Below, one piece after another: positions 1 to 36,766 of a DNA stretch of 36,766 nucleotides. A program made the position numbers and the translations under genes. Within the stretch, counting starts at the first letter, position 1; the number at the start of each line of letters is the position of its first letter. This DNA comes from Candidatus Omnitrophota bacterium (lineage in GTDB: Bacteria; Omnitrophota; Gorgyraeia; Zapsychrales; Fredricksoniimonadaceae). The stretch lies in contig JADFWS010000004.1 of NCBI GenBank assembly GCA_015234065.1, forward strand, positions 1 through 36,766, read 5' to 3'. The notes under the pieces are model-generated. The model ran no database searches and had not been told where the DNA came from. It was given only the letters and a program-made list of their open reading frames with translations.

Positions 1-257
1 ACAGCGCCCGCCTTGGCCGCAACCGGCGACCAGATCTTGCTGATCTCAGCGCCCGGCGAACTGAGCACGATATCAACGCCCTTGAATACATCCGCATTAA
101 GCGCCAACAACGGCAAGCCGTGCATCGTCCCCTTGGCGCCGCTCGGCGAAATCAGGCGCAGCTCACTCACCGGAAACTTACGCTGTTTCACAATATCATA
201 CATGCACTGCCCGACCGCAGAACGGGCCCCGAGAATGGCAACAACATACTTTTTCAT
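1..257 (-). CDS. asd: Aspartate-semialdehyde dehydrogenase, N-terminal part (partial)
   Basis: The visible 85 residues are the N-terminal NADP-binding part of aspartate-semialdehyde dehydrogenase; the rest runs off the left edge. It reduces beta-aspartyl phosphate to the semialdehyde, which feeds lysine/diaminopimelate, methionine and threonine synthesis in the cytoplasm. The glycine-rich loop reads GARSAVG near residue 10, in the place of the usual GATGAVG, and the following 'KFPVSELRLISPSGAKG' matches the family pattern of FPV and the cofactor-binding loop. The ATG at 255-257 follows an AAGGGG ribosome site and lies 9 bp after the leuB stop, so the two are cotranscribed. The leuB-asd order is a common bacterial arrangement. 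Whether the catalytic Cys is present cannot be seen here. Confidence 0.85.
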   Translation of the reverse strand, partial: MKKYVVAILGARSAVGQCMYDIVKQRKFPVSELRLISPSGAKGTMHGLPLLALNADVFKGVDIVLSSPGAEISKIWSPVAAKAGA

Positions 258-266
258 AACAACCCC

Positions 267-1322
267 TTACAGATGTTTAACGACCAGATCCCCGACTTCC
301 GCCGTGGAATATCCCATTTTTCCTGCCGCAAGATCCTTGATCTTTGTGGTCACGACCAAACGGATGGACTTTTCGATCGCATTCGCGGCCTTATCTTCCC
401 CGACTTCGCGTAACAGCATGGCCACAGCGCCAATGGCGGCCAGCGGATTGATGACACCCTGCCCCGTATACTTGGGAGCGGATCCGCCGATCGGTTCGAA
501 CATGGAAACGCCGTCGGGATTGATATTTCCGCCTGCCGCGATCCCCATGCCGCCCTGGATCATGGCCGCGAGATCCGTAATAATGTCGCCGAACATATTG
601 TCGGTCACGATCACATCAAACCACTCCGGGTTCTTGACAAACCACATCGTGATCGCATCCACATGCGCGTAATCCGTCTTGATCTCCGCATACTCTTTAG
701 CCACCTCATTAAAGGTACGCTGCCACAGATCAAACGCATACGTCAAAACATTCGTTTTGCCACACAGTGTCAGCTGTTTCTTACGGCTATATTTCTGGGT
801 GTATTCATAGGCATAACGGACACAACGTTCGACGCCAAAACGCGTGTTGATACTTTCCTGGATCGCCACTTCCTGCGGCGTGTCTTTAAAAAGATTCCCG
901 CCTGCACCGGCGTACAGGCCTTCGGAATTCTCACGAATGACCGTAAAATTAATATGCTCCGGGCCCTTGTCCTTGAGCGGGCAAAAACGCGCATCAAAAA
1001 GCTGAACCGGACGGAGATTGATATACTGATTCAAGTCAAAGCGAAGCTTGAGAAGAATCCCCTTCTCCAGAATGCCGGGCTTCACATCCGGATGCCCGAT
1101 CGCACCCAGAAACATGGCGTCAAATGTTTTAAGCTCGCCGATCGCCGACGCGGGCAATACTTCCCCGGTACGAAGATACCTGGCACCACCAAAATCATAA
1201 TTGACGGTCTCATACTTGAACCCGAACTTTTGTGCCGCCGCCGCAAGAACCTTAAGGCCCTCGTTGACCACTTCCGGCCCTGTCCCGTCGCCAGGGATCA
1301 CTGCAATTTTATAATTATTCAT
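267..1322 (-). CDS. leuB: 3-isopropylmalate dehydrogenase (LeuB family)
   Basis: 351 residues, the full family length. The N-terminus has the beta-decarboxylating dehydrogenase signature (IPGDGTGPEV at residues 9-18). The substrate-side LRFDLNQYINLRP segment, IRENSEGLYAG and the metal-binding VTDNMFGDIITD motif with its Asp residues are all present, as is the NAD-binding GGSAPKYTGQ loop. It oxidises and decarboxylates 3-isopropylmalate in leucine synthesis. The family also contains isocitrate, homoisocitrate and tartrate dehydrogenases. The LR..Y.NLRP pattern and the neighbouring asd favour LeuB, but leuC/leuD are not in the window, so the substrate is an inference. It starts 15 bp after fabF and is in the same operon. 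Confidence 0.8.
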   Translation of the reverse strand: MNNYKIAVIPGDGTGPEVVNEGLKVLAAAAQKFGFKYETVNYDFGGARYLRTGEVLPASAIGELKTFDAMFLGAIGHPDVKPGILEKGILLKLRFDLNQYINLRPVQLFDARFCPLKDKGPEHINFTVIRENSEGLYAGAGGNLFKDTPQEVAIQESINTRFGVERCVRYAYEYTQKYSRKKQLTLCGKTNVLTYAFDLWQRTFNEVAKEYAEIKTDYAHVDAITMWFVKNPEWFDVIVTDNMFGDIITDLAAMIQGGMGIAAGGNINPDGVSMFEPIGGSAPKYTGQGVINPLAAIGAVAMLLREVGEDKAANAIEKSIRLVVTTKIKDLAAGKMGYSTAEVGDLVVKHL

Positions 1323-1337
1323 ACAAACCTCTGATCC

Positions 1338-2582
1338 TTATTCCTTGAATTTCTTCACCGCGATCGTGGCATTGTGCCCGCCAAACCCGAGAGAATTGGA
1401 GATCGCAAACTCAACCTTTGCTTTACGCGCCACATTCGGAACATAATCCAAATCACATTCCGGGTCCGGCGTCGTGTAATTGATCGTCGGAGGAATGACC
1501 TGATCGCGGATCGCCAAAACGCACGCCGCAAATTCAACCGCCCCGGCCGCACCGAGCAAATGCCCGGTCATAGACTTGGTCGAGCTAATCGCCACCTTGC
1601 GCGCATGATCGCCAAAGGCGGTCTTGATCGCCTTGGTCTCGATCTTGTCATTCAAAGACGTTGATGTCCCGTGCGCATTGATATAATCAACCGCAGAAAG
1701 CTCATGCCCACCCCATTTGACGGCCTGGACCATGGCTCGCGCCGCGCCATCGCCGGAATCTTCAGGAGCTGTAGAATGATACGCGTCCGATGTCTGGCCA
1801 AACCCGACTACTTCCGCCAAAATATTCGCACCGCGCTTTTTCGCGTGCTCTAGGGATTCAAGCACCACGACACCAGCGCCTTCTCCCATAATAAACCCGT
1901 TACGTTCTTTATCAAACGGGCGGCTCGCCTGCTCAGGCGCATCATTGCGCGTGGAGAGCGCCTTGAGCGAACAGAACCCGCCAATACCCAAAATGGAAAT
2001 GGATGCTTCAGTCCCGCCGGCAAGCGCCACATCGATCTCGCCGTACTGGATCATTCTATACGCATCGCCGATACACGTTGTTCCCGTCGCACATGCCGTG
2101 ATCGAACAGGTTGCCGGGCCTTTGGCTCCGCAATCCATGGAGATCTGGCCTGCCGCCTCATTAATGATCATCTTGGGGATAAAGAATGGCGATATCCGAC
2201 CAGGGCCTTTCTCAATGAATTTCTGATACTCTTCCTCGGCGGAACCGATACTGCCGATGCCAGACCCAACCACCACACCTACTCGATGCGGATCCGTATC
2301 TGAGATTTTCAAATTGGCATTGATCAACGCTTCCCGCGAAGCAACGACACCATATTGAATGAACGCGGAGATCTTGCGAGCATCCTTGATCCCGAAATTC
2401 GCCTCGGCGTCATAGCCTTTCAGCTCTGCCGCGATCCTGGCGTCAAAAAGGGATGCGTCAAACTTCGTAATAGGCCCAACGCCGCTCTTTCCGGCCAAAA
2501 GCGCCTTCCAGAAGTCCTCGACATTACTTCCAACCGGGGAAAGAACCCCCAAACCTGTGACAACAACGCGTCTTTTTTCCAT
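1338..2582 (-). CDS. fabF: 3-oxoacyl-[acyl-carrier-protein] synthase II (FabF)
   Basis: This is the elongating condensing enzyme of type II fatty acid synthesis, which joins malonyl-ACP to acyl-ACP in the cytoplasm. The 414-residue protein has the Cys-His-His triad of FabF/FabB: Cys164 in TACATGT, His304 in NAHGTST and His341 in SMTGH. I start it at the ATG at 2580-2582 (MEKRRVVVTGLG). The reading frame is open for 14 more codons upstream, but that extension has no family counterpart and runs into a hairpin between acpP and fabF. An AGGA ribosome site lies about 11 bases before the chosen start. The order fabG-acpP-fabF is the classical fatty acid cluster. Confidence 0.95.
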   Translation of the reverse strand: MEKRRVVVTGLGVLSPVGSNVEDFWKALLAGKSGVGPITKFDASLFDARIAAELKGYDAEANFGIKDARKISAFIQYGVVASREALINANLKISDTDPHRVGVVVGSGIGSIGSAEEEYQKFIEKGPGRISPFFIPKMIINEAAGQISMDCGAKGPATCSITACATGTTCIGDAYRMIQYGEIDVALAGGTEASISILGIGGFCSLKALSTRNDAPEQASRPFDKERNGFIMGEGAGVVVLESLEHAKKRGANILAEVVGFGQTSDAYHSTAPEDSGDGAARAMVQAVKWGGHELSAVDYINAHGTSTSLNDKIETKAIKTAFGDHARKVAISSTKSMTGHLLGAAGAVEFAACVLAIRDQVIPPTINYTTPDPECDLDYVPNVARKAKVEFAISNSLGFGGHNATIAVKKFKE

Positions 2583-2608
2583 AAAATGAGTTATCCTGTA
2601 AATGATGA

Positions 2609-2632
2609 GCCCCGACACAGACATGTCGGGGC
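2609..2632 (-). other. Intercistronic hairpin between acpP and fabF
   Basis: A perfect 9-bp stem (GCCCCGACA with TGTCGGGGC) and a 6-base loop lie in the 87-bp gap between acpP and fabF. There is no T-run on either side, so it is not a standard intrinsic terminator. It could stabilise or process the upstream mRNA so that acpP is made in excess over fabF, which fits the high need for ACP. That role is an inference. Confidence 0.5.
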
Positions 2633-2669
2633 AGGGTTGTTACCAAAATACTGGATAAGGAAAATGGCC

Positions 2670-2906
2670 TTAAGCCTTGGCCTTCTCCTCGATATATTTA
2701 ATGGCATCCGAAACCTTGGTCATCTTCTCGGCATCCTCGTCAGGAATTTCAACATTGAACTCCTCTTCAAGGGCCATGATGAGCTCAACGGTATCGAGAG
2801 AATCCGCGCCAAGATCATCGATGAACGATGCCTCAGGCTTCACTTCCTCGATCTTAACCCCTAACTGCTCTGCGATGATGGACTTAACCTTTTCTACAAC
2901 AGCCAT
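2670..2906 (-). CDS. acpP: Acyl carrier protein
   Basis: 78-residue acidic protein of standard ACP length. Ser36 in [10 protein letters not shown] is the site where 4'-phosphopantetheine is attached, and the four-helix pattern and acidic helix II ([13 protein letters not shown]) match the family. It carries growing acyl chains for FabG and FabF, which flank it here, and is soluble in the cytoplasm. The ATG follows a strong AGGAGG-type site (GGAGGC). The neighbouring genes leave little doubt that this is the primary fatty acid ACP and not a polyketide carrier. Confidence 0.96.
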
Positions 2907-2944
2907 GAAAGCCTCCTTTTTGCCTTTCTTGATGTTCTTCCCTA

Positions 2945-3688
2945 TTAATACATGACCATGCCGCCATCAACAAGGATGGTCTGGCCTGTCACATAATCAG
3001 CCTCTTTGGACGCGAGGAACAGACACACATTCGCGACGTCAACCGGAGACCCCATTCGCCCGAGCGGAACTGCCTCGAGGATCTTGTTCTTAACGTCATC
3101 GCTCAGCTTGTCCGTCATATCCGTCTTGATATAACCGGGTGCCACCGCGTTCACGGTAATGTTACGTGATGCAAATTCTCTTGCCAAAGATTTTGTCAGC
3201 GCAATAACACCGGCTTTACTCGCCGCGTAATTGGCCTGACCGGCATTACCCATCACACCGATCACAGATGCAATGCTGATGATCTTTCCCTTACGGGCCT
3301 TAAGCATGGCTCTTGAAACCGCCTTGCAGGAATTAAACGTGCCCTTTAAATTCACTGTCAGGACCGCGTCCCAATCCTCTTCCTTCATACGCAGGAACAG
3401 GTTATCGCGCGTAATGCCTGCGTTGTTCACTAATATATCAATGCGGCCGTGCTTTTCAATAACTTTATCAATTGTTTGCTCAACCTCAACAAGGCTGGTC
3501 ACATTGCATGGAAAACTATCCGCCTTCAGGCCGCTGGCGTTGATCTCGTCAGCCGTCTTCTGGCATGATTCAGCGTTAATATCGGAAATAATGACCAAAG
3601 CGCCTTCTTTGGCAAATACTTCCGCGATCTGACGGCCGATACCGCGGGCAGAACCTGTAATAAAGACAATTTCGTCGTTAAGCCTCAT
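2945..3688 (-). CDS. fabG: 3-oxoacyl-[acyl-carrier-protein] reductase (FabG)
   Basis: 247-residue short-chain dehydrogenase that reduces 3-oxoacyl-ACP with NADPH. It has the cofactor loop [10 protein letters not shown] (residues 11-20), the NNAG motif near residue 88 and the catalytic Ser141, Tyr154 and Lys158 (YAASK). The C-terminal '[15 protein letters not shown]' is typical of FabG. SDR enzymes are easily over-annotated, but the position directly upstream of acpP and fabF makes the call firm. A promoter-like pair lies in the 78-bp gap upstream, so fabG probably opens the transcript fabG-acpP-fabF-leuB-asd. Confidence 0.93.
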
Positions 3689-3717
3689 GATCTCCCCTTC
3701 TTTAAAAAACCGACACT

Positions 3718-3745
3718 ATGGTAGCAATAAAACGTCCTATTGCAA
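3718..3745 (-). promoter_or_regulatory. Possible fabG operon promoter
   Basis: Read on the minus strand, TTGCAA (3740-3745) and TACCAT (3718-3723) are separated by 16 bp. Each matches the sigma-70 consensus at 4 of 6 positions. It lies 30 bp upstream of the fabG start, in the only gap of the cluster long enough for a promoter. Confidence 0.35.
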
Positions 3746-3766
3746 GCGAATTTTTTGAGAATTTAG

Positions 3767-4228
3767 TTACTCAACGATCTCGGCATCCTCAACACGGCCC
3801 CGGCCTGCGGCGGGCGGCGGCATCCGGTTCGCTTGAACAGCCTCGCCCGGATGAGAAGCCCGCCTGGACAGATCGGCACCGATCTTTCTTAAAATAAGCC
3901 AACGAAACAGCCAACGGGTCAGAGGAAAAACGAAAAACACGCCCAGAATATCGCTTAAAAATCCTGGGATCATAAAAAGAATACCGCCCGCGAATAACAG
4001 CAGCCCATCCACCATCTCAACTGTGGGCGCCTTGCCCTCTGCCAGGCACGCCTGGATCCGCCTGAGCGTGATCGCTCCCTGCCATCTGGCCAGATAAACC
4101 CCGAACATAGCCGAAAAGATCAATAAGAACAACGTATCCCAAAAACCAAGCCAGCTGCCTACCTTAATAAGGACATAGATCTCGGCTGCCGGGAACGCGA
4201 GAATAAGAAGGGCTATCAGGCAACCCAT
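3767..4228 (-). CDS. fxsA: FxsA-family inner membrane protein
   Basis: 153-residue membrane protein of the FxsA family. Three to four hydrophobic segments are visible: residues 3-20, 27-45 and about 70-110 with the family pattern 'GLLLFAGGILFMIPGFLSD', then a basic cytoplasmic tail. In E. coli FxsA counters F exclusion of phage T7; its normal role is unknown. I start it at the ATG at 4226-4228, one base after the folB stop, because the open frame upstream is the wrong-frame shadow of folB. It is probably cotranscribed with folE-folB. It has nothing clear to do with folate, so the link is likely positional. Confidence 0.85.
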   Translation of the reverse strand: MGCLIALLILAFPAAEIYVLIKVGSWLGFWDTLFLLIFSAMFGVYLARWQGAITLRRIQACLAEGKAPTVEMVDGLLLFAGGILFMIPGFLSDILGVFFVFPLTRWLFRWLILRKIGADLSRRASHPGEAVQANRMPPPAAGRGRVEDAEIVE

Positions 4229-4229
4229 G

Positions 4230-4595
4230 CTATTTCCCTCCGGACATTCTGACCGCGACCGAGCGAGCGCCCTTGAGAGCCGAAAGTTTATCAATCGTGA
4301 CCTGGGTAGAAACAATCTTCTTATCCAAAAGAACAACCTTGATGATCTCAGCCGCCAGCTTCTCTATAAGAAGGAATCGCGACGCCTTTACCAGCTTAAC
4401 CACGCGGTCTCTCAACGCCTCGTAATCCACGGCCTCATGAAGATCGTCGCTTTTAGAACAGGCGGCGGCATCATATTGAAATTTCAAATTGATCTGCAGC
4501 GTTTGCGGCGTTTTACGCTCATGCGGCTTGGTGCCGAGGATCGCCTTGACCGCAAGGTCTTTCAAATAAACTGTTGTCAGGGATTTTGAGCTCAT
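4230..4595 (-). CDS. folB: Dihydroneopterin aldolase
   Basis: 121 residues, the normal size for FolB, which splits 7,8-dihydroneopterin into 6-hydroxymethyl-dihydropterin and glycolaldehyde in folate synthesis. The N-terminal '[21 protein letters not shown]' matches the family pattern (…l.v….G…E…..Q), the central [13 protein letters not shown] holds the conserved Tyr, and '[11 protein letters not shown]' carries the family Glu and Leu-rich helix. Its start overlaps the folE stop by 4 bases (ATGA), so the two folate genes are translationally coupled. Confidence 0.9.
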
Positions 4596-5131
4596 CGGAT
4601 CAGGCTTAAAAATTCGCTGCGTGTGGAGCTATTAGAGCGAAAGGTGCCGGTCATGCACGACGTTTTCATGACGGAATTCTGTTTTTCAACACCGCGCATC
4701 ATCATGCACAAATGCTTGGCTTCAATAACAACGCCAACGCCGCGGGCATCGGTATATTTCATGATGGCATCCGCCACCTGCTTGGTCAAGTTTTCCTGGA
4801 TCTGAAGGCGGCGCGCAAACACATCCACGATACGCGCGATCTTGGAAAGCCCGAGGACTTTGCCGCGCGGAATATAACCCACATGACATTTCCCAAAAAA
4901 CGGCAGTAAATGATGCTCACACAACGAGTACATTTCGATATCCTTGACGATGATCATTTCATCATTGTCGGATTCAAAGATAGCGCCATTCACGACCTGA
5001 TCCAGGTCCTGGGTGTACCCTTTGGTGAGGAATTTATACGCCTTGGATGCCCGAGCCGGCGTTCCGCGCAAGCCGTCCCGCCCGAGATCTTCGCCGACAG
5101 ACTTCAAAAGGTCATGAAATATTCTTTCCAT
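4592..5131 (-). CDS. folE: GTP cyclohydrolase I
   Basis: 179-residue FolE, the enzyme that opens GTP to make dihydroneopterin triphosphate, the first folate step. The zinc ligands Cys71 and His74 sit in [10 protein letters not shown], the third ligand is the Cys of '[10 protein letters not shown]', and '[20 protein letters not shown]' is the standard core. The N-terminus is a little shorter than in E. coli. No Shine-Dalgarno sequence precedes the ATG at 5129-5131, and a good extended -10 promoter ends only 10 bp before it, so the message may be almost leaderless. It heads the folE-folB-fxsA operon. Confidence 0.95.
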
Positions 5132-5140
5132 AAGGATTGG

Positions 5141-5169
5141 ATATTAGCATACGACGCTCGAGAAGTCAA
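5141..5169 (-). promoter_or_regulatory. folE promoter (extended -10)
   Basis: On the minus strand TTGACT (5164-5169) and TAATAT (5141-5146) are 17 bp apart, with TGC directly before the -10 as in an extended -10 element. The expected transcription start near 5134 leaves only about three bases before the folE ATG. Confidence 0.65.
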
Positions 5170-5276
5170 AAACACATCATCCTTGCCCGACCCCGGGCCA
5201 CTTTCATATTCGGCAATTGAACGCCTGGCAACCGACATTATATTTTTCTCGCATTCTAAATACATCGTCATTTTTA

Positions 5277-5285
5277 TGCTATAAT
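5277..5285 (+). promoter_or_regulatory. Extended -10 promoter of the histidinol phosphatase gene
   Basis: TGCTATAAT is a perfect consensus -10 with the TGn extension. No clear -35 is present, as is usual for this promoter type. A start near 5292 gives a leader of about 24 bases containing the AAAGG ribosome site used by the ATG at 5316. Confidence 0.7.
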
Positions 5286-5315
5286 TCAGCCTATTATCAA
5301 CACACGAAAGGTTTT

Positions 5316-6122
5316 ATGAGCCCGATCATTTCTGATTATCACATGCACACGCCGCTTTGCGGGCATGCCAAAGGCGATCCGCAGATGTACGCACAACATG
5401 CGGTCACAACAGGGTTACGCGAGATCGGATTTACCGACCATGCGCCTTTATTTACTCACCGAGACCCGACAATCTCCATGGACCACTCGCAACTTCCGGT
5501 CTATCATCACATGATCGAAAGTGTGCGTTCGGAATTCGCGGATAAATTGACCGTACGCGTCGGAATCGAAGCTGATTATATCCCCGGATATGAAGAGCGG
5601 ACCAAAAAGATGCTCGCGGAATACCCTTATGACTATGTCATCGGGTCTGTGCATTTCATGGAAAAATGGGGTTTTGACGACCCTATCCAGATGAAAGAAT
5701 GGAGTGCTCGCGACGTCAATGAAGTGTATCGCGAATATCACCGGCTCCTGCGTAAAAGCGCCCTGTCACGCTTGTTTGATATTTTAGGGCATGTGGACCT
5801 GGTCAAGAAATTCAACTTCCGCCCCACCATCGATATCACGTCAGAGATCGAAGAAAATGCCCGCGTGTTCAAGCGCACGGGCGTTGTTATTGAGATCAAT
5901 TCTTCAGGATTGCGCAAACCGGCTCAAGAGATCTATCCATCCCTGCATGACCTTAAAATATACCAGGCCAAGGGTGTCCCGATCACATTCGGCTCTGATG
6001 CCCATGAGCCAACGGATGTCGGGCGGGATTTTGACAAGAGCCTCGAGCTGGCTCGTGCGGCGGGATATACGGAATATGTGCAGTTTGAAGGACGAAAGAT
6101 CGCCCGAACAATTAAATGGTGA
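5316..6122 (+). CDS. hisK: Histidinol-phosphatase, PHP family (HisK/HisJ type)
   Basis: 268-residue PHP-domain phosphoesterase of the monofunctional histidinol-phosphatase type, which removes phosphate from histidinol phosphate in histidine synthesis. Metal-binding motifs occur in order: DYHMHTPLCGHA (residues 6-17), FTDHAP (about 41-46), the GIEADYIPG stretch, the GHVDLVKKF histidine and the C-terminal GSDAH. The ATG at 5316 is preceded by AAAGG; the longer open frame upstream overlaps the promoter and is rejected. No other histidine gene is nearby, so the exact substrate is inferred from family resemblance. The gene is monocistronic, with its own promoter and a terminator that overlaps its stop codon. 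Confidence 0.85.
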   Translation: MSPIISDYHMHTPLCGHAKGDPQMYAQHAVTTGLREIGFTDHAPLFTHRDPTISMDHSQLPVYHHMIESVRSEFADKLTVRVGIEADYIPGYEERTKKMLAEYPYDYVIGSVHFMEKWGFDDPIQMKEWSARDVNEVYREYHRLLRKSALSRLFDILGHVDLVKKFNFRPTIDITSEIEENARVFKRTGVVIEINSSGLRKPAQEIYPSLHDLKIYQAKGVPITFGSDAHEPTDVGRDFDKSLELARAAGYTEYVQFEGRKIARTIKW

Positions 6123-6140
6123 CAGGCACCATTATTTTTT
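6115..6140 (+). terminator. Intrinsic terminator of the histidinol phosphatase gene
   Basis: AATGGTG-ACAGG-CACCATT is a perfect 7-bp stem followed by ATTTTTT. The left arm is made of the last codons, and the TGA stop (6120-6122) lies in the stem and loop. On the other strand the same hairpin is followed only by a weak T-run. Confidence 0.8.
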
Positions 6141-6150
6141 GTCGTCGGGG

Positions 6151-6169
6151 AAAAATGGTCATATTGACC
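6151..6169 (-). terminator. Probable terminator of ispG, overlapping its stop codon
   Basis: On the minus strand GGTCA-ATA-TGACC is a short perfect hairpin followed by ATTTTT. The ispG TGA (6159-6161) sits inside the 3' arm. The stem is only 5 bp, so the hairpin is weak by itself. It lies back to back with the plus-strand terminator at 6115-6140. Confidence 0.45.
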
Positions 6170-7385
6170 GGTCCTTAAACCTGTCCGCAACATATTTCTC
6201 AAAAAGAACAAGAAATTCTTCCTTGATCTTATCGCCTTTAAGCGTTGCCACGCGCTGCCCGTCAATAAAGACCGGCGCCAGCGGCTCTTCAAAAGCACCC
6301 GGCAGGCTGATGCCGATATCCGCATGCTGACTCTCGCCGGGGCCGTTCACGACACAGCCCATGACCGCCACTTTTAATGTTTCAACACCGGGATATTCTA
6401 TGCGCCACTCCGCCATTTTCAGCGCAATATGCGTACGGATATCGCGGGCTAATTCTTGAAAATACGCACTCTTTGTACGCCCGCATCCGGGGCAACTCAC
6501 GACACTTGGAATAAAATAACGAAAGCCCATGCCCTGCAGTAACGCCTGACACGCCTCAACCTCGCGCGCACGCGCAACGCCAGGCTCCGGCGTGAGCGAA
6601 ATACGGATCGTATCTCCGATCCCCTGCTGAAGAAGGATCGCTAATGCTGCCGCGCTCGACGAAACGCCTTTGATCCCGCCGCCCGCTTCTGTCAACCCCA
6701 CATGCAACACATAATCGCACATCCGGCTTAAACGCTCATACACCTCGATCGTATCCTGAACATCCGACAGCTTGGCGCTCACGACCAGTTTATCTTTGGA
6801 CAGGCCAAGCTCCTCGGCATAGTGGCAACTTTCCAGCGCACTTTCGATCACCGCCTGATACATGACTTCTTTAACCGCTTTGGGCGATCGTGACTTGGCA
6901 TTATCATCCATCACCGCGGCCAGGACCTCACGGTCAAGCGAGCCCCAATTCACACCGATACGCACCGCTTTTTTAAAACGGATCGCGGTCTTAACGATCG
7001 ACGCGAAATTATCATCCTTGCGCGCACCCCGCCCCACATTCCCGGGATTGATCCTGTATTTGTCCAGAAGTTCCGCAAGCTCCTGATGTTTTTCCAACAG
7101 CGTATGCCCGTTAAAATGAAAATCACCGATGATCGGCGTCAAAACGCCATGACTGCGCAAATGCCTGATCGCCTGGACTGCGCCGAGCGCCGCCGCATCA
7201 TCATTAATGGTCCAACGGACCATTTCAGAACCGGCTTCAATAAGCTCGACCGTCTGACGCAGTGTGGCTTCAACATCCGCGGTCGGGGTGTCGGTCATGG
7301 ATTGCACCGCGATCGAATGCGCGCTGCCGAGAAGAACATTACCCACCGCAACTGAAGGCGTCTTTCGACGAAGAATTTTAGGCAT
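6159..7385 (-). CDS. ispG: 4-hydroxy-3-methylbut-2-enyl diphosphate synthase (IspG/GcpE)
   Basis: 408-residue IspG, an iron-sulfur enzyme of the DOXP/MEP isoprenoid pathway that converts the cyclic diphosphate MEcPP to HMBPP. The N-terminal TIM barrel opens with 'VAVGNVLLGSAHSIAVQSMT' and contains 'YRINPGNVGRG'. The C-terminal [4Fe-4S] domain has Cys pairs in VSCPGCGRT and in VMGCVVNGPGE, all retained. This is the short bacterial form without the extra domain found in Chlamydiae and plants. It is divergent from ispH, whose product takes the next step, so one 64-bp region drives both pathway genes. Confidence 0.96.
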   Translation of the reverse strand: MPKILRRKTPSVAVGNVLLGSAHSIAVQSMTDTPTADVEATLRQTVELIEAGSEMVRWTINDDAAALGAVQAIRHLRSHGVLTPIIGDFHFNGHTLLEKHQELAELLDKYRINPGNVGRGARKDDNFASIVKTAIRFKKAVRIGVNWGSLDREVLAAVMDDNAKSRSPKAVKEVMYQAVIESALESCHYAEELGLSKDKLVVSAKLSDVQDTIEVYERLSRMCDYVLHVGLTEAGGGIKGVSSSAAALAILLQQGIGDTIRISLTPEPGVARAREVEACQALLQGMGFRYFIPSVVSCPGCGRTKSAYFQELARDIRTHIALKMAEWRIEYPGVETLKVAVMGCVVNGPGESQHADIGISLPGAFEEPLAPVFIDGQRVATLKGDKIKEEFLVLFEKYVADRFKDRSI

Positions 7386-7390
7386 TTTAA

Positions 7391-7440
7391 TTCACTCCAT
7401 TCCCAAGGATGTTATAATTTAATTCTAATCGAACACGCAA
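7391..7440. promoter_or_regulatory. Overlapping divergent promoters for ispH (+) and ispG (-)
   Basis: Plus strand: TTCACT (7391-7396), 16 bp, then TATAAT (7413-7418) with a TGT extension, giving a strong extended -10 promoter for ispH. Minus strand: TTGCGT (7435-7440), 18 bp, then TATAAC (7411-7416), weaker, for ispG. The two -10 elements overlap, so polymerase could occupy only one at a time. This could balance the last two steps of the MEP pathway; that role is an inference. Confidence 0.55.
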
Positions 7441-7449
7441 GGAGAATCA

Positions 7450-8370
7450 ATGCAGATCTTCCTCGCCCGCACCCAGGGTTTTTGTGCCGGGGTCGCGCGC
7501 GCGATCACAACTGTTGACCAGGCGCTCCTGAAATTCGGGACACCGCTCTACGTCTTTCACGAGATCGTCCACAATACCGCGGTTGTGGATGATTTCCGCC
7601 GGCGCGGCGTTATCTTTGTGGATGACCTGAATAACGTCCCCGACGGTTCCAGGCTTATCTTCAGCGCGCATGGCGTTTCACCTGCCATTATTGAAACAGC
7701 CCGGCGCAAACATTTAAAGACCATCGACGCCACTTGCCCGCTCGTCACCAAAGTCCACCACGAGGCGGCCGCCTTCTCGTCACAGGATGTTGACGTGATC
7801 CTCATCGGGCATAAAGGCCATGAAGAAGTTGTCGGCACGTCCGGATATGTCAAACCCGGGCTGCTTCATATTGTTCAAAACGCCGCGGACATAGAAAACA
7901 TGTCAATCCCCGCGCATAAAAAAGTCGCATTTATCACGCAAACGACATTGTCCATCGATGCCGCACGCGAACTCATCCTGAAACTGCGCGCTCGTTTCCC
8001 GAGGCTCACCGGCCCTTTAAAAGACGACATTTGTTACGCCACGCAAAACCGCCAGGACGCGGTCAAGGAACTGGCCGCGCTATCGGAAGTTATTATTATC
8101 TGCGGATCACCTAAAAGTTCCAACTCGAACCGCCTGCGTGAAAAAGGCGAACATCTTGGACGGCCGAGCTATATTGTGGATAATGCCAGTGAGCTTGATC
8201 TGGGCATCCTGAACGGGAAAACAAAAGTCGGCATCAGTTCCGGAGCCTCAGTCCCCCGGCATCTGGTTGACGCCATCATTGCCAAGATCCAGGCTGCTTT
8301 TTCACCTGTGGACATAATAACGTTTGATGACCCTGAGCAAAAAATTATTTTCCCGAACCCGGAGATCTGA
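7450..8370 (+). CDS. ispH: 4-hydroxy-3-methylbut-2-enyl diphosphate reductase (IspH/LytB)
   Basis: 306 residues. IspH reduces HMBPP to IPP and DMAPP with a [4Fe-4S] cluster, the last MEP step. The three cluster cysteines are present in family context: Cys12 in TQGFCAGV, one in IDATCPLVTKVH and one in DDICYATQNRQ. 'SAHGVSP', 'IGHKGHEEVVGT' and the substrate-binding 'SPKSSNSNRL' are intact. The first motif reads GFCAGV, where GFCFGV or GFCAGV are both known. The ATG follows AAGGAG with 6 bases spacing. murB follows after 3 bp and alkD after that, so the three form an operon. Confidence 0.96.
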   Translation: MQIFLARTQGFCAGVARAITTVDQALLKFGTPLYVFHEIVHNTAVVDDFRRRGVIFVDDLNNVPDGSRLIFSAHGVSPAIIETARRKHLKTIDATCPLVTKVHHEAAAFSSQDVDVILIGHKGHEEVVGTSGYVKPGLLHIVQNAADIENMSIPAHKKVAFITQTTLSIDAARELILKLRARFPRLTGPLKDDICYATQNRQDAVKELAALSEVIIICGSPKSSNSNRLREKGEHLGRPSYIVDNASELDLGILNGKTKVGISSGASVPRHLVDAIIAKIQAAFSPVDIITFDDPEQKIIFPNPEI

Positions 8371-8373
8371 TCC

Positions 8374-9345
8374 ATGAGCGACGAACAGCTTCACAGCATT
8401 CTTTCAAATTTGAAACTTCCGGTCATACATCATGCCGCGCTGAAAGACCACACCACGTTCCAGCTCGGCGGGCCGTGCAAAGCCATGATCACCTGCCGCA
8501 ATGCCAAAGAGGCGGTTTCCGCCGTAACGGCCCTGCGCACAGGCAATGTCCCGTTTCTTCTCATGGGCTTTGGGTCCAATATTCTGGCGTCGGACCATGG
8601 CGTTGACCGGGTGATCATCCGTTACAGCTCGGATACGCCTGATATTTCCCGCCAGCACGATGAGATCCTCTGCGACGCGGCGACCCAACTTGATCATCTG
8701 GTCGAATACGCGATCAAGAACAACTTTGACAATATGACCGCGCTGAGCGGCATCCCCGGGACGGTAGGCGGCGCCATTACCGGCAACGCCGGCGCGTACG
8801 GAAAACAGATCTCCAATGACATCACTTCGATCATCGTGCTAACGCCTGAAAATAATGTGATCGCTGTACCAAAAGACAGGATCCGCTTCGACTACCGCGA
8901 TTCTGATATTAAACACAACGGCATGATCATCCTCGCCGCGATCTTTGCCCTTCCCCAGGGCGACAGCGCCGCCATGCAAAAAGACCGCGAAGAAAAACTG
9001 AAAACCCGTGAAAGCAAGCATGGCAACTGGAAAACAACGCCCTGTGCCGGGTCCTTCTTTAGAAATGTTGAGCCCACATCCAAAGCCGGCCCTCGCCAGT
9101 CTGCAGGCTGGTTTCTCGAAGAAGCCGGCGCCAAGAATATTACCGTCGGCAACGCCCATCCCTATGCTCACCACGCCAATATTGTGACACGCGATGATGG
9201 CGCCACAGCCCAGGATGTCTACGCCCTGACCCGGCAAATGGCGAACATGGTGAAAGCGAAATTTCAGGTCGACCTTATCCGGGAAGTGCGCCTGCTCGGA
9301 AAATTCGACGGCGCTGAGAACTGCCATGAACAGGGCTTCTGGTAA
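8374..9345 (+). CDS. murB: UDP-N-acetylenolpyruvoylglucosamine reductase (MurB)
   Basis: 323 residues. This FAD enzyme reduces enolpyruvyl-UDP-GlcNAc to UDP-MurNAc in peptidoglycan synthesis. The FAD domain shows 'LGGPCKAMI', 'MGFGSNILASDHGVDRVII' and 'SGIPGTVGGAITGNAGAYG'; the catalytic Ser is in 'PCAGSFFRN' and the substrate domain has 'SAGWFLEEAGAKN' and 'HANIV'. The layout is that of the type II MurB group, which lacks the extra loop of E. coli MurB. The presence of murB shows that the cell makes a murein wall. It is the second gene of the ispH-murB-alkD operon. Confidence 0.94.
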   Translation: MSDEQLHSILSNLKLPVIHHAALKDHTTFQLGGPCKAMITCRNAKEAVSAVTALRTGNVPFLLMGFGSNILASDHGVDRVIIRYSSDTPDISRQHDEILCDAATQLDHLVEYAIKNNFDNMTALSGIPGTVGGAITGNAGAYGKQISNDITSIIVLTPENNVIAVPKDRIRFDYRDSDIKHNGMIILAAIFALPQGDSAAMQKDREEKLKTRESKHGNWKTTPCAGSFFRNVEPTSKAGPRQSAGWFLEEAGAKNITVGNAHPYAHHANIVTRDDGATAQDVYALTRQMANMVKAKFQVDLIREVRLLGKFDGAENCHEQGFW

Positions 9346-9348
9346 ACC

Positions 9349-10062
9349 ATGAGTACCCGCCTTGCAGAACTGCGCCGCGAGCTTAAATCTTTAGCAAGCC
9401 CTGACAAAGCCAAAGTCCTTTCCGGCTTTTTCAAGACCGGGAAAGGCCAATACAGTGACGGCGATATCTTTTTAGGGATCACGGTCCCGGCACAGCGCCT
9501 GGTGGCAAAAGCGTTCAAAGACATTTCCTTAAAAGACCTCGGCACACTTATCCAAAGCCCTTACCACGAAGAACGCTTCGTTACCCTTTTGATCCTCATT
9601 GAACAATTTAAAGAAGCGGCCTCTGCCGAACGCGACGCGATCTATACATTTTATTTAGAGAATACGGCTTTTATCAACAACTGGGACCTGGTGGACTTTT
9701 CGGCGTATAATATTGTCGGCGCCTATCTCGACGGCAAAAGTTTTCCGATCCTAAAAAAACTGGCACACTCAACAAATATCTGGGAACGCCGCATTGCCAT
9801 CGTGTCCACATTTCACGACATCCGGGCCCGCCGGTCAAAGCCAACATTTAAGATCGCAGAAATTCTTCTCCATGACAAGCATGACTTGATCCATAAGGCC
9901 ACGGGCTGGATGCTGCGCGAAGTCGGGAAACGCGTATCCATGCCCCAACTCGAAACATTTCTAAAGCGCTGGTACACATCCATGCCCCGCACCATGCTGC
10001 GCTACGCCATTGAACGCCTCCCGAAAAGCCGGAGAAAAGCATATCTTCAAGGCGACACCTGA
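9349..10062 (+). CDS. DNA alkylation repair protein, AlkD-like HEAT-repeat glycosylase
   Basis: 237 residues of all-alpha HEAT-like repeats. The family's conserved patches are visible: 'GITVPAQRLVAKAF', 'SPYHEERFVTLLIL', 'INNWDLVDFSAYNIVG' (Trp and Asp line the DNA-binding groove in AlkD), 'WERRIAIVSTF' and 'DLIHKATGWMLREVGKR'. AlkD-type enzymes excise positively charged alkylpurines without flipping the base. The ATG lies 3 bp after the murB stop with only a weak GGTAAA site, suggesting coupling to murB. The last codons face the converging gene at 10065 with a 2-bp gap. No strong plus-strand terminator was seen. Confidence 0.88.
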   Translation: MSTRLAELRRELKSLASPDKAKVLSGFFKTGKGQYSDGDIFLGITVPAQRLVAKAFKDISLKDLGTLIQSPYHEERFVTLLILIEQFKEAASAERDAIYTFYLENTAFINNWDLVDFSAYNIVGAYLDGKSFPILKKLAHSTNIWERRIAIVSTFHDIRARRSKPTFKIAEILLHDKHDLIHKATGWMLREVGKRVSMPQLETFLKRWYTSMPRTMLRYAIERLPKSRRKAYLQGDT

Positions 10063-10064
10063 TC

Positions 10065-12917
10065 TTATTGGGTTATCCCAAGGAATTCCGAGAGGCTGTC
10101 CAGAGGTTGAATATTCATAATAACGGGAATAAACCCCGAAGCATTCTGCAACGCGGCTATTTGAGCCGGATCAATATGAAACTCGATGCCTTGCCCGTCG
10201 CTTTGAACATTCAACTCAAGACGATCCGTATTAAGATCAATACCACCATCATTGGTTTTAGTCCCACTCCTGCGGGGCGTGATCTTCTTTTCAATACAGA
10301 TATTTGATACAGCCGAAGAACTCACGCCTAACATGGTCGCGATCTGTTCACGGGTTTCAGGAATACTGACATAATCTCTCGGGCCTATTGCCGGCGCATT
10401 CTCTTGAATAGCACGCTCGACCGCCAATTTCCGCACATTATCCGCCCAATCACGCACTGCCTGGCCTTTAGGAGAAATGGCCCTGCCCACAGGGCCGCGT
10501 GTCGTAAACCCGCGGGCCGACAATACGGCACTGGCCGTCTCCTCCGAAATATGGAATTTGCTTGTCAGCGCCTCCCTCGTCAAGGGCAATACTTTCAGTC
10601 CATTTCTCACATCTAACAAATCTTTATTCTGTATCCCGAGCCAATCAATGAACGCCTGTGTCTTTTCAGAGACAGCGCCGCGGCGCCCTTTGGTCTTAAT
10701 ACCAAATAAACTGAAGATCTCCTGAACGGTATACTGCGGGACCTTATATTCCTCAGCAATTTCCGGCTGCGTTCTATCAAGCTCAGCTCCGAGATTAATT
10801 CTTGCCCATTCATACAGCTTAAGCGCATTTTTAGATAACCTTCCCAAAGGCTCAACATGATAAAGTTGAAAAACAGCCGCAATAGTCCGACGATAAATGC
10901 CGTACTTCTTCTCAAGGTCCACAAGAGTATAGGGAACACGTTTCCTGCGGTTCTCATTTGCAAAGGCATGGAGCTCCTGCATCGCCTTGGCCCGATCCTT
11001 GGGTGACAGAACGATCATGGCATGCTCAGTCTGCTCTCCCGCCACTCCCTCAAAATACGCTTTGACCTCATCGGCGGCTCTTCGGCTTTCTTCAATCGTA
11101 CGATAAAAAATATGCCCTTCTGATGTAGATATTTCCTCTGTGACGGCCGCACCATAGGCGGCTGCGCGTGAAAACCCTGCCTGAACATAATCCTCTGCCG
11201 AAAGCAAAGGATGCACAACAAGCGCTGTATTGGAATCTTTCAATACATGATGTTCCAAATATGATTGAACAACAGCGCTCAAGAACGCATTGCGTAAAAG
11301 AGGGCTTTTGCGCTCGATCAACCATGCTGTTAGTTTGCAGGTATTCTTTTCCAGGAAATAATTATTCCGAGAAAACAACTCCTGCCGTTGATACGCGGCA
11401 AACCCTATGATCCGGCCGACGCCATTCTTTAGAAACACAACGCCTTCTATTTTCCCTGCCCGAATAGCCGCTTCGACCTTTAACGGAGAATCTGCAGTGT
11501 CCGACGAGAAGAATGACTCTTCATCAACCAGGACGGATGTATTCTCAACATCCTGAAACCGCAAATAATTCCTTAATCGCGCGACAACAGCATCTTCAAA
11601 CCCTGACAGACCGCGATGAAATGTTTCCGTGGAAAACTTTTCAGCGCCTAATATAAATTCTGTTGGCATACCTAATGTCGTGATCATCGCTGATTCAGAA
11701 TTCTTCACTCTCGAATGAATGACCATGGAATGGTCGTTTTGAAGCTCTTCAGCTGAAACTGTTTGGGCAGATTCAACCGGGACTTTCAGCACAATACCGC
11801 CAGAGAAGTATTTTCTTGGGATAACGTCACCAGACAGCGCGTCTTTTTCTTCACGGATCAAATCAACAGCGCCCTTCTTAAACGCTTCAACATATTCAGC
11901 CCAAATCTTTTCAGCCATTTTCAAATCATCGATATTCACGCCATTGATCTTTTTCTGATCAATATAAACTTTACTCAAGAGGCTTTTGTTGATCTTTTTC
12001 TTGTACCACGCGGCGAGGATCAGGGCATTGTAAATCTGGCGGAGCTTGGAGAAATTAGCGCCTTCATTGATTTCCTTTTCAAGGACCGGAATAACAATCT
12101 CGCGCAAGATCGCTTTCGAGACCGCCCCGACCCCGGAGGTTATGTCGGTCGTTGATGATTCGTCAAATTCCAAATCCTTACTCATTGATCCGTGCTTCTG
12201 TGCCGCTACATAATCGCTCTCGAGCATGACTTTAAGCCGGGATTCCGTAATATAGGCAACCGAGGATTTCTCATAAACAACTGCTTTCTGTGGAAGAATC
12301 CAGACCTTGTTGAACGTATCCACCGGGATATCGGTAGTCCCATACTTCTCGGCAGCCTGCTTATAAATCTCGGCCCAGAACTTTTTACCTGTCTCGCCTT
12401 CGGGATACAAGAGCGATGCTGTCACCTGTTTCAAAATATAATCTTGCGCCAACAGGTCTCGGCCCATTTCCGTCTGACCGAATTCATTCGGAATGATGCG
12501 GTCTTTTTCATAGGGTGACAGGTTGACCCACAGGTCTTTCTCGGGAACGGTGAGCGAGGCCAAGAAATATTTTATCAGCTTCTCGGATTCAACTCGAAGG
12601 CCGTCTGCGCTTGAAGACGCGTAGCCCTGCAGCGCATCTTCTTCCGAAGCAACATGTCCCCTGGCGGCCAACGGCGTGCGAACATCAAGTTGTGAACCTT
12701 TATCCAAAATAAAATCAAAGCGAAAAGGGTCATTGACGTATACCTTGACACCCTTAAGCATTGGCGGATTGACCGCCTGGCTCAATCCCACCATGCTCCC
12801 GGGTTCAGGAAGCACGCCCGCTCCGATGCCAAGCGACAAGCCCTCTGCTCGGACCGACAAAGTGCTATTGACAAAGAAAACGATGAGAATAAAAGTAGAT
12901 ATAAGTTTTTTAATCAT
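10065..12917 (-). CDS. Exported-looking multidomain protein with tandem HTH-like repeats (Omnitrophota type)
   Basis: 950 residues from the ATG at 12915-12917, which starts a clear signal peptide (MIKKLISTFILIVFFVNSTLSVRAE). Residues about 55-375 form a segment that I recall from Omnitrophota exported proteins ('FRFDFILDKG', 'LWVNLSPYEKDRIIP', 'FNKVWILPQKAVVYE'). Residues about 445-595 have a GNAT-like pattern: a Gly-rich beta strand pair, 'KLTAWLIE', and 'EDYVQAGFSRAAAY'. Then follow four HTH-like units near 663-693, 715-743, 778-808 and 851-883, the last three each preceded by a 'W'-containing helix and followed by a basic hinge ('TKGRRG', 'TRGPVG', 'PRRSG'). The last 50 residues ('GIEFHIDPAQ', 'PVIMNIQPLDSLSEFLG') look like a separate conserved tail. 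No enzymatic function can be assigned. Confidence 0.8.
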   Translation of the reverse strand: MIKKLISTFILIVFFVNSTLSVRAEGLSLGIGAGVLPEPGSMVGLSQAVNPPMLKGVKVYVNDPFRFDFILDKGSQLDVRTPLAARGHVASEEDALQGYASSSADGLRVESEKLIKYFLASLTVPEKDLWVNLSPYEKDRIIPNEFGQTEMGRDLLAQDYILKQVTASLLYPEGETGKKFWAEIYKQAAEKYGTTDIPVDTFNKVWILPQKAVVYEKSSVAYITESRLKVMLESDYVAAQKHGSMSKDLEFDESSTTDITSGVGAVSKAILREIVIPVLEKEINEGANFSKLRQIYNALILAAWYKKKINKSLLSKVYIDQKKINGVNIDDLKMAEKIWAEYVEAFKKGAVDLIREEKDALSGDVIPRKYFSGGIVLKVPVESAQTVSAEELQNDHSMVIHSRVKNSESAMITTLGMPTEFILGAEKFSTETFHRGLSGFEDAVVARLRNYLRFQDVENTSVLVDEESFFSSDTADSPLKVEAAIRAGKIEGVVFLKNGVGRIIGFAAYQRQELFSRNNYFLEKNTCKLTAWLIERKSPLLRNAFLSAVVQSYLEHHVLKDSNTALVVHPLLSAEDYVQAGFSRAAAYGAAVTEEISTSEGHIFYRTIEESRRAADEVKAYFEGVAGEQTEHAMIVLSPKDRAKAMQELHAFANENRRKRVPYTLVDLEKKYGIYRRTIAAVFQLYHVEPLGRLSKNALKLYEWARINLGAELDRTQPEIAEEYKVPQYTVQEIFSLFGIKTKGRRGAVSEKTQAFIDWLGIQNKDLLDVRNGLKVLPLTREALTSKFHISEETASAVLSARGFTTRGPVGRAISPKGQAVRDWADNVRKLAVERAIQENAPAIGPRDYVSIPETREQIATMLGVSSSAVSNICIEKKITPRRSGTKTNDGGIDLNTDRLELNVQSDGQGIEFHIDPAQIAALQNASGFIPVIMNIQPLDSLSEFLGITQ

Positions 12918-13080
12918 ATTTCCAACCATCAACCACAAATCAGAAAATGCAGGTGGTCCTTCGGCCTTACGGCATCAAGATAACACAGCCCAGCATAACG
13001 AATCCCCTATAAGTATTATCTATAGATATGTGAAAAGAAAGGGCAAAATCAAGATCACAAGAAAACGTTTTCCGCTAAAA
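12918..13080 (-). promoter_or_regulatory. Leader region of the exported HTH-repeat gene, with possible RNA structure
   Basis: This stretch holds no gene. On the minus strand it has a GCC-GTAA-GGC stem with a GNRA-type tetraloop (12964-12973) and an ACCAC...GTGGT stem (12932-12957) close to the start codon. I could not match it to a known riboswitch. AT-rich -10-like strings occur near 13005-13025 but none has a convincing -35. The ribosome site before the ATG is weak (TTGGA). Confidence 0.3.
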
Positions 13081-13092
13081 GATCGCGCAAAC

Positions 13093-13118
13093 AAAAAAGC
13101 CCTGGCTTACGCCAGAGC
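13093..13118 (-). terminator. Intrinsic terminator of the lipoprotein-cyclophilin operon
   Basis: On the minus strand GCTCTGGC-GTAA-GCCAGGGC forms an 8-bp stem with one G-T pair and is followed by TTTTTT. It lies 72 bp after the cyclophilin stop codon. Confidence 0.8.
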
Positions 13119-13142
13119 TTTTTATGTTTTGTTGAAAGATCA

Positions 13143-13177
13143 ACAACCGCCATAACCCCGGAGGTTATGGCGGTTGT
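13143..13177 (-). repeat. Perfect 15-bp inverted repeat after the cyclophilin gene
   Basis: Arms 13143-13157 and 13163-13177 are exact complements (core CAACCGCCATAACC) with a 5-base loop. There is no T-run, and the true terminator follows about 25 bp further on, so the two hairpins are in tandem in the 3' UTR. It may protect the mRNA end from exonucleases. Confidence 0.7.
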
Positions 13178-13189
13178 GTAACCGTTGAT

Positions 13190-13753
13190 TTACTCAGCGG
13201 ATTTTAACGTCGCCTTGATGATCTTTTGCTCAGAGACCGGACGGTCGCCGGCAGCAACGGAAGTATTCTCGATCTTTTGAACTGCATCATACCCCTTTAC
13301 AACCTCGCCAAAAATCGTATGCTTGCCATTCAACCACGGCGTTGCAACGGTCGTAATAAAGAACTGACTGCCATTCGTCGACGGGCCAGCATTCGCCATC
13401 GCCAAAAGGCCCATCTTGTTAAAGGTCACCTTCGGCGTTACTTCATCCTCAAATGTTCCGCCCCAAAGGCTTTCACCGCCACGGCCTGTGCCGGTCGGAT
13501 CGCCCCCCTGGATCATAAAATTCTTGATCACACGGTGAAAAATGATCCCGTTGTAATACCCCTTCTTAACCAGGCCGCGAAAATTCTCACACGCCTTGGG
13601 CGCCACATCATCATACAACGCCACCTCAATAACACCTGCATTCGTTTCCAGAACAACATTTTCCTTCTTCATTTCTTCTCCTTTTTGCGCCTGAACACAC
13701 CCTGCCATGAACAACACTGTTAAAACTCCGACTGCGATCCCCATTGCCTTCAT
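13190..13753 (-). CDS. Peptidyl-prolyl cis-trans isomerase, cyclophilin type, lipoprotein
   Basis: 187 residues. The N-terminus is a lipoprotein signal with the lipobox FMAGC, so Cys19 would be lipidated and the enzyme exported. Residues from about 32 are a complete cyclophilin domain: 'IIFHRVIKNFMIQGGDPTGTGRGG' region with the catalytic Arg, 'MANAGPSTNGSQFFIT' and 'WLNGKHTIFGEVV'. It isomerises X-Pro bonds, presumably assisting folding in the periplasm. The ATG follows AGGAGG. It is the last gene of an operon with a coiled-coil membrane protein and a small lipoprotein, all three envelope proteins. Confidence 0.92.
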   Translation of the reverse strand: MKAMGIAVGVLTVLFMAGCVQAQKGEEMKKENVVLETNAGVIEVALYDDVAPKACENFRGLVKKGYYNGIIFHRVIKNFMIQGGDPTGTGRGGESLWGGTFEDEVTPKVTFNKMGLLAMANAGPSTNGSQFFITTVATPWLNGKHTIFGEVVKGYDAVQKIENTSVAAGDRPVSEQKIIKATLKSAE

Positions 13754-13762
13754 ACCCGCCTC

Positions 13763-14185
13763 CTAAATATGCTTTTCCGATTCAACCCCAGACAGCCGGC
13801 TTTGAAGCTGAAGATTCTCTTCAAAAACCTTGCTGATCTCTTCTTTTAAACGCCTGTTCTGCTCTTTCAACTCCTCGATCTGTTTTTGCAAAATATCTCT
13901 CAGGCTTTCAAACTCCCGACGATGCCGCTCTTCGGCAAAAAGCTCGCGTTCAAAACGCTCAAGCGCACGATTCTTTTCTTCAAGCATCCGCTCAAGCAAA
14001 AGATATTTCTCCTGCGCCGCCCCTGTCAGCGATTCGGCCGAAGAAAGCCTTTGCGGCTCAAGATCCGTCGGCTGCACGGCGGAAGGCACAATAACTTCAG
14101 GCCCAGCTTCATTCTTCTCTGCCAAGAAACTCCAGACAAAGAAAATGATCCCCGCAATAATGATTATAGGAAAAACAACGATCAT
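13763..14185 (-). CDS. Membrane-anchored coiled-coil protein
   Basis: 140 residues of unknown function. One N-terminal transmembrane segment (residues 2-21) is followed by a Pro- and Ala-containing linker. From about 58 to 135 there is a long charged coiled coil rich in Glu, Arg and Lys ('ERMLEEKNRALERFERE', 'IEELKEQNRRLKEEI'). Such proteins often act as spacers or scaffolds at the membrane. The gene starts 2 bp after the stop of the upstream lipoprotein gene and ends 9 bp before the cyclophilin start, so it is the middle gene of a three-gene operon. Confidence 0.75.
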   Translation of the reverse strand: MIVVFPIIIIAGIIFFVWSFLAEKNEAGPEVIVPSAVQPTDLEPQRLSSAESLTGAAQEKYLLLERMLEEKNRALERFERELFAEERHRREFESLRDILQKQIEELKEQNRRLKEEISKVFEENLQLQSRLSGVESEKHI

Positions 14186-14187
14186 AT

Positions 14188-14514
14188 TTATTTGAACACC
14201 ACGACTTTTGCCGTATGCCGGACAAGAATGCCCGACGGTTCACTACGCACATCCGTGATGGCATCTCCACCAAGAACGGACGCTTCATAACGCATTTTAG
14301 TCACAACTTCAGCCATCGGGCGCGAACGCTCCGTTGCCACCGTGACGATCCCGATAATATCATGCGGCTTCTCGACCTTTTCCAAGAACTGAACCCGCTC
14401 CGGCGTGTTCTTCGGAGGATAAAAATCAAGGGTCGTATCCTGGGAATCAATGCGATAGACACTGCACCCTGCCAGGAAGATAATCGCTATCAACAATAAA
14501 ATCAGACGCCTCAC
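14188..14514 (-). CDS. Small lipoprotein with a YbjQ-like domain
   Basis: 108 residues starting with GTG, which follows AGGAG at 7 bases. A lipoprotein signal ends in FLAGC, with Cys17 as the predicted lipid site. The mature part ('HDIIGIVTVATERSRPMAEV', then 'RYEASVLGGDAITDVRSE') resembles small YbjQ/heavy-metal-associated beta-alpha domains in which 'A..lGADAI' is typical. That resemblance is from pattern alone and no function follows from it. First gene of the operon, with a good promoter 24 bp upstream of the start. Confidence 0.75.
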   Translation of the reverse strand: MRRLILLLIAIIFLAGCSVYRIDSQDTTLDFYPPKNTPERVQFLEKVEKPHDIIGIVTVATERSRPMAEVVTKMRYEASVLGGDAITDVRSEPSGILVRHTAKVVVFK

Positions 14515-14537
14515 AAAAATCTCCTATCTATACTTTT

Positions 14538-14566
14538 ATGATAATAAGATTTTACGGAAGAATCAA
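14538..14566 (-). promoter_or_regulatory. Promoter of the lipoprotein-coiled coil-cyclophilin operon
   Basis: On the minus strand TTGATT (14561-14566), 17 bp, TATCAT (14538-14543). The -10 matches 5 of 6 and the -35 4 of 6 sigma-70 positions, at ideal spacing just before the GTG start at 14514. Confidence 0.6.
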
Positions 14567-14581
14567 GGGCTCCGGGCACTT

Positions 14582-16441
14582 TTATCTCTGTTCTGCCTGA
14601 TAATCCCGTATCGCCGCATCCACAACCGCAGGATCCCATCCGTTCTGAAGGCATGCCGCCTGAATATCTTTAAGGGCATCGCCCTGAGAAATCCGCGTGC
14701 GCATATAGCTTAATAACACGATCACATGAAATTTCTGCGCCGCACCAAGCCGCCACTCCAACGGCCTTTCTTCATCAGAGTCTCGGATCAGCCACGCCGT
14801 GATCGCCCACAGAAGCGGCAACACAAGAACGCCCCACGCGCTCCAGAAATATAATGGCTTCACACTGCCCCACAAACAGCCAGCGCTCCCCCAGAACGCG
14901 TCAAATAAAAAGTGTGCCACAAGAACAACGATCAATCCGTACCGCCAATACACAACACCTAATAACAATCCAAGAATCGTAACCTCAACCCCGCGGAACC
15001 ACATGGGAAAGACCATATATCCTGAATGACCGAATCCCCAAATAACCGCTGACATAAAGATCGCAAACAGCCCATTCTTCGTCCATGCAAAAACACGGCT
15101 TGTGGTATAGACACGAAAGACCGTCTCCTCAAGGAGCGCCGCGCGAAACGCCAAGGTCAAGGCGGCCAGCGCCGGCCAGTACGCACTTGAAAATTGTGTG
15201 AGCCACATCTGCCCCGACCAGACATCACAATACTTTTGGCCAAACGCGAACAAAAGCGCCTGAAGCCCAAGCATCATACACGCGACCAAATATCCTAAAA
15301 TAATCCTGGATGCCACTGCTGTTGAAAAAAAGCTCGACTGAACATACTTCAGCACCGACCCCGCCCCTGCTTCTTTTCTGGCCAAAAAACGAAAAGACTC
15401 CCCGGCCAATGCAAAAATAACCAGGCCAACACACGCAAAAAGGACATTAACGCCGGCCCCTGTGACCGCCCGCATCAAATACGACGCAAATATCTGGGTC
15501 GTCGGAAAACCATTCAATATGTATTCAAACATATTCCATTGGCCAAGCATCATAAGCGCCCATAACACAACGGCAAGCCTTATGAAGAATAGCCGCGTCA
15601 CGTGCATGACCAGATGCTGACGGCACACGGCCACATGATGCACGGCGGTGATCACCAGAAGCAGATAAACCAGGCTGAAGAACATCGAGAGATTCCGGCC
15701 CAATTCCTGGTCACGATCCAGCGAACGGGAAAACTTCTCGGGAATATCCAGGTCGGCCTGATAAAAAGAAAGCACTTCATGCCCGGAAACAACGATCCCC
15801 GTCAAAAGCCTGGCGCTCCCGGAATCCTTTTCTTTGGACCAAGGGATATCCACCTCTTTATGCTTCCAGGAAAACCCGTAATCCACCCGCTGTTCCCGGC
15901 GGGTCTTCTCCTCATCCTTAAGCTCATACTTTGAAAAATCCGTCCCAAACTGCTCTGCTAAAGTCTTTTGAGCCAGCGCCCGGGCGTCATCCAGCGTCAT
16001 GTCTGGTTTCTTAGCCGTATCATCAATACTATGCAAAAAACTGCGCACCTTGCCGCCACGTGGATCTACGGTCACCCAGAATTCTTCTTTCTGCCCTTCA
16101 CGAAAGAATCGCACAGACCAATGAAAAAGTTCATACCTGTACCGCTCAAGAAAGGCGAGCTCCTGCTTTTGACCGATCGCCTTCTGAAGATACCGGTCTG
16201 TCTCGACTTCATTGCCAAATGTCACCGCCGTCTTGAAAACCCGCGGGTCAATATGCTCTTGTTCTTTAAGGAATGCGCTGGCGATCACGCGCGCTTCGGC
16301 GCGGTCAACGGAAAGATGGACATACGAAGCTTTTGGAAATTCAAAATGAAACCAGGCCATCGCCCCGGCAATTGCGGCAAGAATAAATATTAACCAGGCA
16401 CGCGACGTCATTGTTGCGGATTTTAGAAAAATATTTCCCAT
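14582..16441 (-). CDS. CPBP-family intramembrane protease with a large N-terminal extracytoplasmic domain
   Basis: 619 residues. After one N-terminal transmembrane helix (about 12-30) comes a soluble region of roughly 210 residues with PepSY-like features ('FWVTVDPRGGKVRSF', 'LDDARALAQKTLAEQFG'). Several transmembrane helices follow. The C-terminal third holds the CPBP (Abi) motifs: EETVFR (the EExxxR motif), 'FGHSGYMVFPMWFRG' and 'HFLFDAFWG'. CPBP proteins such as Rce1 are glutamate proteases of prenylated or bacteriocin substrates. What this one cuts is unknown. Start at 16441 lies 7 bp after the stop of the upstream gene; no ribosome site is visible, so translational coupling is likely. 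A second ATG at 16409-16411 is an alternative start. Confidence 0.8.
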   Translation of the reverse strand: MGNIFLKSATMTSRAWLIFILAAIAGAMAWFHFEFPKASYVHLSVDRAEARVIASAFLKEQEHIDPRVFKTAVTFGNEVETDRYLQKAIGQKQELAFLERYRYELFHWSVRFFREGQKEEFWVTVDPRGGKVRSFLHSIDDTAKKPDMTLDDARALAQKTLAEQFGTDFSKYELKDEEKTRREQRVDYGFSWKHKEVDIPWSKEKDSGSARLLTGIVVSGHEVLSFYQADLDIPEKFSRSLDRDQELGRNLSMFFSLVYLLLVITAVHHVAVCRQHLVMHVTRLFFIRLAVVLWALMMLGQWNMFEYILNGFPTTQIFASYLMRAVTGAGVNVLFACVGLVIFALAGESFRFLARKEAGAGSVLKYVQSSFFSTAVASRIILGYLVACMMLGLQALLFAFGQKYCDVWSGQMWLTQFSSAYWPALAALTLAFRAALLEETVFRVYTTSRVFAWTKNGLFAIFMSAVIWGFGHSGYMVFPMWFRGVEVTILGLLLGVVYWRYGLIVVLVAHFLFDAFWGSAGCLWGSVKPLYFWSAWGVLVLPLLWAITAWLIRDSDEERPLEWRLGAAQKFHVIVLLSYMRTRISQGDALKDIQAACLQNGWDPAVVDAAIRDYQAEQR

Positions 16442-16448
16442 ACAGGGA

Positions 16449-17150
16449 TCACATTAAACTGATGACTTCTTTAGGAAGGTTCTTGAGCTCTTCGGTCCCG
16501 AGAGCCTTGATCGCCCAACGCAACAACTGAAGCTTCCCTTTAAGTTTCGGCTCTTCAGGGTTAGCATTCGACAATTTCTTGCGGGCGAGAAAGAATATCT
16601 TGCGCAGCGTGTTAAATTCGATCCGCGCCTCACGCGCATGGATGGTCCCGGTATTATTGATATCATCAACAGCCCTGTACGCGATCTCCGTCACCGCCGG
16701 ATCATAGTGATCGATCTTCTGGATCAGCACCGGGACCATGCCGTCAAAATAACGGTACCGGTCCATAATGACGAGCGTGTGCATGATCTCGATCTGCGTA
16801 TAAATGGAATCTACCCGCTCGAGCTGCCGCAACAACATCCGCTCGATGAGGACCCGTTCTTTCTGAACCACAAAAGAGGCAAACTCCTGACGGAAAACAC
16901 GAACTGCCGCCGCCTTCCGGTAGGCGTACAAGCTGTCATCATTGATCATGGCCAACAGCGTATCTTTAGACGCGTCTTTCAATTTCGCGGAATACCCGTC
17001 GATCAAAAGCTTATCATCAAAAATAGCCGGCATCTGTTCAGCCGCGGCAACAGCGGAAGCCGCCCCGGACACGCCCTGCGCATGCAAAGGCGCAGCACTG
17101 CACAACAGCGTAAGAAGAAACGCCAAAAATACCTTAAAGAAATGTCTCAT
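16449..17150 (-). CDS. Secreted helical protein, possibly HEAT-like
   Basis: 233 residues, not recognised as a named family. A signal peptide (MRHFFKVFLAFLLTLLCSAAPLHA) is followed by an all-helical sequence. Helix pairs such as 'AYRKAAAVRVFRQEFAS', 'QIEIMHTLVIMDRYRYFDGM' and 'DPAVTEIAYRAVDDI' have the look of HEAT/armadillo repeats. It should be periplasmic. The start overlaps the nadC stop by 4 bases (ATGA), and the CPBP protease gene follows after 7 bp. The three genes form one transcript, although NAD synthesis and envelope proteins have no obvious connection. Confidence 0.7.
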   Translation of the reverse strand: MRHFFKVFLAFLLTLLCSAAPLHAQGVSGAASAVAAAEQMPAIFDDKLLIDGYSAKLKDASKDTLLAMINDDSLYAYRKAAAVRVFRQEFASFVVQKERVLIERMLLRQLERVDSIYTQIEIMHTLVIMDRYRYFDGMVPVLIQKIDHYDPAVTEIAYRAVDDINNTGTIHAREARIEFNTLRKIFFLARKKLSNANPEEPKLKGKLQLLRWAIKALGTEELKNLPKEVISLM

Positions 17151-17998
17151 TCCTCGAGCTCCAGCGTCATATCGATCGCCTGACGGGAATGAGTCAATGA
17201 GCCGATGGAAATACGGTCAACGCCTGTCGCGGCAACTTCCCGGACATTTGCAAGCGTGATCCCGCCCGACGCCTCAAGCAGGGGGCGCTTTTCAGGGCAT
17301 ATTTTTTTAGCGAGCGCCACAGCCTTTTTAAGCTCGTCATTCGTCATATTATCCAGCAGGACCATTTCCGGATGCGCGAGAAGGACATCCTCGAGCTCCC
17401 ATAAATGATCCACTTCGATCTCAACCTTTTTATGCGTCTTGCGATGCAGCCGGCGGACCGTATCCGACAAACGTTCGCGCTGGCGTGAAATGATCCGATG
17501 ATTATCTTTCACCAAGACCATGGCGTTCAAATTAAACCGGTGATTCACCCCGCCGCCGCATTCAACAGCATAGCGCTCCATCAAACGAAGCCCGGGCGTT
17601 GTCTTTCGAGTATCCAGGATCTTCGCTTTATACCCATCGACCGCATCGCAAAAACGCTTGGTCCTCGACGCGATCGCTGAAAGGTAACTTAAGAAATTAA
17701 GCGCGACGCGCTCCCCCGTCAAAATAGAGCGCGTTTTCCCTTTCAATGTAATGATCTTACTGCCCGCCTTGACTTTTTCTCCGTCTTTTGCCAGAAAATG
17801 TACTTCCATCGAAGGGTCCAGGGCAAGAAAAACTTCCCGCGCAAAAGGCAACCCGCAGATAACAGCCTCTTCGCGGGTCAAGATATATCCCTCGGTCTTA
17901 TGGGACGCTGTCACCAAAAGATTGGTTGTAATATCGCCGCGCCCGACGTCTTCACGCAAGGCTAAATGCACAATTTTCCGGATCTCTTCACGTTTCAT
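17147..17998 (-). CDS. nadC: Nicotinate-nucleotide pyrophosphorylase (carboxylating)
   Basis: 283-residue quinolinate phosphoribosyltransferase, which makes NaMN from quinolinate and PRPP in de novo NAD synthesis. Typical patches are 'LREDVGRGDITTNLL', 'LNFLSYLSAIASRTKRF', 'KILDTRKTTPGLRLMERYAV', 'CGGGVNHRFNLNAMVLVKDN', 'VEIEVDHLWELE' and 'LEASGGITLANV', which include the PRPP- and quinolinate-binding Arg, His and Lys residues. The ATG at 17996-17998 lacks a Shine-Dalgarno sequence; the leader is very AT-rich and unstructured, which can compensate. A strong promoter lies upstream. Confidence 0.95.
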   Translation of the reverse strand: MKREEIRKIVHLALREDVGRGDITTNLLVTASHKTEGYILTREEAVICGLPFAREVFLALDPSMEVHFLAKDGEKVKAGSKIITLKGKTRSILTGERVALNFLSYLSAIASRTKRFCDAVDGYKAKILDTRKTTPGLRLMERYAVECGGGVNHRFNLNAMVLVKDNHRIISRQRERLSDTVRRLHRKTHKKVEIEVDHLWELEDVLLAHPEMVLLDNMTNDELKKAVALAKKICPEKRPLLEASGGITLANVREVAATGVDRISIGSLTHSRQAIDMTLELEE

Positions 17999-18042
17999 AT
18001 AATAAATAATAGTTAAATGTATTTAAGCTGAAAAAACGTTTG

Positions 18043-18071
18043 ATTATAACGTCGCTAAAGGCGAGTTTCAA
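18043..18071 (-). promoter_or_regulatory. nadC operon promoter
   Basis: On the minus strand TTGAAA (18066-18071), 17 bp, TATAAT (18043-18048): 5 of 6 and 6 of 6 consensus bases at ideal spacing. The start would be near 18036, giving a leader of about 38 AT-rich bases. Confidence 0.8.
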
Positions 18072-18138
18072 CACATTATTGCGGCAATATCTCCCCACAG
18101 GATACCCCAACACCAACCTGAATATCCTGACCGAAAGC

Positions 18139-18720
18139 TTAATGCGCTGTCAGCCGATTCGATCTAATATCCTGGACAATGCGGTCCGGAGGCTCTAATA
18201 ATGGAGGGACCACGGCCTTGTGTTGATCAAAAACAGTTTGACCGCCTTCTCCCACAATAGACTGGTGAACTTTATTGATCAAGGCAAGCCGGTCTGATTC
18301 GATCTTTTCACGCGCCAAACGCTGTTGATTCTGAGCCGTGATATTCGCGGCAACCTGTTGCCGGGCCGGCACAGCATTCATAATCTCTTCAGAAACAGGT
18401 TGAACCTGCGCCGATCCCTCCTGATTCGGTACAATATCCTTCAAGGCCGCGCTCTCGGAAATGCGGCTTTTGCCCTGCTGTACAGGCACTGCCCGGCGAT
18501 GGGCAGAAACAGGCCCGGAGCCAGATACAACATTCCCTGCGCGCTCGACGGAGGCCGCCACGAATGGCGCACGCGATGGCTGTTGCGCCGGACTTTCTTT
18601 TGTCACAACAGCCGTATACTCCTGGATCTTATATATCCCAAACCCGATGGCCGCTAACAATAGAAAGAACACGGACCATCCAACTCTTTTCCCGACATCT
18701 TCATGCTTGTCTAAAACCAT
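18139..18720 (-). CDS. Single-pass membrane protein in the pilin operon, unknown function
   Basis: 193 residues with one transmembrane helix (about 14-31) after a short charged cytoplasmic N-terminus. The rest is a low-complexity, Ala/Pro/Gln-rich exported region with helical stretches ('QNQQRLAREKIESDRLALINKV'). The topology resembles PilP/TolA-like linker proteins, but no family is recognisable. It follows the PilX-like gene by 17 bp with a GAGGA ribosome site, so it probably serves the same pilus or secretion apparatus. Confidence 0.7.
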   Translation of the reverse strand: MVLDKHEDVGKRVGWSVFFLLLAAIGFGIYKIQEYTAVVTKESPAQQPSRAPFVAASVERAGNVVSGSGPVSAHRRAVPVQQGKSRISESAALKDIVPNQEGSAQVQPVSEEIMNAVPARQQVAANITAQNQQRLAREKIESDRLALINKVHQSIVGEGGQTVFDQHKAVVPPLLEPPDRIVQDIRSNRLTAH

Positions 18721-18737
18721 AATTTCCTCAACGTCGT

Positions 18738-20006
18738 TTAGAGCTCCTGAAAGCTCGTTTTCACATAAAGTATCTTGCCATTGGAATTAACAGCAACCGG
18801 GAATCCCGGAGGAATGATTGTTTTTAACCGCGAATCATAATACTGCAATTGATTATAACCTCCGTACAACGTCCCGGAAGACGGGTCAAATATCCCCGTC
18901 GGACCGCAATAATTATTAATAAGGCTGCCGTATTGGACCATGTTCCCTTTACCGCCCAACCACCACTGGTCCACTTGAAACGCGCCATTGATCGCCACGA
19001 TCACGGCATCCAGTTCAAGATTGGTAGGCGCAGACTGCGCGGTCACGGTCACATTGTTCTTGGCCACGAGGCCCAGAAGATCTGTGCTGGTAGGATCAGT
19101 CCTCGGGTCTTTGTCATACATTAAATTCCCGCTAACATAAATATCGCCTTCACTCGCGACCGTCACCCGTCCCTTGATCGTCCCCTCGACCGTCGGTGTT
19201 CCGTTCTGCACATAGATAACGCCATTGGAAGGGATCCACATGCTGTGATTGCTCCACCCGTTAGCCGCATTGGTAACGTTCATGGTTCCGTCTGAATGGA
19301 AAACAATGGCACTATCCCCGGATAAAATCAGGCCGGAAGATGACGCCTCGGCAGAAATGTTATTGAGCATCGCCGCCGGTAAAGCGAGTGTCGCCGGATC
19401 ATAGATAACGCCATCCACGAAATCCGGACTGTTATCCGCCCCGTTCCAATAGTTGATCGTCGGGTTTGATTGAGTAACCGGGCCGTCAAAAATAGGCTTT
19501 CCCCATAAATTCAGCTGCCCGTTCGTCCGAACAGGGCCAACAGTTGTCATTCCCGTTATCCACCACAATCTCCCGAAAGTAGGATTGATCTCCGTATTAC
19601 TAAAATATGCGTAGGTCGATAATGCGGATTGCTGAACCTTGAGGATAAGGGTCTTACTGACACCATTGTAGGTCCCAACAGACGTGAGCGTGTATTGGAT
19701 CCACGTAGCACCCGAACCTTGAACCGTTACCGCATAAGAGCCTGTTTTGCTTCCACCGATCACATAATTTGACTCTCCGACCCTGAAAATCATCGGCGGA
19801 TTAGGATTGTTCTTTAATGCGATGAACGCCTCTGCCAGGCCGGCATCCGCAAGATAATATGCCCGCTTCAGATCCATCGCCTTCCGGGTCAACGTAAGCC
19901 CGCCTGTGACCGTTGAAAACAAAAGCGCCACCGAAGAGACCGTCAGTAACAAAAAGGCCAGCGAAAAAACTAAAGCAAACCCTTTTTTATTACTCAGATT
20001 TCTCAT
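18738..20006 (-). CDS. PilX/DUF4900-like minor pilin-type protein
   Basis: 422 residues. The N-terminus (RNLSNKKGFALVFSLAFLLL) is like PilX-type minor pilins: a Lys-Lys-Gly, then a hydrophobic helix without the usual Glu5. 'LKRAYYLADAGLAEAFIALKN' is the typical extended helix. The large C-terminal part has the DUF4900 look: 'YAYFSN', 'TVGPVRTNGQLNLWGKPIFDG' region and many beta strands. It would be a tip or assembly component of a type IV pilus or type II secretion pseudopilus. The start overlaps the stop of the upstream prepilin gene by 4 bases and a GAGGA site precedes it. Confidence 0.78.
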   Translation of the reverse strand: MRNLSNKKGFALVFSLAFLLLTVSSVALLFSTVTGGLTLTRKAMDLKRAYYLADAGLAEAFIALKNNPNPPMIFRVGESNYVIGGSKTGSYAVTVQGSGATWIQYTLTSVGTYNGVSKTLILKVQQSALSTYAYFSNTEINPTFGRLWWITGMTTVGPVRTNGQLNLWGKPIFDGPVTQSNPTINYWNGADNSPDFVDGVIYDPATLALPAAMLNNISAEASSSGLILSGDSAIVFHSDGTMNVTNAANGWSNHSMWIPSNGVIYVQNGTPTVEGTIKGRVTVASEGDIYVSGNLMYDKDPRTDPTSTDLLGLVAKNNVTVTAQSAPTNLELDAVIVAINGAFQVDQWWLGGKGNMVQYGSLINNYCGPTGIFDPSSGTLYGGYNQLQYYDSRLKTIIPPGFPVAVNSNGKILYVKTSFQEL

Positions 20007-20572
20007 GGGTGATTCCTCAAATTGACCAGGGTTGTCAGACTCCCGGTAACAGGGCTTCCAAAAATATTCTGTACCAAAGCCACACTCACCCCCACGTCTT
20101 TATTACTTGCCGCCAGCGGCCAGAAATACAGGGTGATCGTTGCGCCCACGGGCGCATGATAGAGGATCTCGTCGTCCCCGCCAGGGCTGAGCGGCGTGGG
20201 ATGATGATAGATGAAGGCTGTCCTGGACTCGTTCAAATAATACCAGCGCTCTACACCATCCGTACCCCAGTAATGAAGCTGCGCCGCATCAGGTGTGCTG
20301 CAGGAAGCCGGACGAGCCCCGGAACCTATACAATAGGAAACGCCCTGAGATAAACGATAGATGCCTCCCGGCTCTATCGCGCCTTGAATGATCCTGGCCA
20401 CAATAATATTCGCCCCGTCCTGCAAAACCTGTCCGGCCAGGCCCAAACGAAACGCGGTCCTGAGAATATTATTATAATTGAATACCCCCACCATGAGGAC
20501 CACGGCACAGGCCGTCGCCAGGAGCATCTCGACAAGAGTGAACGCGTTGTTATTGTTTCTTTTCACACACAT
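20003..20572 (-). CDS. Prepilin-type protein (PilW/PulJ-like)
   Basis: 189 residues. The class III signal is clear: basic leader MCVKRNNNN followed by A-FTLVEMLLATACAVVLMVG, where Ala replaces the more common Gly before Phe1 and Glu5 is kept. Such proteins are cut and N-methylated by prepilin peptidase and assembled into the pilus. The ATG at 20570-20572 is chosen because GGAGAAGG lies 7 bases upstream; the longer open frame has no such signal. The rest is a pilin-like globular domain with Cys pairs near residues 95-110. Second gene of the pilin operon. Confidence 0.8.
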   Translation of the reverse strand: MCVKRNNNNAFTLVEMLLATACAVVLMVGVFNYNNILRTAFRLGLAGQVLQDGANIIVARIIQGAIEPGGIYRLSQGVSYCIGSGARPASCSTPDAAQLHYWGTDGVERWYYLNESRTAFIYHHPTPLSPGGDDEILYHAPVGATITLYFWPLAASNKDVGVSVALVQNIFGSPVTGSLTTLVNLRNHP

Positions 20573-20610
20573 ACGCCAACCTTCTCCCCTGTGAGGGGGC
20601 CATTCAGCAT

Positions 20611-21042
20611 TCAATTAGGCACCGGGTCATTAACAATGATCGTTGAATAATACTCTTTCATGGTCACGTTTTTATTATCCTGCATCTTTTCCTGCCAATC
20701 GACCTCGACATTGATTTTATCGCGATCCGGATCAATATTCACGACGCTGATAAACGCCGTCCCATATAAATACGTCCCTGTATTGCTGAAGTCTCCATTG
20801 AAATCGAGAATAACCGGGCCTGACGTGTTCAGCGACACGGTTGAAAACGGCTGACGCCGGTACTGCTCAAGGATCTGCTGCGCCGCATACATCGCCTGGA
20901 CCTGATGCCGGGAATAAGATCCCAGAAAACGGCTGTTCAAAATACCTTCCGTCGCAGTGACCAGCAGGACCGTGACAATGGCCAAACTGACCAGCGCTTC
21001 TACAAGTGTCAATCCCGTTTCAGCATTCTTGTGCGTATGCAT
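20611..21042 (-). CDS. Prepilin-type protein (PilV/GspI-like)
   Basis: 143 residues. The prepilin signal is MHTHKNAETG-LTLVEALVSLAIVTVLLV, with cleavage expected after Gly10 and Glu at +5. 'AMYAAQQILEQYRRQPFSTV' is typical of PilV/GspI minor pilins. First gene of an operon with a PilW-like, a PilX-like and a linker-like protein, the usual set of minor pilins that prime pilus assembly. A GGAAAG site precedes the ATG. The major pilin and the assembly ATPases are not in the window. Confidence 0.82.
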   Translation of the reverse strand: MHTHKNAETGLTLVEALVSLAIVTVLLVTATEGILNSRFLGSYSRHQVQAMYAAQQILEQYRRQPFSTVSLNTSGPVILDFNGDFSNTGTYLYGTAFISVVNIDPDRDKINVEVDWQEKMQDNKNVTMKEYYSTIIVNDPVPN

Positions 21043-21101
21043 ATTTTCTTTCCAGAAACTATTTTAAAAAACATACCCTGGCCATATAAACTCCAGTTCA
21101 A

Positions 21102-21110
21102 ATCATAACA
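21102..21110 (-). promoter_or_regulatory. Possible extended -10 promoter of the minor pilin operon
   Basis: On the minus strand TGT-TATGAT (5 of 6 consensus with a TGn extension) lies 60 bp before the first pilin gene and just downstream of the terminator of the response regulator gene. No clear -35 is visible. Confidence 0.4.
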
Positions 21111-21177
21111 CGAACACTCCTCGAAAACATCTTCGTTCTATTGCAAATATGTGCACCGTGTCTGCGGGCACTTGACA

Positions 21178-21212
21178 ATAAAAAAGAGCCTGCCCGGCAA
21201 CCCTGGACAAGC
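21178..21212 (-). terminator. Terminator of the response regulator gene
   Basis: On the minus strand GCTTGTCC and GGGCAGGC pair over 8 bp (two G-T pairs) around a 9-base loop, followed by TCTTTTTTATT. A second small hairpin (CCGCG-AGAA-CGCGG on the minus strand) lies about 10-25 bp before it. Confidence 0.65.
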
Positions 21213-21286
21213 CCCCCATATCCCGCGTTCTCGCGGACTTCCCTGACTAAAGTATAACCTATAAACGGATAAAAAAGAAGGTGGCC

Positions 21287-21670
21287 TCAGGATGACGTGC
21301 GGCGCATCTCAAGATATTTAAACATCAATTCTTTTAGCTTGTCGACATCGATGGGCTTGGGGATAAATTCATTCATCCCAAGGTCATAACACTTCAAAGA
21401 AACTGCCTGGGCTGTGTGGGCGGTCACGGCAAAGATCGGGATATCCTTATCAATTTCCTCGCGAATGATCTTCGTCGCCTCGTAACCGCTCATGCGCGGC
21501 AGGCGAAGATCCATTAAAATCAGATCGAACTTCTCGGTCCGCATGAGCTCCACTGCCTTCTCGCCAACAAGCGCCGCCGTATACGCGAACCCCATTTCCT
21601 TAATAACAAGCTCCATCAAATACTGACTGGCGCTGTCATCTTCAACAACAAGGATTTTCTTGGCGCCCAT
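21287..21670 (-). CDS. Single-domain response regulator (CheY-like)
   Basis: 127 residues consisting only of a receiver domain. Acidic pocket Glu10-Asp11-Asp12, phospho-acceptor Asp54 in LILMDLRLP, Thr83 in VTAHT and Lys105 in IPKPID are all in place, so it should be phosphorylated by a histidine kinase. There is no output domain. The sequence 'MDLRLPRMSGYEATKIIRE' and 'TAHTAQ' is the style of receivers that work with hybrid sensor kinases. The ATG at 21668-21670 follows AAGGAG at 5 bases; the longer open frame upstream is rejected. Monocistronic, no kinase nearby, so its partner is elsewhere. Confidence 0.92.
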   Translation of the reverse strand: MGAKKILVVEDDSASQYLMELVIKEMGFAYTAALVGEKAVELMRTEKFDLILMDLRLPRMSGYEATKIIREEIDKDIPIFAVTAHTAQAVSLKCYDLGMNEFIPKPIDVDKLKELMFKYLEMRRTSS

Positions 21671-21737
21671 ACCTGCTCCTTCAACTCGCAGCATCAATCA
21701 CCACAAAGATCATGATTGGACCAAATCCCACCTTTTC

Positions 21738-21766
21738 TTTATACCAGAGGTTCGCACAGAAAGCAA
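21738..21766 (-). promoter_or_regulatory. Promoter of the response regulator gene
   Basis: On the minus strand TTGCTT (21761-21766), 17 bp, TATAAA (21738-21743) with TGG immediately before the -10, an extended -10 form. It gives a leader of about 60 bases. Confidence 0.6.
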
Positions 21767-21800
21767 CTGCCGCACGCTACCTTGCAGATGGTTTAATTTG

Positions 21801-21836
21801 GGGATGGGGTCACCATATCCCCACGTTGTCGTGGGG
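21801..21836 (-). other. Hairpins downstream of the agmatine-deiminase-like gene
   Basis: CCCCACG-TTGT-CGTGGGG (21819-21836) is a perfect 7-bp stem. The neighbouring GGGGATGGGG and ATATCCCC segments (21800-21822) can pair with part of it, so two alternative hairpins compete. No T-run follows on the minus strand, so if it ends the six-gene operon it does so weakly or with Rho. Confidence 0.4.
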
Positions 21837-21853
21837 CGTATCATGCGCCTTGA

Positions 21854-22720
21854 CTAATAAACGCATTCCCAGCTTACACAATTCAAAACACCGCCTTCCT
21901 TGGCAAGGACGGTTGATTCGATCGGCACAACCTTCTCCCCGGCAAACGCGCGCCTTAAGATCTTGATCGCACGCTGATTCCACTCAGGATAGCCGACATA
22001 CGTGGGAACGAGCACTAAATCACCCGCGTTCAAGAAATTCACATAGTTCCCGACAGCAGAATGCTTGTTTTTAGAATCCTTTTCAATAAAATACGGCAGA
22101 TCAATCCACCTCAACCCATGTTGACGTAAAACATCTCTTAGCTTGCGACCAAAGATCTTTTGGCCTGGCGCGATTTCATTGATCATCACAGTATTTTTAT
22201 TCACGAACCGCACACATCCATCTGCATGACCGTACGGGTCGCCAGGCTCCTCAGGGATCATGATCAGTTCATCCACATTCAATAGATCCGTTAGAAGTGC
22301 GTACACCGTTGCTTTTCGATATCTGGGGTTTTCTTTGAATACCCGTTCCGTCATGATCGCCTTATAACCATATTGAACAACATTTCCCCCATCAACAACG
22401 AGATCAAAGTGCTTAGGGGTGATCCCGATCGCTTGGCATGTCTTAACAGGGTTAGTTATGGTGGCTCGCCAGCGAGGTGACTTCAAATACGAAGGACGAT
22501 ATTTGAACTGCATGAAATAACCAGGCTCATAATGATTCAAGACAGAAATACTTTCTGGCGGCCTCCAGACAGGCATATAATCCCGGCACCAAATGTCCTG
22601 CGTATATGGTAGAAGCTTAAAGTCGATACGCGCGCCTGAAAGCGCACGAGAGATCTGATCAAAACACTCTGGAAAGCGTTTAGGAAGAAGGGCTGAGAAA
22701 TACAACATCTGTCCAGACAT
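21854..22720 (-). CDS. Agmatine deiminase/PPAD-like guanidine-group hydrolase
   Basis: 288 residues of the pentein fold. Family motifs occur in order: 'TQDIWCRDYMPV' (about 40-51), 'LVVDGGNVVQ' (about 107-116), 'EPGDPYGHADGCVRFV' with His165 and Asp167, 'YVNFLNAGDLVLVPTYVG', and the C-terminal 'EGGVLNCVSWE' where Cys281 is in the nucleophile position. It is shorter than agmatine deiminases (about 360), so the substrate is uncertain. Agmatine or a peptidyl or free arginine are possible. The ATG at 22718-22720 follows AGGAGG that lies inside the end of the upstream gene, only 1 bp apart, so it is the last gene of a six-gene operon. Confidence 0.75.
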   Translation of the reverse strand: MSGQMLYFSALLPKRFPECFDQISRALSGARIDFKLLPYTQDIWCRDYMPVWRPPESISVLNHYEPGYFMQFKYRPSYLKSPRWRATITNPVKTCQAIGITPKHFDLVVDGGNVVQYGYKAIMTERVFKENPRYRKATVYALLTDLLNVDELIMIPEEPGDPYGHADGCVRFVNKNTVMINEIAPGQKIFGRKLRDVLRQHGLRWIDLPYFIEKDSKNKHSAVGNYVNFLNAGDLVLVPTYVGYPEWNQRAIKILRRAFAGEKVVPIESTVLAKEGGVLNCVSWECVY

Positions 22721-22721
22721 T

Positions 22722-23447
22722 CTACGCCTCCTGTGTCGGTTGATATTCACTCTCACTCAAACCGAATGTCCATGCCACCGCCTCACGCACTGTCTGCATC
22801 TCCGGGGGCACGCGCAGAACATAAAAAGCACCTGTTGATGGGCAACAAACCTTGACCAAGGCAATCGGCTCTTCATCAGGCAACGATGAACCAATACGGA
22901 CCAATGCTTGAGGACCATCTTTGTGGATCACCTCATACGGTGCCTGAGCTAAAAACCGTTCATAGCCAAGTTCCTGCAAGAAAATACGCCGTATTTCCGC
23001 ATTCTGTGCGGCCATCACATGACCAGCATTGATCGGCGTTCTTTCAATAGAATCATTTAAATCTTTTGAAGCCAGTTGATCTGCAAGAAATAGTGACTGA
23101 CATTTAAACTTCCCCTGATCATCCCATTCAATAAATAACCCGTGCTTGTGATCAGCCTCATAGGCACTCTTTTTGATCAACATCCCGTTATGTGCCCACT
23201 CAAGAACAACGCCATCCAACTGCCCACGATTATACGGCTCTTGCCGTTTGTTTTTCCCATCAGGATAATAGACCATCCCGACTCCATGCAAGCGCCGGGC
23301 ATGCATCGGATAATCGAACATAAGAGCCCCATTAGGATAAAATCCTTTGGACTCAGCCCTGATCTTTAAAGCCGCATGCGACCGGACATAACACAAACTC
23401 CCACTCGCCCAACGGAATTCCTTTGGCTCTTCAAATCTCTTCTTCAT
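22722..23447 (-). CDS. MORN-repeat protein with a C-terminal DUF6745 domain
   Basis: 241 residues in two parts. Residues about 15-115 contain MORN/YwqK-type units: 'ESKGFYPNGALMFDYP', 'LHGVGMVYYPDGKNKRQEPY', 'LDGVVLEWAHNGMLIKKSAY' and 'KHGLFIEWDDQGKFKCQSLF'. Residues about 155-238 match the DUF6745 pattern as I know it: 'ILQELGYERFL'-like start, 'YEVIHKDG', 'EPIALVKVCCPSTGAFYVL' and 'RVPPEMQTVREAVAWTFGL'. The function of DUF6745 is not established. The start overlaps the previous stop by 4 bases (ATGA) after a GAGGA site. Confidence 0.72.
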   Translation of the reverse strand: MKKRFEEPKEFRWASGSLCYVRSHAALKIRAESKGFYPNGALMFDYPMHARRLHGVGMVYYPDGKNKRQEPYNRGQLDGVVLEWAHNGMLIKKSAYEADHKHGLFIEWDDQGKFKCQSLFLADQLASKDLNDSIERTPINAGHVMAAQNAEIRRIFLQELGYERFLAQAPYEVIHKDGPQALVRIGSSLPDEEPIALVKVCCPSTGAFYVLRVPPEMQTVREAVAWTFGLSESEYQPTQEA

Positions 23448-24367
23448 GATGCATCCTCGCTACGAAATGAACATCGCAAACTCTTATCATCGAAATCCAA
23501 GTCTGAATATGTATCGCCAGGAAATTTTCGTTTAATATGCCACAAACGCCGTCTGGGATATACTTTCGGCAATTCCAATACGGGATCAATATCCATTTCC
23601 ATGTCGAGAACGGAAATATTATCTGAAACCCGTGCCAGATCTCCCTCAAGTGCTGCAATCTTGTGCAACTTTGGTTCAACATAAGGTCTTGGTAATTCTT
23701 TCTGCAACGCATCTGACATCTTCAAACTGACGATGATGGCGATATCCAACGAAACAGCCAATGCTTTCAACCTTGCGCAAAACCTTTCCCGCCCGGCCCT
23801 GATCACTTCAATATCAGCCGCATATAAGAGACCGATCTCATCAAGACCATCGATAACCACAAGCTGTATTCTTTTCTCACGTACACACGCCTTGATAGAA
23901 TCCTCTAGCCGTATAATATCGAAACATCCGTCAGCGATATATATAGGAGCTTCAGACAACACTCCTGCGGCTGCTGTTAAACGCGGAAGGAGCTCATCTG
24001 CTTTTGCCGTTCTCACGTGCGGTTCTGCAAGACTAACACCGCTTAACTGACACAACATCCGTCTAAGCAATAACTTTGCCGGCATATCAAAAGAATAATA
24101 GGCGCATGGCATATCTCTGCGGGCAGTCACATGCAATGCTATCGATGACAAAAATGCAGTAACCCCAACCCAGGGACATCCTAAAACAAGAGCCAACTGA
24201 CCTCGCCGTACATCAAAAGCACCACGATCATAAGCTCCTGTCGGCATCCCCTGTGTTGAAGGGACCGACTGCTGTAAATCTTCGATCACATCTGAGACAA
24301 TATCTCTGGCACGAACAACATCCTTCCTGTGACGCGCCTTAATTCTTTGAAACAAGTCTAAGAACAT
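23444..24367 (-). CDS. DnaB-helicase C-domain-like RecA-fold protein with a degenerate Walker A
   Basis: 307 residues alignable by eye with the RecA-fold domain of replicative helicase DnaB but lacking the DnaB N-terminal domain. The Walker A region reads GCPWVGVTAF (63-72), where DnaB has a G-K-T core; the catalytic Lys is Val69. The 'SLEMS' motif is SFDMP (Glu to Asp94). 'LTAAAGVLSEAPIYI' and the Walker B 'LVVIDGLDEI' (Asp173) are retained, and 'RRRLWHIKRKF' replaces the C-terminal strand region. It is therefore probably not an ordinary ATP-driven helicase. It may bind nucleotide or DNA, or form rings with another protein. It overlaps the 72-residue gene by 10 bp and the MORN gene by 4. Confidence 0.7.
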   Translation of the reverse strand: MFLDLFQRIKARHRKDVVRARDIVSDVIEDLQQSVPSTQGMPTGAYDRGAFDVRRGQLALVLGCPWVGVTAFLSSIALHVTARRDMPCAYYSFDMPAKLLLRRMLCQLSGVSLAEPHVRTAKADELLPRLTAAAGVLSEAPIYIADGCFDIIRLEDSIKACVREKRIQLVVIDGLDEIGLLYAADIEVIRAGRERFCARLKALAVSLDIAIIVSLKMSDALQKELPRPYVEPKLHKIAALEGDLARVSDNISVLDMEMDIDPVLELPKVYPRRRLWHIKRKFPGDTYSDLDFDDKSLRCSFRSEDAS

Positions 24368-24576
24368 TTTCTGACTCCCCGTCTTTGTTTATCTGCCTTT
24401 ACTGGAGGATCATCGTCCTCATCAGGCCAGATCGGCGCGACCCTAAAGACTAACTTTCCCTTAATGTACACATCCCTAACAACAAGTCGGTCTTCCATGT
24501 CATAGGCCTCATACACCCCATGCAAGCTCGCTATAAACTTCTTACTGTATTTCTTCTTCCATTCGTTATAAGTCAT
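24358..24576 (-). CDS. Small charged protein of the AAA+ operon
   Basis: 72 residues, not recognised. The first 55 residues are consistent with a small alpha/beta fold ('VYEAYDMEDRLVVRDVYIKG'-like beta hairpins), ending in a strongly acidic run (DEDDD) and a basic tail (KQRRGVRK). AGGAG, overlapping the stop of the AAA+ gene, precedes its ATG, and its end overlaps the DnaB-like start by 10 bp. This coupling argues that it is a real gene and perhaps an adaptor between the AAA+ protein and the DnaB-like protein. Confidence 0.7.
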   Translation of the reverse strand: MTYNEWKKKYSKKFIASLHGVYEAYDMEDRLVVRDVYIKGKLVFRVAPIWPDEDDDPPVKADKQRRGVRKCS

Positions 24577-24584
24577 GACCTCTC

Positions 24585-25964
24585 CTAAACTCGACCGGCA
24601 AAACCCATTGGCTGTTTATTTTCTTTTAGGAACATCCCATCCTGCTCCATACGCGCACCAAAGAGAAGATCTTCCATCGTAATTGATGTGCGTTTCTCCT
24701 GAGCCAGGCGCCGTAAAGCATTCATGACCGCGTTCTTGATATATCCTCCGCTCATAACAAATTTCTGCCCCAACTCATTAAAATCAACATCTGCGGCGAT
24801 CGTGACTTTTGAAGGAATATGTGCCCGCCAAATACCTGGACGCAGCGCCTGATCTGGCGGAGTAAATTTAATTTTAAGGGAAACTCTCCGTTCCAAGGCC
24901 GGATCGAGGGCCGTATCAAAGTTCGTCGTCAGGCACAATACGCCTTCGAAACGTTCAATCTCCTGAAGCATCACATTCACAAAAGCAATATCCCTTTCAT
25001 GCTCCATACGCTGCCGACTGTAAAGCAGGGAATCGGCCTCGTCAAAACAGATGACCGCATTCCTGGCCTTAGCTGTCGTAAATAGATTCGCGATATTCTT
25101 TTCAGTCTCGCCAAAAAGTTTATCCGTGATCTGCGGCATGGCAACCTGAAGGATCTTCTTCCCAAGATGGCGGGCAATGGCATCCGCGAGCATACTTTTA
25201 CCGGTTCCCGGAGGCCCATAGAAAAGAAATGCCGCCCCACGCCCTTTTTTAATCTTTTCTTCTATGCCGAGATCGCCCATTCCACCCTTCCAGGAATCAA
25301 TATGAAAGAGAACATCATCCTTTATCTTCTGCGGCAGGACAACATCATCCATCCCATACTCCGGTTCACGAAGATTTCCCGTTTCCTGCAGAGGATCATC
25401 TTTCCCTGCAGTAGGGATCTCTATATTCTTGCCCGACATAAACTCAACCAGAGCTGAGCGCATCGCCGGATTTAAGACAATGTCCGCGTCGTGGTGGCTT
25501 CCGGATGTCCTTGGCTTTAAGATCAAAATATTACGTTTAAAAAGAGGGCTTTCCGCACAAAGAGCCTTATGAAATCGTAATTTTGAATCCCAGGAAGGCT
25601 CAGTATCTACCATGGCTACAAGCTCGTTCACCTGCCAGCCGCAAACAGGATGGAAGAGGTTGGTATAAAGCAAAAACAAAACAGCCTTTTTCTCAAATAG
25701 TCCAAGCTCATTTTCATGGGAAAAGTCATCAAAAAAGAACTTGGCGCCATTTTTGCGCGCATTTTCCACATCCCGCCAGAAGATGACCTCTTCTTCTCTT
25801 AAAAACGCATCAAACCGCTTCAGCTCCCCAAGATCCTTCCAGTACTCGCCTTCGCATGTACTTTTACGTACACGCTCCCAGAGCTTTTCCAAAATAGCCC
25901 GTTTTTGAAGAAAGAATTCGCACAATGTAAAATATTCACTGAAATAATCCTGATCGTTCTTCAT
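24585..25964 (-). CDS. AAA+ ATPase (CDC48/FtsH-like module) with a novel N-terminal domain
   Basis: 459 residues. The first 190 residues are an acidic helical domain I do not recognise. The AAA+ core follows: Walker A GPPGTGKS (250-257), pore-loop-like region 'AMPQITDKLFGETEKNI', Walker B AVICFDEAD (303-311), sensor 1 'LCLTTNFDTALD' and the arginine-finger segment 'PALERRVSLKIKF', then a lid with sensor-2-like 'MSGGYIKNAVMNALRR'. All ATPase residues appear intact. Related bacterial proteins remodel or unfold protein substrates, and some act in phage-defence complexes. It is the energy source of the operon, since the DnaB-like partner has lost its Walker A lysine. Starts with ATGA overlap to the small ORF upstream. 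Confidence 0.85.
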   Translation of the reverse strand: MKNDQDYFSEYFTLCEFFLQKRAILEKLWERVRKSTCEGEYWKDLGELKRFDAFLREEEVIFWRDVENARKNGAKFFFDDFSHENELGLFEKKAVLFLLYTNLFHPVCGWQVNELVAMVDTEPSWDSKLRFHKALCAESPLFKRNILILKPRTSGSHHDADIVLNPAMRSALVEFMSGKNIEIPTAGKDDPLQETGNLREPEYGMDDVVLPQKIKDDVLFHIDSWKGGMGDLGIEEKIKKGRGAAFLFYGPPGTGKSMLADAIARHLGKKILQVAMPQITDKLFGETEKNIANLFTTAKARNAVICFDEADSLLYSRQRMEHERDIAFVNVMLQEIERFEGVLCLTTNFDTALDPALERRVSLKIKFTPPDQALRPGIWRAHIPSKVTIAADVDFNELGQKFVMSGGYIKNAVMNALRRLAQEKRTSITMEDLLFGARMEQDGMFLKENKQPMGFAGRV

Positions 25965-26086
25965 GACAACCTTTCCCTTCCTGAATTAACATTCTCCTGA
26001 ATGCAAACAAAAGTTCTTTCTATTTGTCCGTAAAAGTCTTTCATGTCTTCCGGTAAATTGTCAGCTTTCATCTTTTCCCTAACCAT
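25961..26086 (-). CDS. Small ORF heading the AAA+ operon, start uncertain
   Basis: Open frame of 41 residues from the ATG at 26084-26086, ending in a TGA that overlaps the AAA+ ATG by 4 bases. The product is charged and helical: 'REKMKADNLPEDMKDFYGQI' is a sample, then 'ERTFVCIQENVNSGRERLS'. The frame stays open with plausible residues up to a TTG at 26132-26134, which would give 57 residues. A better ribosome site (AGGG, 5 bases) precedes an internal ATG at 26069-26071. The ATGA coupling is the main support. Confidence 0.5.
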   Translation of the reverse strand: MVREKMKADNLPEDMKDFYGQIERTFVCIQENVNSGRERLS

Positions 26087-26132
26087 AAAAAGGGCATCAT
26101 CGGAAACAATGCCAATGGCAAAAAACCCTTTC

Positions 26133-26138
26133 AATATA
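26133..26138 (-). promoter_or_regulatory. Possible -10 element of the AAA+ operon
   Basis: TATATT on the minus strand (5 of 6 consensus) lies 28 bp downstream of the palindromic operator at 26166-26183. The hexamer 17 bp upstream (CTGTTT) is a poor -35, as may be expected of a regulated promoter. Confidence 0.35.
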
Positions 26139-26165
26139 AGTACACTAAAAGTATAAAACAGGAAC

Positions 26166-26183
26166 GCGACAGCCTTGTGTCGC
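26166..26183 (-). promoter_or_regulatory. Operator copy 1: GCGACA-N6-TGTCGC palindrome upstream of the AAA+ operon
   Basis: GCGACAGCCTTGTGTCGC has perfect 6-bp arms and the same length and arms as the two palindromes around the promoter of the DUF2779-WYL operon at 29442-29459 and 29491-29508. It sits between the terminator of the GIY-YIG-like gene and the probable promoter of the AAA+ operon. The likely ligand is the WYL protein encoded at 26856-27830. Confidence 0.65.
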
Positions 26184-26185
26184 CT

Positions 26186-26227
26186 ATAAAAAGAAAACCG
26201 GCCGCGCGGGCTTTAACCCATGCGGCC
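26186..26227 (-). terminator. Intrinsic terminator after the GIY-YIG-like gene
   Basis: On the minus strand GGCCGCATGGG-TTAAAG-CCCGCGCGGCC forms an 11-bp GC-rich stem with one mismatch and one G-T pair, followed by GGTTTTCTTTTTATA. It separates the DUF2779-WYL-GIY operon from the AAA+ operon. Confidence 0.8.
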
Positions 26228-26285
26228 GCAAAGAAATTGAGAAGCCATAAATTATTTTAGTGCCACAAACGTTCAAAAAAGACAT

Positions 26286-26819
26286 TTATTTCTGGCATAA
26301 GATTGGCCAACCATAATGTGCCCTCCAAGCACATTCCATAGTTCCCGCGAATTCTTTATAAGAATGTTGGGTGCGAAAAACTTCTGGCAAGTCATGCCAA
26401 CAAACATAAGAAAATCCCCACTTGTCCAGATTCCTTGTCGAAGTGCCGCCTATCGCCAAGGCCCCTGTTCCTTGCCCCCCTTTAAATTCTTGGGATATAC
26501 GCCGACGCAAGTCTACAGCCTTGCCGTTATACACAACTCGATATTGATTGTCCCTTCCCCCCGTAAAATTACAGATATGTTCAAGCTCGCTGTGCCATTG
26601 AACGCATTTATCAATAGGCGCAGCCCCTGACAGGTCACTTAACTTAGATTGACCAATCGCATTATTTGTATACGATGTATAAATCCAATAAAGACCCGCC
26701 ATCTTGACCGGAAGATCTGCTGGAAACTTAAAATCATCATCCCATGCGTGCAGAACAACATCCAGTCTACAAAATCGGCCGGACTGAATCGAATTTATCT
26801 TCTCAATCACTTCTTTCAT
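26286..26819 (-). CDS. GIY-YIG-like nuclease domain protein
   Basis: 177 residues. The two halves of the GIY-YIG core can be seen: GLYWIY (43-48) for the 'GIY' strand and VVYNGKAVDLRRRISQEF (95-112) for the 'YIG' strand and following helix with the catalytic Tyr and Arg; the second motif reads YNG instead of YIG. A Glu in 'GTMECAWRAHYGWPIL' near the C-terminus could be the metal-binding Glu. About 50 residues between the two motifs form an insertion. It could be a nuclease, or a nicking or inactive relative. The ATG at 26817-26819 follows AGAGGG at 7 bases; it is the last gene of the WYL operon. Confidence 0.6.
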   Translation of the reverse strand: MKEVIEKINSIQSGRFCRLDVVLHAWDDDFKFPADLPVKMAGLYWIYTSYTNNAIGQSKLSDLSGAAPIDKCVQWHSELEHICNFTGGRDNQYRVVYNGKAVDLRRRISQEFKGGQGTGALAIGGTSTRNLDKWGFSYVCWHDLPEVFRTQHSYKEFAGTMECAWRAHYGWPILCQK

Positions 26820-26855
26820 ATGGATGCCCTCTAAATAGTCAAAGAAACACATTCT

Positions 26856-27830
26856 TTAACATGACTTTAGATATACCCCCACCGTCTCTCGTATCCTCGC
26901 CTTGAACTCCGCCGGTTCAAGAACAGACAAGCAAGGAATCCAATGCATAATGAGATGCGAAATCTCATCCGGATGCGCAGGAAAAGTCTCAAGGACCAAT
27001 GAACCATCCTTCTTCTCCTCAACAATCTTTTGAAGGGGGAAATATTTACGATGCTTGAAATACTGCGCGGCCTCAGGGGCAACGCGAATAAGCACACGGT
27101 TCGGGCGATCCGTATCGAACCAAATATTAACACTCTGCTCAAGGATCTTGTCAAAGCCCGCCATTGGCACAAAAGAGTCTTCAGTCTGAGTAGCCTTACG
27201 GATACGATCCAGACGGAACTTAATGATTTTCTTGTTCGCATCCTGAGTTAACAAATACCAGAAGCCATCAAAAAACGCGATCTTAAGAGGCTCCACAAGG
27301 TATTCCTTCTCCTCACCATTAGAACGAAGATAAAGGATCTTGAGCTTCTCATAACCATCCACAGCCTTCTGTATCTCTGTAAGGCAGTCAGACTGCGGAA
27401 GAAATGTTCCGGATGGTATCTTGGCATAGAAAGGCGTGTCGGTATGAGGAACCATGACGCGTTTGAAAAGCTCACGAAAAGTCTTCTCAAAGGCGTCACC
27501 TAAAGACGATGAAATACCGTGCATGAAGGAAAGTAATGACGCCTGCTCTTCTGTCAATTCCACCTTGCCAAGATTAAACCCTGCCATGAAAGAATGCTTA
27601 CCCTTTTCAGGGGAATAAATCGGATAAAAACCAGCCAGTAGCACAATGTCACGCTGGATCGTGCGCATATCAACACCGATATCTGCGGCGAGGCCTGATG
27701 ATGTTACAAATTTATTTGTATTCAGTTTGGAAAGAATCAAAATCAAACGTTCAATGGTCTTCATGTAATCCTTGGCAGGCTTACCCGAACCTTTGCGCTT
27801 AAATGTCACGATTTTCTTTTTTGCTGGCAT
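26856..27830 (-). CDS. WYL-domain transcriptional regulator
   Basis: 324 residues. An N-terminal winged HTH (about 22-70, 'FVTSSGLAADIGVDMRTIQRDI') is followed by a linker and a WYL domain (about 150-240) with the signature Trp191-Tyr192-Leu193 in FFDGFWYLLTQ, and a C-terminal WCX-type domain. WYL regulators sense a nucleic acid or nucleotide ligand, and several (BrxR, CapW) repress phage-defence operons from inverted repeats. Here it lies between a nuclease gene and a GIY-YIG-like gene, 13 bp after the first. It is the obvious candidate to bind the GCGACA-N6-TGTCGC palindromes. AAAGGA precedes the ATG. Confidence 0.92.
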   Translation of the reverse strand: MPAKKKIVTFKRKGSGKPAKDYMKTIERLILILSKLNTNKFVTSSGLAADIGVDMRTIQRDIVLLAGFYPIYSPEKGKHSFMAGFNLGKVELTEEQASLLSFMHGISSSLGDAFEKTFRELFKRVMVPHTDTPFYAKIPSGTFLPQSDCLTEIQKAVDGYEKLKILYLRSNGEEKEYLVEPLKIAFFDGFWYLLTQDANKKIIKFRLDRIRKATQTEDSFVPMAGFDKILEQSVNIWFDTDRPNRVLIRVAPEAAQYFKHRKYFPLQKIVEEKKDGSLVLETFPAHPDEISHLIMHWIPCLSVLEPAEFKARIRETVGVYLKSC

Positions 27831-27843
27831 GGCACATCCTTTC

Positions 27844-29418
27844 TTAAGATCTAACGATCTCTTTTAATTTCTTCAATATATCCACCATCGCCTGCGTATC
27901 TAGCCCACAATACGCCTCGAGATCTGCATAAACTTTGGCACGATCGGTCGGATTTACATTTTCATCGTAAGTAACACGCGCATACTCTGACGACGCCAAT
28001 CCACCTTCTCCAATGGCCATACCCGCATAAGTTTTACCAATAAATGCCGGTAAAACCTTCTTGAGCGACGCCGACCCATGCTGATCAGGATGGTGATAAT
28101 GATACTTACTAAAAGGGATCATCAAATCTTCTGTCCTGGGCAAGACATCTTGGGCCCACTGGGAATATTCAGGGAAAGCCTCCCCCAACTCTTTGATCCT
28201 GCCTTCCTCAAAACTTTTATTCCAGGCCAGGATCGTGCCATCAGAGCCAAGACAAGCTTTAAGCGCCTTTACAAAAGCAGGGCGAGGATCGTCAGATGAC
28301 TTATGCAGAAATTCAAAATGCTTCGGCGTTGCTCCAGGGGTTTCCTCAAGATGCACGGAAAACTGGAACGGCACCTGTTGATACGGTCGCGTTCCATCAA
28401 ACCGCGGGATAGCCTCAAAGATAGTCTCAAAATCCATATGCCGAAGAGGATAGCTGATCGCCTGAAGGAAACCCGAAATCTCTGGCTGATCCACATGCGC
28501 CTGATTACTAATAGTGCACAATCGCTGGATCATCTGATTATCCGTTAACTTAAAACCATCAGGTATATCTACCAAACGAAGAATGCCCTGGTCCACGAGG
28601 TCAAACCCCTTCTTCTTCCCGCGCGTCAGCTCAAGAACATTAAAGGCTGGCAAGAACGCCCAGCATACAGGCTTCATCGGACAATCATATCGAACCCCTG
28701 ATTTCTTGGTACAACCCTCACTAATAGAAATATTGGGACATGCCGGCATGTCTATAGTCTGAAAGAATCCTTTCAAAAGCACAGCAAGCTGAACAAAGAA
28801 AGGCACGATCTCCTCAGTAACATCTTCCAAAGTAAAGAACGCCTCAACATCAATCTCACCATGGCGCACATACTCATTATTAATGTGCATCAAAAAACAA
28901 CGACCGACCTTGATCCCCGCCTGTTCATAGCAATAACGTTGAAACGCTACGTCCTGTAGATATATCTCTTTCACACTCGTTCCGCATTTAACTTCAACAA
29001 CATCCCATGCGCCGGAATTTGTCTTTGACGGGACAAGGATATCAGCACGAGCATAAAGCCGTCCAGTCTTAATCCCAGCCTCATAAATAGGCCGCGGATC
29101 AACAGCACTCAATAAAGACTTTGTTTCTTGGATATTCTCCATGAAATTCTCTTCCTGGACATGAACGCCACCAGGGAACCTTTTCATGGCCAAAGAGCCG
29201 ACCCTATGCCCTGTATCAAAAACCCTCTGAAGGCTATCAGGTGTCGGCGGGATCTGGTCAGGAGCATTACAACGTATCCATAAAAGTTTAGGACACTGCA
29301 GAGCATTTAAGAACTTCGACTTTGTCAGCGTCTTTGGATCTTTGACCGCTTTCAGATCCCGAACAGAATCATAAACAAAATCATTCTGCAGTTTGCTAAA
29401 TTCAAATTCATCATCCAT
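27844..29418 (-). CDS. DUF2779 protein: Cas4-like nuclease fused to a DEDD exonuclease
   Basis: 524 residues from the ATG at 29416-29418. N-terminal half: a Cas4/AddB-like PD-(D/E)XK domain with Asp126 in ARADIL, Glu142-Val-Lys144 in VVEVKCG and a likely [4Fe-4S] set Cys42, Cys227, Cys236, Cys246/Cys252. C-terminal half: an RNase H-fold 3'-5' exonuclease (DUF2779) with Asp329 and Glu331 in HMDFETIFE, a middle 'ILAWNKSFEEGRIKEL' and 'YCGLDTQAMV'. Both sets of catalytic residues look present, so it should degrade DNA or RNA from ends. The frame is open to 29511, but that extension contains the promoter and two operators and is rejected. First gene of the WYL operon. Confidence 0.85.
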   Translation of the reverse strand: MDDEFEFSKLQNDFVYDSVRDLKAVKDPKTLTKSKFLNALQCPKLLWIRCNAPDQIPPTPDSLQRVFDTGHRVGSLAMKRFPGGVHVQEENFMENIQETKSLLSAVDPRPIYEAGIKTGRLYARADILVPSKTNSGAWDVVEVKCGTSVKEIYLQDVAFQRYCYEQAGIKVGRCFLMHINNEYVRHGEIDVEAFFTLEDVTEEIVPFFVQLAVLLKGFFQTIDMPACPNISISEGCTKKSGVRYDCPMKPVCWAFLPAFNVLELTRGKKKGFDLVDQGILRLVDIPDGFKLTDNQMIQRLCTISNQAHVDQPEISGFLQAISYPLRHMDFETIFEAIPRFDGTRPYQQVPFQFSVHLEETPGATPKHFEFLHKSSDDPRPAFVKALKACLGSDGTILAWNKSFEEGRIKELGEAFPEYSQWAQDVLPRTEDLMIPFSKYHYHHPDQHGSASLKKVLPAFIGKTYAGMAIGEGGLASSEYARVTYDENVNPTDRAKVYADLEAYCGLDTQAMVDILKKLKEIVRS

Positions 29419-29441
29419 TGCAGGCCGCCCTTCCACATTAA

Positions 29442-29459
29442 ACGACACATTTGTGTCGC
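29442..29459 (-). promoter_or_regulatory. Operator copy 2, at the start site of the DUF2779-WYL operon
   Basis: ACGACACATTTGTGTCGC: 7-bp arms CGACACA/TGTGTCG around TT. It covers the expected transcription start (about 29455) of the promoter at 29462-29489, which is the place for a repressor. Confidence 0.7.
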
Positions 29460-29461
29460 CA

Positions 29462-29489
29462 TTTATAAATATACCACAAAATCTGACAA
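29462..29489 (-). promoter_or_regulatory. Promoter of the DUF2779-WYL-GIY operon
   Basis: On the minus strand TTGTCA (29484-29489), 16 bp, TATAAA (29462-29467), each 5 of 6 consensus bases. It lies between two copies of the palindrome. The leader to the ATG at 29418 is about 37 bases and contains GGAAGGG. Confidence 0.7.
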
Positions 29490-29490
29490 A

Positions 29491-29508
29491 GCGACAACTT
29501 GTTGTCGC
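29491..29508 (-). promoter_or_regulatory. Operator copy 3, directly upstream of the -35 element
   Basis: GCGACAACTTGTTGTCGC has perfect 8-bp arms around TT. It ends 1 bp before the -35 hexamer. Its centre is 49 bp from that of copy 2. A short TTT follows on the minus strand, so a weak role as the PBP1C terminator cannot be ruled out. Confidence 0.7.
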
Positions 29509-29533
29509 CACGCATCTGGTGCGCCACGCGAAA

Positions 29534-31642
29534 TTACCTTACTATAAACTGCACCGTCGAGCTCCGCCCAAAGTTATCCGCACATGTAATTTGGTACATC
29601 CCCGGCGTCATTGGCAGGAATAGCTTCTCCTGCGGCAACGCGGTCTTGTATAGCGCACCGTTGACGAACCAATAAAGTTTCTCAGCCTCGTGTGGCACCT
29701 TAGCCTGCAGATCGATCTCATGCGTGCTGCCAGCAACACCGGAAACAAAGTATTCTGCCCCGCCCGCTGGTGAAACGATCTCTGGCCGTTTGGCAGGATC
29801 AACGAAGGCGCCGCGGGTCATCGTGTTCTTGTCCAACCCGATTGATTTGACTGACAAGCCGTCGTTAGCTTCAGCTAAGACTGTTCCGGGCTTTACGTAC
29901 CAGACAACCGCGTTATTTGCATACATCCAATCAAAGAGCCTCACCGCCAGCGGTGTCGCTGCCTCTATGCCAACCAACGCCTTGGACGACTTGCCATTGA
30001 AATTCCCTAACCAGACGCCCACCGTGAACTCGGGATTATAAGCAAATGTCCAGGCATCACGCTGACCATAAGACGTGCCTGTCTTAAACGCGATCTTTGG
30101 ATTGATCTTCTCATTCCGATACAACCCGATTGACTGAAGCCGACCGGTATCCGAAAGAATGTCCGCGATAATATACGCAGCACCTTCATTAAGAAGCCTG
30201 CGTCCTAATGTCCCATCGTCTGCTTCAACCAAGGTGAACGGCTTGTAAACTCCCAGGCGGGCCATCATGGCATACGCATTGGTTAGTTCAATAAGACGAA
30301 CATCCGGCGACCCCAGCGTCAAAGACAGGCCATACCGATCCGGGTCCGGTGATAATGTCTTTAGTCCTGCATCCCGCAAAAGCTCATGCAGAACGCGATA
30401 GCCAACATCGTCCAGAACCTCGACCGCTGGGATGTTCAAAGAATCAACCAATGCGTCTCGAAGCGTAACCTGCCCACGGAAGGTTTTGTCATAGTTGTGC
30501 GGCAAATACTCGGCATAGCGAGACGGCACATCATCCAGAATGGTTCGGGTTGAATATCGGCCGGTTTGAAGTGCCAAGGCATAAGTGAACGGCTTGAGCG
30601 CCGATCCCGGAGAGCGACTGCTCAAAGCGCCGTTAACCTGACCCTGATCCGCCGCTGACATGAAGTCCGCAGAACCAACCAGCGCGCGCACCTTCCCGGT
30701 CCTGTTTTCTATGATGACAATCGCGCCGTTCGATACGCCCTGTCCTTTCAAATGATCGACCGTCTCTTTTAAGGCACTTTGGGCAAACTGTTGCAGGCGA
30801 GAATCGAGGCTGGTACGCACCGCCTTCTCACTCGTGAAGCGGCTCTTTATGTACAGTGCGAAATGCGGCGCTTCCTTGGGAAACTCGTAATAGCCAACGA
30901 TAACTGGCTGTTGTATCGCCTGCGCGTAAGCCTTCTGATCGATGTCCCCTGTCCGTAACATACTCGCCAGCACCCTGTCCCGGCGAACCTTGGCTCTTTG
31001 GGGATAACGATCCGGCCGTAGTCTGGATGGCGACTGTGGCAGCCCCGCAAGCAAAGCTGATTCAGCCAGCGTCAGGTCATCCGGTTCCTTGTCGAAATAA
31101 CGCAAGGATGCCGCCCGCACTCCATGAATGTTTCCGCCGTACGGAGCGAGCTCAACATACATCTTGAGGATCTTGGCCTTTGAATACAACTGCTCAAGGC
31201 GAATGGCATGGACAATCTCAATGACCTTGTTGACCATACTCCGCTTGCGCCCTTCGATAAGACGGATGGTCTGCATACTTATCGTCGATGCACCAGAAAT
31301 GATCCGGCCATTGCTCAAGTTGAGAAACGATGAGCGAATGATCGCCGACACATCAACGCCAGGATGCCGGTAGAAATTATGATCTTCTATCGAAAGCATA
31401 GCCTTGATAAAACGATCATCAAGTTTCGTCAGTTCCATCGGCAACTGCCACCGACCCTGGTCATTTAGGAAGGTGTAAAGAAGCCTCCCATCCTTATCAA
31501 GAACCTCTGTCGAATAGTGGATGTTCTTGATCGCATCTGTCGGTAATGGAACAATAGTCAAAACCAGACCATACAGGCCCACCGATAACGCGATCAGCGC
31601 CACACATCCGAACAGGATTCGCTTAAGGATCTTTATCCGCAT
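29534..31642 (-). CDS. pbpC: Penicillin-binding protein 1C (transglycosylase/transpeptidase)
   Basis: 702 residues. One N-terminal transmembrane anchor (about 9-30), then a GT51 glycosyltransferase domain with Glu86 in SIEDHNFYRHPG and 'GASTISMQTIRLI', then a transpeptidase domain with the active Ser347 in SPGSALK, 'SLNIPAV' and 'KTGTSYGQRDAW', and a C-terminal BiPBP_C domain ('SPAGGAEYFV'). All catalytic motifs are intact. It polymerises and may crosslink murein in the periplasm. The ATG at 31640-31642 lies 1 bp after the stop of the alpha-2-macroglobulin gene; the longer open frame overlaps that gene and is rejected. The pbpC-A2M pair is a known bacterial operon. Confidence 0.95.
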   Translation of the reverse strand: MRIKILKRILFGCVALIALSVGLYGLVLTIVPLPTDAIKNIHYSTEVLDKDGRLLYTFLNDQGRWQLPMELTKLDDRFIKAMLSIEDHNFYRHPGVDVSAIIRSSFLNLSNGRIISGASTISMQTIRLIEGRKRSMVNKVIEIVHAIRLEQLYSKAKILKMYVELAPYGGNIHGVRAASLRYFDKEPDDLTLAESALLAGLPQSPSRLRPDRYPQRAKVRRDRVLASMLRTGDIDQKAYAQAIQQPVIVGYYEFPKEAPHFALYIKSRFTSEKAVRTSLDSRLQQFAQSALKETVDHLKGQGVSNGAIVIIENRTGKVRALVGSADFMSAADQGQVNGALSSRSPGSALKPFTYALALQTGRYSTRTILDDVPSRYAEYLPHNYDKTFRGQVTLRDALVDSLNIPAVEVLDDVGYRVLHELLRDAGLKTLSPDPDRYGLSLTLGSPDVRLIELTNAYAMMARLGVYKPFTLVEADDGTLGRRLLNEGAAYIIADILSDTGRLQSIGLYRNEKINPKIAFKTGTSYGQRDAWTFAYNPEFTVGVWLGNFNGKSSKALVGIEAATPLAVRLFDWMYANNAVVWYVKPGTVLAEANDGLSVKSIGLDKNTMTRGAFVDPAKRPEIVSPAGGAEYFVSGVAGSTHEIDLQAKVPHEAEKLYWFVNGALYKTALPQEKLFLPMTPGMYQITCADNFGRSSTVQFIVR

Positions 31643-31643
31643 A

Positions 31644-34600
31644 TTATTCCACAACCTGAACTCTGCCCTGTCCATTCACACTGACAATCGACGGATCATA
31701 CATTTCTTCCGCCTTAACCGCAGGCAGAACAAAGCCGCCCTTGGTGACTGCCCGGACAATATACCGATAATGCTCAACCCCGCCCTTAACATCTAAGAAC
31801 AGCACCAACCGATCATCACGAATGTCCATGTGAACCGGCTCGATCATGTCGCCAGAAATCCAGTCCATCTTCTCAGTCGTCTTAAGCCGCGGATTTTCGA
31901 TCTCGAAACCAGCCGGCAATAGATCTTCGACAACGATATTATCCAAACCTGCCGCTCCTTCGATCTTAAAATCCACAACCACAGTATCGCCGTGCTTTAT
32001 TGCATTGAGATCTACGGGCTTACCGTCACGATTCAAAAAAGTCCGGCGAATCTTAATTCCACTGTCCTTCTCCTGGGCCGTCCCAGCTGTTGGCACACCC
32101 TCGGATGTCCAATAAACATACGCCGTTCCTTTACCGGCAACTGAAACCTCAACCGTCTTACCGGCAAGGTCGAGATCAGACACTTCCAAACCGTTATGAC
32201 TGGTGAACTCACGCACAGCGTCACCAATCTTGACGGTTCCGTTGAACTCGATATTCTCCTGGGTAAAATAACGGGCATATTTACCCAGAGCGATCAACGC
32301 CTGAGCATTTTCCTGAGTTGATGCCCACTGGCCGTTAGTCATGGCCTTCTCAAGACGAGAAACAAGAACAGGAACCATTGCGTTCTGCGGCTCAAGATCC
32401 ATATAGATCGACAAGACCACGGCATTTTGCCTGACATACGACATCAGATTTCCGCCGAGTTCGCGCTTAACCTGGTCGTCCGGGAAACTCTGCCCTAAGG
32501 TTTCCTCCACAGCCTTTCTATCACCAAGAGCGCTCAAAGCCGCCGCAACATAACACCTTGATTCAGCGGGCAGCTTATCTTTCATCTCCTGCAGACGACG
32601 GATCCAGGACGCATTGATCCTCCCCGCCTTGGCCAGAACATACGCCGCGTACGCCTTGAGCTCTGGGGTATATGCTTCGTCCTTCTTTGCTAACACACCT
32701 TCAAGGTACCCCAATGCCAATATCTTGGCGAATTGCGGAACGGCATATCCCGCCTTATCAGCTTCAACTAGGAAGTCCGTGGCATAGACGCTGCCGTAAA
32801 CATATTCATTGCGCTCCCCCTGCCACATTGAGAACCCGCCCCACAATGTCTGCATGGAAAGAACCCGTTCTATGCCGGCATTAACGAGTTTGCTTATGGT
32901 ATCGGGATTGTATTTCCGGCTATCCATGGTCATCGCCAGATCCCTCAAATACAACAGCGGAAATACCGTCGATGTGGTTTGCTCAATACAACCGTAAGGA
33001 TACTTAAGAAGATACCCCAAACCACCGGAGATCTTTAAGGACGGCATACCGGAAATGATCAGCTTCGTGCGGGCCGTTCCATCAAGCCAGCCAGCCGGGA
33101 TCGTCAACGGTTTCGCAGATCCCGCAGGCACTTCAAGAACACCGTTCAATGTGGACCAACCGACCGGTGGTCTGACCGCGATCTCTGTGGTCCTGGACAC
33201 GTTATCATTCCGCAGTGTTGCGCTGATCTTAATTTCACCTTTTTGCGGCGTGGCCGGGGCCTTCAACTTAAAGGTAACAACGCCTTCCTTATTCGGGGCG
33301 AGCGTCACTACCTGCTTCTTCTCACCCGTCACTGCAAAGCTGTTCGGCACATCCAGTGAAACAACTACATCCCCCGCCTCTTTTGTCATATTCGATACGG
33401 AAATAGACAGAAGGAACTCATCGTTCATGGATAAGAAGCGCGGCAGGAACGGATTCAAGACCACCGGCTCAACAACCTTCACTTCTCCATCCTGAGCGAC
33501 AAAGTCACTTTCACCAGCACCGACAATGATCCACTTCAACTTACCGTTGAATTCCGGTATGGTGAACTCAACCTGGGCTTTTCCGTCAGCATCAGTCACG
33601 ATCTGACTCTTCCAAAGTGCGATGCTCTTCACCCTCTTGGCATTGACCGGATTGTAATGTTTAGCATCATACGACTTGTCGCCGGACGGTGAAGAATCCG
33701 CGGCAGCCTTACTTTCTTCCAACTCCGGCATTAGAAGAGAATAAATATCACTCGTCTGGAAGCCATTCGTGCGCTTGCCATAGAAGAAGTTAAACGCATC
33801 CGGAGTCTTATAACCTGTCAGACGCAAGATCGCGTCATCGACCAGGGCAACAGAGAACTCAATAGGCTTCCCTGCCGGACCTTTAATATCCAACTTAACC
33901 GTGTCATTTGGACGCGCCTCAGCGGGAACACTAACATCAACCACGGTCTTATGAGCATCATTGTTCACCATGATCGGGACAATCCCATACCCACGATGTG
34001 ACGTCCACTGTCCTCCAACCGTAACCGGCCGGATCACCGTGAGTGAACAATAAGCATTAGGCGAAAACTCCTCAGTGACCGAAATAGCTTCCTGCTGGGC
34101 AGCCGCTCCCACATCCAGCGTCTTACTCAGAAATACCTTATCTGTTGCGCAAGTCAGCAAGGCTTTGCCGGCAAGCGGGGACTTGATGGATAACTGCGCT
34201 GTTTCTCCAACAGCATATGAAACTTTATCAAAGGCCAGGTCAATCCTGTCCGGCCGTTCCTTGGCCCAACTAACGACGCCTGGCCCTTCAACAAAAAGCT
34301 TAACCGAAGACGCATGAGCATTATCCCCTGATCCCTTGAATCTCAGGATATAATCGCCTGCGGATTGCGGCGTGAAAGCAAATGTTCCTGCCCCGTCTTG
34401 CGGCGTTAATGTTTTATGATCAAAGCAATCCTCACGGCTTTCTGTGATCCATTGCCACTCGCCCTTATCGCCCTTCTTAATCATGCTGCTCCAAATGACC
34501 TTGCAGACATCCGCGCTAACTTCTGCCGCGGGTGCCTTTGTGCCATCCGGCAAAAGGGCAACATAATCAAACTTCACTTCTTGACCCAGAATGCCGTTCC

Positions 34601-36479
34601 CCTCGATCTGAGGCTTCACACCGACGTAATAAGGATAAACATCAATGTTCCTGTCCTCGTAAACTGAAGATCCGCGCCCACCGATCTCTTTCGCAGTCAC
34701 GCGAACAGACATCTCCAGGGCTGACGGCGGCAACTTAACATCACCAATCTTGATCTCAAACGCAGCATTGCCATTCTCGTCCGACTTCTTAATGGCCAGA
34801 TACTCACGCTTAAAGGTAAACGCACGCGTGTCATCAGAAAATGAAAAGCCCTTGTAGTCTTTCGGCTCAAACTTAACCGCTTTGAGGTTGTACGACACAT
34901 CGATATCCCGTCCTGATGCCGGCGCGCCAAAGTTCTGCTGAACATTAACCTCGACCGGAACCGCCTCTTCCTTCTTAAAGCGCTTGTCCGCAACCTTCGC
35001 CGCAACCTTCAGACTGTCCGGCACAAACTCTTCAACATTTAACTTAGCCTCACCTATCGGCTTGTCGCTACCTGGGATCTTCAAGGCGATCTTATATTCG
35101 CCGGTCAAAGCGTAGTCAGGCAGCTCAACTTCAACATCCGCTGTGCCAAACTTATTAAGAACCGCGTTATAGTCCTTGAACTTCTTTCCATCGGGACGGG
35201 AAATCTCAAAAATAACCGGAAAACTATCTGGGATCTTTACGCCAGGCGCACGAACAATCGTTCGCACATTAGCCTTCTCTCCGGGACGATATACGCCACG
35301 GTCGCTATAAATAAACCCTTCATAACCTGCGCTCAGATACGGCCGGCCCTGAATATCAAAGTCCGTCTCGGAGATCGTATTGCTGGCAACCTCCAGATAT
35401 GACATATCCGCATCTTTGGAAACCGTAACAACAAATGGCTCCCTGTCCTTGCCAAAATCAACATCCTTAAATCTCATCAAACCATTCTCATCTGTCTGTC
35501 CCTCGACGATTAGCTGATTGGTTTTACTTAAAACCTTAACAGTTGCACCGGCCACAGGTGTTGTGTCCTTTAGAGAACAAGCCCAGACCAGGAGCTCCCG
35601 AGGCCCCTTCTTTAAGAGAATACCAATGTCCGTAACAAGGACGATCTTAGAATCCCCGCTGCCCTCTCCTGTTGGGTCAGACGCCGTGATATGAAATAAC
35701 CCTTGCTGGTTCTCGGGCAAAAGGCTTTTCAGATCGATCTGCGCTTCCTTAATAACATTAAGTCCGGCGACAATAGGAATGTCCCTGGTTACAAGATCAA
35801 CCCCAATGTCCTGCGGTCCTCGGTAATCTCCGGTGTTGTTCAAGAAATATACGACGTTATTATCATAAAGACGATGCACGGCAAGATGCACCTTGCTCAG
35901 GTTTACAGCCTCAAATGGAATGATCCTGTTCCCCTTCAACCCCAAATACATCCCCGGAACCTTAAATCGCACAGTCGGCTCATAATCAGGAATAACAACA
36001 TCCGCAGTATCGCCCTCTTTGAGTACAGCACCGTCTTCAGACTTTAAGCCAGCCAAGATCTCAACGTGGTAAGTTTGTCCGGGCTTAAAGTCGCCGTGGA
36101 TCCTCATGCCTTCATAATCATCATCGACATAGAACTTTACCTCAGGCTTTATATCTACATATCCCTTAACATCGGCTTTACCAAGCGATTCGTTTAACTT
36201 CACAGCGATCGAGACATCTGTTCCGGACACTTCCGGCTTAATCTCGTTAACAGAGAGCTTGTTAGTCATAGACTTGACCGCATCCTGAACGTCCTTCGCC
36301 TTCTTTTGAAACAGATGCGTTAACGCCTCAAACCGGGCTCCGATAACATCAAAGATAGCGGGTCGTTGGAAGGATCCATTGCCCTCCATCACGCCCACAA
36401 TCTTTACCAGCCCGACGATATTTATCGTCGCGAACAGGACTGTGATCCAGAACCATCTTTGCTTGAACATGTCTTTCAT
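31644..36479 (-). CDS. Bacterial alpha-2-macroglobulin (YfhM-like), thioester type
   Basis: 1611 residues. A transmembrane helix near residues 9-30 replaces the lipoprotein signal of E. coli YfhM. A run of macroglobulin (MG) domains follows, including 'YLSAGYEGFIYSDRGVYRPG' (the conserved MG signature). The thioester motif CIEQ (Cys1164-Gln1167) in YPYGCIEQTTS is followed by an alpha-toroid ('GGFSMWQGERNEYVYGS') and a receptor-binding-like C-terminal domain. Such proteins trap foreign proteases in the periplasm, while the PBP1C partner repairs murein. I start it at 36477-36479 after GGGGAG and CAGGA; a longer N-terminus of 9 residues is possible. Confidence 0.93.
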   Translation of the reverse strand: MKDMFKQRWFWITVLFATINIVGLVKIVGVMEGNGSFQRPAIFDVIGARFEALTHLFQKKAKDVQDAVKSMTNKLSVNEIKPEVSGTDVSIAVKLNESLGKADVKGYVDIKPEVKFYVDDDYEGMRIHGDFKPGQTYHVEILAGLKSEDGAVLKEGDTADVVIPDYEPTVRFKVPGMYLGLKGNRIIPFEAVNLSKVHLAVHRLYDNNVVYFLNNTGDYRGPQDIGVDLVTRDIPIVAGLNVIKEAQIDLKSLLPENQQGLFHITASDPTGEGSGDSKIVLVTDIGILLKKGPRELLVWACSLKDTTPVAGATVKVLSKTNQLIVEGQTDENGLMRFKDVDFGKDREPFVVTVSKDADMSYLEVASNTISETDFDIQGRPYLSAGYEGFIYSDRGVYRPGEKANVRTIVRAPGVKIPDSFPVIFEISRPDGKKFKDYNAVLNKFGTADVEVELPDYALTGEYKIALKIPGSDKPIGEAKLNVEEFVPDSLKVAAKVADKRFKKEEAVPVEVNVQQNFGAPASGRDIDVSYNLKAVKFEPKDYKGFSFSDDTRAFTFKREYLAIKKSDENGNAAFEIKIGDVKLPPSALEMSVRVTAKEIGGRGSSVYEDRNIDVYPYYVGVKPQIEGNGILGQEVKFDYVALLPDGTKAPAAEVSADVCKVIWSSMIKKGDKGEWQWITESREDCFDHKTLTPQDGAGTFAFTPQSAGDYILRFKGSGDNAHASSVKLFVEGPGVVSWAKERPDRIDLAFDKVSYAVGETAQLSIKSPLAGKALLTCATDKVFLSKTLDVGAAAQQEAISVTEEFSPNAYCSLTVIRPVTVGGQWTSHRGYGIVPIMVNNDAHKTVVDVSVPAEARPNDTVKLDIKGPAGKPIEFSVALVDDAILRLTGYKTPDAFNFFYGKRTNGFQTSDIYSLLMPELEESKAAADSSPSGDKSYDAKHYNPVNAKRVKSIALWKSQIVTDADGKAQVEFTIPEFNGKLKWIIVGAGESDFVAQDGEVKVVEPVVLNPFLPRFLSMNDEFLLSISVSNMTKEAGDVVVSLDVPNSFAVTGEKKQVVTLAPNKEGVVTFKLKAPATPQKGEIKISATLRNDNVSRTTEIAVRPPVGWSTLNGVLEVPAGSAKPLTIPAGWLDGTARTKLIISGMPSLKISGGLGYLLKYPYGCIEQTTSTVFPLLYLRDLAMTMDSRKYNPDTISKLVNAGIERVLSMQTLWGGFSMWQGERNEYVYGSVYATDFLVEADKAGYAVPQFAKILALGYLEGVLAKKDEAYTPELKAYAAYVLAKAGRINASWIRRLQEMKDKLPAESRCYVAAALSALGDRKAVEETLGQSFPDDQVKRELGGNLMSYVRQNAVVLSIYMDLEPQNAMVPVLVSRLEKAMTNGQWASTQENAQALIALGKYARYFTQENIEFNGTVKIGDAVREFTSHNGLEVSDLDLAGKTVEVSVAGKGTAYVYWTSEGVPTAGTAQEKDSGIKIRRTFLNRDGKPVDLNAIKHGDTVVVDFKIEGAAGLDNIVVEDLLPAGFEIENPRLKTTEKMDWISGDMIEPVHMDIRDDRLVLFLDVKGGVEHYRYIVRAVTKGGFVLPAVKAEEMYDPSIVSVNGQGRVQVVE

Positions 36480-36527
36480 TGTCCTGCTCCCCTCTGAATT
36501 AAACACACACTTAAAATATCCTTGTGA

Positions 36528-36766
36528 TTATATCCCTTTTCCCAGCAAAGGGTTATAAGAACTCCTTAACAATCTTGTACGAAGAAAGACATCAGTCGAT
36601 GCCGGCAACAAAAGTGTTTTCTCTTTGTCACAACATGGTGACAACTTCAGCTCTTGAATAAAATCAATGTCCACATATGGAAACTTTACTTTAACCAACC
36701 AATAGTCTGTGATCTCTATTAATCCGGGATCATCTATATCCTTAATTCCTACTGTCTCATTAATAA
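36528..36766 (-). CDS. C-terminal end of an unrecognised protein (partial)
   Basis: A 78-codon open frame enters from the right edge and stops at a TAA at 36528-36530. The visible tail contains 'ITDYWLVKVKFPYVDIDF' and 'LSPCCDKEKTLLLPAS', then a basic end. No family is recognisable from this part. It ends 48 bp before the alpha-2-macroglobulin start on the same strand, with no clear terminator or promoter in the gap, so it could be the upstream gene of the same operon. The composition is protein-like, but the start lies outside the window. Confidence 0.55.
   Translation of the reverse strand, partial: INETVGIKDIDDPGLIEITDYWLVKVKFPYVDIDFIQELKLSPCCDKEKTLLLPASTDVFLRTRLLRSSYNPLLGKGI

What the first reader, a model, noticed from the sequence alone, without database searches (positions are those of the whole stretch)
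10065..12917. Exported-looking protein with an Omnitrophota-type N-terminus, possible GNAT fold and tandem HTH-like repeats
A signal peptide sits at the start of a protein whose last third contains at least three repeats of about 60-80 residues, each with a Trp-containing helix, an HTH-like trihelix ('EIAEEYKVPQYTVQEIFSLF', 'ALTSKFHISEETASAVLSAR', 'QIATMLGVSSSAVSNICIEK') and a basic hinge. A DNA-binding-type module behind a secretion signal is contradictory and could mean a surface DNA-binding protein, an effector delivered into a prey or host cell, or a protein-binding use of the HTH fold. Omnitrophota are suspected of predatory or parasitic lifestyles, which makes an exported HTH/acetyltransferase protein attractive as an effector.
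Basis: partly seen in the sequence, partly recalled or inferred. Interest (0 to 1): 0.75.

Follow-up and report, generated by a model that had tools for sequence, protein, structure and literature searches.

The report
Secreted modular protein with DNA-binding repeats
This gene belongs to a large, apparently undescribed family of exported proteins in Omnitrophota (tiny bacteria suspected of preying on or living off other cells), in which a fixed front end and a fixed tail enclose a swappable cargo, here a chain of four DNA-binding-type units, so the proteins look like a tool kit sent out of the cell.

Summary
The repeats are confirmed by a profile built only from other proteins (E 1e-26; 1000 shuffles score at most 5.8 bits against 78.5) and by AlphaFold. 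The GNAT idea is unsupported. The larger finding is the frame around the HTH array. Residues 1-385 are a ~350-residue module absent from Pfam, NCBIfam and PDB fold matches. Residues 886-950 are a GGID tail. The module is found in 35 of 37 same-order genomes searched (about 25 copies here, 81 matching stretches in one relative). Of 118 complete relatives, 101 have both ends, with unrelated 184-2327-aa cargo between: enolase, transketolase, kinases, helicases, ankyrin, Fic, HTH arrays. Nearly all look exported. Fused enolases keep their catalytic residues and usually coexist with a normal enolase. Two paralogs share a nearly identical 5' end but carry unrelated cargo. Streptomyces plasmids use the same module, flanked by GG[IV]D, behind nuclease- and deaminase-like domains. 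I read the protein as a polymorphic-toxin-like carrier whose HTH cargo acts on nucleic acid in another cell. The architecture is shown; delivery and target are inferred.

The parts
12846..12917 (-). signal peptide, residues 1-24 (MIKKLISTFILIVFFVNSTLSVRA|EG)
   Evidence: sequence; family-wide signal-peptide pattern with AxA site
11763..12845 (-). constant N-module, residues 25-385, ending in YFSGG
   Evidence: 48% mean column identity over 25 paralogs; AlphaFold pLDDT 78, pTM 0.70; no PDB or BFVD fold match
   Evidence: no Pfam hit, low model confidence, no homolog among fetched loci
10848..11003 (-).
   Evidence: profile hit 646-696, 22.4 bits; three helices in model
10677..10832 (-). HTH unit 2, residues 696-747 (EIAEEYKVPQYTVQEIFSLF)
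   Evidence: profile hit 700-747, 36.2 bits; model
10491..10667 (-). HTH unit 3, residues 751-809, with a small inserted beta hairpin
   Evidence: weak profile hit 777-809, 2.7 bits; model
10269..10472 (-). HTH unit 4, residues 816-883, with a long first helix and insertion
   Evidence: profile hit 850-881, 11.3 bits; Pfam HTH_Crp_2/Sigma70_r4; model
10068..10253 (-). constant GGID C-tail, residues 889-950
   Evidence: shared with 101 of 118 complete family ORFs, median 4 aa from the stop; alignment A6

Best explanation
The protein is one member of a very large Omnitrophota family of secreted carrier proteins: Sec signal peptide, constant N-module ending in YFSGG, swappable cargo, constant GGID C-tail. 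The N-module and C-tail probably form one carrier or sorting unit that takes the cargo past the inner membrane and out of the cell (inferred). Cargo is exchanged by recombination at the constant ends (one clear case shown). Here the cargo is an unassigned region plus a basic array of four sigma-region-4/HTH_23-like units. By analogy with sister cargos that need a cytoplasm (kinases, histidine-kinase ATPases, SNF2 helicase, hexokinase, intact enolases) and with Streptomyces proteins where the same module follows nuclease- or deaminase-like domains, it most likely acts as a delivered nucleic-acid-binding effector in a prey or host cell. Shown: family, architecture, signal peptide, HTH folds, cargo variability. 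Inferred: secretion beyond the periplasm, delivery, DNA binding.
For: About 25 N-module genes in the window's genome, 81 matching stretches in one relative, present in 35 of 37 same-order and 90 of 285 same-phylum genomes searched. 101 of 118 complete ORFs also carry the C-tail, which lies within 30 aa of the stop in 100 of the 101. Signal peptides in 167 of 176. Cargo variety from Pfam. Five fused enolases carry both constant ends, keep the catalytic Lys, the three metal ligands and the SHRSGET loop, and one is circularly permuted; four of the five genomes also hold a normal ~430-aa enolase. Two paralogs of one genome are 92-100% identical over ~400 bp of 5' DNA but have unrelated cargo. HTH arrays recur in three other members, one next to a protein-kinase-like domain by inspection. 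HTH regions of the target and these three have pI 9.8-10.6, while the target's N-module and tail are acidic. Streptomyces homologs (E 1e-26; profile 1e-37 to 1e-59) place the module, flanked by GG[IV]D, behind nuclease/deaminase-like domains; one ends in a LAETG-type sorting signal.
Against: No step beyond the signal peptide was observed. No outer-membrane route was tied to the family: secretins are present in all 29 genomes tested, but nothing links them to it, and the T9SS SprA test had no working control. The target's recognition helices are not strikingly basic. The nuclease and deaminase calls in Streptomyces rest on motifs read by eye, with no Pfam hit. No immunity genes were sought. Housekeeping enzymes are unusual effector cargo.
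Confidence: 0.5

Rival explanations
1. The proteins stay in the periplasm, on the surface or in an extracellular coat, and form part of the cell's own matrix; the HTH units and other domains serve as protein- or polymer-binding folds.
For: Signal peptides only prove export across the inner membrane. Many cargos are repeats (TPR, HEAT, ankyrin, WD40). Streptomyces homologs look wall-anchored.
Against: Catalytically intact enolases beside normal copies and ATP-dependent cargos make little sense in a coat.
Confidence: 0.25
2. The HTH array binds extracellular DNA at the surface (DNA capture, biofilm or uptake), as the first reader also suggested.
For: Exported and basic array, pI 9.9, four sigma-region-4-like units.
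Against: Explains only this cargo, not the rest of the family with the same constant ends.
Confidence: 0.12
3. The signal peptide leads into an internal membrane-bound compartment of the Omnitrophota cell, where a second set of metabolic enzymes works.
For: Duplicated central-metabolism enzymes with intact active sites.
Against: No such ATP-supplied, Sec-fed compartment is established as far as I know; toxin-like domains in the Streptomyces relatives and Fic cargo do not fit.
Confidence: 0.08

Closest known systems
Polymorphic toxin systems (constant trafficking part, variable toxin domain; from general knowledge)
   Same: Constant exported carrier plus unrelated swappable cargo, many paralogs, recombination at the constant part; the Streptomyces relatives carry toxin-like domains.
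   Different: Cargo lies between two constant ends, not at the C-terminus; most recognised cargo is not toxin; no immunity genes shown; the module is not in Pfam or NCBIfam.
Type IX secretion cargo with a C-terminal sorting domain
   Same: Signal peptide plus a conserved C-terminal domain on many unrelated proteins.
   Different: The 60-aa GGID tail has no detected relation to solved chains; T9SS machinery could not be shown or excluded; there is also a conserved ~350-residue N-module.
Sigma-70 region 4 / HTH_23 / Crp-type HTH domains
   Same: Trihelical HTH units with the same turn spacing.
   Different: In tandem, behind a signal peptide, below family cut-offs.
TAL effectors (secreted repeat DNA-binding proteins; from general knowledge)
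   Same: Idea of a secreted tandem-repeat DNA binder.
   Different: Repeats are ~50-60-aa trihelical HTHs, few in number, not 34-aa helical hairpins; no homology tested.

Membership tests
Omnitrophota SP / N-module / cargo / GGID-tail family (defined here) | Sec signal peptide with AxA-type site | tested here: met
   VRA|EG
Omnitrophota SP / N-module / cargo / GGID-tail family (defined here) | N-module with WVNLSPYEKDRI...TEMGRDLLAQDYxLKQ and terminal YFSGG | tested here: met
   YFxGG in 168 of 180 modules
Omnitrophota SP / N-module / cargo / GGID-tail family (defined here) | GGID C-tail next to the stop | tested here: met
   residues 889-948, E 6e-27, though the target is itself in the profile; shared by 101 of 118
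Tandem HTH array | repeated trihelical HTH units | tested here: met
Tandem HTH array | nucleic-acid binding | not testable with these tools
   only the pI of 9.9 is known
GNAT acetyltransferase | GNAT profile match or fold in residues 386-635 | tested here: inconclusive
   no Pfam match; model confidence too low
Polymorphic toxin system | constant carrier with variable cargo among paralogs | tested here: met
Polymorphic toxin system | cargo is a toxin domain | tested here: not met
   the target's cargo is an HTH array and an unassigned region with no toxin match; most recognised sister cargo is not toxin, apart from Fic in one member
Polymorphic toxin system | adjacent immunity gene | not tested
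   the target's downstream neighbour is a convergent DNA-alkylation-repair gene; no family-wide test was made
T9SS cargo | SprA/T9SS machinery in the genome | tested here: inconclusive
   no match, but the control search rang nowhere

The most novel reading that the evidence does not exclude
Omnitrophota deliver a large, recombining tool kit of working cytoplasmic machines (glycolytic and pentose-phosphate enzymes, kinases, helicases, HTH arrays) into other cells on one dedicated carrier, with the GG motifs on both sides of the cargo acting as a processing or release site, to take over the metabolism and transcription of prey or host rather than simply kill it.
Probability: 0.3. Interest if true: 0.92.

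Novelty: new variant of a known kind. Interest (0 to 1): 0.75.

Why it matters
Omnitrophota are widespread, uncultured, and suspected predators or parasites with no described effector set. A family with dozens of copies per genome, recognisable from two constant ends, gives a concrete list of candidate effectors. It makes 'do they inject proteins, and what do these do?' directly testable, and it exposes an unnamed carrier module shared with Streptomyces wall-anchored-looking, toxin-like proteins.

Tried and rejected
Reading the protein on its own as a secreted HTH/GNAT oddity: rejected once the constant ends were found. GNAT: no support. N-module as a known fold: no PDB or BFVD match with E below 0.1; a profile hit to prohibitin at E 0.094 ignored as chance. 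'Omnitrophota only': rejected by the Streptomyces plasmid hits. C-tail homologous to the GGID hairpin of the Streptomyces module: suggestive motif, but the profile score of 4.6 bits is reached by 2 of 2000 shuffles, so not claimed. T9SS: control failed. Alignments A8-A10 for the cargo model misplaced the HTH homolog and were dropped. Paper searches found nothing on such a family in Omnitrophota; the library holds open-access papers only.

Full report
OBSERVATION. The ORF on the minus strand at 10065-12917 encodes 950 aa. It starts with a classical Sec signal peptide (MIKK, hydrophobic core, VRA|EG). An upstream TTG at 12938 would only add seven residues. Its last third contains four, not three, trihelical HTH units. 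A profile made from 13 units of three other proteins, without the target, finds all four (whole-protein E 1.3e-26, 78.5 bits); 1000 shuffles of residues 386-885 reach at most 5.8 bits. Unit 3 alone is weak at 2.7 bits. AlphaFold on residues 386-950 gives four three-helix bundles with a 3-4-residue turn between helices 2 and 3, pLDDT about 75-96, while residues 386-635 are mostly below 60. PDB fold matches are insignificant (best E 0.12), but most of the top ones are sigma-54, TFIIB and CRP-type HTH proteins. The GNAT proposal has no profile support.

THE FAMILY. The N-terminal 385 residues recur about 25 times in the window's genome, in 52 of 55 relatives, in 81 stretches of one 93%-complete relative, some of them parts of one gene, and in 90 of 285 genomes of the phylum, 35 of 37 in the same order. 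The module is strongly conserved (WVNLSPYEKDRI...TEMGRDLLAQDYxLKQ ... YFSGG). No Pfam or NCBIfam family covers it, and its AlphaFold model (pLDDT 78, pTM 0.70) has no significant fold match. A second constant piece, a 60-aa tail starting GGID, ends the proteins: 101 of 118 complete ORFs have both, the tail a median 4 aa from the stop, with 184-2327 aa of cargo between. Of 176 members 167 pass a simple signal-peptide test, against 117 of 460 other ORFs (start codons were chosen favourably in the family). In more distant families of the class the module still follows a hydrophobic N-terminus and precedes large cargo, and in several the tail survives as a GGID-like motif.

CARGO. Pfam scans of about 130 cargo regions (loci from different sources overlap somewhat) find enolase, triose-phosphate isomerase, class II aldolase, transketolase with a histidine phosphatase, transaldolase, hexokinase, PPDK, Glu and Ala dehydrogenases, HAD, methyltransferases, radical SAM/B12, protein kinases and PP2C, histidine-kinase ATPases, GGDEF, ABC1 kinase, SNF2 and DEAD helicases, HD, Fic, PRTase, M48 and S8 peptidases, amylase, TPR, HEAT, ankyrin, WD40, and HTH arrays; many cargos match nothing. 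Five enolase cargos, each with both constant ends, keep the catalytic Lys, the three metal-binding acids, the SHRSGET loop and the IKTG Lys; one is circularly permuted. Four of those five genomes also hold an ordinary ~430-aa enolase (in G048, 95% complete, only the fused one was found). HTH arrays of the target's kind occur in three other members (6, 4 and 3 units), one of them beside a protein-kinase-like domain read from its sequence; a different Fis-like array fills another. HTH regions of the target and these three have pI 9.8-10.6, while the target's N-module and tail are acidic.

SHUFFLING. Two paralogs of one genome are 92-100% identical over ~400 bp covering signal peptide and start of the module, fall to 46-64% within the module, and have unrelated cargo but related tails. 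This shows recombination or gene conversion at the constant end.

RELATIVES OUTSIDE THE PHYLUM. Six Streptomyces plasmids encode the module (tblastn up to E 1e-26; profile E 1e-37 to 1e-59 for three). In the five proteins read, the order is hydrophobic N-terminus, N-terminal domain, GG[IV]DF, module, GGVD[FL]S, C-terminal membrane segment; one scores for a LAETG sorting signal just below the cut-off. The N-terminal domains show motifs typical of toxin domains, read by eye: HSE...CxxC (deaminase-like) in two, E...D-A-x-N...E-[IF]-K-S (nuclease-like) in three; no profile confirms them. The GG motif borders the cargo in both phyla, although order differs.

INTERPRETATION. Shown: family, constant ends, signal peptides, HTH folds, cargo diversity, catalytic residues. 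From these I infer a carrier that exports swappable cargo; since many cargos need ATP or a cytoplasm and normal copies usually exist as well, another cell's cytoplasm is the likeliest workplace. The literature makes Omnitrophota plausible predators or parasites (PMC10066038), and intron RNA of one has been seen in dead archaeal prey (PMC13153191). For the target the likeliest job is binding nucleic acid in such a cell; probability about one half, since neither delivery nor binding has been observed. All 29 genomes tested have several secretins, so an outer-membrane route exists but is not linked to the family.

NOVELTY. The general plan (constant exporter, variable cargo) is known from polymorphic toxins. 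The module, the two-ended arrangement, the scale and the metabolic and HTH cargo appear undescribed within the open-access papers searched.

Noticed in passing
L292:2315-7030 (genome G048): A circularly permuted enolase (C-terminal barrel before the N-terminal domain) with catalytic residues kept, inside an exported family member; the only enolase found in that 95%-complete genome.
   Followed up: partly
L301 and L302 (genome G010): Two paralogs with a nearly identical 5' end, including a 273-bp exact stretch, and unrelated cargo, a direct footprint of module exchange.
   Followed up: yes
L296, L297, L298, L299, L300 (Streptomyces plasmids): Wall-anchored-looking 'hypothetical proteins' in which the same module, bracketed by GG[IV]D, follows nuclease- or deaminase-like domains that no profile library recognises.
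   Followed up: partly
L068:3407-3431; L077:4113-4137, 4515-4539, 4557-4581: A dispersed palindromic repeat (ATCCTTCGGCTTCGCCTCAGGATGA) lies inside coding sequence of two family members of the window's genome, in the variable loop of the module in both; none in the window.
   Followed up: no
G010 contig ends: Many module matches in G010 stop near position 101-104 of the module at a contig end, as if the repeated module DNA breaks assemblies; copy numbers from draft genomes are therefore uncertain.
   Followed up: no
   Followed up: no
L101:1388-4798: A family member filled with about seven ~78-aa double repeats, one half Fis-like HTH, a second independent kind of exported HTH array.
   Followed up: partly
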